Virus record (IMG/VR): IMGVR_UViG_3300032893_000199
Span: 1 to 35,041 of that record
From: a virus
DNA: 35,041 nucleotides
Reading direction: 5' to 3' (one strand)
Below are positions 1-35,041 of the stretch, piece after piece. The notes beneath the pieces were generated by a model. The model had not been told where the DNA came from. It did not search any database and saw only the letters and a program-made list of their open reading frames with translations. The position numbers were made by a program, and so were the translations under genes. Position 1 is the stretch's first letter. Each line of letters begins with the position of its first letter.

Positions 1-2
1 TC

Positions 3-134
3 CTATGATGATGCCCAAGCAAATACGGCTGCCCAAAGTCCCAAAACAATAATTCCTAATCCAAAGTGGATAAAAAGCGCACCGGCTATTGTTAACATGA
101 TTGATACGACCAACAACCATTGAGCTTCTTTCAT
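3..134 (-). CDS. small membrane protein, 43 aa
   Basis: A 43-codon frame starts at an ATG preceded by a strong GGGGGAAG ribosome site. Its start overlaps the stop of the upstream gene as ATGA, so it is probably translated by coupling. After a short MKEAQW start the peptide is almost entirely hydrophobic (residues about 6-41), enough for one long or two short membrane segments. I do not recognise a family. It is the last complete gene of the leftward accessory block within the window. Confidence 0.6.
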   Translation of the reverse strand: MKEAQWLLVVSIMLTIAGALFIHFGLGIIVLGLWAAVFAWASS

Positions 135-241
135 TTCTTCCCCCTTTTTATCGCGTACCAAAGTAGCGCAAGGTAAATTATCGCCGTGCAGAGTTTAAGA
201 ACGTCTGGATTCGCGAACTCAGAATACGCAAGTGTCAACAT
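131..241 (-). CDS. small single-pass membrane protein, 36 aa
   Basis: A 36-codon frame lies between two other tiny genes. It starts 9 bases after the upstream stop, with GAGG just ahead, and its own stop overlaps the next start (ATGA). Residues about 18-31 form a hydrophobic helix followed by a basic tail (KRGKK), the usual layout of a small inner-membrane protein. Function is unknown. The regular packing with both neighbours is the main support that it is real. Confidence 0.5.
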   Translation of the reverse strand: MLTLAYSEFANPDVLKLCTAIIYLALLWYAIKRGKK

Positions 242-250
242 AACCAAACC

Positions 251-406
251 TCATCCCCACACCCTTCCCAATTCCCAACAGATTATGCACTCAAGGTCGC
301 CGGGGTCGTCCGGCCAAAACCAGCGGCCACACGATACGCACTTAAGATGTGCGCCCTTTGTTATGTCGATGAGCCACATACCGAACACCAGGGCTGCGTC
401 GGTCAT
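251..406 (-). CDS. tiny zinc-ribbon-like protein, 51 aa
   Basis: The ATG lies in an ATGA overlap with the stop of the radical SAM gene and has GGAGAGG upstream. The 51-aa product holds two CxxC pairs (CVSC at 23-26, CIIC at 40-43), separated by a WFWPDDPGD stretch, which fits a small zinc ribbon. Metal binding is inferred from the spacing. It is one of several Cys-rich micro-proteins in this phage. No function can be assigned. Confidence 0.6.
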   Translation of the reverse strand: MTDAALVFGMWLIDITKGAHLKCVSCGRWFWPDDPGDLECIICWELGRVWG

Positions 407-1128
407 AGGGCCAACCTCTCCATCGTTGCGAAATATTCACGAAGGCAGTTTCCACAATGCCGACAAGCCGTAGTTCCGTTTTCGCCTTCAATCTTCCCAC
501 ACGAATAAACCCACTTATTATAAAAGAATCTCTGCATTACCATCTGCCAACCCGCCGTTGTTATCGCCCAATAAGAATTAAGCGTTCTTTTTCGCCAAGT
601 ATAAAATTGCTGATGGTCTTCTGGAATTGTCTGCCGGAAATACGCCATAAAAGTGAGAATAACGGGAACGCCCGCGCTTGTATAAAATTCAACTGCGTTT
701 TCGGCAACATTGATGTTCCATGTATTCGTTCTAAATCTTACAAACATAAGCTTCGCGGGAATATCGTTTAACAGATGAAATTTCTCGTCTGTCATCACGC
801 CAGGATTTAACGTAAGCACAACTGGCGCATCAAAACTTTCCAAATTGTTTGGCAGCGCGGTGTTGTAGAATTTCCGAGGAAATTGTTTACAGGTTTCCAT
901 GACAATATCTTTTTGGATGTTGCTATCATTCCCGTCATTGACGCGCACAATGCGCCCATGCACCATTTCGCGCGGAGGCAAGTTTGGAAGATTTTCCGCG
1001 AGTGGTTCAAGATAAGACCTTCCGGATTGAAAGAAACAATCTTCACAATTATTTGGGCAAGTCCCTGTCTGTGGAATGGCGCAGATGATTCCACTACCTT
1101 TCGTTTTTGGATTTTCTATATATTTCAT
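403..1128 (-). CDS. radical SAM superfamily protein, 241 aa
   Basis: The N-terminal part carries C24-P-N-N-C28-E-D-C31, the C-x3-C-x2-C motif that binds the [4Fe-4S] cluster and S-adenosylmethionine in radical SAM enzymes. The C-terminal part has a second cysteine group (C210, C222, C225, C228) that could bind an auxiliary cluster or zinc, in the manner of SPASM or Twitch extensions. I chose the ATG at 1128, not a longer frame from 1164, because it lies one base after the upstream stop (TGAGATG) with GGGA at good spacing. At 241 aa it is short for the superfamily, so the barrel may be incomplete. The substrate is unknown: it is not clearly QueE or an anaerobic ribonucleotide reductase activase. 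It is co-transcribed with a GIY-YIG/HTH fusion. The fold call is firm from the motif; the activity is open. Confidence 0.75.
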   Translation of the reverse strand: MKYIENPKTKGSGIICAIPQTGTCPNNCEDCFFQSGRSYLEPLAENLPNLPPREMVHGRIVRVNDGNDSNIQKDIVMETCKQFPRKFYNTALPNNLESFDAPVVLTLNPGVMTDEKFHLLNDIPAKLMFVRFRTNTWNINVAENAVEFYTSAGVPVILTFMAYFRQTIPEDHQQFYTWRKRTLNSYWAITTAGWQMVMQRFFYNKWVYSCGKIEGENGTTACRHCGNCLREYFATMERLAL

Positions 1129-1129
1129 C

Positions 1130-1663
1130 TCATTCCCTTTCGGTCTTTGTTCTCGCAGGCACATAGAAATAGATCTGTATGCCTAACCCTTGTAGTGCCT
1201 GAAACACCTTTCCGATATGACACGTTTCCTTGCCGTTCTCTACATCACTTAAAAACCTGTAGCCGAGATTCAGCAATCCGGATGCCGTGACCAGTGTAAT
1301 TCCCTGCTCGTTCCTTGTGGCGCGGATCAGCTTTCCAAGTTCCGGTATGTCTGCTTTAATGACTTTTGCTTCTGGCGGGAGTGTTATTTCTTGAGGAACA
1401 TAGTCGGCGAGAATATTTTCAACCACGTTAATTAGGTGCTTTGTGGGACAGTTAAACAACTCTCTACCAAGAGCCGCAAAGGGCTTCATCTTTATAGTTA
1501 CCGCGTTCTCATACCTTCGCGCTTTTTCAATATCCATCTTCCATCGTTTAACAACGCGCCATGCGCCATAGAGTTCGTTAACGCGGCGGCTAACATTGTT
1601 GGAAACGCCTATCTTACAAAATCCTGGCATTAACTTATTTTTCAAAATGTAGAGACAGGCCAT
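1130..1663 (-). CDS. GIY-YIG nuclease domain fused to HipB-like HTH, 177 aa
   Basis: Residues 1-90 look like a GIY-YIG domain of the T5orf172/MUG113 type: LYIL (4-7) stands for GIY, KIG (17-19) for YIG, followed by R26/R27 and the GREL glutamate (E68) expected in the active site. Residues 107-170 form a separate XRE-type helix-turn-helix like HipB/Y4mF regulators (ELGKLIRATRNEQGITL, then LSDVENGK). AGGTGAAAC precedes the ATG. The stop is one base from the radical SAM start. A nuclease joined to a regulator DNA-binding domain could be a targeted homing enzyme, an autoregulated nuclease or a defence-type protein. The domain calls are reasonable; the biological role is inference. Confidence 0.7.
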   Translation of the reverse strand: MACLYILKNKLMPGFCKIGVSNNVSRRVNELYGAWRVVKRWKMDIEKARRYENAVTIKMKPFAALGRELFNCPTKHLINVVENILADYVPQEITLPPEAKVIKADIPELGKLIRATRNEQGITLVTASGLLNLGYRFLSDVENGKETCHIGKVFQALQGLGIQIYFYVPARTKTERE

Positions 1664-1701
1664 GTTTCACCTATTGTAAAAAATACAGGCAAGGTTATAA
1701 T

Positions 1702-1827
1702 TTATGCCCCCTTCTCTTTTCTTAATTCCCAAAACCTGCACTTCCTGTAAGGGCATACATACTCTTTCTTGCCTGACTGATTGTAGTACCTGAGACACTT
1801 GGCGCAGATTGTTTCAAGGATTGTCAT
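1702..1827 (-). CDS. tiny Cys-rich protein, 41 aa
   Basis: A 41-codon frame with a strong GGGAGG site 6 bases before the ATG, starting just after the metallophosphoesterase stop. CAKC (8-11) and a CPYRKC pair (25-30) could hold one zinc ion, and the C-terminus is basic (ELRKEKGA). Unknown function. The good ribosome site and tight spacing make it a likely real gene. Confidence 0.6.
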   Translation of the reverse strand: MTILETICAKCLRYYNQSGKKEYVCPYRKCRFWELRKEKGA

Positions 1828-1828
1828 G

Positions 1829-2614
1829 TTAAACCTCCCTTAATGCGCTGTAGATATGTTGTAATGGGTAGAACTTTTTCACGACTTCAATCTGTCCTCT
1901 GTTTTTCGGGAACTTTAGAATCAGGCCGCCGATGGTTGGTTGCGTGTAGGGAAATTTTGCTGCGTCCTTTATCGGATGCCAGAACTTCCATGTAGGAGCT
2001 ATAAGATTTATTCGTGTCTCGGTATCGACTCTAAAGTGTTTATGGTGGTGTCCATAAATTATGATGTCGGGGTCTTCGTGGAGTTTAGACTTAATGGCGG
2101 AGAAATAGAGACTGTTGCGGTCAAGCATGGTTGAGCGGTAAAGCATGGCTTCTCCGCCCTTGTGCGTTGCCCATACGATATGGCCTGTTTCCTGAATCTT
2201 CCCGTTGAAAATATATTCACAGTAAGTTCCGTCTAAAGCATCCGCAATTCCTTTTTCAATGTCTGTATCTTCTGAATCGTGATAATCAGAGGCGCGAAGG
2301 TTGAAATACTTTTTCCCGGCAACATAAGGGCGCAACAAAATCTTATAAGCATCACATTGAACGTCTATGTTTGCCGTTACAAGGGCGCGGCCATATCCCT
2401 TCTTGTTTTTCCCTTCTATCGCTTCGCCTAAGTCTAAAACTGTTTCGGCGTTTCGCACATCCTCGCAAGTCCAGAAATCCCGCCAGTATTGAAGTAGGAC
2501 TTCCTGAGCAGGAGAAAGGTTCGCAACCATACCTTTGTTATATGTGAAGTTTTCAGGCCAAAGGGCGGCTTCGTGTCCCACTTGCACATCCGAGACTATA
2601 GCCATTATAGACAT
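1829..2614 (-). CDS. calcineurin-like metallophosphoesterase, 261 aa
   Basis: The protein has the ordered metal-binding motifs of the calcineurin-like phosphoesterase superfamily: SDVQVGH (D9, H14), a second motif LGEAIEG (62-68), a histidine in WATHKGG (H151) and YGHHHKH (187-193) near the C-terminus. Motif II normally reads GDxxD/G; here both acids appear as Glu, which may alter metal preference. Such enzymes cleave phosphomono- or diesters, including nucleic acids and nucleotides. GAGGAAAG precedes the ATG. The start overlaps the small HTH gene by 10 bases, and the pair is probably co-translated. The substrate is unknown. Confidence 0.8.
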   Translation of the reverse strand: MSIMAIVSDVQVGHEAALWPENFTYNKGMVANLSPAQEVLLQYWRDFWTCEDVRNAETVLDLGEAIEGKNKKGYGRALVTANIDVQCDAYKILLRPYVAGKKYFNLRASDYHDSEDTDIEKGIADALDGTYCEYIFNGKIQETGHIVWATHKGGEAMLYRSTMLDRNSLYFSAIKSKLHEDPDIIIYGHHHKHFRVDTETRINLIAPTWKFWHPIKDAAKFPYTQPTIGGLILKFPKNRGQIEVVKKFYPLQHIYSALREV

Positions 2615-2829
2615 TCTTGCTTTCCTCGCATAAGTTGTTTGAACGCCTCAAAATTGATGTCTGGTTCTTTTCGTATTATCTCAAGTCCCATTCTTACTAT
2701 CTTGCGCCGAAGAGAATCTATTGAACGAGAAGGAAAAACATTACAGCATTGCTCAATGGTGCAGCCATGCTCTATTAAGGTCTTTAATATTTCCTCTTCT
2801 TTTTTAGTCCATATTTGACCTTTGTTCAT
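2605..2829 (-). CDS. SANT/Myb-like helix-turn-helix protein, 74 aa
   Basis: WTKKEEEILKTLIEHG (7-22) followed by helices ending in SLRRKIVRMGL resembles a three-helix SANT/Myb-like or sigma-type HTH, common in small phage DNA-binding proteins. GAGGAGGGTGA precedes the ATG, which overlaps the upstream stop (ATGA). It is directly followed by the metallophosphoesterase, so it may regulate or assist it. The family call rests on the tryptophan/acidic pattern and helix spacing only. Confidence 0.65.
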   Translation of the reverse strand: MNKGQIWTKKEEEILKTLIEHGCTIEQCCNVFPSRSIDSLRRKIVRMGLEIIRKEPDINFEAFKQLMRGKQECL

Positions 2830-3047
2830 TCACCCTCCTCTTTTCCACCACGTTTCTTGACTTTGCTCTCTTTTGTGGGGGAAGCGTGTTGCTCTGCGAT
2901 CTTCTTAACAAGCACCGCCCACCCGTCTTTTCGTTTGTGGCCTGATAGAAACCCCTTTTCGATTACAGTGGCATTAACCGCGACAAGATACTCGTAATCG
3001 GCCACGCCCTTAACCGTCTTCACGTTTCTTATGTAGAGAGTAAGCAT
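2826..3047 (-). CDS. conserved-looking phage hypothetical, 73 aa
   Basis: The 73-aa product has a predicted beta-rich N-terminal half (LTLYIRNVK, YEYLVAVNATVI), a GHKRKDGWAVLVKKIAEQ stretch and a highly charged C-terminus (KVKKRGGKEEGE). I do not recognise the family. The start lies inside the second copy of a 10-bp direct repeat (ACCATACAAT on this strand), which could be an operator or affect ribosome access. No strong Shine-Dalgarno is visible. Confidence 0.6.
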   Translation of the reverse strand: MLTLYIRNVKTVKGVADYEYLVAVNATVIEKGFLSGHKRKDGWAVLVKKIAEQHASPTKESKVKKRGGKEEGE

Positions 3048-3076
3048 TGTATGGTTAAACCCTACGATTGTATGGT
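3046..3076. repeat. 10-bp direct repeat, 21-bp period
   Basis: ATTGTATGGT occurs at 3046-3055 and 3067-3076 (ACCATACAAT on the transcript). One copy overlaps the start codon of the 73-aa gene and the other the end of the 80-aa gene. It could be an operator or chance. Confidence 0.4.
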
Positions 3077-3304
3077 ATTACGCTCAATGTCGGAATTCTG
3101 CCGACATACTGTGTTCGATTTGCTTTCCGCCAAATCTATATTTAGCCTCTTCGCCCAATACTCCGCGTTTCCGCGAGCGGCGAGCGCGTTCTTGAACCTT
3201 CGGCCTCCATGCACCATTGCACCTTTCTTTTTGGCAAGCTCGATATGCCAGAAGCAACATTTGACATATTCGTTAAGTATGAGCTTGCCGGGGACGGGCT
3301 TCAT
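3062..3304 (-). CDS. hypothetical protein, 80 aa
   Basis: The start overlaps the HNH gene stop as ATGA, with GGAAATAG upstream. The product is basic, with two Cys at 15-16 and a helical middle (GGRRFKNALAARGNAEYWAKRL) that could bind nucleic acid. No family is recognised. The last codons contain the first copy of the 10-bp direct repeat at 3046-3076. Confidence 0.5.
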   Translation of the reverse strand: MKPVPGKLILNEYVKCCFWHIELAKKKGAMVHGGRRFKNALAARGNAEYWAKRLNIDLAESKSNTVCRQNSDIERNTIQS

Positions 3305-3621
3305 TCTATTTCCTTTTGTTGAAAAAACTGTGTACTTTTTTCATCATGACATTCGGGGCAAGTGGTTTCTAAATACTCAGGACTGCAAAGCAATTCCGCA
3401 AAAACTAAATCAATAACTTTCTCCCAATTGTCTATACCCTCCCGATGATGCACTTCAATCTTTTGTTCTTTACCCTTCGCCTTCGATTGCTTCCTGCCGC
3501 AAAATCGGCACGTGTAATTGTCGCGCCTGAGAGCCGCCGCCCGTTCCCTTGACCTTAACCAGAGCTGGCGTAATGCACTTCGCACTTTTGACCGTGGCGT
3601 GTTAGGTAGGCGTTTACCCAT
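3301..3621 (-). CDS. HNH endonuclease, 106 aa
   Basis: A compact HNH nuclease: CRFCGR (first Cys pair), HHREG (histidines of the beta-beta-alpha-metal site) and CPECHDEK (second Cys pair with the last catalytic histidine). Basic helices fill the N-terminal third. I prefer the ATG at 3621 over an in-frame TTG at 3630, because GAGAG sits just upstream of the ATG while the TTG has no spaced ribosome site. HNH proteins of this size act as free-standing homing endonucleases or in packaging. It is far from the terminase genes, which favours a homing or accessory role. Confidence 0.8.
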   Translation of the reverse strand: MGKRLPNTPRSKVRSALRQLWLRSRERAAALRRDNYTCRFCGRKQSKAKGKEQKIEVHHREGIDNWEKVIDLVFAELLCSPEYLETTCPECHDEKSTQFFQQKEIE

Positions 3622-3655
3622 ATCTCTCAATCCTGATTCAAAAAACCCGTTTCAG

Positions 3656-3961
3656 CTACCGTTTTATTTTGCTCCGTGAAGGGTTTCCAACCCCTTTTCG
3701 CGCCGGATTCTTTCCCATCCTGTACGGGAACGCCGGGCAATCAAAAATCCCGCACTCTGAAACGAAACTCGTATGACCACCCATGCACTGAAGGCAGACT
3801 TTGCGAAACAGCTTCACCGATGGTCTTCCCTTACCTAAACGGTAGGGATGAAAGACGCAGATATGCCAACCCTCTTTATTCGCATCACAGGATTCTATTT
3901 CGTTGTACTTCCCGCCCGTACACTGGACGCAGTATTTTCTAAGAGCTTCTTTTGGTGTCAT
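3656..3961 (-). CDS. two-repeat Cys-rich protein, 101 aa
   Basis: Two copies of one module follow each other: CVQCTGG ... C ... CVFHPYRLGKG (residues 11-45) and CLQCMGG ... C ... CPAFPYRMGKN (57-84). Each has four cysteines and ends in PYRxGK, so each probably binds one zinc. Proteins with this CxxCxGG...CPxxPYRxG pattern are frequent in phage genomes, but I know of no proven function. AGGA lies before the ATG and the start overlaps the upstream stop (ATGA). Confidence 0.7.
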   Translation of the reverse strand: MTPKEALRKYCVQCTGGKYNEIESCDANKEGWHICVFHPYRLGKGRPSVKLFRKVCLQCMGGHTSFVSECGIFDCPAFPYRMGKNPARKGVGNPSRSKIKR

Positions 3962-4260
3962 CGTAATCCTATGCTCATTACATTGTCATATTGGTGTTCG
4001 ACAATCACATTGCACCGTTCACAGTATTTTCTTCGCACTTCAATCGGCAGATGCTTCGGAGCGATCACCCATATGGTGTGATTCTTACCACAGCGTGGGC
4101 ATTTCGCAGGTTCCTCTCTATGTTCCGTCCAATCCGAAACCTCATGCTTCCGGCTGTAGTCCGTTGACTTTGCCCTTGAGAACTTCTTAGCGCAGTCTCT
4201 GCAATACCTGTATCCCGTCTTCGGTTTGCCACATGCACAGGGCTTCATGTTCTTGCGCAT
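3958..4260 (-). CDS. zinc-ribbon protein, 100 aa
   Basis: An N-terminal CACG plus CRDC (C8, C10, C20, C23 in the 100-aa form) and a later CPRC plus CERC pair suggest two zinc sites. I place the start at 4260, because AGGAG stands 5 bases upstream. A longer in-frame start at 4389 would overlap most of the preceding gene. The start codon lies in the 3' arm of the CATAG...CTATG hairpin described at 4258-4273. Nucleic-acid binding is plausible but unproven. Confidence 0.65.
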   Translation of the reverse strand: MRKNMKPCACGKPKTGYRYCRDCAKKFSRAKSTDYSRKHEVSDWTEHREEPAKCPRCGKNHTIWVIAPKHLPIEVRRKYCERCNVIVEHQYDNVMSIGLR

Positions 4261-4273
4261 AGATGCTCCTATG
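4258..4273 (-). promoter_or_regulatory. start-codon hairpin, copy 1
   Basis: On the transcript this reads CATAGGAGCATCTATG: 5-bp arms CATAG/CTATG around a 6-base loop. The Shine-Dalgarno AGGAG spans arm and loop, and the ATG of the 100-aa zinc-ribbon gene is the last three bases. The same 16 bases recur at 4463-4478, with a close variant at 12363-12378. Confidence 0.5.
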
Positions 4274-4465
4274 TTAAAAAAGCGTCGGGTTTTGTTCATC
4301 ACGGATTCTTTTTTCTTCCCGCTTCTCTTGCTCCTTCGATAATCCCTCTTTACGATGCTCTGTACAGATGCCAACCCTCTTGTTGTCAACCCGATGAAAC
4401 GTCACCTTGTTGCAGGTCGGACACCATTTAGTAATCCGGCATGTGTTGCGTGGATAATGCTCCAT
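4274..4465 (-). CDS. small zinc-ribbon protein, 63 aa
   Basis: CPTC (15-18) and a later C-x-E-H (34-37) give a possible CCCH zinc site, followed by a strongly charged helical C-terminus (EGLSKEQEKREEKRIRDEQN). Small phage proteins with this N-terminal ribbon and charged tail are common, but their role is unknown to me. Translation starts inside the second start-codon hairpin. It is the first gene after an AT-rich gap downstream of the regulator gene. Confidence 0.65.
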   Translation of the reverse strand: MEHYPRNTCRITKWCPTCNKVTFHRVDNKRVGICTEHRKEGLSKEQEKREEKRIRDEQNPTLF

Positions 4466-4478
4466 AGATGCTCCTATG
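4463..4478 (-). promoter_or_regulatory. start-codon hairpin, copy 2
   Basis: The 16 bases are identical to copy 1 at 4258-4273. Here the stem extends to 6 bp (CCATAG/CTATGG, 4462-4479). The ATG of the 63-aa gene forms the 3' arm and AGGAG sits in the arm and loop. A further small inverted repeat, GGTAG/CTACC (4486-4502), stands just upstream in the leader. Confidence 0.5.
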
Positions 4479-4596
4479 GTGTTGCGGTAGAAATGTCCTA
4501 CCAGTTTGCTATTAAAAAATTACTGTATGTAAAGAGTGTAATAAAATATATTTGTAAAGATTGTGCTGTGGAACGGTGGAAATGGTACAAAAAAAA
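4466..4596. promoter_or_regulatory. AT-rich gap, possible leftward promoter
   Basis: The gap between the regulator and the leftward accessory block is AT-rich and contains two TTTACA hexamers on the minus strand, but I cannot pair either with a good -10 box. A leftward promoter here is likely from the layout only. Confidence 0.25.
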
Positions 4597-4791
4597 TTAA
4601 AGCAAGAGGTCTTTATAATTAGACCCTAACGTATCTGCTATCTTTTTAAGTGTAGAAATTTTGGTAGATTTATTGTTGAGGATGTCATAATATGCTTGCT
4701 TAGTCATGCCTACTTTGTTAGAAAGCTCAACAATACTAAGCCCTTGCCGTTTCCGCTTGCGTTCAAGCCTCTCAATATTTATGCTCTCCAT
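4597..4791 (-). CDS. Cro/C1-type HTH regulator, 64 aa
   Basis: The 64-aa protein is almost entirely an XRE-family helix-turn-helix: LSIVELSNKVGMTKQAYYDILNNKST (18-43) contains the two HTH helices, and ISTLKKIADTLGSNYKDLL completes the five-helix domain. It has no cleavage or dimerisation domain, so it is Cro-like in size. It is divergent from the rightward early operon and faces the palindrome at 4891-4900, its most likely operator. This layout resembles a temperate-phage switch, but no partner repressor or integrase is visible. The ribosome site is weak (GGGTAAG). Confidence 0.85.
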   Translation of the reverse strand: MESINIERLERKRKRQGLSIVELSNKVGMTKQAYYDILNNKSTKISTLKKIADTLGSNYKDLLL

Positions 4792-4872
4792 AGAACTTAC
4801 CCTATCATTTCTGCCGTGCCTTGTCTACTTTTTTCTTAAAATATTTTATTTGAAATCCCTTTAAGATTTTTC

Positions 4873-4900
4873 TTGACTTGTCCGATATAAAGTATATACT
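4873..4900 (+). promoter_or_regulatory. sigma70-like early rightward promoter with operator-like palindrome
   Basis: TTGACT (4873-4878) and TATACT (4895-4900) are 16 bases apart and match a sigma70 promoter well. The -10 box lies inside the perfect 10-bp palindrome AGTATATACT (4891-4900). AGGAGG (4913-4918) and the ATG at 4924 follow at ideal distance. The divergent Cro-like gene suggests repression at this palindrome (inference). Confidence 0.7.
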
Positions 4901-4923
4901 AAGGTCAAATTTAGGAGGAACAT

Positions 4924-5442
4924 ATGAAATACAAACATTCGCCTACTTGGAAGCCGCGCCGCGTAAATCTAACTTGTCAACATTGCGGGATCACATTTAC
5001 CGTTATGCCGTGCAGGGTAAAAAGGTCAGCATCTAAATTTTGCAGCCGGGAATGTTGGCATTCCTGGCGCATTAAAAATCATATCCGTTCGCTTCCCAAA
5101 ACATCCCATAACCAAAACATGCTTAAGCATGACACTAATGTTTCTACCATTTATAAGAGGGTACAACGGCGATTAGGCAAAACTGTCGGCGAATGTTCTA
5201 TTTGCGGGTTCCCCGGAGAACTATTTAAGCATCATAATGATTATAGCCAAGAGTTAGAAATATTGCAGCTTTGTCCGAGTTGCCACACTTTTCTTCATAG
5301 TAATACGGCTCATTCTAAAGAAATTCTTGCATATAGAAAAGATGTTTATTTGCGCGCATCAATAGCGCAAAAAGAAGTTGTTTCAAGTACAACCCGAACA
5401 CCGGCGTCTTTGGAATCTGTCGAATCTGTGATGTCGCGATAA
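4924..5442 (+). CDS. HNH endonuclease with N-terminal zinc finger, 172 aa
   Basis: Residues 17-41 form a treble-clef-type zinc finger (CQHC ... CSREC), often found ahead of phage homing nucleases. The HNH domain follows: CSICG (96-100), KHHNDY with the two histidines, then CPSCHTFLH. A Ser/Thr-rich tail ends the protein. It is the first gene of the early operon, with an AGGAGG ribosome site. It looks intact. It could be a free-standing homing endonuclease that has taken the first early position. Confidence 0.85.
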   Translation: MKYKHSPTWKPRRVNLTCQHCGITFTVMPCRVKRSASKFCSRECWHSWRIKNHIRSLPKTSHNQNMLKHDTNVSTIYKRVQRRLGKTVGECSICGFPGELFKHHNDYSQELEILQLCPSCHTFLHSNTAHSKEILAYRKDVYLRASIAQKEVVSSTTRTPASLESVESVMSR

Positions 5443-5570
5443 TAAGTATCGCATATGGCACACGAGGGTAACGGATACTTTATGGACAAGGGTGAAGCCC
5501 GGACGAATAGCCGATCTGGGAAGCAGTAGGGGCTTTGGCAAAGCAAACACATTTAGAAAGGGGGAAGGCG
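5443..5570 (+). other. short non-coding gap after HNH gene
   Basis: 128 bases lie between the HNH stop and the next likely start. A 24-codon frame (5455-5529) has no ribosome site and is not called. GTATC/GATAC could close a small stem, but I see no convincing RNA, terminator or promoter. Confidence 0.3.
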
Positions 5571-5915
5571 TTGGCAATAATAGAGGCGGAAAAATGGAAA
5601 AGTTGGGAAGTTGCAAATCAAGACCCTTATGGCAAATGTTGCGTTGATGTTGCCAGAGAGGTCATGCGGCTTCTCGATGAGGAAGATGATTTTGACACAC
5701 ATGAAATAATTTGTCGTGCAGACAAGAACATCGGAGCCGGGGGCATAACGGGATTTATGGCGGGATGTGTCGCAAGTATGGTTTCTGGCTGCCATAGTCG
5801 CGGTGAGGATTTCCGGCGCAAATGGAATACGGACAATCAAATAAAAGATGAGGGGGATAAGGCAAACGAAAGCGGAGGCGTTCTAAATCCCGCAATCCTC
5901 TGCATCGGCAAGTAG
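5571..5915 (+). CDS. conserved phage hypothetical, about 114 aa
   Basis: The recognisable part is EAEKWKSWEVANQDPYGKCCVDVAREVMRLLDEE, a helical stretch typical of a phage family of unknown function, followed by a glycine-rich segment (GAGGITGFMAGCVASMVSG) that could be a membrane or packing helix. I favour the TTG at 5571, which has AAGGGGGAAGG just upstream. A TTG at 5535 is possible but its ribosome site is too close. In-frame upstream residues look non-conserved. Confidence 0.65.
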   Translation: MAIIEAEKWKSWEVANQDPYGKCCVDVAREVMRLLDEEDDFDTHEIICRADKNIGAGGITGFMAGCVASMVSGCHSRGEDFRRKWNTDNQIKDEGDKANESGGVLNPAILCIGK

Positions 5916-5924
5916 CTCTTTCAA

Positions 5925-5943
5925 GGCGGGGATGCTCCCCGCC
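5925..5943 (+). other. perfect GC-rich hairpin (stem A:A')
   Basis: GGCGGGGA (5925-5932) pairs perfectly with TCCCCGCC (5936-5943) around a 3-base loop. No T-run follows on either strand, so it is not a normal intrinsic terminator. It is the first stem of the leader at 5952-6062. Confidence 0.6.
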
Positions 5944-5951
5944 CAAATCAC

Positions 5952-6062
5952 GCGGGGGTGTCCATAGAGTGTCGGACGGCTATCGACCGAGTCGTCAAGG
6001 AGAACTCTAGCAAGTATTCCGACTTTAGCTTGCCCGCCCCCGCCAATCCTGAGAGGGGGAGG
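5952..6062 (+). promoter_or_regulatory. candidate structured leader RNA (riboswitch-like)
   Basis: The non-coding leader can fold into nested stems. P1 is GCGGGGG (5952-5958) with CCCCCGC (6037-6043). P2 is TAGAGT (5965-5970) with ACTCTA (6004-6009), enclosing P3, TCGG-A-CG (5972-5978) with CG-A-CCGA (5984-5990). P4 is GCAAG (6010-6014) with CTTGC (6029-6033). The CCCCC of P1 (6037-6041) is also complementary to the GGGGG of the Shine-Dalgarno (6055-6059), and GGCGGGG at 5925 can pair with CCCCGCC at 6038-6044. These alternatives are mutually exclusive, as in translational riboswitches. The pairings are seen in the sequence; switching is inference. An in-frame GTG at 5958 could instead make this coding, but it lacks a ribosome site. 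Confidence 0.4.
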
Positions 6063-6071
6063 AATGAAGAA

Positions 6072-6446
6072 ATGATTACGAGTTGGGATATTTATTGGAT
6101 TACGCGGTTAGATGAAATTCACGGAATATGTTGGTTTCTGGTTATTGCCGCCGCTATCACGATTGCGGTTCTATTAGCTATGGCGGTTTGGGCGGCAGAC
6201 CAGATAGAACCAGAGAAGGCCAAAAAACGTTTATCTCTTTCAATCAAAATGGCTGTCTTTGCCTGCACCATTTTTATTTTCGGTAGCTTTGTGCCGTCAA
6301 CGAAAGATTTTGCTGCAATCTACCTGATTCCGAAAATCGCCAACAACGAACAGGTGCAGAAGGTTCCCGAAAACCTTGTCAGGTTGCTCAACACAAAAAT
6401 GGAAGCGTGGATTACAGACATGACTCCGCAAAAGGCAAAGAAATGA
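6072..6446 (+). CDS. phage membrane protein, 124 aa
   Basis: The protein begins MITSWDIYWITRLDEIHG, a start common to a phage family of unknown function, then has two membrane segments (about 19-42 and 58-75), followed by a soluble tail (IPKIANNEQVQKVPENLVRLL). I start at 6072, where GGAGG lies 9 bases upstream. A minimal frame ATG-AAG-AAA-TGA (6064-6075) overlaps this start. The structured leader suggests its translation may be regulated. It heads a run of coupled small genes. Confidence 0.8.
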   Translation: MITSWDIYWITRLDEIHGICWFLVIAAAITIAVLLAMAVWAADQIEPEKAKKRLSLSIKMAVFACTIFIFGSFVPSTKDFAAIYLIPKIANNEQVQKVPENLVRLLNTKMEAWITDMTPQKAKK

Positions 6447-6598
6447 ACCCCTACGAATCCCGCGTTGCCCGGCAGTACGAGTACGACCGTTTGATGGAGG
6501 CAGGAGGGGAGTTTCGGGAGAAACCCGACAACACGGATTACCTTATCGAGAATAAGATACTTGATGCTTACTACAGGGAGAAGGAGGGGGAGAGATGA
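6443..6598 (+). CDS. small hydrophilic protein, 51 aa
   Basis: ATGA overlaps link it to both the previous and the next gene, a strong sign of translational coupling. The 51-aa product is charged and helical (ESRVARQYEYDRLMEAGGEF; ILDAYYREKEGER). No family is recognised. It sits between two membrane-protein genes and may act with them. Confidence 0.6.
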   Translation: MNPYESRVARQYEYDRLMEAGGEFREKPDNTDYLIENKILDAYYREKEGER

Positions 6599-6795
6599 AC
6601 CGCATCGACCGCATCTTGCTTGACAAAATCAAATCGGCTTTCGGCTTTCTGTTGGCAATGTTCATCTGGATGTTCTTCGTCGTCTGGATTGCCAACGTCG
6701 TACATTACAACCAAGTCAACCGCGAGCTTTTCGCGCCGACTGAGGAAGCATACAGGAGAGCTTTCGTGGATGTGGTGCGAGAAATAATGCCGTAG
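6595..6795 (+). CDS. single-pass membrane protein, 66 aa
   Basis: A basic N-terminus (MNRIDRILLDKIKSA) precedes one clear membrane helix (about 16-36, FGFLLAMFIWMFFVVWIANVV), then a soluble 30-residue tail (REIMP at the end). It has GGAGG with GAGAG just upstream and starts in an ATGA overlap. Function is unknown. Confidence 0.65.
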   Translation: MNRIDRILLDKIKSAFGFLLAMFIWMFFVVWIANVVHYNQVNRELFAPTEEAYRRAFVDVVREIMP

Positions 6796-6810
6796 GAAGG
6801 AGAAGAAATA

Positions 6811-7041
6811 ATGTGCTGCGAATATAAAGACGAGTGCGGCTATGCCGACGAGAACGCTTGCAAATACGAAGGATGCTTTCAGGACTGCGCTCTGTGGCGG
6901 TATTTTGTTGTCAGAGAGAAATTGAACCGTCAGCGCACCCGCCTCTCCGCCGTGGCATCGGACAAGGGGCAGATAAACTTTCCCGAATTAAAGCCCATCA
7001 CCCGCAAGGTGCGGCAGATTGATATGGAGGTGTTCAAGTGA
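6811..7041 (+). CDS. Cys-rich small protein, 76 aa
   Basis: The first 28 residues hold six cysteines (CC at 2-3, C9, C17, C22, C26) in a CxxxxxC...CxxxxCxxxC arrangement suited to zinc binding. A basic helical half follows. AGGAAGGAGAAG precedes the ATG. The stop overlaps the exonuclease start (GTGA). Its position directly before the recombination genes suggests an early function, but no homologue is recognised. Confidence 0.65.
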   Translation: MCCEYKDECGYADENACKYEGCFQDCALWRYFVVREKLNRQRTRLSAVASDKGQINFPELKPITRKVRQIDMEVFK

Positions 7042-7676
7042 AAACAAAAGCGCATCAGCGATACAAGACAAAGGACGGCACTATCGTTCCCGGCGTGACT
7101 ACGATTACAGGCATCCTTGACAAACCCGCCCTTATTTACTGGGCATGGGACTTGGGCATGAAGGGAATAGACTATAAGAAGTTCAAGGATGACAAGGCCG
7201 ATATTGGTACGCTTGCCCATGACATGATTATCTGCCACCTGTTAGGGACAACGCCCAACCTTGACGATTACACAAAGAACCAGATCGGGCAAGCCGAGAA
7301 CGCCCTTATATCTTTCTTTGAGTGGGAGAACGGAAAGAACATTCAAGTAATCCATGCCGAAAAAGCATTGGTTTCTGAGGAGTTCAAGTACGGCGGCCAG
7401 TTCGATATTTTAGCTGTTATAGACGGCATCAGTACCCTTCTGGACATCAAGACGGGGAAGGCAATATATCCCGAAATGGTGATCCAGTTAGCGGCATATG
7501 ACCAGCTTATCAATGAACAGATAAACGGCGTTGTGAAAAGCGCAAAAATACTCCGTGTTGGCAGGGATGAAACAGAGGGTTTCGATGTGCGGGACTTCAC
7601 GGACAAGCTAACCCCGGCATGGAGAATATTCAAACATCTTTTGGGAATATATCAGTTAAGAAAGGAGTTGCAATAA
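7038..7676 (+). CDS. PD-(D/E)XK exonuclease (RecB/Cas4-like), 212 aa
   Basis: The nuclease core is readable: H61 in TLAHDMI, an acidic pair in ALVSEEFKYGGQFD (E114/E115, D123), D136-I-K138-T-G and Q150-L-A-A-Y. This order matches the PD-(D/E)XK superfamily branch that includes RecB nuclease domains, Cas4 and phage recombination exonucleases. It probably resects DNA ends to give single strands for the annealing protein encoded next. The start is a GTG overlapping the previous stop, and the stop overlaps the Bet ATG (TAATG), so the pair is coupled. Confidence 0.85.
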   Translation: MKTKAHQRYKTKDGTIVPGVTTITGILDKPALIYWAWDLGMKGIDYKKFKDDKADIGTLAHDMIICHLLGTTPNLDDYTKNQIGQAENALISFFEWENGKNIQVIHAEKALVSEEFKYGGQFDILAVIDGISTLLDIKTGKAIYPEMVIQLAAYDQLINEQINGVVKSAKILRVGRDETEGFDVRDFTDKLTPAWRIFKHLLGIYQLRKELQ

Positions 7677-8455
7677 TGGACAAGGCACTCGCTGTAAAGG
7701 TCGAGCAAAAAGAAATGGTCATTACGATGGATGACATTAAGAAGTACATCGCGCCGAAGGCCACGGACAAAGAGCTTTTCATGTTCATGGGTATCTCAAA
7801 GAGCTACGGCCTCAATCCGTTCAAGCGTGAAATCCATTTTGTGAAGTACGGCGATAACCCGGCCTCTATCATCGTGGGGTATGAGCAATACCTAAAGAGG
7901 GCAGATCGGACGGGCAAGCTCGACGGCTGGTCATGCTGGATTGAGGATTCGGGGAAGCCCACAGAGAAGGCAGTAATTGAGATCAGGCGCAAAGATCAGG
8001 CGAACCCTATCAAGTGGGAAGTATTCCGCAAGGAATTTGACAAGAATCAATCAACGTGGAAGTCCATGCCCACCTTCATGCTCAAGAAGGTTGCCATAGC
8101 CCAGGGTTTCCGGCTTGCCTTCCCGGATGAACTCGGAGGGATGCCATACATACCAGAGGAAATGCCAGCCGACAAGGGCGGTAGCGTGAAATCAGAGGAC
8201 TTGTCTAAAGAGGCGATAGACATTACCCCGGAAGAAACCACGCTCGAAGCCGAACAGAAAACCGAAAACGAGGCCGAGATCATCGACGGCCTTAAAAAAA
8301 CAATATCCGGCATGATGAAGGGCTTTACCAAAGAGAGCAAGGTAGAGTTCTTCAACTACGTCATCGAAAGCGAACCTACGGTTGACAAGTTGCAGAAGTT
8401 CATTGATCGGTATGATGAGTACAAAGACGCTTTTATGAAGATGAAGGTGGCATAA
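7676..8455 (+). CDS. bet: Bet/RecT-family single-strand annealing protein, 259 aa
   Basis: The sequence has the hallmarks of the lambda Bet/RecT family: FMFMGISKSYGLNPFKREI near the start, SIIVGYEQYLKRADRTGKLDGW, and the MPTFMLKKVAIAQGFRLAFP helix (residues about 137-156). It binds single-stranded DNA and anneals complementary strands in phage recombination, normally with the exonuclease encoded just upstream. GGAGTTG precedes the ATG, which overlaps the exonuclease stop. The acidic C-terminal third is typical for a partner-binding tail. Length is normal for Bet. Confidence 0.92.
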   Translation: MDKALAVKVEQKEMVITMDDIKKYIAPKATDKELFMFMGISKSYGLNPFKREIHFVKYGDNPASIIVGYEQYLKRADRTGKLDGWSCWIEDSGKPTEKAVIEIRRKDQANPIKWEVFRKEFDKNQSTWKSMPTFMLKKVAIAQGFRLAFPDELGGMPYIPEEMPADKGGSVKSEDLSKEAIDITPEETTLEAEQKTENEAEIIDGLKKTISGMMKGFTKESKVEFFNYVIESEPTVDKLQKFIDRYDEYKDAFMKMKVA

Positions 8456-8526
8456 GAGGTCGAGACCAAGGGTTGAAATCTACTCGGGGCGCGTTGTCGC
8501 TGCCGGTCGAAGGTAGGAGGCGGGGC

Positions 8527-8916
8527 ATGGAGGATAAGGGGAAACAGGAGTTGACGGAGACAAAAGAAGAAAGAATAAAACGTATGAGTCGGGAACGGGC
8601 AAGCCGTTGGCGGGCAAACAATAAAGAAAGACACGCCTCTTATACCCGCCAATGGAGGTCTGGCAATAGAGATAAGGCACGCAAACATAGCAGGGACAAT
8701 TACGTTAAAAACACGCCACAGCACAGAGTTCATAGTTCTGTTTTTAAGGCATTGGCATCTGGTCGATTGAGTAAACCAAATGCCTGTGAGAGATGTGGAT
8801 TGTCTGCCCCCGACCTTCATGCGCACCATGAAGATTATCAAAAGAGACTTGCCGTAAAGTGGTTATGTAGAGATTGTCATGCAGAAGTGCATACAAGAAA
8901 GGCGGTTGCGATATGA
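8527..8916 (+). CDS. HNH endonuclease, 129 aa
   Basis: A basic, helical N-terminal half (NKERHASYTRQWRSGNRDKA) is followed by an HNH domain: CERCG, HAHHEDY and CRDCHAEVH. AGGAGG lies 6 bases before the ATG at 8527, which I prefer to an upstream start at 8473. The 71-base gap before it contains a GGTC/GACC palindrome but no clear intron core. It is coupled to the next gene by an ATGA overlap. Probably a free-standing homing nuclease. Confidence 0.85.
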   Translation: MEDKGKQELTETKEERIKRMSRERASRWRANNKERHASYTRQWRSGNRDKARKHSRDNYVKNTPQHRVHSSVFKALASGRLSKPNACERCGLSAPDLHAHHEDYQKRLAVKWLCRDCHAEVHTRKAVAI

Positions 8917-9209
8917 CCGAAAACGATAAGGACTTATTGATGAATTTTTTGGGTGAAACCGACCGTCCATATAAACGGAATTTTGAAAGTGCTGACGACA
9001 TGATGGCGGTCAAGGATAAGCTCGTGGAGAAGGGGCTACTGATTCCGTTCTCGATATGGGCATGGGAAAACAGAGACCCACGATTACTTATTGACCCTGA
9101 ATCGGGAAAGGCATTTTGGGAAGAACCTTATGTAATGTGGTTTTGGGAACTCATGCAGCCCGCCCGTTTTTGCGAGTTGGCCTTGCAGTTCTTGAGGGGG
9201 AGGGAGTGA
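8913..9209 (+). CDS. hypothetical protein, 98 aa
   Basis: Starts at an ATGA overlap with the HNH gene. The 98-aa product is acidic and rich in tryptophan (SIWAWENRDPRLL, EEPYVMWFWELMQPARF) with no membrane segment. Family unknown. Its tight coupling to the HNH gene may only reflect insertion of the latter into the operon. Confidence 0.65.
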   Translation: MTENDKDLLMNFLGETDRPYKRNFESADDMMAVKDKLVEKGLLIPFSIWAWENRDPRLLIDPESGKAFWEEPYVMWFWELMQPARFCELALQFLRGRE

Positions 9210-9210
9210 A

Positions 9211-9432
9211 ATGAGCAGATGTCTATGTTGTGGTTTAGAAATTACGACTGGGGGATGCGGTTGCGCAAATTTTCCACCGTTCCTGTCCGTTGTTCCGATG
9301 CCTCAGTACGGCTGGATATGTCCGAAGTGCGGGCGGGTTTATGCACCATCGAACATAGCTTGTCTTTCATGCAACATAGACCCTAAACCGCCTATACAAG
9401 GCGGACAAGAAAGGGTTGATATACCGAAGTAG
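9211..9432 (+). CDS. zinc-ribbon protein, 73 aa
   Basis: It has a CLCC, a CGC, and then CPKCGR (about 36-41) and CLSC (about 51-54), the latter two forming a typical rubredoxin-like zinc ribbon. GGGAGGGAG precedes the ATG. One more of the Cys-rich small proteins of this genome. Function is unknown; nucleic-acid or protein binding is possible. Confidence 0.7.
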   Translation: MSRCLCCGLEITTGGCGCANFPPFLSVVPMPQYGWICPKCGRVYAPSNIACLSCNIDPKPPIQGGQERVDIPK

Positions 9433-9454
9433 CACACCCGAAAGGAGGGGGCGA

Positions 9455-9637
9455 ATGAAATTCAAAAAGGGAATGAAGGTTACAAAGTATTTACACGGCG
9501 CAGGTGTTACGTCAACAGAAGATGATGTTGTTGTAAAAATTCAAAAAGAAAAGGTGTGGGTCGCGGGTTCGGGTACGCCCTTTATCAACGGGAAAAAAGA
9601 TGGCGTATTTGGATTTTGGGAAGAGATTAAACCATAA
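9455..9637 (+). CDS. small beta-rich protein, 60 aa
   Basis: AAAGGAGGGGG precedes the ATG at 9455. The product MKFKKGMKVTKYLHGAGVT... looks like a small beta-barrel (alternating hydrophobic residues: DDVVVKIQKEKVWVAG; DGVFGFWEEIKP), comparable with small phage proteins of unknown role. An earlier in-frame start would overlap the previous gene and lacks a ribosome site. Confidence 0.65.
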   Translation: MKFKKGMKVTKYLHGAGVTSTEDDVVVKIQKEKVWVAGSGTPFINGKKDGVFGFWEEIKP

Positions 9638-9670
9638 CCAATAACTAAATTGGTGAAGAGGAAACGGTAT

Positions 9671-10021
9671 ATGATGCTTAACGAAATAGCAGCAAAGTGG
9701 TTGGGGAAAAAATACGAAGTTCTTCCCCATTTAGGAGAACCAAAGAATGTCTATCTTCTTGAAGGAGAAGACATCAATGACCCCATGAAGCGGCACTATG
9801 TTCTTTTTGACCCCCTGCATGATTGGGGGCAACTTATGACGCTAATTGTTTCCAAACTGTTATCTCTTTACGATATTTGCCTTACGGAAAATGAAATAGG
9901 GAAATCCTTTGAGATTCAAGACCAAATAGGTGCGGTTGTAGAAAGCGGCTCTTACCCCGCCGACTACCCAAAGGCAATTCTGGAGTTGGTGAGGGAACTT
10001 TACGAAGCAAAATCTAAGTAG
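9671..10021 (+). CDS. hypothetical protein, 116 aa
   Basis: The ATG at 9671 follows GAAGAGGAAAC at fair spacing. The protein has EIAAKWLGKKYEVLPH near the start, an HDWGQLMTLIVSKLL helix and a C-terminal helix (YPKAILELVRELYEAKS). Short phage proteins with an N-terminal xxIAxKWLG pattern and a DWG motif are widespread, but I know of no function. Soluble. Confidence 0.65.
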   Translation: MMLNEIAAKWLGKKYEVLPHLGEPKNVYLLEGEDINDPMKRHYVLFDPLHDWGQLMTLIVSKLLSLYDICLTENEIGKSFEIQDQIGAVVESGSYPADYPKAILELVRELYEAKSK

Positions 10022-10034
10022 CAGGAGGCGTGAT

Positions 10035-10394
10035 ATGGACAGGAAAACAGCATTAGGATTAGCGGCACAGGCTTGGTGCACCAAAGAGACATCAGGCATG
10101 ATTTTGATACCAGAGTTAGCAGAGGCATTTGCTGATATACTCCTCTCCGAACTATCCCGCCTCAATACACAGCTTGCTGAGGCGCGGGTTGCCCACGAAA
10201 CGGCTGAAGGACAGGTAGATAGATGGAAAGATGCTGTCAAGACTGCCGAGGCCGAGGTCGAGAGGCTGCGGGAGGCGCTACAGAAGATTGCTGCTCAAGA
10301 CAGCGGCGAAATAGGAAGTACAAAATTATCAGACTGTATGGCTGCCTATGCACAAGCAGCATTGAAGGCCGAGGGGGAGGGGTGTACAGACTAA
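10035..10394 (+). CDS. coiled-coil protein, 119 aa
   Basis: CAGGAGGC precedes the ATG. Residues about 45-90 form a long coiled coil (LSRLNTQLAEARVAHETAEG, then AEAEVERLREALQKIAAQ), with a short Ala-rich C-terminus. It is probably a dimeric helper or structural protein. Its last bases overlap a tiny membrane-protein frame. Confidence 0.7.
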   Translation: MDRKTALGLAAQAWCTKETSGMILIPELAEAFADILLSELSRLNTQLAEARVAHETAEGQVDRWKDAVKTAEAEVERLREALQKIAAQDSGEIGSTKLSDCMAAYAQAALKAEGEGCTD

Positions 10395-10465
10395 TCAAAG
10401 CAGCCGCAATCGTCATCGTGCTTATCTTTCTCGCGCTTGAGAAACTGAGGAAGCTATGCAAATGA
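10382..10465 (+). CDS. tiny membrane peptide, 27 aa
   Basis: A GTG-started frame (GGGGGAGG directly upstream, slightly close) encodes MYRLIKAAAIVIVLIFLALEKLRKLCK, described here as a short basic start, one hydrophobic helix and a basic end. It overlaps the previous gene by 13 bases and the next start region by 10. Support is position, ribosome site and composition only. Confidence 0.4.
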   Translation: MYRLIKAAAIVIVLIFLALEKLRKLCK

Positions 10466-10719
10466 GAAAACCCTGTCGTGGCGGCTATCCCGAAGGTACA
10501 TGGTTCGGGGAGATAAAGAAAAAGGGGGAACCTATGGGAATGGGTGACGATCCGAATGTTGTTGACAACGCGCCCGCGCCGTGGGGCTACAGAATAGTGC
10601 GGAGATTGTTCCTTATATTGCTTTATCCGTTGGCACTCGCAATCTACTTGATTGAATGGTGGAACTACAGAAGGTGGTGGCGAAACAACCCCAATAACCC
10701 TAATAGTCAAAAGGGATAA
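10456..10719 (+). CDS. small membrane protein, 87 aa (or 61 aa)
   Basis: The C-terminal 60 residues hold one membrane helix (RLFLILLYPLALAIYLIEWW) followed by a Trp/Arg-rich, then Asn/Pro-rich tail. Two starts are credible: ATG 10456 with GAGGA 5 bases upstream, and ATG 10534 with AAGGGGGA at ideal spacing. The shorter form may be the main product, or both may be made. Function is unknown. Confidence 0.6.
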   Translation: MQMRKPCRGGYPEGTWFGEIKKKGEPMGMGDDPNVVDNAPAPWGYRIVRRLFLILLYPLALAIYLIEWWNYRRWWRNNPNNPNSQKG

Positions 10720-10724
10720 AAAAT

Positions 10725-11102
10725 ATGTGGATGGACGAGAAAGATAGGCACAGAGAGCAGGATGGTCTTTTTAAGGGGCAATCTATCGGCCTGTGGGATA
10801 AAAACGGGACGATGATCAAGTGCGGGGACAAGTGCATTTATCCGTGGCACATAACGGGCGCGGCATTTGGAGGGGGTCTTGAGGGTCAATATGGAACACC
10901 CACAAACTGCACTCCTGAAGGAGAAATAAGAACCCACAAGAACTTTGTGGTTGAGGTCGTTTATCAGGATGGATCATTTTTCTTCCACAATGAATTTTTC
11001 CATAAAGAGGTTTATCCCAATCACGGCAATGTGGAAATAATCGGCGAAGAAGAAGGCATTTTCACCTATGGAACGATTCTTCATCCTCCGGCGGGCATAT
11101 GA
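10725..11102 (+). CDS. hypothetical beta-rich protein, 125 aa
   Basis: AAGGGAT stands before the ATG. The protein has a regular beta pattern (QSIGLWDKNGTMIKCGDKC, NFVVEVVYQDGSFFF), resembling small domains that start with a D-x-x-G-x-x-I/V loop in phage and plasmid hypothetical proteins. Soluble. The stop overlaps the next start (ATGA). Confidence 0.65.
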   Translation: MWMDEKDRHREQDGLFKGQSIGLWDKNGTMIKCGDKCIYPWHITGAAFGGGLEGQYGTPTNCTPEGEIRTHKNFVVEVVYQDGSFFFHNEFFHKEVYPNHGNVEIIGEEEGIFTYGTILHPPAGI

Positions 11103-11239
11103 AAATTGAGATACATTGTGCGGATTGCAAAAACCTGAAGTTGGTTAAATGTTATAAAATGTTCTGCGTAAAGTACAAGAAATATATAAAAACACACAGA
11201 AGGCCGCGATGGTGCAAACTATATTCAGACACCCGCTAA
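11099..11239 (+). CDS. tiny Cys-rich protein, 46 aa
   Basis: Coupled to the previous gene by an ATGA overlap. CADC (7-10) and the later C18, C23 and C39 could hold zinc. The protein is very basic (KYKKYIKTHRRPRWCK). It matches the style of the other Cys-rich micro-proteins. Unknown function. Confidence 0.55.
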   Translation: MKIEIHCADCKNLKLVKCYKMFCVKYKKYIKTHRRPRWCKLYSDTR

Positions 11240-11352
11240 CGAGCAAGATCGGCACAGTCCTTCTCATGGTTTTGTCTGCATTCGTCATCGTCTATACTGT
11301 TTTGTTGTTTCTTGACTTCCTTGAGTGGATGGTGATGACGAATAGGCTTTAA
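11209..11352 (+). CDS. small membrane protein, 47 aa
   Basis: AGAAGG lies 5 bases before the ATG. One membrane helix (about 17-39) follows a basic start. It overlaps the previous gene by 31 bases and its stop shares bases with the stop of the convergent holin-like gene (11349-11352), so no terminator separates the two operons here. Confidence 0.5.
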   Translation: MVQTIFRHPLTSKIGTVLLMVLSAFVIVYTVLLFLDFLEWMVMTNRL

Positions 11353-11711
11353 GCCTTGTCAAACAACTTCTCTATCGTCCTACCGCCAAACCAAAACATG
11401 ATAATCCCGCCTATAAGAGTCATGTCAGCCGTAGTAAGCGGTATCTCCTTAATCCGGCAATAGACATAGAATATCATTGCGGTGAAGGAACATATCGGTC
11501 TGAATAGCTTGTTAGGGCTATACCACGGTTCATCCTTGCCGATTGTAGCCGTGAAATACTGAATGAAAAAGTCCTGGGCGTTCTTCGTGGCATCGGCAAT
11601 CTGTTGCTTTATTTTTATCTCCTGCTCAGGGTCTTTTATAATGCCGGTACTTTTGAGAACGGTCATTACGGCATCTACTATCCCGCCACTTAATAATGAT
11701 GTTATGTCCAT
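11349..11711 (-). CDS. putative holin, 3-TM type, 120 aa
   Basis: The N-terminal half is amphipathic and helical (KIKQQIADATKNAQDFFIQY), then PWYSPNKLFRPICSFTAMIFYV starts the membrane region, with a second segment at about 92-110 (TLIGGIIMFWFGGRTIEKLF). The WYSPNxLFRP signature resembles the holin-of-3TMs family linked to gene-transfer agents and phages. As the last gene of the lysis cluster it probably forms membrane holes. The family call is moderate. Confidence 0.65.
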   Translation of the reverse strand: MDITSLLSGGIVDAVMTVLKSTGIIKDPEQEIKIKQQIADATKNAQDFFIQYFTATIGKDEPWYSPNKLFRPICSFTAMIFYVYCRIKEIPLTTADMTLIGGIIMFWFGGRTIEKLFDKA

Positions 11712-11719
11712 AACTTTTC

Positions 11720-11917
11720 CTAATGCCTTGTGAAGATGATTACAACCATTGAAGCTATGACGGTGAGCAATGTTCCGAGTATCGAGAACATAATCTTGTT
11801 GAACTTGCCGTTAATTGACCGCGAGAGTTCTCCATGAAACTTCCATAAGTCGTCTATGTTGTGGTCGATAGTCTTGTGTCGCTCAATGCAAAGTTTCTCG
11901 TCGAATTCATCTGCCAT
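11720..11917 (-). CDS. XhlA-like membrane protein, possible holin partner, 65 aa
   Basis: A soluble helical N-terminal part (CIERHKTIDHNIDDLWKFHG) leads to one C-terminal membrane segment (about 43-62). This layout resembles hemolysin XhlA-type proteins found beside holins and endolysins. It lies between the endolysin and the 3-TM holin candidate, so a lysis role is likely. Confidence 0.6.
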   Translation of the reverse strand: MADEFDEKLCIERHKTIDHNIDDLWKFHGELSRSINGKFNKIMFSILGTLLTVIASMVVIIFTRH

Positions 11918-11918
11918 T

Positions 11919-12281
11919 TCATGTCTCCTTTAATTGGAAGTGCGGCAAGTCTCTCTTCCCGGCCCAGTTTCCACCCCATTCAAGACCGATTGACTCTCCT
12001 ATCTCTCCCGGCTTCTCGTAGTCCTTCCCATCCCACGAAACCTTGCCATTCATCAGAACGGCTATATCGAACGCCTTGCCTTCAACGTGCTTGCTGTTGT
12101 GCGTCCAGGTCACTATCTTGCCCGGTTTGCTTCTGCCCTGTGCGAAAAGTTCATCCTGTTCCTCCTGTGTCCTTCTGGTACAGGTGAGGATATGGCTTAT
12201 TCCCGCTAACTCCATTTCTTCACAGAAACGAAGATAGAGTATTTGAAGTTCCGGCACTAACTCCAATGGGTCACGGCTCAT
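11919..12281 (-). CDS. endolysin, peptidase M15 (L-Ala-D-Glu type), 120 aa
   Basis: The zinc site of M15C peptidases is intact: SKH65-VEGKAFD72 and PH114-FQL. This enzyme type cuts the L-Ala-D-Glu bond of the peptidoglycan stem, as in phage T5 endolysin. Length is normal and there is no signal peptide, so export should depend on a holin. AGGAGG precedes the ATG. The two small membrane-protein genes follow directly, giving a full lysis cassette except for spanins, which I did not find. Confidence 0.88.
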   Translation of the reverse strand: MSRDPLELVPELQILYLRFCEEMELAGISHILTCTRRTQEEQDELFAQGRSKPGKIVTWTHNSKHVEGKAFDIAVLMNGKVSWDGKDYEKPGEIGESIGLEWGGNWAGKRDLPHFQLKET

Positions 12282-12290
12282 TGTGTCCTC

Positions 12291-12365
12291 CTAATACGGT
12301 TTCCATCCGGCCTTGTGCGGGTTATTCTTTGACGAGCCTCCGCTTAACTGTCCATGAATCTGCAT
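12291..12365 (-). CDS. micro-gene, 24 aa
   Basis: A 24-codon frame with an excellent AGGAGG site 4 bases from ATG. The peptide is polar (Gln, Gly, Ser, Asn, Lys rich) and ends in GWKPY. The frame ends exactly before the next ribosome site of the endolysin gene. Its start codon lies in hairpin copy 3. The role is unknown: it could be a leader peptide rather than a functional protein. Confidence 0.45.
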   Translation of the reverse strand: MQIHGQLSGGSSKNNPHKAGWKPY

Positions 12366-12378
12366 AGAACCTCCTATG
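12363..12378 (-). promoter_or_regulatory. start-codon hairpin, copy 3
   Basis: Reads CATAGGAGGTTCTATG on the transcript: the same CATAG/CTATG arms and 6-base loop spacing as the copies at 4258 and 4463, with a different loop. The ribosome site and ATG of the 24-codon frame are inside it, and the stop of the upstream gene overlaps its 5' end. Confidence 0.4.
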
Positions 12379-12751
12379 TGTAGAATGCCATCGTTACGGA
12401 ACAAGCCGCCGGTGCAATAAGTCCGATGCACGGGATTCCGAGAAGTGTCCTGAGTGCCGGATTAAGTTCCGCACCCTGGCCTGTCGCAGATGCTTCATTA
12501 TTCTGCTTATAAGAGGAATTTATCCCCGCTGCCGAAGCGATCTGATTTAATGTCGTGGATTTCTGACAGTACATAACCTGAAAGTTGCCGCTTCCTGCGA
12601 AGAGAACGTGCTTGGCGTTGTCCGGTACGGCAACTGTCTGCGCTGTATTTGCTGTGAGATAAATTGCGTAAATCCAGCTTGAGGCCGTAAGTCCTATGAC
12701 ATTGCCATCTCTCGCATCCCTTGTTCCCAATAAAGCGTTAATCTGTGCCAT
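12374..12751 (-). CDS. minor virion structural protein candidate, 125 aa
   Basis: The protein reads like a small beta-sandwich phage protein: VPDNAKHVLFAGSGNFQVMY, then AELNPALRTLLG and IGLIAPAACSVTMAFYT at the end. Proteins with this VPxxAxxVLF...ELNP...LIAPAACxVTxAFY pattern are frequent among phage structural genes, perhaps as decoration or fibre-associated proteins. GGAGGTAGG precedes the ATG. It lies directly downstream of the second fibre gene. Location in the particle is unknown. Confidence 0.7.
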   Translation of the reverse strand: MAQINALLGTRDARDGNVIGLTASSWIYAIYLTANTAQTVAVPDNAKHVLFAGSGNFQVMYCQKSTTLNQIASAAGINSSYKQNNEASATGQGAELNPALRTLLGIPCIGLIAPAACSVTMAFYT

Positions 12752-12766
12752 CTCCTACCTCCTTTT

Positions 12767-13885
12767 TTATGCTCCTATTTCATACCCCGAAAAGAATGTG
12801 TAAATTCCTGTCGCGTGTCCCATTACCGATGCCGCTGCGTCAGGGCTATATGCGTAGATCTCCATATATTGACCCGCTGTTAAATAGAGAGTATCTGACC
12901 ACGTTCTACCATTTGTGGCTGATACTGAACTGCCTCGTTCACAATATTGTGCACTATAGAGTGCGCCATTCTTGTAAGGGCATATCGCCACGGCCAAATT
13001 TGTACTTGCCGTTATAAAAGCTAACCCTGCATCGAAATGGTAATATCCCGTTCTCGGTGCGGTGAATCGGTAGTTGGTTACGGAATCATAGCATCCACCC
13101 GCATCAAATCTTTCGGTATCAACCGTAAGTTTGGTATATGCTGACTTGACGAGTGATTGATATGTTGCCGAACAGAAAGCCGAGAACCGCGCCAATCCTG
13201 TTGAAATCGTATTCCTTACTGTCGCCGTCGATTCCGTACACAATAGCGGACGCATCAAACTTGAAACGCCCATTGTGGTGAAGGCCGCCGTAGAAGTAAG
13301 GTCATCGAGTATTGTCCTTGCAAAAGGAGATACGCCGAGGTCTGTATAGACTTCAGAAGCATTTGCGGCAAGTACAAGGCTCTGACCCGCACCACCTACC
13401 GCAAGAGTAGTGGTAGATAAGGAAACATTCGTCAAGGCAGTACCCAGAGAGTTCCATGCAAGCAATTTACTTGCTTCGGGCGAAGGTAATTCAAGGTCTG
13501 TCAGATTCGATGTAATGGCGAGTTTCACGGAACGCCTTGTATAGTCCCAAACCTTTTGCAAGAGCATCGTGAGTTTATCAAGGGCATCTTCCGTGGAGTC
13601 CGCGGGGAAGGAGTCATTCTCTATATAGTCCGTTTCCTGCGTCATGGTAATTCCATCCCTGACGATCAGGACGGTGCTTCCCGCTGTGGGAGCGGATACG
13701 AAGACGACATTCCCGCCACTTGGATTTCCCGCGCCCGTTACGGTATAATCCGTGGATTCGGTTTTTAGTGTCCCGTTTACATATACCTTCAAGTCAGTTG
13801 TTTCGAGTATCCTGAAAGTATAGGGATATATCGTACCGCCGGTTGACGTATATGAAACGCGGAATGTCTCAGTTGATATTGTCAT
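12767..13885 (-). CDS. tail fibre/adhesin with C1q-like tip, 372 aa
   Basis: The first 155 residues are an anchor domain closely related to that of the other fibre (shared YPYTFRILE.TDLKVY, DYIENDSFPA, LDKLTMLLQ.VWDY). Residues 165-207 repeat a short linking module (LGVSPFARTILDD). Residues about 232-370 resemble a C1q/TNF jelly roll: FTAPRTGYYHFDAGLAF and DTLYLTAGQYMEIYAY are typical strands. This should form a trimeric receptor-binding tip. GAGGATAAC precedes the ATG at 13885. Two fibres with one anchor type suggest either alternative or branched fibres. Confidence 0.82.
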   Translation of the reverse strand: MTISTETFRVSYTSTGGTIYPYTFRILETTDLKVYVNGTLKTESTDYTVTGAGNPSGGNVVFVSAPTAGSTVLIVRDGITMTQETDYIENDSFPADSTEDALDKLTMLLQKVWDYTRRSVKLAITSNLTDLELPSPEASKLLAWNSLGTALTNVSLSTTTLAVGGAGQSLVLAANASEVYTDLGVSPFARTILDDLTSTAAFTTMGVSSLMRPLLCTESTATVRNTISTGLARFSAFCSATYQSLVKSAYTKLTVDTERFDAGGCYDSVTNYRFTAPRTGYYHFDAGLAFITASTNLAVAICPYKNGALYSAQYCERGSSVSATNGRTWSDTLYLTAGQYMEIYAYSPDAAASVMGHATGIYTFFSGYEIGA

Positions 13886-13886
13886 G

Positions 13887-14162
13887 TTATCCTCCTGCCT
13901 TTTGGCAGTCTGCAAGGAATACGTCTAACGCATCCCTGTCCGCCGTCATCCTGTCAATCTGGTCTTGAAGCATCTTCCTTTCATTTGCTACCTGAAAGGC
14001 GTTCACGATTTCCGTTTTCTCTGTGGACTTGCCCCCGAAGCGGGCATATTCGGTGTAGGTGACGGTGTGTGTGGGTTGCCCGTCATCCTTCGCACCTTTT
14101 TCTTTCAGAGCCGTAATCCTGAATCCTTCCCTGTTTGCTGCATATTCTCTCGGTGGTATCAT
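13887..14162 (-). CDS. small coiled-coil protein between fibre genes, 91 aa
   Basis: Begins MIPPREYAANREGFRI, then a beta-like segment (PTHTVTYTEYARFGG) and a C-terminal coiled coil (MLQDQIDRMTADRDALDVFL). It starts 2 bases after the stop of the large fibre, with TTGGAG upstream. The position suggests a fibre assembly chaperone or an attachment partner, but the sequence does not prove it. Confidence 0.6.
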   Translation of the reverse strand: MIPPREYAANREGFRITALKEKGAKDDGQPTHTVTYTEYARFGGKSTEKTEIVNAFQVANERKMLQDQIDRMTADRDALDVFLADCQKAGG

Positions 14163-14163
14163 A

Positions 14164-16194
14164 TTAAACTCCAATCATAAGTACGTTGTCAGGCAAACTC
14201 GCATGGCCTGATGTTTTCCAGACTTCATTTGCTGCCGCGCCTGCCGCCGCCTGAGTTGCGCCGGATTTAATCGTTGGCAGATAAAAATAGCCGTTCACTT
14301 TCAGTAATGGCGTGTCAAACTCCCCGTAGATTAGGGGCGTAGCTGTGTTGGAATTGGCGATATAGAGCTTGTTAGAGCCGGTTTCGTTGTAGCCGGATTG
14401 ATAGCCGATGAAAACGTTTCCATTCCCGGCGAGGTTGAACCCTGAGTAATTTCCTATCAGGACATTGTAAGAAACATCATAGATACCTGCCCCCTGCCCT
14501 GCGCCAAGCCCAATTCCGGTGTTGTGGTCACCATAGCGGAGGTAAAAAAGCGAATATGCGGAAATCGCCGTATTGTAATTTCCGGTGATTCCCCATCCAG
14601 AGGCATATCCGATTCCTATATTGTAATATCCATACTGATTACTATAGAGTGTTCCTCCGCCGCCGATTCCTACATTTCCATTCCCTCCAATTAATGAGTA
14701 ATTTGAGGAATATCCGAGTGCGAAATTATTTTGGCCGCTTACAAGTTGGTGAAAAACGACATAGCCGATTCCTACGTTGTAACCGGGACCACCACCCCAT
14801 GACCCACCACCGCCACCAATAATGTAGTTCTGGTTTGCATCTACATCAGTCGTCAGATTCGGCGTTGCCCCGCCCGATGAGTAAAGGGGCGCAGAGGCGG
14901 TGACGGAGGTAACGCCGCCACCACCGGATGAAATCTGCAAGGTCGCCCGCGCTGCCGTAGCGTCAGTATCATCAATTATCGTTCTTCCAAAAGCCGACAC
15001 GTTCAGAATCGTCAGGGCTTCGGAAGCCGAGTTCGAAGCAACAAGACTTGCGCCGGTAGAGCCTATCTGGAATGTCTGTCCTGCAGGGCCGAAGACAACA
15101 GAATTGATGCTCGCGCCTGAACCGTGAATCGCACAGTCAAAGCAGAGTGCCGTACCCAAAGCCCTTGCGGTCTGCTTCTTGAGGACACCATCGATATAAT
15201 AATTTATGTTCACCCCGTCGTAGAGGATTGAAGCGACTGTACTTGTCGTATAAAGGCCGCAGTCTAAAATCCAGCCCGCTTCCCACACCCATATGTGGCC
15301 GTCATCGACAAGCATGAAACCGTAATCATTTGTGACCACGGAAAACGGCGGCGAGTGTTGCAGGGAAATAAGAGCATATTTATTTGTCTGCCCTGGCTTG
15401 AAACTGAGGAACGCACCGTTGACGAAACCCTCTGTTGAATAAACGTGCGAATCCCAGGCCGATGAGCCGCCGACCTTCGTGAACTGGCTTTGACTTGTGA
15501 GAACACAGTTGCCTGTTACATTCGGCGTCCACTGCCCTGCACCTGTTGCACCTACCGCGCCCGCTGGAATCTGTAGCGTACTTCTTGCCGCTGTCGCATC
15601 CGTGTCATCCAACACCGTCTTCATAAACGGGGAGACGTTCAAGTAATTCAATGCTTCACTGGAAGAATTGGAAGCGGCGAGACTTGCGCCTGTCGTCCCC
15701 ACAACCACCGCCCCAATATCCGCAAGACTGACATTCCTTAAAACAGATGCCGCAGAATCCCACGCCAGGAGTTTATTACATTCCGGTTCCGGCATCTCAA
15801 GATCGGTCAAAGTAGAAGTAATCGGAACTTTGAAGCACCGTTTTACATAATCCCACATCCTTTGGAGAAGCATTGTCTGCTTGTCTAAAGCGTCTTCATG
15901 CGCGGCTGCGGGAAAAGAATCATTCTCAATGTAATGCGTCTGCTGCGTGAACTGTACGCCGTCCCTTGTTATAAGAACGGTTGCACCTGTGGAAGGCGGG
16001 ATAGAAAAAACAACATTCCCGCCCGAAGGTTCTCCGACATCCGTTACGGAGTAATTCGTTCCCTCTACTTGAAGCACACCGCCAAGATAAACTGACAGGT
16101 CTGTACTCTCCAATATCTTAAACGTGTACGGATACGGAGTGGAAGCCCCGGTAGAGGTGTATTGAATTTTGAATGTCTCTGAGGTAATGGTCAT
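14164..16194 (-). CDS. large tail fibre: anchor, LamG-like and Gly-rich repeats, 676 aa
   Basis: Residues 1-155 are the anchor domain shared with the other fibre. Module A (165-209) and module B (377-421) are near copies (SLxASNSxSEAL..LNVS, DDTDATAARxTLQI). Between them, 215-372 looks like a concanavalin/LamG-type beta-sandwich (YALISLQH, YYIDGVLKKQTA). Residues 455-615 carry repeated NxGIGY/NTxIG/NVxIGY turns like trimeric adhesin and phage fibre shafts. A C-terminal TPLIYGEFDTPLLKVNGYF segment resembles the end of such shafts. It is probably a trimeric host-binding fibre. The start overlaps the stop of the previous gene (ATGA). Confidence 0.85.
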   Translation of the reverse strand: MTITSETFKIQYTSTGASTPYPYTFKILESTDLSVYLGGVLQVEGTNYSVTDVGEPSGGNVVFSIPPSTGATVLITRDGVQFTQQTHYIENDSFPAAAHEDALDKQTMLLQRMWDYVKRCFKVPITSTLTDLEMPEPECNKLLAWDSAASVLRNVSLADIGAVVVGTTGASLAASNSSSEALNYLNVSPFMKTVLDDTDATAARSTLQIPAGAVGATGAGQWTPNVTGNCVLTSQSQFTKVGGSSAWDSHVYSTEGFVNGAFLSFKPGQTNKYALISLQHSPPFSVVTNDYGFMLVDDGHIWVWEAGWILDCGLYTTSTVASILYDGVNINYYIDGVLKKQTARALGTALCFDCAIHGSGASINSVVFGPAGQTFQIGSTGASLVASNSASEALTILNVSAFGRTIIDDTDATAARATLQISSGGGGVTSVTASAPLYSSGGATPNLTTDVDANQNYIIGGGGGSWGGGPGYNVGIGYVVFHQLVSGQNNFALGYSSNYSLIGGNGNVGIGGGGTLYSNQYGYYNIGIGYASGWGITGNYNTAISAYSLFYLRYGDHNTGIGLGAGQGAGIYDVSYNVLIGNYSGFNLAGNGNVFIGYQSGYNETGSNKLYIANSNTATPLIYGEFDTPLLKVNGYFYLPTIKSGATQAAAGAAANEVWKTSGHASLPDNVLMIGV

Positions 16195-19100
16195 TCAGTC
16201 ACCGTTGATTTTGGTATCGCCTTACCTTGAAACAATTTCTCTATCTGCGGCATTAGCTGTGCAAACTTCTCTGGATGCGAATTTGAAAGAAGAACTATCT
16301 TATCAACCAATGCCGGTAAATAATTCATCTGTTCATCGGAACTTGCTTTCTTCCAAAGGGGGAGGATTCTTTCAACTGGAAGGGATTTTAGGTATCTTCC
16401 TATCCTGTCGGATGTTGCATAGTCCGTTATCTTCGTGGCATCTTCCATGTAGAGTTTGCCGGAACCAATGTCCTTCTCAATCCCGTTCATCGCCTCATTG
16501 AATTTGGTGTTGTCGCCTGATTTGATGCTGCTCTGCAAATCATCCACATAACGGGATATGATTTTATTCCTTTCTCTGTCTTCTCTGGATAATGTCGTAA
16601 CGCTGAACTTGCTTGATTCTTCCATCAATGCCCGTTCAAAATCCGTTCTATACTTGAAGGCACTGACACCGATGGAACCTAAAAGAGATTCCCATATCGT
16701 CTTTTGACCTTTGGCTAATCCCTGTCCGGGGATAGGAGTATGAGATAGAAAGAAATCTTTTACCCAGTCTTCGGCGGTGAGATAATGCCCCAAGTCGTCA
16801 CGCCTTAACATGGCCTTGATTAGTGGTTGTGTGATTGTGGGATTCAGGCGATGAAAGACGAAAGAACGCGGGTCATTTATCAAATGATAAACATCGCCAG
16901 GGATTGAGCGTAAACTAAACTCGCGGTCTTTTATGACAACCGAAAAGGGCTTGTCTGTGTGTGTATCTCCGTCGTTGAGAAGGCCATTGACTATCCTTGC
17001 TCCAACATAGAGGCCAAGTCCACCGCGAAGAATCGCCGCCATTCCCTGCTCGTTCATTGTGGGAGATTTCAGTAATTCGGGGACACCGGCATAAGGTCTT
17101 AATGCCTGCCCGACAAACCTTGCCCTTGCTTCAAAGAAATCAGGCGCGAGAAGCATTAGTCTTAGCGCATCCTGTGTCGTGGGATTCCTGCCCATCTTGG
17201 CATAGTTTAATTCCCCGAAAGCGGCATTGGCTTGGTCTGCCGTTATGCTCTTAATTTGGTCATCGGAGAATTTATCACCATATCGCGCCACGTTTCTATT
17301 ATAGGCTTCCTGCGCCATTTTCATTTTGAGGCGAGGAATATAATCGGTGAAAAGCCAATCGGTGTATTTCTGCGTCAGTGGGCCGAGGCCGGGGATTTTC
17401 CCTATTAGCCCACCCGATGTTATGCCTTCATGGAATAGTTCCATGTTTTTATAGTCGGCAACAATCAGACCGTGCTTCGCCATTGCCTCATGGAAGGGAT
17501 TGGAGAAATCTATCTTCGGCGTGTTAAAGGGATTGACTCCATGAAAGACAGCATGAAGCCCAACCTGCGTCTGATGAAACCCCGAAAGCGAAAGAAGTGT
17601 ACCCTTTAGTGTCGCCACAGTTTTAAGTGCCGCCCGTCCGATAGGATTCTGTCGGACTGCGGAAGTCTTCAACATATTGTTCAAGTCAGTGAATGATTCA
17701 AGATGAACAAGCAAGTCTCCCTGCATGAGCATGGGATTCCCGGATTCGTCAGAGCCTACCCATTTCCACTTTCTCAGAGCGGGATGGTCAACAACCTTAT
17801 AATCCGCAAGGTCGTCACCCTTAACTTTTGGCCTGATGAGATAAGGGCTTTTCTCGTCTATCGCACCTTCTATCTGTTTACCTGCGCCACTTACTCCAAC
17901 AACCGGCCTCCCATCTCCCGCTTTCGCATCTGAAAGCGATTTGATAAATGCCCTGGAAGCAATCGCTTTATTCATGGCTTGGTCATAGGCCGTAAGTAGA
18001 TAGCCAATATCCTTTGACCGTGGCTTAAACCCTAACTGTTCACCCATGAAATAATCTTCGAGAAGACGCTTTCTAATTAATGATGGATTCGGTTGCAATC
18101 TTCCATAGGCTATATCGGATTTCAATTTGCTCGTTACGGGGTTTTCTTTTTCCCATATCTGATTGACGTAATCGGTAAGTCCCTGTTCCAGAAGTCCCGA
18201 TTCAATTCCCTGTTGCAATTTGGAGTCAAAATAGTTTCTAACGTTATCGGCAAAGACTCTCTCGTTTCCTTTCAACTCCATCGCGGCTTTATAACCTGCC
18301 GCATATTTCGTCGTAGCCGTATTAAGAGTTGATTGTTCAAACTGTCTTTTCAGCAATCCGGGATCACCGTCTGCCTGAATGTAATTTACAATGGCTTCGC
18401 GCTTGAGAGCATCGGGGATTTCCTTCCGTATCGTTGCGCCGAACTTCTTAGCCTCAAAGTTACTTATCTGATATGAACCTACATATTCTTCGCGGGCTTT
18501 TGCGAAATCGCTTACTTCTTTTGGTTTTCCTAACTCCCCGCTTTTGATGTCGTTGTATAGAGTCTCGCCAACGAGTTTCAGTTTGTTCAGTCCGTTAATT
18601 AAGACATCCTTTCCAGATTGCACGGTATCTGCAATCTTGACCGCCTGCTTAACCCTATCTATCAAAGGAAATTCATCAGAGTTCAGTTCCTTGAGGGATT
18701 CTGTCAACTGCATGATGTCTGTTGGCGTTTCTCCCGTAGCTCCCTTCGCTTTCGCGCCAACGCCTTTTACGGGGCCGCCCGCCTGTTCTTTCAGCATCCA
18801 CGGTATTTCCTGTCCGGGCTTCAAATGCTGCGCCACTTCATCCAAAAATCCCTGTTGCCCCTCACTCAATCCGGCTGTAACTTCACGTTTCGGAAGCTCA
18901 GATATTTTCTCTGCCAGACCTTTTAAGGGGCGTACAAGCGGTTTAATCGCGCCGCCTATGATAAAAGGCGTAGATTCCCCGCCCACTCCCGCCGCCAAAC
19001 CCATTATACGGTACAGGGATGATGTCGTATCGTTTCCATTCGCCGTTGCTTCATCTGCCAGTTTGTACCAATATTCTTGTGAGCCATATCCCATTTCCGC

Positions 19101-19526
19101 GAGCTGCGGGATACCTGTCGCCCGCGCCACTTCTTCGGCTATTTTTTTCCCTTCATCTGATTTCGGGTCGTATGTAAACGCGCCCTGAATCGTCTTTGCA
19201 ATCTCCGCACTCTTGATTAATGACGGATCTTCAATGGGTGCTTCGGGCATACCGGAACCGCCAAAGAATGACCAACCCGCAGGTATCCACGAAAACGCGC
19301 CGGACAAAACTGCGCCCTTCGCTTCCCATAATGGTGTGTCATCAATCATGGTTTGTTCGGAGGCTACGGCATACTTCGTTATATCAGGCACAAAGCGGCG
19401 ATAGAGGTCAGGAAGAAATCTCTGAACATCTCCCATAACGGGCCTATCTAATTCAATCGAACCCGCAGGAACAACCTTCTCTTGATTATCGAGTTGTATT
19501 GAACCTGCTTCTACAATCTGCCCCAT
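16191..19526 (-). CDS. large internal virion/ejection protein, 1111 aa
   Basis: At 1111 aa this is the largest gene, placed after two smaller internal-core candidates, the place of T7 gp16. The N-terminus has two short repeats (AGSIQLD and AGSIELD). The middle is mainly helical, with a hydrophobic stretch at about 168-190 (IMGLAAGVGGESTPFIIGGA). EGQQGFLDEV followed by PGQEIPWMLKEQ resembles segments of phage polyvalent proteins. I see no lysozyme motif. I use the ATG at 19526 (TGATG overlap), not the TTG one codon earlier. Probably ejected with DNA. The role is inferred from size and position. Confidence 0.75.
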   Translation of the reverse strand: MGQIVEAGSIQLDNQEKVVPAGSIELDRPVMGDVQRFLPDLYRRFVPDITKYAVASEQTMIDDTPLWEAKGAVLSGAFSWIPAGWSFFGGSGMPEAPIEDPSLIKSAEIAKTIQGAFTYDPKSDEGKKIAEEVARATGIPQLAEMGYGSQEYWYKLADEATANGNDTTSSLYRIMGLAAGVGGESTPFIIGGAIKPLVRPLKGLAEKISELPKREVTAGLSEGQQGFLDEVAQHLKPGQEIPWMLKEQAGGPVKGVGAKAKGATGETPTDIMQLTESLKELNSDEFPLIDRVKQAVKIADTVQSGKDVLINGLNKLKLVGETLYNDIKSGELGKPKEVSDFAKAREEYVGSYQISNFEAKKFGATIRKEIPDALKREAIVNYIQADGDPGLLKRQFEQSTLNTATTKYAAGYKAAMELKGNERVFADNVRNYFDSKLQQGIESGLLEQGLTDYVNQIWEKENPVTSKLKSDIAYGRLQPNPSLIRKRLLEDYFMGEQLGFKPRSKDIGYLLTAYDQAMNKAIASRAFIKSLSDAKAGDGRPVVGVSGAGKQIEGAIDEKSPYLIRPKVKGDDLADYKVVDHPALRKWKWVGSDESGNPMLMQGDLLVHLESFTDLNNMLKTSAVRQNPIGRAALKTVATLKGTLLSLSGFHQTQVGLHAVFHGVNPFNTPKIDFSNPFHEAMAKHGLIVADYKNMELFHEGITSGGLIGKIPGLGPLTQKYTDWLFTDYIPRLKMKMAQEAYNRNVARYGDKFSDDQIKSITADQANAAFGELNYAKMGRNPTTQDALRLMLLAPDFFEARARFVGQALRPYAGVPELLKSPTMNEQGMAAILRGGLGLYVGARIVNGLLNDGDTHTDKPFSVVIKDREFSLRSIPGDVYHLINDPRSFVFHRLNPTITQPLIKAMLRRDDLGHYLTAEDWVKDFFLSHTPIPGQGLAKGQKTIWESLLGSIGVSAFKYRTDFERALMEESSKFSVTTLSREDRERNKIISRYVDDLQSSIKSGDNTKFNEAMNGIEKDIGSGKLYMEDATKITDYATSDRIGRYLKSLPVERILPLWKKASSDEQMNYLPALVDKIVLLSNSHPEKFAQLMPQIEKLFQGKAIPKSTVTE

Positions 19527-21052
19527 CAATCACCTATCTGCCACTTACCATTGCCCAAATCATAAACCGGCTTCCCGTCTTTATGACCAACAATGTTCCC
19601 GCCTGTTTTATTCATCGTGCTTTTCAATCTCTGCAAGTCTGTCATCTTGTCTTGAAGAACATTGACGTTACTGAACTGCGGCATACTCAAAACCTGCTTG
19701 TAATAGTCTTTCACATCGGAAGGGGTTTTTAGTTGGTCGTGATACTCTTGTACGCCCTTAAGGTAGAGGTCAACGGCTTGTTGCGCCCTATCTTTGGCTG
19801 TGGGACTATCTTTCAATCCCTTCGGTAGAAGGATGTTTTGAATTTCCTTCACTCCGGCTGTTATGGCCGCCTTTTCATTTGTCCTTTCCTGCGACATTCC
19901 AACATTGCTTAGATGCTTGAAGTCGGACATATTGAGGCCGCTTCGATTGCTTAATAGCCACACCTTCTTATCCTCAACCGGAATTGACGGGTCATACATC
20001 TTCTCAATTCCCGCGAGATAGGTTGTGGAGTTGGATTTTCCTTCCGGTGGTGGGGTCTGAATCTGCCGGATAATTTTTACTTTGTCGATGTCGTTTATAT
20101 ATTTTGAGGACTTTACGGCTTCTACCGCACCACGGACATCGCCTTTGATCCATTTGCTGCCAATCTTGTCCAAATCGTCGTTATAGTTCTTTGTCGCAAC
20201 TGCATTATCCTGCGCGATAGTCCATGCCTGTTCAGCCTTGAGTTCATTGAAAAGTTTATCTTTCAGTTGCGGGCCAATATGATTGTCCTGTTGATATTTA
20301 ACTGTCAGGAGTGTGTTTATCGCCTTGTTGTAATCGACATTTCCATTCGCATCCGTAGCGTCTGATTTTAATTTTACATAGTTCTCATCAAGAACCGATT
20401 GATTCTTAAACTTCTGCCAGTGTTCAGTAAGTCGCGCATTGTAAAGGTCTTTTAATGTCTGATTGTCTCGGTTAGGGTTTACGTAATCTATCGCGGAATC
20501 CATTACCCTTGTTGCGTTCTCAAGGTTGCCGCCCTCATTGAATCCCGTAACCAGATTTGTGTATTGCGCCTCTAGCGTCTGATGCTTATAGACATCTCTT
20601 TGATGATTTTCATGCGTAGCAATCTGAGCAAGGAAATGGTTTACGTGAGTATCAAGAATACTGTTTAGTTGCTTCCGTTGCTGTAAGTCGCCTGTAAATT
20701 GACTTAATATATCTTCTTTATCCTTCTCTAAAATATCGGCATAGGTCTTGGTTACGCCGGGATTGTCGCCTGATTGTACGGCATTTGCGCCGGTAATATC
20801 CTTTGCTTCAAAAACGCGTTGCAAACCCATTCGTTCATATTGCATCCCTAAGTCCGCAACGACGATTTGTTCATTTTCCTTCTTTATTCGTTCCGCCCGT
20901 ATAAGCAGGTCTTCTCCTACATTCGCCAACCCCTTCCCGAATTGTTCCATTCCCTGATATTCGGGTTTGTAGAGGTCGATGGGTGCGACAACCCCGCCAC
21001 TCTTGCCCGTACTCGCTGTTAGTTCTGAAAAATATCCTGGTCTATCTGCCAT
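19526..21052 (-). CDS. internal virion protein (T7 gp15-like position), 508 aa
   Basis: A long, mostly alpha-helical and polar protein without membrane segments, rich in Gln, Asn and Lys. It has short helical repeats (SILDTHVNHFLAQIATHE, ATRVMDSAIDYVNPN) like internal core proteins of podoviruses. It starts with MADRPGYFSELTAS and ends in a glycine-rich KDGKPVYDLGNGKWQIGD turn. Its place between a gp14-like and a gp16-like gene fits a core or ejection-channel role. The assignment rests on synteny. Confidence 0.72.
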   Translation of the reverse strand: MADRPGYFSELTASTGKSGGVVAPIDLYKPEYQGMEQFGKGLANVGEDLLIRAERIKKENEQIVVADLGMQYERMGLQRVFEAKDITGANAVQSGDNPGVTKTYADILEKDKEDILSQFTGDLQQRKQLNSILDTHVNHFLAQIATHENHQRDVYKHQTLEAQYTNLVTGFNEGGNLENATRVMDSAIDYVNPNRDNQTLKDLYNARLTEHWQKFKNQSVLDENYVKLKSDATDANGNVDYNKAINTLLTVKYQQDNHIGPQLKDKLFNELKAEQAWTIAQDNAVATKNYNDDLDKIGSKWIKGDVRGAVEAVKSSKYINDIDKVKIIRQIQTPPPEGKSNSTTYLAGIEKMYDPSIPVEDKKVWLLSNRSGLNMSDFKHLSNVGMSQERTNEKAAITAGVKEIQNILLPKGLKDSPTAKDRAQQAVDLYLKGVQEYHDQLKTPSDVKDYYKQVLSMPQFSNVNVLQDKMTDLQRLKSTMNKTGGNIVGHKDGKPVYDLGNGKWQIGD

Positions 21053-21519
21053 TATCCGAACCTATATCTTGCTCTGGGGTCGATCACGTTGCCAACTCCG
21101 GTTAACAGTGTCCCACCTGCTCCGTAGACACCTCCTCTCGCCGCCGCCTCCCCTTGTTCCGTGTAAATCTGTCCTTGCGACCTTAATCGACTTGCCGCAT
21201 TAAGTCCTTGTGCATATATAGCGGCAATATCTTTCTCTCCTTGCGACAACGTATAATCTGCCTGTTGCTGCGTGGTTTCAGATGGAGCGAATCCCGATTT
21301 TGCCTCCCATACATTACCCGCTGCCATAATCCTTTTCAGTTTTTCTCTCTGATTCGTTGCGGTTTCCTCGGTCTGTTGAAGGGTTGCCATCGCATCGGCA
21401 TTAGACACTGCCTGATTCCGTGCGGCTATTTCCTTCGCGCTCTGCCCCGCCTGATATTGCCCGTAGGCTGTCATCAATGTACCCGCCGCAAGTGCCGCCA
21501 ATCCTACTTCTGCACCCAT
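21052..21519 (-). CDS. internal core protein, T7 gp14-like, 155 aa
   Basis: The Ala/Gly-rich N-terminal helix (GLAALAAGTLMTAYGQYQAG) followed by long Gln-rich helices (QTEETATNQREKLKR) and a Gly-rich end resembles the gp14-type core proteins that form the outer-membrane channel in T7-like phages. Start and stop overlap the neighbours (TAATG and a shared base), so translation is coupled. Confidence 0.75.
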   Translation of the reverse strand: MGAEVGLAALAAGTLMTAYGQYQAGQSAKEIAARNQAVSNADAMATLQQTEETATNQREKLKRIMAAGNVWEAKSGFAPSETTQQQADYTLSQGEKDIAAIYAQGLNAASRLRSQGQIYTEQGEAAARGGVYGAGGTLLTGVGNVIDPRARYRFG

Positions 21520-21962
21520 TATGAAAACCTCACATACCGGACAAAATTTTCTTTTCGTGGCCCGTAATGCACCATCATGCCCTCTGGTATGAAACCGAGC
21601 TTAAAGGCGCATTTGTGGGCTATCATGTTGCTGTCCAGGATACTCGCCTGTATCCTGTGGAAACCATGTTTCACAAAACAGGACATCAAAAAGGCCGACA
21701 TATACCTGTAAACCGAAATCCATTTATTCCTACCATCGGGAGAAACGAGCATCCACGCCTCACCCACACCCGGCCAGAATTTGATTACGCCTCCGAGCGC
21801 GAGTAGCTTATCTTCATCCATCAAGGTAATTGCTGGCCCTGCCTTCGCGTAGTATTCCGCCTTCTTATCCAAATCTCCGCAGAATAGGAGGATGTTAGTA
21901 TCGGGGTCATCCTTCTCTATCCCAATCATGTGTTCCGGTTTGAAATCTAAAATATCAGTCAT
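21519..21962 (-). CDS. GNAT-fold protein, T7 gp13-like, 147 aa
   Basis: The protein has a GNAT acetyltransferase layout: a central strand region (AITLMDEDKLLALGGV), a helix after an Arg-rich loop (DGRNKWISVYRYMSAF) and a C-terminal NMIAHKCAFKLGFIPEG segment typical for the last helix and strand. T7 gp13 belongs to such a family of GNAT-like phage proteins, and this gene holds the same position after the tail-tube gene. Whether it is catalytic is unknown. Confidence 0.78.
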   Translation of the reverse strand: MTDILDFKPEHMIGIEKDDPDTNILLFCGDLDKKAEYYAKAGPAITLMDEDKLLALGGVIKFWPGVGEAWMLVSPDGRNKWISVYRYMSAFLMSCFVKHGFHRIQASILDSNMIAHKCAFKLGFIPEGMMVHYGPRKENFVRYVRFS

Positions 21963-23673
21963 TAATGTTCACCACGGGCATGATTGATAATATCGTCATC
22001 GGTAAAGGTTGATTCTGTTCGATTCTGATGTATCCGTTCCTGTCCCATCCACCGGGGAAAGGAACTATCTTGTCTCCTGTAAAGAGTGTCGGCGGTTGCC
22101 CCATCAAGTCCGAAACCTGCCGGAAGGGAATCGTGTCAAGCGTTCCAGAGTCGCTTCCTATCTTGCATCCTAATGTTTTGTAGAACCTGACAGCTATCTG
22201 ATGAATCTTCTTTAGTCTGGCTTGTGAAGTCCCGCCCTGTCCCGGTACTTCAAGGCGCATCGGTTCGATGATAGATTGGAACGGAAGTCCCGCAGTAATA
22301 GAAGAAGCCGCGTCTTTGATAGTGATTGAACCTGAGACTACCGTGCAATCCGTAGCTACCGCGCCATCAGCAAGTACAGAAACCGATTTCCCCTCAAGGT
22401 GGTCGAGTCCCGTTACGGTAGTGACCGCTGTTCCCGAATAGGACAGGCCGCAGTCCACAAACCAACAGGCTTTTTGATTGTCCTCAAAGTCAGTTTCGAG
22501 ATATTCAATATATCTTTTGTCAGTTCCGCCGATATTCCGCTTGACGATAAACCATACCTGGTCTTCATCGGCTGTGGGGATAACGGCCACGCTCTCAAAT
22601 AAGCCGTCAGTCTCATGCAGATGCCATGCAATAACCTTTTCCAGTTTGTTGTATGTGAAGCCCAGAAGTTTCCCGTCATTCCTTACGCACCATAGAATAG
22701 AATCCGGTTCTTTCTGGAACGCCCATTCCTTGATGCCGCTTTCGGTGATGTCCTCCGCTCTAAGCGTCAAGTCTGCTGCTTCGTAATTGTCCTGAACGTA
22801 GGCATAGACAAGTTCTCTGACTTTTCTACCTATCCTTTGCAGAAACAGAACAGCATTTCCTATGAAATGGGGCTGTATATCCGCACTTCCATAACTTGTT
22901 GTCTTTCGGGCTTTCCTGTTGGAAGGCGTTATTCCCGAATCGTCACCCGCACTGATAACCCATTCCGCTTCTACCGTGCCGACATTCAGGTATCTTCCCG
23001 GACAGAGCCAGCGAATAACATTCACAGACGTTGCGCCGAGCGTAAGGTACATTCCCGCGTCCGCCGTCGTGCCTGAATTAAGAGTATCATAGGCGAAAGA
23101 TTCGCTAAGCCACAGAGATTGAGGAGAAGCTGGAGTTCCGGCGTAGACGCATCTTTCCTCGTAGAACGTCACAGCACCTGGCCAGTTTCCCGCACCCCAT
23201 GTTGGAGGTTTCTCCGTGAAGGCTATAGATGCCATTGTCCAGTTCGTGTGACCTGTGCGAGTAAGTAACTGCGGCCACACCGATTGATTGGCAAGGCGCA
23301 TCGTGTCGGCGTTCTGAGCGTACTTTATAGATGCCAAAAGAGAGGTTGCGTAAGGTGACGCGATTTCATAGGCAGAGAGACCGGTAGTAATCTGCCCGTT
23401 GTTCATGTAGAACCTGATATAGTAATCACCAAACTCCATGACGTAGGCTTGGGTAGTGGAGAACTCGAAAGGAAGCAACCGCGCAATCTTTGTGCTGTCC
23501 TTTATCTCCGCAACAAAATGAGTCCCGTATCTGCGCGAAGCACCCCCATGAGGATGCACCCACATATTCTTGAGGGTTCTACAGGAATTATAATAGGTGT
23601 CGAGGTCAACTCTCCCGTCTAATCGGGGCGTAACCTGTCCGCCTGTAAAATTTGTTAGGATAGGATGTAGCAT
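21955..23673 (-). CDS. tail tubular protein B / nozzle, 572 aa
   Basis: The start, LTNFTGGQVTPRLDGRVDLDTYY, followed by LKNMWVHPHGGASRRYGTHF and ARLLPFEFS.TQAYVMEFGD, is diagnostic for the tail tubular protein B/nozzle family of T7-like and related podoviruses. It forms the distal tube to which fibres attach. ATG overlaps the previous stop as TAATG. It overlaps the GNAT gene by 8 bases. Length is in the lower normal range (T7 gp12 is longer). Confidence 0.9.
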   Translation of the reverse strand: MLHPILTNFTGGQVTPRLDGRVDLDTYYNSCRTLKNMWVHPHGGASRRYGTHFVAEIKDSTKIARLLPFEFSTTQAYVMEFGDYYIRFYMNNGQITTGLSAYEIASPYATSLLASIKYAQNADTMRLANQSVWPQLLTRTGHTNWTMASIAFTEKPPTWGAGNWPGAVTFYEERCVYAGTPASPQSLWLSESFAYDTLNSGTTADAGMYLTLGATSVNVIRWLCPGRYLNVGTVEAEWVISAGDDSGITPSNRKARKTTSYGSADIQPHFIGNAVLFLQRIGRKVRELVYAYVQDNYEAADLTLRAEDITESGIKEWAFQKEPDSILWCVRNDGKLLGFTYNKLEKVIAWHLHETDGLFESVAVIPTADEDQVWFIVKRNIGGTDKRYIEYLETDFEDNQKACWFVDCGLSYSGTAVTTVTGLDHLEGKSVSVLADGAVATDCTVVSGSITIKDAASSITAGLPFQSIIEPMRLEVPGQGGTSQARLKKIHQIAVRFYKTLGCKIGSDSGTLDTIPFRQVSDLMGQPPTLFTGDKIVPFPGGWDRNGYIRIEQNQPLPMTILSIMPVVNIND

Positions 23674-23876
23674 TATAGTTTTCTCAGAAACCTAAGATAT
23701 TCCTCAGTTACTTTAATTCTATGTAGATGCGTTATGGAGAAAGTAAATCTATGTCTTAGATGGATATTCCATCTGATAGTGTTCGCCAATTTAATCAGGG
23801 GCAAAAAAATTCGTTGAACCGCTGTTACGGAATGTCTTTCCCCATATGACCCAAGATTAAAAAATGATTTTTTCAT
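23673..23876 (-). CDS. AT-rich, very basic small protein, 67 aa
   Basis: The frame fills exactly the space between the two tube genes, starting at TGATG on one stop and ending at TAATG on the next start. The product is rich in Arg, His and Ile, with WNIHLRHRFTFSITHLHRIK in the middle, and the DNA is more AT-rich than its neighbours. Composition and codon use are unlike the flanking genes, so this may be a recent insertion or a structured spacer that happens to stay open. No ribosome site is evident. Function is unknown. Confidence 0.4.
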   Translation of the reverse strand: MKKSFFNLGSYGERHSVTAVQRIFLPLIKLANTIRWNIHLRHRFTFSITHLHRIKVTEEYLRFLRKL

Positions 23877-24448
23877 CAAAGTCTCGCGTCTAAGAACGTG
23901 TCGTCAATCAAGGTATCGGGGTTGCCTTCCTGTGCGTCCGCACTTCTCGCTTCCGAAATCTTTTTCTCGTATATCTTCAACATGGCTTCCTGCTGAGCCG
24001 TTGAACCTGTAATGGAAAAACATCCATCAGCTGCGAGCGCCGCCGCAATCGCCTCCCGCAAAAGTACTTCCATTTCATTCGGGTCGGTAATCTGAGCTAT
24101 ATATTTTATGTTGCAGGTTTGGGAATCCGTGAGAATGTATCTGCCTTCTACTTTCCAATCCATTCCTCCGTCGCTGCATTCCTTCATCTCAAGGACTCTG
24201 AGACAGAGCGGGTCGGTAGGCAAGGCGTACTGATAATCATAACCCCACGCCGGAGTATCGGATGACTGAGCAAGCGTCGCCCTTCTAATCGCCGAGTTCC
24301 ACGGATACGCCCTCAAGACCGTATCTCTAATGTAGGGCAGTCTGCCGTTGCAATACCGAGCCGCAGTAGAGTCCTCGGTCAAGGAAATAATCTGCTTCTG
24401 TCCGAGCATCAATAACGCCTGATTTGCTATCTCAACTAATGAGGCCAC
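23876..24448 (-). CDS. tail tubular protein A / adaptor, 190 aa
   Basis: SLVEIANQALLMLGQKQIISLTED and CNGRLPYIRDTVLRAYPWNSA followed by ATLAQS are signatures of the head-tail adaptor family (T7 gp11, P22 gp4-like). It forms the ring below the portal. The length matches T7 gp11 (196 aa). Its start overlaps the polymerase-like gene by 17 bases. Confidence 0.9.
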   Translation of the reverse strand: MASLVEIANQALLMLGQKQIISLTEDSTAARYCNGRLPYIRDTVLRAYPWNSAIRRATLAQSSDTPAWGYDYQYALPTDPLCLRVLEMKECSDGGMDWKVEGRYILTDSQTCNIKYIAQITDPNEMEVLLREAIAAALAADGCFSITGSTAQQEAMLKIYEKKISEARSADAQEGNPDTLIDDTFLDARL

Positions 24449-26075
24449 TTTTCTCCTCCATCTCCATCTTCTTCTGGATTTCTAATTTCTGGATGTGTTC
24501 TAACTGTATCTTCTCAAGTTGGGTTATCTGCCCCATGAGTTCCGTTGACTGCTTGAATGTCGGGCAGATGTATAAGGCATACTGTAGAGCCAACTTCGCA
24601 CATCCGAACCCGCCGAGCCTTAACAATGCCCTTGCGTATTGGTCAAAGATACCCCACTTGACCTTTCCGCCGTCGTAATGCTCCATAGCTCTTGAAGCAT
24701 ACTGAAAAGCTATCTCTGGATATTTCGTCACATGGTAGTAATAGGCTTCGGTGAGATACTTCCCGTTGTACGGGTCACGCTCTATCGCAAGACGGATAAG
24801 GTTCAGTCTCTTTTCCTCATTCTCCATCTTCGTCCTCAGATATTCGTCATAGAGGACAAGACCTTGAAACTTGAAATACAGCGCACCGAGTATCTTCAAG
24901 ATAATCGCAACGAGGACAAGAATTATGAACGGGTTTATATATAGAGGCGTAATTATTGCGGGTGCGATAGCCCCAACAGTAGCCCAGAAAGGCAATGCCG
25001 TGTGGACTTCTCTCAAGGGGAAGAAGAAAAGTCCATCCACGGCAAAGGCGACGACAAGCCCGGAGAGGATCGGGTTGGTCGTCCAGGGGAGCGAGAAGAA
25101 GATGAGAAAGAAAAGAAGGTATCCGAATATTCCTAATTCAAAAATAAGTTCAAGATGGTCATTATGTACCCTGTGAGATGCCGCCGCCTCCACGGGTGTC
25201 CTGTCCTTCGCGTCGTCCTGCGAGAATATCTTGAGTATGTAACCATTCTGCATCAGTTTGGGGTTGGCGTTGGGATATTCCTTCCTGAACGTCCTCAAAC
25301 CCCATCCGGCAAAGATTTTTTCTTTGATAAGATAAAGTGCGGCGAGGTTGAAAATGATTCTGCGGTTCTGTGCTGTCTTCCCCGGACGGTCTTTTCTGTC
25401 CCACTTATAACCCGCATACCCCACGCCGAGAGCGAAAAGGAAAATAACGAACTTCATGGCACTCAAATCAAGCATCACCGCAGTCACAGCCAATCCAATA
25501 ACAGTCGCTATGATGGCACCCTTGCACTGAGACGTTCCGATGCCTGTCGCCATGACAAGAAGTGGTATCGCGTACCATCCTGAGACGTTCAGAAGCAACC
25601 ACAGGGCAACGAATAGATGAACCATGATAAATGCCCCATAGTGGTTGTTGTTTCCGAATACCCAGAAGGTATGCTCAAAGCGGTTTATGTGCCTGTGGAA
25701 GTACATATACTGCTTATACATCGTCATTATGACGAAGATGGGGCCGGGGATGAGTATGATTGCTAAAAGAATTTCGGTAGGGACTGTTCTTGCTACGAGA
25801 AAAGCCAGAAGACAGCAAAACAGCATATAGAAATCGAAATAGCTCTGCTTCGATTGCGTCCACGCGAGAGAGCCGAGCATCCAGAGCGTGAAACCGGCGA
25901 CGGCGATTGTCGTATAGTCTGGAATATACGGAAACTGATTCGTGATGAGCCAGTAGATAAGGAATACGCCGGTTATCGCCATTAGTATGTAGTTCCTTCC
26001 TTCCTCCTGTTGCTGAAACCAGAAGAAAGGCAAAAAGACAGTCACCAGAAAAAGGTATATAACAGCCGATTCCAT
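24432..26075 (-). CDS. Wzy/WaaL-type O-antigen polymerase/ligase-like membrane protein, 547 aa
   Basis: The protein has about ten or more membrane segments (residues 5-395) and the conserved points of the Wzy_C superfamily: VFGNNNHYGAF (139-149), a large loop starting GWGLRTFRKEYPN (258-270), and HRVHNDHLELIFELGIFG (301-318) before another membrane helix. A C-terminal helical domain (about 415-545) looks TPR-like. Members polymerise or ligate O-antigen or other glycans from undecaprenyl carriers at the periplasmic face. I use the ATG at 26075, with GGGGAATGT ahead. It sits inside the virion operon between capsid and tail tube. D3-like seroconversion is a parallel, but its role here is inference. 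Confidence 0.88.
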   Translation of the reverse strand: MESAVIYLFLVTVFLPFFWFQQQEEGRNYILMAITGVFLIYWLITNQFPYIPDYTTIAVAGFTLWMLGSLAWTQSKQSYFDFYMLFCCLLAFLVARTVPTEILLAIILIPGPIFVIMTMYKQYMYFHRHINRFEHTFWVFGNNNHYGAFIMVHLFVALWLLLNVSGWYAIPLLVMATGIGTSQCKGAIIATVIGLAVTAVMLDLSAMKFVIFLFALGVGYAGYKWDRKDRPGKTAQNRRIIFNLAALYLIKEKIFAGWGLRTFRKEYPNANPKLMQNGYILKIFSQDDAKDRTPVEAAASHRVHNDHLELIFELGIFGYLLFFLIFFSLPWTTNPILSGLVVAFAVDGLFFFPLREVHTALPFWATVGAIAPAIITPLYINPFIILVLVAIILKILGALYFKFQGLVLYDEYLRTKMENEEKRLNLIRLAIERDPYNGKYLTEAYYYHVTKYPEIAFQYASRAMEHYDGGKVKWGIFDQYARALLRLGGFGCAKLALQYALYICPTFKQSTELMGQITQLEKIQLEHIQKLEIQKKMEMEEKSGLIS

Positions 26076-26093
26076 ACATTCCCCTTTATGAGT

Positions 26094-26120
26094 GGGGCGG
26101 AAGCCCTGAACTCCCGCCCC
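26094..26120 (-). terminator. GC-rich hairpin, possible attenuator
   Basis: On the transcript GGGGCGGGA pairs with TTCCGCCCC (9 pairs including one G-T) around a 9-base loop. It lies after the small capsid-module gene and just before the polymerase-like gene. No T-run follows, so termination by itself is doubtful. It may stop RNA decay or lower expression of the membrane protein. Confidence 0.4.
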
Positions 26121-26130
26121 GGTTAGATTG

Positions 26131-26403
26131 TTAAGCCATGCCGCCCTTGTGACAGAAGCAAATCGACGCATTGCTTGTGTTGATTTTGGTGATGCCGAAG
26201 ATGATGATTTCGGTATTTCCAGTCGAACTCAAGTGCTGCGCGATTATGATGTCACCCACCTTGAGACCCGGCTGTGAACTCGTGTTAAAGTGAGTCACAC
26301 CGGAACTCGTAGTAAGGGTTGCACCGACGACGTAGGAATAGACGTTGCAAAGATTGCCTACTCCCAAGTTACTAAATCCGCATGATTGAAAAGTATCTGC
26401 CAT
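26131..26403 (-). CDS. small structural-type protein, 90 aa
   Basis: A beta-rich 90-aa protein (VYSYVVGATLTTSSGV, VGDIIIAQHLSSTGNTEIII) just after the major capsid gene, with GGAGGTGAC before ATG. Size, Ser/Thr/Gly content and place suggest a capsid decoration or cement protein. No family is recognised with confidence. Confidence 0.65.
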   Translation of the reverse strand: MADTFQSCGFSNLGVGNLCNVYSYVVGATLTTSSGVTHFNTSSQPGLKVGDIIIAQHLSSTGNTEIIIFGITKINTSNASICFCHKGGMA

Positions 26404-26420
26404 AGTCAGTCACCTCCCCT

Positions 26421-27260
26421 CTAAGCCAACAGAGCGGACGATGCCTCGTCAGCAGAAATCTTCACAATGCCGTATTCATCAATGACCACAGCACCGCAAG
26501 ACATCATGCTATTGACAAGCCACGCCACTTTCTGCGGGACATAGTTAATTTCAGTCGTTATCTGCTTGTTCTCCGCAAGTCCGATTGCGGAACGATGATA
26601 GAGGAAGCAAGACCGGACAGTTCCATTGAGAGGCAACTGGGATGAGAAGAACCAGTTGATACCCCTCCAATTCACTACCTGGGTTCCGTTAGTCCAAGGG
26701 AACTTGTCGCCGACATAATCCCTGCTGGACACCTGTGTGATGTTGATAAACTCTTCCCACTGCTGAGGCCCAAGCACCCCCCACCTGTCGCCGTCATCCG
26801 GCACATCGTAGGTGTTCAGGTCAAGAATCGCCGTGAGAAGTTTATACTTGTTAAGGCCGGTATTGAGGCTGCTTACGGTAAGGGTCGTTACCGCGTCCAT
26901 CTTCGCAAGAATCCTTAAATCTACTTCCCTTCCAAGCGCGCCCGCGCCCGAACGAGCATACGCCTGTCTCTCGTTCACGTTGGTCTTGAGTTCATCAAGA
27001 CTATCGAGATACTCAGGTGCGTACTTGTCGGTTGAGGTTGCTGTCTTGTTGGAGTGGACGGGGTTCATCGGAACGACATCGCCATTTCTGCCTTTGTCGG
27101 TTGCCGTACCCTTGCCAATGACGGGGAATTTTGCGACCTGTCCAGGGTCGAGCTGTTTCAGTCTGACGGTATTCCGCAGTTTGGAACCGAACTGCTGATA
27201 AGCCAAATGAACATCAGCGTCATATTGGGTTATGAATACCTGGTCAACGGTATTAGCCAT
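26421..27260 (-). CDS. major capsid protein, HK97-fold candidate, 279 aa
   Basis: MANTVDQVFITQYDADVHLAYQQFG is a typical start of podovirus capsid proteins, and FPVIGKGTATDKGRNGDVVP plus ERQAYARSGAGALGREVDLR match the strand and long-helix region of the T7-type HK97 fold. The C-terminal half has GINWFFSSQLPL and AWLVNSMMSCGAVVIDE, usual for the A domain. AAGGAGGATAAC precedes the ATG. Scaffold lies upstream, portal further up. It is shorter than T7 gp10A (345 aa). Confidence 0.9.
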   Translation of the reverse strand: MANTVDQVFITQYDADVHLAYQQFGSKLRNTVRLKQLDPGQVAKFPVIGKGTATDKGRNGDVVPMNPVHSNKTATSTDKYAPEYLDSLDELKTNVNERQAYARSGAGALGREVDLRILAKMDAVTTLTVSSLNTGLNKYKLLTAILDLNTYDVPDDGDRWGVLGPQQWEEFINITQVSSRDYVGDKFPWTNGTQVVNWRGINWFFSSQLPLNGTVRSCFLYHRSAIGLAENKQITTEINYVPQKVAWLVNSMMSCGAVVIDEYGIVKISADEASSALLA

Positions 27261-27410
27261 ATCGTTATCCTCCTTCTTATGAGTTACAAACAAACCTGCC
27301 GGTCTGGTTGTCCCATGCGAAGTCGGTAACGATTGTCCTTACGGGTCGTCCCGTGCTTACTTCGGGGCCGTCTCTTTCAGGTGCTAATAGTTATGGGTTG
27401 CGGGATTGTG
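27261..27410 (-). other. capsid gene leader, 150 bp
   Basis: No gene is called. The transcript can form ACGGG/CCCGT (27341-27354) enclosed by CGAAGT/ACTTCG (27318-27323 with 27359-27364). A protein-like open frame (ending FAWDNQTGRFVCNS) runs through about 27283-27393 but has no ATG, GTG or TTG. It may be a decayed gene end or a structured 5' leader for capsid mRNA. Confidence 0.35.
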
Positions 27411-28217
27411 CTATCGCGTCCCTTGCTCCGTTAGTTTCTGTGCGTATTCTGCTACCTGCTTCCTGTAACCCTCGTCGCTTACGAGCGGATCCATGCTCTT
27501 GTAACGCGGGTCATTCATCATCTTGACCAATCCTTCTTTTGAGTATTGGTCTTTTGTAGTTATGTCACCCCCCTTCGTTAATTGGTGTTCGCCAAGTGCC
27601 TGTGATATTTTGAACATTCCCTTGACCATTGCGGGATGGTTGTTCAGTCCTGTATCAATGAGCATCTTCTGGAAGTCTTCACCGAATATGGGAACGATGA
27701 CCGAATCCGCCTTCTTTAGATTCGCATCATAGTCTTTCCCCCATTCCTTCTTCATTTCAGCGGTGGACTTTGTAAGATAGTCGTTTGCGTCCTTGCCTAA
27801 CTTCTCGAACTCCGCTCTCTGTCCCTCGTCCCACCATTTCGCAATCTCCTGAACGGCGGTTTTGGAAAGACCTATCTTGTGCGCGAGTTCCGCAAACTGT
27901 TTTGTGCGTTCTTCATTGTAGGTCATCCCTTCCGGCAGACTGTCGGGTTTCTTGAGTTCGTACCCGTCAATGCTGTCCGGCCTTCCGAGCGCCTTGTAGT
28001 AGTTATTCCACTCATCAGGCGTTGACCTCTCCGTAGGAACAATCACACCCTTGCGCGAAATCATCTTCTCCGCTTCAAGGTAGGACTTCGCAAGACTTCC
28101 CACATCCTTGAACTTACTGAGACTCGGCAAAGCGTCTGCCGTCCTCACATCTTCCGGTAGAGAATTTACGAACTCGTTTCCTTGTGTCTCGCTATTAACG
28201 ACTTCCCCTTCTGCCAT
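27411..28217 (-). CDS. capsid scaffolding protein, 268 aa
   Basis: An acidic, helical protein directly before the capsid gene, the classic scaffold place. VGSLAKSYLEAEKMI and VPTERSTPDEWNNYYKALGRP are recurrent in phage scaffold or head-assembly proteins, and the tail NDPRYKSMDPLVSDEGYRKQV is also typical. It would direct procapsid assembly and leave the head. AAGGAGGGGAAGG precedes the ATG. Confidence 0.82.
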   Translation of the reverse strand: MAEGEVVNSETQGNEFVNSLPEDVRTADALPSLSKFKDVGSLAKSYLEAEKMISRKGVIVPTERSTPDEWNNYYKALGRPDSIDGYELKKPDSLPEGMTYNEERTKQFAELAHKIGLSKTAVQEIAKWWDEGQRAEFEKLGKDANDYLTKSTAEMKKEWGKDYDANLKKADSVIVPIFGEDFQKMLIDTGLNNHPAMVKGMFKISQALGEHQLTKGGDITTKDQYSKEGLVKMMNDPRYKSMDPLVSDEGYRKQVAEYAQKLTEQGTR

Positions 28218-28377
28218 CCTTCCCCTCCTTTTTCTGCAATTCGCTTAAAATAAGTTGTTGTGTCGTCTGCATCTCCAAAAGCAGTTTATATATCGCCATC
28301 AGGAAAACCTGTGTATCCGTTCCCCGAATATCCCCCGTACACATCCTGTCAATTATTGGTTTCAATATCGCCTTCAT
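28195..28377 (-). CDS. small helical protein, 60 aa
   Basis: AGGATTGAT precedes the ATG and the gene overlaps the scaffold start by 23 bases. The product is helical (TQVFLMAIYKLLLEMQTTQQ) with a basic end. Function is unknown; it is probably co-expressed with the scaffold. Confidence 0.55.
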   Translation of the reverse strand: MKAILKPIIDRMCTGDIRGTDTQVFLMAIYKLLLEMQTTQQLILSELQKKEGKDGRRGSR

Positions 28378-28378
28378 A

Positions 28379-28549
28379 TCAATCCTGTTTTATAGTTAAT
28401 CCGTCATCATCAGATATGGTTGTCCAGACCTTTTCGAGATTGATACCATGTCTTTTCAAAAACTCAATTCGGTTGGCAAGAGCATTAAATGGTGTTAATT
28501 CCTCTATTTCGGCAAAATAATCCTCCCATGTTATCCGTATTTCTTTCAT
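28379..28549 (-). CDS. small hypothetical protein, 56 aa
   Basis: A 56-codon frame starts in an ATGA overlap with the previous gene and ends just before the next start. The peptide begins MKEIRITWEDYFAEIEEL and continues as a charged helical protein (ANRIEFLKRHGINLEKVW). Good coupling and normal composition make it a likely gene. Unknown function. Confidence 0.6.
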   Translation of the reverse strand: MKEIRITWEDYFAEIEELTPFNALANRIEFLKRHGINLEKVWTTISDDDGLTIKQD

Positions 28550-28794
28550 TCCTTTGCTTCCTGCCCCTCTTCCTCCGGTATGTCCGGCGGTTCCCTCAAC
28601 ATCTCCCTGATATGAAGCAAAACGCTTCTCTGCCCCTCATTGAATATCGTAAAATAGGGGTCGAGTTTTCCATCAACCTCAGACTGCCGCGCCGTTGTCC
28701 TGTTGAAGCAAAACCTGTCTTCCAAATCCTTCAAGACGTATTCCGGTATCTTTGAATACTGCTGCCAGAGGTCAAATCTTTTCGGGTCTTTCAT
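28546..28794 (-). CDS. Bbp19-like small phage protein candidate, 82 aa
   Basis: The centre (FNEGQRSVLLHIREMLREPP) resembles the core of the Bbp19 family, small proteins between portal and scaffold genes in several phages, where the pattern is F...GxxVLxxL. The position fits. GGAACAGG precedes the ATG. The resemblance is from memory of the motif and is tentative. Confidence 0.6.
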   Translation of the reverse strand: MKDPKRFDLWQQYSKIPEYVLKDLEDRFCFNRTTARQSEVDGKLDPYFTIFNEGQRSVLLHIREMLREPPDIPEEEGQEAKE

Positions 28795-28972
28795 CCTGTT
28801 CCTTTCTGCTAAATGAATACTTTAATGAAGGAACGCCTTTTTCCCATGTTACTTTCGCCGGTATAATTAAAATCCAACCTAAAAAACAAAATAAGAAAGC
28901 GGCCAATAGTAAAAGGATAGCTAACAACGGCCATAGTAAAAAAAGAACCAACTTAACCAGTATGTCTTTCAT
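28772..28972 (-). CDS. hydrophobic membrane protein, 66 aa
   Basis: From ATG 28972 (AGAAAGG about 8 bases upstream) the protein has a strongly hydrophobic stretch at 4-42, probably two helices, then a basic tail (SLKYSFSRKEQDERPEKI). It overlaps the previous gene by 20 bases. It is one of two membrane proteins next to the portal gene. A holin or pinholin function cannot be excluded. Confidence 0.6.
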   Translation of the reverse strand: MKDILVKLVLFLLWPLLAILLLLAAFLFCFLGWILIIPAKVTWEKGVPSLKYSFSRKEQDERPEKI

Positions 28973-29315
28973 CCCCCAATACCTTTCTGTCAAGTCCATC
29001 CAAAACCGGATTGCGTCTATTCTGCCAGTCCGCCTCTCTGTCATAGAACCTGTTCTTGTCCCACCACTTCCCTATCGACCAATGAATGCCTATTTTGCAA
29101 ATGACAATCACCGGCACGGCGCATATGAAAAGAACAATCGGGAAATCAGGTAAAACGCTTTTTAAGCCAAGCCACCAGACGACATAGACCTGTGCATTCA
29201 CCAAGCCTTTGAAGAATGATGCTTCCGAATTTCCCTTGCTGTAGAGGTTCTTGTTGTGGATGTACCACTTGACTACCCTCTCCAACCTCTCCCTGTCGTG
29301 CAGGAACAACGACAT
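28953..29315 (-). CDS. membrane protein, 120 aa
   Basis: From ATG 29315 the frame gives MSLFLHDRERLERVVKWYIH, then SFFKGLVNAQVYVVWWLGLK and a second membrane stretch (IVLFICAVPVIVICKIGIHW), followed by a polar end. Third codon positions are GC-rich as in the virion genes, which supports this frame in the 170-base region shared with the upstream gene. Function is unknown. Confidence 0.65.
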   Translation of the reverse strand: MSLFLHDRERLERVVKWYIHNKNLYSKGNSEASFFKGLVNAQVYVVWWLGLKSVLPDFPIVLFICAVPVIVICKIGIHWSIGKWWDKNRFYDREADWQNRRNPVLDGLDRKVLGDERHTG

Positions 29316-29508
29316 TATCTTCTGGAATCTGCTCACCCTTGAACTCCTGTATGTATCTGATACCTTCCTTGTGGTAAATTCTTGCAACGTGCCTGTTGGT
29401 ATCGAATCCCCTCTGTTGCAGATACGAAATTACCGCCCTGCCTGAACCGAGTTTGCGCATGACGCGATATGGTATATCTTCAGTCTTGGTTACAGTTCGT
29501 TCACCCAT
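29146..29508 (-). CDS. hypothetical protein with overprinted 3' half, 120 aa
   Basis: The N-terminal 65 residues look like a normal conserved domain (YRVMRKLGSGRAVISYLQQ, HVARIYHKEGIRYIQEFKG). The C-terminal 55 are Gln/Gly-rich and are read out of frame over the next gene (29146-29315). The start overlaps the portal stop by 8 bases. It may truly end at 29146, or an upstream frameshift may occur. See the finding on this overlap. Confidence 0.55.
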   Translation of the reverse strand: MGERTVTKTEDIPYRVMRKLGSGRAVISYLQQRGFDTNRHVARIYHKEGIRYIQEFKGEQIPEDNVVVPARQGEVGEGSQVVHPQQEPLQQGKFGSIILQRLGECTGLCRLVAWLKKRFT

Positions 29509-31207
29509 TTACCGGCGCACCATACGTTCCAGTTAATTGACCAAGTATCCCCGCGTTGGGGTCTGCCTCTGATGCTGTCTTAGCTGTCGCCGCCGCGTTA
29601 GCCAGAGTCATTTGTGCATTCGCTGCCGCTGCCTTAGCCGCCCTATCGCTTCTCAATTTCTTAACGTCGTTTTCTTTTCTTGTTACATTTCTCATCGCCG
29701 GATAGAGTTTTACGACTTCGGAATAAAGTTTGTCCGGGTCAACCGGGTCTAAGAGTTCCGGCATTATCTGATAAGCGGGTAGAAGCATCCCGAAAGCATT
29801 TTGCAACTCCTGCGCTTCATAAAGTCTCTGCGCCTTCGCAATCGGGGACAAATAGACTATCTTGAACTTGACCTGTCTTCCCGAAGACCGCAGGAAGGCA
29901 TAGAGCTTCGGGAACATCTGCGCCCTGAAAAGAATCTGGAATGACCTCAAGATAATCGGCTTCAGCAATTCTTCCTGAAAGCGGTTAAGTAATGGGCCGA
30001 GTATCTTCAGGTTCTCAGAGGCTATCTGGATAATCTCCTGTGCGGTGCGCGGTTGCCCCTGCTGTTGTGTCCTGAACTGCTTATAGAAGAAAAACTCTCT
30101 TATCTGCTCCCGTTTCTGCTCGCATTTGTTCTCATAGTTCGGGAGCATGACTGAATGGTTCGGGCCATACAAAGGTTTCACTTCCGAACCTTGTTCACGC
30201 CATCGAGAGTTGTAGGTCACGCCTCCGGGGAAGGTCTTGATTGGCATGGAGAATCCTTCATCGGGTGCGGTAATGGGCGGGTCAACGGCCTTCTGCCAAC
30301 CCCGAATACCATACTTCTCCATAGTGTTGAGCATCTTAACGTCGGGCAGGGCATTCCATCCCATTCCCCTTCCGTAGTCATCACCGGACATGAGAAACAA
30401 ACGTGGTACGGAAAACGGAAACTCGTCATAGCCTCCCTCATCGAGAATTGTCTTTGAATCTACATCAATATAAGCCGAAAGATATAATTTGTTCTGCGCG
30501 TCCTGCTTGTACTGTGCTGTCGAAAGGTCAATTTCCCTGTCGCTACGGGGATGGACGTAATGCAGTATTTCAAATTCCTTGTCCAGATTACCGCCCGTCT
30601 GTTTCAGGGCTTCCTTCATCTGGTTTGTCAGCTTTTCAGTTCCCCATTTCTGAGCGCATTGCCTTGCCGTCATCGAGAAGGAGCGGAATACCGTATCAAC
30701 TGTTCCCTCCTCGTTCTCGTCGGTGAATAGTTCCTTCAACGGTATCGGGAGAAAGTTCAACGCCGTGTATTTTCCTTCTCCGATGAAAAGACAGGATTCC
30801 CCGAAGCCGATTACCTCTTCATAGACCCCGTCAATATTTGTGTAGAAATTACTTCTATGATACTCCCGCGCCATTACCTCATTGACTTCCTGCAAGGCTT
30901 CCTGCGCTTCTGTAACCTGATTAAGTTTCTCGTCTTCAAGCTCTATCCCATGCCACGGAAGGGCAGCATTGGTGAGCATCCCGTTTATCCCGGCCTTACA
31001 CACATTGATTGCATCAATGGCGGTTCCATCAAAGATATGCTGCATGGTCTTTGAGCCGAGCGGTTCTTTGGTATTAAAACTCGGCCTGTTGGGAAGCATA
31101 TAATTTCTTATTTCTTCCCATGTGGTCTCAAAGAGTTGCCGTCTTGTCTTCTTGTTCTCAAGACGCTCTACGGCCTGTTCGACTTCTTCCTTTGTCATTC
31201 CTGCCAT
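29501..31207 (-). CDS. portal / head-tail connector, T7 gp8-like, 568 aa
   Basis: Clear member of the head-to-tail connector family: RRQLFETTWEEIRNYMLPNR, GLINGMLTNAALPW-type sequence (AGINGMLTNAALPWHGIEL), GFGESCLFIGEG, and a QQQGQPRTAQEIIQ segment near the crown. Twelve copies would form the DNA entry ring at one capsid vertex. An Ala-rich C-terminus (about 530-555) is typical. The ATG overlaps the stop of the preceding small gene (TAATG). Confidence 0.93.
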   Translation of the reverse strand: MAGMTKEEVEQAVERLENKKTRRQLFETTWEEIRNYMLPNRPSFNTKEPLGSKTMQHIFDGTAIDAINVCKAGINGMLTNAALPWHGIELEDEKLNQVTEAQEALQEVNEVMAREYHRSNFYTNIDGVYEEVIGFGESCLFIGEGKYTALNFLPIPLKELFTDENEEGTVDTVFRSFSMTARQCAQKWGTEKLTNQMKEALKQTGGNLDKEFEILHYVHPRSDREIDLSTAQYKQDAQNKLYLSAYIDVDSKTILDEGGYDEFPFSVPRLFLMSGDDYGRGMGWNALPDVKMLNTMEKYGIRGWQKAVDPPITAPDEGFSMPIKTFPGGVTYNSRWREQGSEVKPLYGPNHSVMLPNYENKCEQKREQIREFFFYKQFRTQQQGQPRTAQEIIQIASENLKILGPLLNRFQEELLKPIILRSFQILFRAQMFPKLYAFLRSSGRQVKFKIVYLSPIAKAQRLYEAQELQNAFGMLLPAYQIMPELLDPVDPDKLYSEVVKLYPAMRNVTRKENDVKKLRSDRAAKAAAANAQMTLANAAATAKTASEADPNAGILGQLTGTYGAPVNG

Positions 31208-31350
31208 TAGTGTTTACCTTTTTTATTTTTTGTCCTTCTCGCGACCGCATACGCTATCGCAACGGCCTGTTTTTGTGGACGGCCTTCCTTCATCAAGGTT
31301 TCTATATTCGCACTGACCGTTTTCTTTGAACTTCCCTTTTTCAATGGCAT
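31207..31350 (-). CDS. small conserved phage protein (KQAVAIA motif), 47 aa
   Basis: The peptide carries [19 protein letters not shown] and [19 protein letters not shown], a pattern I know from many short phage proteins near terminase and portal genes (typically ...KxGxPxKQAVAIAL...AR). It lies out of frame inside the 3' end of the preceding gene and ends on the portal start (TAATG). GAGGAAATT stands upstream at slightly long spacing. The motif strongly supports this frame. The role is unknown, though the basic nature suggests nucleic-acid contact. Confidence 0.75.
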
Positions 31351-31531
31351 CTGCTAATTTCCTCAAATATCCCGCCGCAACATCTTTGGTCGCAAGGCGT
31401 GGGATTTTTATTCTGAATGAATCTACAAATGTTTCGTTCGCACAGTGATGACACCTTTCGTATTCGTTGACGATAATCTCATATCCTTCCTGTTCCTGAT
31501 TGTTGTTCCTCAAAACTTTTACATCGAACAT
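31223..31531 (-). CDS. hypothetical protein, 102 aa, 3' end overprinted
   Basis: Residues 1-75 look like a normal domain with CHHC (Cys pair at about 27-30) and a helical part ([16 protein letters not shown]). The last 40 or so are read in another frame over the KQAVAIA gene and are low-complexity charged. The start follows a TGATG overlap. The N-terminal half may bind metal; function is unknown. Confidence 0.6.
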
Positions 31532-31851
31532 CACGCCCCCATAAGCGTCTTCAGCATTAAATTCGGTGTCCCCAAAACACCCTGTCCGCTTGTCATCAAC
31601 GTCTGTGACCGCCTGAGCCTCTTTGCCCTTTCGTCTTCCGAGAGTTGGGCTAAATCTGCTTCTTGCTGCGCCTGTTGGTCTGCTATGGCCTTCGCTGCGG
31701 CTGCGGCAGAGTTCTGTTGCGCGTTCTCCGCGTCCTGCTCCTTGTTTGATATGCTTGAAGGTGTGTCAGTAGAAAACCAATACTGCGGTTTCTTAACCAC
31801 GTTCCACCACTCCGAAGGTGTGCCGCCCCAACTGCTTGCGCTGCTACTCAT
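31531..31851 (-). CDS. small virion-associated protein candidate, 106 aa
   Basis: It starts in an ATGA overlap with the terminase stop. The sequence has a WGGTPSEWWNVVKKP start, a long Ala/Gln/Glu-rich coiled coil (AAAAAKAIADQQAQQEADLA) and a hydrophobic end. Small Ala-rich proteins between terminase and portal are common in podoviruses and may be minor virion or packaging factors. No family is recognised. Confidence 0.6.
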   Translation of the reverse strand: MSSSASSWGGTPSEWWNVVKKPQYWFSTDTPSSISNKEQDAENAQQNSAAAAAKAIADQQAQQEADLAQLSEDERAKRLRRSQTLMTSGQGVLGTPNLMLKTLMGA

Positions 31852-33320
31852 GTTCCCAACCTCGTTTCTCCCATGTCTGCCTGGGGAAGATTATTAAGTC
31901 TCTTTTGTCTCTCGTATGGGTTGAACCATTCCTTTTTCACCAACGCTATCCGGTACGCACACTCACAGAAATCATCGTTCTCCTTCGACGGCTTCAATGT
32001 CTCAGGGTCATACATCCAGTCTTCGATTTGCTCAATAACTGGAGCCATGTCTTTGAAAAAGCGGATTCCCGCAACGTGATTCTCTGTCCACATACGGTCA
32101 TTAAGTATCGTAATGCCAGACTCTTTTTCCTTTGATGCCGTGGTGAGATGAAGATTGTAGGCACTAAATGTCCGTTCCATAATCTTATAAACCGAGTCCT
32201 CTTCGTGAGCATTTTCATCTCCCTTGGCTAACGGGTCTATTGTGAGCGTGTCCACGGAATAGGCATTCGTCCGTATCTTCCTGATGATCTCTTCCGCAAT
32301 ATATTTGGGACTACCCATCTCATGTATGAAGTTCACCGCGTACCAGATGTTGTCAGAGGACGTTGCCATAAAGAGAACCGCCCACGGTTTCGATGGGTGA
32401 TAGTCAATCGAAATGTCAACCACCCAATCCAACGGTACGGGTCGTCTTTCAATCACGTTCCTGTTCCGATCAAATGCCGGTAGGACTAAAGAAGACAGGT
32501 AAGACGGTCTGCCCATGAGTCGGGCTTGCTTCTCGTCCTTCCTGAGCGTCTTCGCAAACTGGTCAACACCTTCCTGCGTAAGTCCGTAGCCGACATTGAC
32601 GGAAATATCAGCGTCGATGTTATAGACCGATAAATCCGGTTCTCCGTTATCGAGTCTTGCCTTAATGACCTCCCTGTGTATCCACGCCTCTTTAAGCAAT
32701 GTCGCAACAAACAACTCCCTTCCCTGTCGGTCTATCAGTCCTCTCGCAGACGCTATGCGGTTCTTCCGTTCGGGAGGTTCGTCCCACACAATCAAGTCGC
32801 CGCTCCATCCCTCAAACGTGTCGCTCTCCTGATTGTTCGACATGATCTCAAGGTTGCTTCCGGTTCCTGAATCAACCCACATCGCCTCCACGCCCTGATT
32901 GTTTTTCTTGTTCTGTAAGGGTCTGTGCTTCGGCCACAATCTCTTCAGTTCAGGTTCCACGACGGTCTTGATATGGGATTCCCAACCCTGCCCGACATAT
33001 CTCACCTTCCTGGCTTCTTTGTGCATGAACGGGATTTTCTCCCCGCTCCACGGCCACTCCCCAAACATGACAGAATAGGCAATCACAATCCCTATGGTAG
33101 TCTTTCCAATTCGGTTCGCACCCGTAAAAGTAAATACCTTGTATGAAATATTTTTCCATGCCTCTATCAGTTTCGACTGCGCCGGGTTCGGTTCCCATAA
33201 ATCCCCCTTCTGGAAATGGTAAATCCGGTTCGCCTCCCGCATCTTATCGTAAGCCTCGATGCGCTTCCGCTTCTCAGCTATCTCAGATTTTGAAAGAGCA
33301 ACACTATTTAGTGCTTCCAT
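31848..33320 (-). CDS. terL: terminase large subunit, 490 aa
   Basis: The ATPase has Walker A G67ANRIGKT74 and Walker B LIVWDE (176-181), with an arginine-rich coupling segment after it (ERKNRIASARG). The RNase-H-like nuclease part starts with DISIDYHPSKPW (D302/D306), then TIDPLAKGDENAHEED and a late ECAYRIALVKKEW segment. It cuts and pumps DNA into the head. The order terL-portal-scaffold-capsid matches many phages but differs from T7, where terL comes last. The start overlaps the upstream small gene by 13 bases. Confidence 0.95.
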   Translation of the reverse strand: MEALNSVALSKSEIAEKRKRIEAYDKMREANRIYHFQKGDLWEPNPAQSKLIEAWKNISYKVFTFTGANRIGKTTIGIVIAYSVMFGEWPWSGEKIPFMHKEARKVRYVGQGWESHIKTVVEPELKRLWPKHRPLQNKKNNQGVEAMWVDSGTGSNLEIMSNNQESDTFEGWSGDLIVWDEPPERKNRIASARGLIDRQGRELFVATLLKEAWIHREVIKARLDNGEPDLSVYNIDADISVNVGYGLTQEGVDQFAKTLRKDEKQARLMGRPSYLSSLVLPAFDRNRNVIERRPVPLDWVVDISIDYHPSKPWAVLFMATSSDNIWYAVNFIHEMGSPKYIAEEIIRKIRTNAYSVDTLTIDPLAKGDENAHEEDSVYKIMERTFSAYNLHLTTASKEKESGITILNDRMWTENHVAGIRFFKDMAPVIEQIEDWMYDPETLKPSKENDDFCECAYRIALVKKEWFNPYERQKRLNNLPQADMGETRLGT

Positions 33321-33472
33321 TTACGCATCGCCAACGCCATACGTTTCATCTTCTTCATGTGCGCCGAATCTCCTGGTTTAATCTGCAACAGCGTACTCGG
33401 TATCTTCTTGTCCTCCGGTATCCCCAACGCCTTGTGCAACGCACCCTTCTTCAAGTGCAAGTCAAGAGCCAT
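33308..33472 (-). CDS. small conserved phage protein upstream of terL, 54 aa
   Basis: The peptide has the LHKALGIPEDKKIP segment typical of short proteins encoded near terminase or capsid genes in many phages (pattern LHxxLGxPxxxKIPxxxL), then a basic helix (KKMKRMALAMRKWKH). It ends within the terminase start. I know of no proven function. A basic DNA- or capsid-binding role is plausible. Confidence 0.7.
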   Translation of the reverse strand: MALDLHLKKGALHKALGIPEDKKIPSTLLQIKPGDSAHMKKMKRMALAMRKWKH

Positions 33473-33482
33473 ATAGAACCCC

Positions 33483-33644
33483 CTACGACATCAAAAAGTG
33501 AATCGAAATCATCACCAGACTGAAAACCAACACCCCTATCGAGAACACGATGAACCCGACAAGGCCAACGGTCTTCCCCCACAACCATCTGCCCAACCAT
33601 GTCCACCGGGCATCAAATGACAATTTGTGGTGAAGATGGGTCAT
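33483..33644 (-). CDS. membrane protein, 53 aa
   Basis: From ATG 33644 the product has a basic, Trp-rich start (FDARWTWLGRWLWGKT) and one membrane helix (about 28-50, LVGFIVFSIGVLVFSLVMIS). An earlier ATG at 33716 would give 77 aa but overlap the previous gene and add an Arg/Trp-rich stretch that does not look natural. First of three small membrane proteins before terL. Unknown function. Confidence 0.5.
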   Translation of the reverse strand: MTHLHHKLSFDARWTWLGRWLWGKTVGLVGFIVFSIGVLVFSLVMISIHFLMS

Positions 33645-33685
33645 TAAATCCCACAGCCAACCTCCTCGCCACAATCGCCGGGGTC

Positions 33686-33850
33686 TTAACGGAATATACC
33701 TGTAACCCCTTCCCATGCCTTTATCCCCAGCCAGCACCCAAACACAAACGGGGCAACCAACACGCACCCCGCCAACACAACAATGCTCTGCAAGAAATCA
33801 AACCACCCGATGTTAGTAAACGAAACGTGCCACCACCTACTCCCGTCCAT
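33686..33850 (-). CDS. membrane protein, 54 aa
   Basis: A 54-codon frame overlaps the previous stop by 14 bases, with GGAGGATGG upstream. One membrane segment (about 20-40, LQSIVVLAGCVLVAPFVFG) follows a Trp-containing polar start. It resembles its two neighbours in layout, so the three could be related or work together. No family is recognised. Confidence 0.5.
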   Translation of the reverse strand: MDGSRWWHVSFTNIGWFDFLQSIVVLAGCVLVAPFVFGCWLGIKAWEGVTGIFR

Positions 33851-33995
33851 CAACCATCCTCCAAAACAGCCCCAAACTCCAATCCGGATTCCCCCTCGTC
33901 ACCAAATACTCACCCCAGATAATCAAGCAAAGCACCGGGAAACTGAGAATAAACCACATCAAGCGCACAAAAGCCTTAAACCGCGTCCAACCCAT
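33837..33995 (-). CDS. membrane protein, 52 aa
   Basis: Starts at TGATG on the stop of the upstream gene. It has a basic start (MGWTRFKAFVR), one hydrophobic helix (about 13-30) and a polar tail. With the next two frames it forms a run of Trp-rich single-pass membrane proteins. Supported by packing and composition. Confidence 0.5.
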   Translation of the reverse strand: MGWTRFKAFVRLMWFILSFPVLCLIIWGEYLVTRGNPDWSLGLFWRMVDGRE

Positions 33996-34186
33996 CACTC
34001 AATCACTATCTGACGGATTACATAGTCGTCGCCGTCCTGCTTCGTTATCGTATCCCGCTCAGGGTCAAACCCGTACTTCGCCAATACACGCTTCGCCTCA
34101 TCGCCTCCTATCAAATTCAAATCAGATATGGGCATCCTCAATACCCTGAACTTCCTCCCACGCTCAAACATGAACTCTGATTTCAT
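33995..34186 (-). CDS. hypothetical protein, 63 aa
   Basis: GGGGGTCTT precedes the ATG. The 63-aa product is soluble and mixed alpha/beta (FERGRKFRVLRMPISDLNL, DGDDYVIRQIVIE). An EAKRVLAKYGFDPERD segment suggests a small helical domain. Family unknown. It separates the HNH gene from the small membrane genes. Confidence 0.6.
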   Translation of the reverse strand: MKSEFMFERGRKFRVLRMPISDLNLIGGDEAKRVLAKYGFDPERDTITKQDGDDYVIRQIVIE

Positions 34187-34197
34187 AAGACCCCCTT

Positions 34198-34566
34198 TTA
34201 TGTGCCCCCCTCAATAACCTCTAACAGCGGCAGTTTTTTCTCTTTAAGTTGCACCGTCTCAATGTGTTCTATATTTTCAATATGGCCAGCATGAATTTCC
34301 GCATGACAGTTGGCACAAACGACAATACATTTTGAGACTTCCTTTATGAGTGAAGATATGCTTTGTATTTGAGATGGCTTTTGTTCCTTGTTATTATCAA
34401 CATGATGAAACACGAGCGCATTGAAGCATTTTGCATAACCACAGAGCACACACCCGCCAGACTTCAATTCTTCCAAGACAACCCTACGTCTTGCACGCTG
34501 ATTAATGTGCATACGCCTTCTTTGGGCTTTATAAGACGGCAGTTTTGTGTTCTTGTATTTGCTCAA
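34198..34566 (-). CDS. HNH endonuclease, about 122 aa
   Basis: The HNH site is complete: CVLCG (Cys pair), FHHVDNN (histidines) and CANCHAEIH. A very basic N-terminus (YKAQRRRMHINQRARRR) should bind DNA. A TTG at 34566 has AAAAGGG at good spacing; an alternative TTG at 34584 gives a longer form. Near the terminase genes, so it could be the packaging-associated HNH or a homing nuclease. Confidence 0.8.
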   Translation of the reverse strand: MSKYKNTKLPSYKAQRRRMHINQRARRRVVLEELKSGGCVLCGYAKCFNALVFHHVDNNKEQKPSQIQSISSLIKEVSKCIVVCANCHAEIHAGHIENIEHIETVQLKEKKLPLLEVIEGGT

Positions 34567-34835
34567 CAAAAACCCTTTTAACAATTTCGCATGGAGTGTG
34601 GCTTATATCGAATTTCGGGGCACCGGCTTGAACCCCGCTATACCCCCCCCCTTGCCCTGATCACCCTGGAATCGCCATTCTCCACAAATAGCCTGATAAT
34701 GGCTATCTCCCTCCACCCGATCCTGTTGATAACTCAATATTGCCTGTTGATAACTATCCATAATATTGCATACCTTATAATTACAACCACTTACAGACAA
34801 TATTGGTTTACATATTTACTTATTATACGACGTTG
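34567..34835. other. 269-bp intergenic region with direct repeats and C9 tract
   Basis: No credible gene. It holds a run of nine C (about 34643-34651), two 13-bp direct repeats (see separate entry), and the palindrome CAATATTG twice (34735-34742, 34794-34802 area). On the minus strand the frame here has only a repeated SYQQ peptide and is not called. It could hold a promoter or an origin-like site, but I see no clean -35/-10 pair. Confidence 0.4.
34722..34755. repeat. 13-bp direct repeat, two copies, 21-bp period
   Basis: CCTGTTGATAACT occurs at 34722-34734 and 34743-34755. The 21-bp period equals two DNA turns, so a protein could bind both on one face. The complement contains TTATCAACA, one base off a DnaA box (TTATCCACA). 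Confidence 0.6.
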
Positions 34836-35041
34836 CTATTTCTCAGGCTCCACTTCGATGGTTTCCAGGAGCTTGCGGTCTCGTTCAATAGTGGCCGATA
34901 CCTGCAGGATCATGGCCCGATAATCTGTAATCTCGGTAGCAAGGCCACGCTCTAACCTCTCTTTATCATAGAGGATTCCGGCAGAGACTATCAAATCTCT
35001 AGCTGAGGCCTTTTTCAACTTAGCATCTGTTACATTTGATA
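34836..35041 (-). CDS. 3' end of possible small terminase / HTH protein
   Basis: The gene runs off the right end, so the start is missing. The visible 67 residues include KASARDLIVSAGILYDKERL and an ERGLATEI segment, similar to the middle of helix-turn-helix proteins and small terminases in which a xxSLRDLAVxxGIxxDK pattern is usual. The rest is a coiled coil (SATIERDRKLLETIEVEPE). A place before terL fits TerS, though several small genes lie between. The coding call is firm; the function is tentative. Confidence 0.6.
   Translation of the reverse strand, partial: SNVTDAKLKKASARDLIVSAGILYDKERLERGLATEITDYRAMILQVSATIERDRKLLETIEVEPEK

Follow-up and report, generated by a model that had tools for sequence, protein, structure and literature searches.

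In attenuators of the trp-operon type, pairing of leader segments 1:2 and 3:4 competes with pairing 2:3. Translational attenuation of the erm/cat kind relies on a leader open reading frame (ORF) and mutually exclusive stems, the last segment of which hides the Shine–Dalgarno (SD) sequence, and in phage MS2 the long-range pairing between coat and replicase provides translational coupling within a polycistronic mRNA. Here, we examined a leader at positions 5925–6062 of a virus record of 35,041 bases (the whole stretch of DNA analysed, referred to as the window), whose predicted folding recalls these systems. We favour, with a probability of roughly 40%, the reading that this leader is a cis-acting translational attenuator in an early mRNA and that it would be worked by ribosomes.

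The locus and its flanking genes

The structural genes recognised with Pfam are podovirus-like (head-to-tail connecting protein, capsid protein and terminase), and the leader is located in a rightward early operon that begins after a leftward HTH repressor-like gene (4597–4791). Within this operon, a 156-nt gap (5916–6071) separates a Tad4-like gene from the gene of a small membrane protein. The GC content of the leader stretch is 0.58, compared with ∼0.47 in its surroundings. A preliminary description of this DNA had listed four GC-rich segments and a GGGGG ribosome site (6055–6059), all of which are present letter for letter: GGCGGGG at 5925–5931 (segment 1), CCCCGCC at 5937–5943 (segment 2), GCGGGGG at 5952–5958 (segment 3) and CCCCCGC at 6037–6043 (segment 4). 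The genes and signals around them are as follows:

5535–5915, plus strand: Tad4-like gene, Type I Thoeris inhibitor family PF25186 (Pfam E = 3.6e-9, 37.3 bits against a cutoff of 25)
5932–5967, plus strand: candidate 11-codon leader ORF (MLPAQITRGCP), with AAGG at 5923–5926 in front, covering segments 2 and 3; short ORFs of this kind arise commonly by chance
6055–6062, plus strand: SD sequence GGGGGAGG, including the G-run 6055–6059
6072–6446, plus strand: gene of a small hydrophobic protein, predicted to be a membrane protein, phrog_3878 (phrogs E = 6e-8)

The Tad4-like gene is a probable anti-defence gene, encoding a putative Thoeris inhibitor as judged from its family match. Its real start is probably a TTG at ∼5570, which is preceded by AAAGGGGGAAGG, and 12 viral relatives in IMG/VR share 38–67% identity with it, some of them on contigs of >100 kb. 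The downstream gene encodes a hydrophobic product of 124 amino acids from an ATG at 6072, nine nt past the SD sequence, and has relatives in BK063671, MW202801 and OR395405. Its membrane-protein-like character had been anticipated correctly, and the start is ATG 6072 and not GTG 5958: the relatives align from ATG 6072, and the extension from GTG 5958 is therefore not a conserved protein.

Several other genes of the window drew our attention. Two genes of the early operon resemble HNH-type endonucleases (4924–5442, phrog_1271; 8473–8916, recognised by motif only and without a Pfam match) and are possible homing endonucleases. Among the structural genes, the product of the minus-strand gene 24432–26171 matches the O-antigen ligase domain Wzy_C (PF04932, E = 3.3e-8); such a gene is odd for a phage structural cluster and may serve to alter the host surface polysaccharide. 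On the minus strand at 403–1164, a 253-aa protein without a Pfam match carries a CPNNCEDCFFQSG motif that recalls radical-SAM proteins.

Predicted folds and access to the SD sequence

Folding predictions yielded two sets of helices that compete for the same segments:

5925–5943, plus strand: hairpin H1 (segments 1:2), 5925–5932 with 5936–5943, 8 bp, triloop (probability P ∼0.98; z = −3.8)
5930–5963, plus strand: alternative helix 2:3, 5930–5935 with 5958–5963 and 5937–5942 with 5952–5957, 12 bp, one bulge (from prefix folding)
5952–6043, plus strand: P1 domain (segments 3:4), 5952–5960 with 6035–6043, enclosing P2 and P3 (z = −3.2)
6012–6093, plus strand: predicted RBS-enclosing hairpin, 6012–6025 with 6080–6093, 14 bp including G-U pairs, excluding P3 and P1
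6037–6059, plus strand: predicted anti-SD pairing, 6037–6041 with the SD bases 6055–6059, excluding P1

For the isolated leader, the P1 stem (9 bp, one G-U among them) was predicted with P ∼0.98. Two branches lie inside it, namely P2 (5965–5970/6004–6009 and 5975–5981/5990–5996, with an internal loop) and the hairpin P3 (6010–6015/6028–6033), which roughly recovers the junction of stems P2–P4 previously drawn within an outer stem. Measured against dinucleotide shuffles, the fold of the whole leader had a z score of about −2.7 (matched by 9 of 1000 shuffles), H1 and the P1 domain were each matched by 2 of 1000, and the interior of P1 reached a z score of just −1.6. On these predictions, the leader fold beats chance moderately. 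Globally, the 140-nt stretch 5921–6060 had the lowest folding energy among 3492 stretches taken from both strands of the contig, and it ranked fifth once GC content was regressed out. A GC-corrected fold stronger than that of the leader (residual z ∼−3.6) was seen near the capsid gene, on the minus strand at ∼26402–26541 (within 26382–26561).

Folding of prefixes that started at 5900 or 5916 produced an ordered succession of structures. H1 formed first, up to 5960; for prefix ends from 5965 to 6040, helix 2:3 dominated (P 0.62–0.98); and when the prefix reached 6045, with segment 4 complete, H1 and P1 took over (P 0.999). The preliminary description had proposed two alternative pairings of the four segments. 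The alternation of 1:2 and 3:4 with 2:3 is borne out by these predictions, whereas an outer stem of segment 1 with segment 4 (5925–5931/6038–6044) is negligible (P 0.0002).

The predicted outcome also depended on how much coding sequence was folded with the leader. Anti-SD pairing had a P of 0.01 in the isolated leader and of 0.44–0.99 when the coding sequence to 6110–6150 was included. It is assisted by the RBS-enclosing hairpin, the 3′ arm of which (6080–6093) corresponds to codons 3–8 of the membrane-protein gene. Shuffling gave a helix as long as this 14-bp one in 12 of 2000 and in 6 of 2000 cases, and synonymous recoding gave one in 27 of 2000 (0.3–1.4% by chance). The RBS-opening cost of the real coding sequence was reached by 180 of 300 synonymous recodings, and compared with these 300 no effect of the coding sequence on RBS accessibility was seen in either direction. 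With enough coding sequence, the two states lay within 1.4 kcal/mol of each other (open −82.6 versus closed −81.2 over 5900–6150; −66.1 versus −67.5 over 5916–6110), and P1 occupancy was 0.94–0.98 for stretches folded to 6090, 0.003–0.04 for those to 6110 and 0.02–0.56 for those to 6150. The dominant state varies with the end of the folded stretch, and prediction therefore cannot tell which state is the resting one.

Taken alone, the alternative pairings are slightly above chance: four alternative pairs of 7-nt arms were observed against 1.0 expected, a number reached by 94 of 2000 shuffles. Cross-pairing of G-runs with C-runs is partly owed to low complexity. A further stem over the SD sequence, P0 (5916–5923/6050–6057), proved strongly context dependent and was set aside; SD-pairing helices matching the longest one found occurred in 407 of 500 shuffles.

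As a measure of SD access, we calculated the energy needed to open 6055–6062 after removal of 5′ parts of the leader, mimicking a ribosome or another binder. The cost rose and fell with each segment removed, from 4.0 kcal/mol for the full leader (5′ end at 5916) to 10.6 without segment 1 (5929), 2.3 without segments 1 and 2 (5944) and 13.0 without segments 1 to 3 (5969). At these fixed cut points, which were picked with the structure already known, 2 of 240 shuffles attained the range, and not one of the 240 showed as large a net rise; with free cuts (a grid, taking the best range per shuffle), 3 of 120 shuffles reached the real value. Among the 37 ATG starts of the window that have an SD-like motif, this one had the largest range (11.9 versus 9.6 for the next, a minus-strand ATG at 27260). 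Jointly, these tests moderately favour a designed alternation, as tests that are mutually related and post hoc, with most significance figures at ∼1–3% and a hypothesis formed after the sequence had been seen. Mutually exclusive helices that alter SD access, as expected of the expression platform of a riboswitch, are present in these predictions, in agreement with the preliminary description.

Relatives and known RNA classes

We found no homologous leader RNA in phages, in plasmids or, by word and gapped-pattern searches, in IMG/VR. Similar DNA in phages and plasmids was limited to short chance matches. An exact 16-mer from the leader gave nine matches in IMG/VR, none of them alike beyond 16–17 nt at that place, and an exact 19-mer gave none. 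A gapped pattern of P1 plus its junction retrieved a single sequence, which was rejected: it lies in the coding sequence of a GC-rich phage and has a fold z score of +0.7. The leader was absent 3′ of the Tad4-like gene in the five relatives read, and when the records of all 12 Tad4-like relatives and of two membrane-protein phages were searched at the DNA level, only a 14-base match came up. Nor does the leader precede the membrane-protein gene in the three phage relatives examined, where this gene sits right behind another one (gaps of 1 nt in BK063671, 19 nt in MW202801 and ∼11 nt in OR395405). Queries with RecT, portal and membrane proteins against IMG/VR identified no near relatives of the phage, and the single match of a genome scan turned out to be an unrelated 252-aa membrane protein.

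The earlier statement that the leader matches no known riboswitch class holds for Rfam 15, which had no match in the window at the gathering score. The best sub-threshold candidate, the DUF3800-XI RNA (RF02975), fell short of its gathering score (15.1 bits, where 37.8 are required; E = 0.41 over 301 bases) and matched the other strand too; the likeness consists of the letters of a GGCGGGGA...TCCCC hairpin at one end. A tRNA-like reading, with GCGGGGG/CCCCCGC as acceptor and UCC/GGA, lacks a T-arm, and ARAGORN reported no tRNA in the window and none at relaxed thresholds. Neither strand of 5916–6071 contains a terminator-like site (GC hairpin plus T-run). Titles and abstracts of the literature on phage riboswitches and translational attenuators offered nothing directly comparable.

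Explanations for the leader and comparison with described systems

A serious, close rival of the attenuator is a stable structured spacer without switching, which could act as an mRNA stabiliser, an RNase processing site or an insulator against read-through ribosomes, and in which the alternative pairings would be explained by G- and C-run composition. This may well be what the leader is, given that H1 and P1 are predicted to be very stable and to dominate the isolated leader, that the 7-nt alternative arms are marginally over chance and that no homologue with conserved alternatives came to light. Against a mere spacer speaks the toggling of SD access, which exceeds 99% of shuffles with fixed cuts, 97% with free cuts and all other starts in the window. 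The absence of relatives from all collections searched and the raised GC content would also suit an orphan stretch without function, recently acquired or decaying. We consider such a chance origin unlikely for the contig's strongest fold, which lies in a compact phage genome and directly before an SD sequence.

A compact branched domain closed by P1, opposite the anti-SD strand, could in principle be the aptamer of a ligand- or protein-binding regulatory RNA, that is, a true riboswitch or the operator of a phage protein. However, no conserved core can be defined, Rfam and the homologue searches came up empty, and the fold inside P1 departs little from shuffles (z of just −1.6). Furthermore, 13% of shuffles contained a pseudoknot as long as the candidate at 5971–5976/6018–6023, and forming the latter would sacrifice P2 pairing worth 6.5 kcal/mol. 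We therefore regard this explanation as improbable, and the riboswitch-like reading of the preliminary description is not supported in the strict sense of a ligand aptamer.

Under the attenuator reading that we favour, the four segments would work as in the trp attenuator, with SD access rather than a terminator as output. When no ribosome is nearby, 1:2 and 3:4 would form, and P1 would hold segment 4 and leave the SD sequence relatively open. A ribosome over segment 1, for example one terminating on the Tad4-like gene at 5913–5915, would free segment 2 to pair with segment 3, and with segment 3 taken, segment 4 would cover the SD sequence, the RBS-enclosing hairpin 6012–6093 representing the closed form. 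A ribosome stalled on ORF 5932–5967, or any binder of segment 3, would be expected to close the site likewise. Ribosomes would be the natural drivers of switching in the cell, because this candidate ORF crosses segments 2 and 3 and 9 bases separate the upstream stop codon from segment 1. The purpose might be to set when, or in what amount, the membrane protein is made relative to the product of the upstream gene. A more specific version, in which termination on the probable anti-defence gene closes the next start through a four-segment cascade, as a phage-encoded SD toggle that reverses ordinary coupling, has in our view only a small chance of being correct. If the attenuator reading is true, an attenuator-style phage RNA would determine the order in which an early membrane protein and a probable Thoeris inhibitor are made, or their relative dosage, and the signal would be ribosome traffic and not a ligand. 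The leader also illustrates how little a single sequence without relatives lets one conclude.

Compared with the described systems, the leader shares with the trp attenuator its four alternating segments and a possible short ORF overlapping segments 2 and 3, but it lacks a terminator T-run, would act through SD access, and has an upstream ORF free of any run of a sensed amino acid. The candidate leader ORF, the mutually exclusive stems and the predicted covering of the SD sequence by the last segment resemble erm/cat attenuation. In contrast to that system, the isolated leader is predicted to be open by default, not closed, the regulated gene would be that of a phage membrane protein, and there is no leader-peptide homology. 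As in MS2-type coupling, access to the downstream SD sequence would be tied to ribosomes on the upstream gene, although a ribosome terminating upstream is predicted here to close the downstream site rather than to open it. Translational attenuation of a novel variant is a plausible candidate description of this leader.
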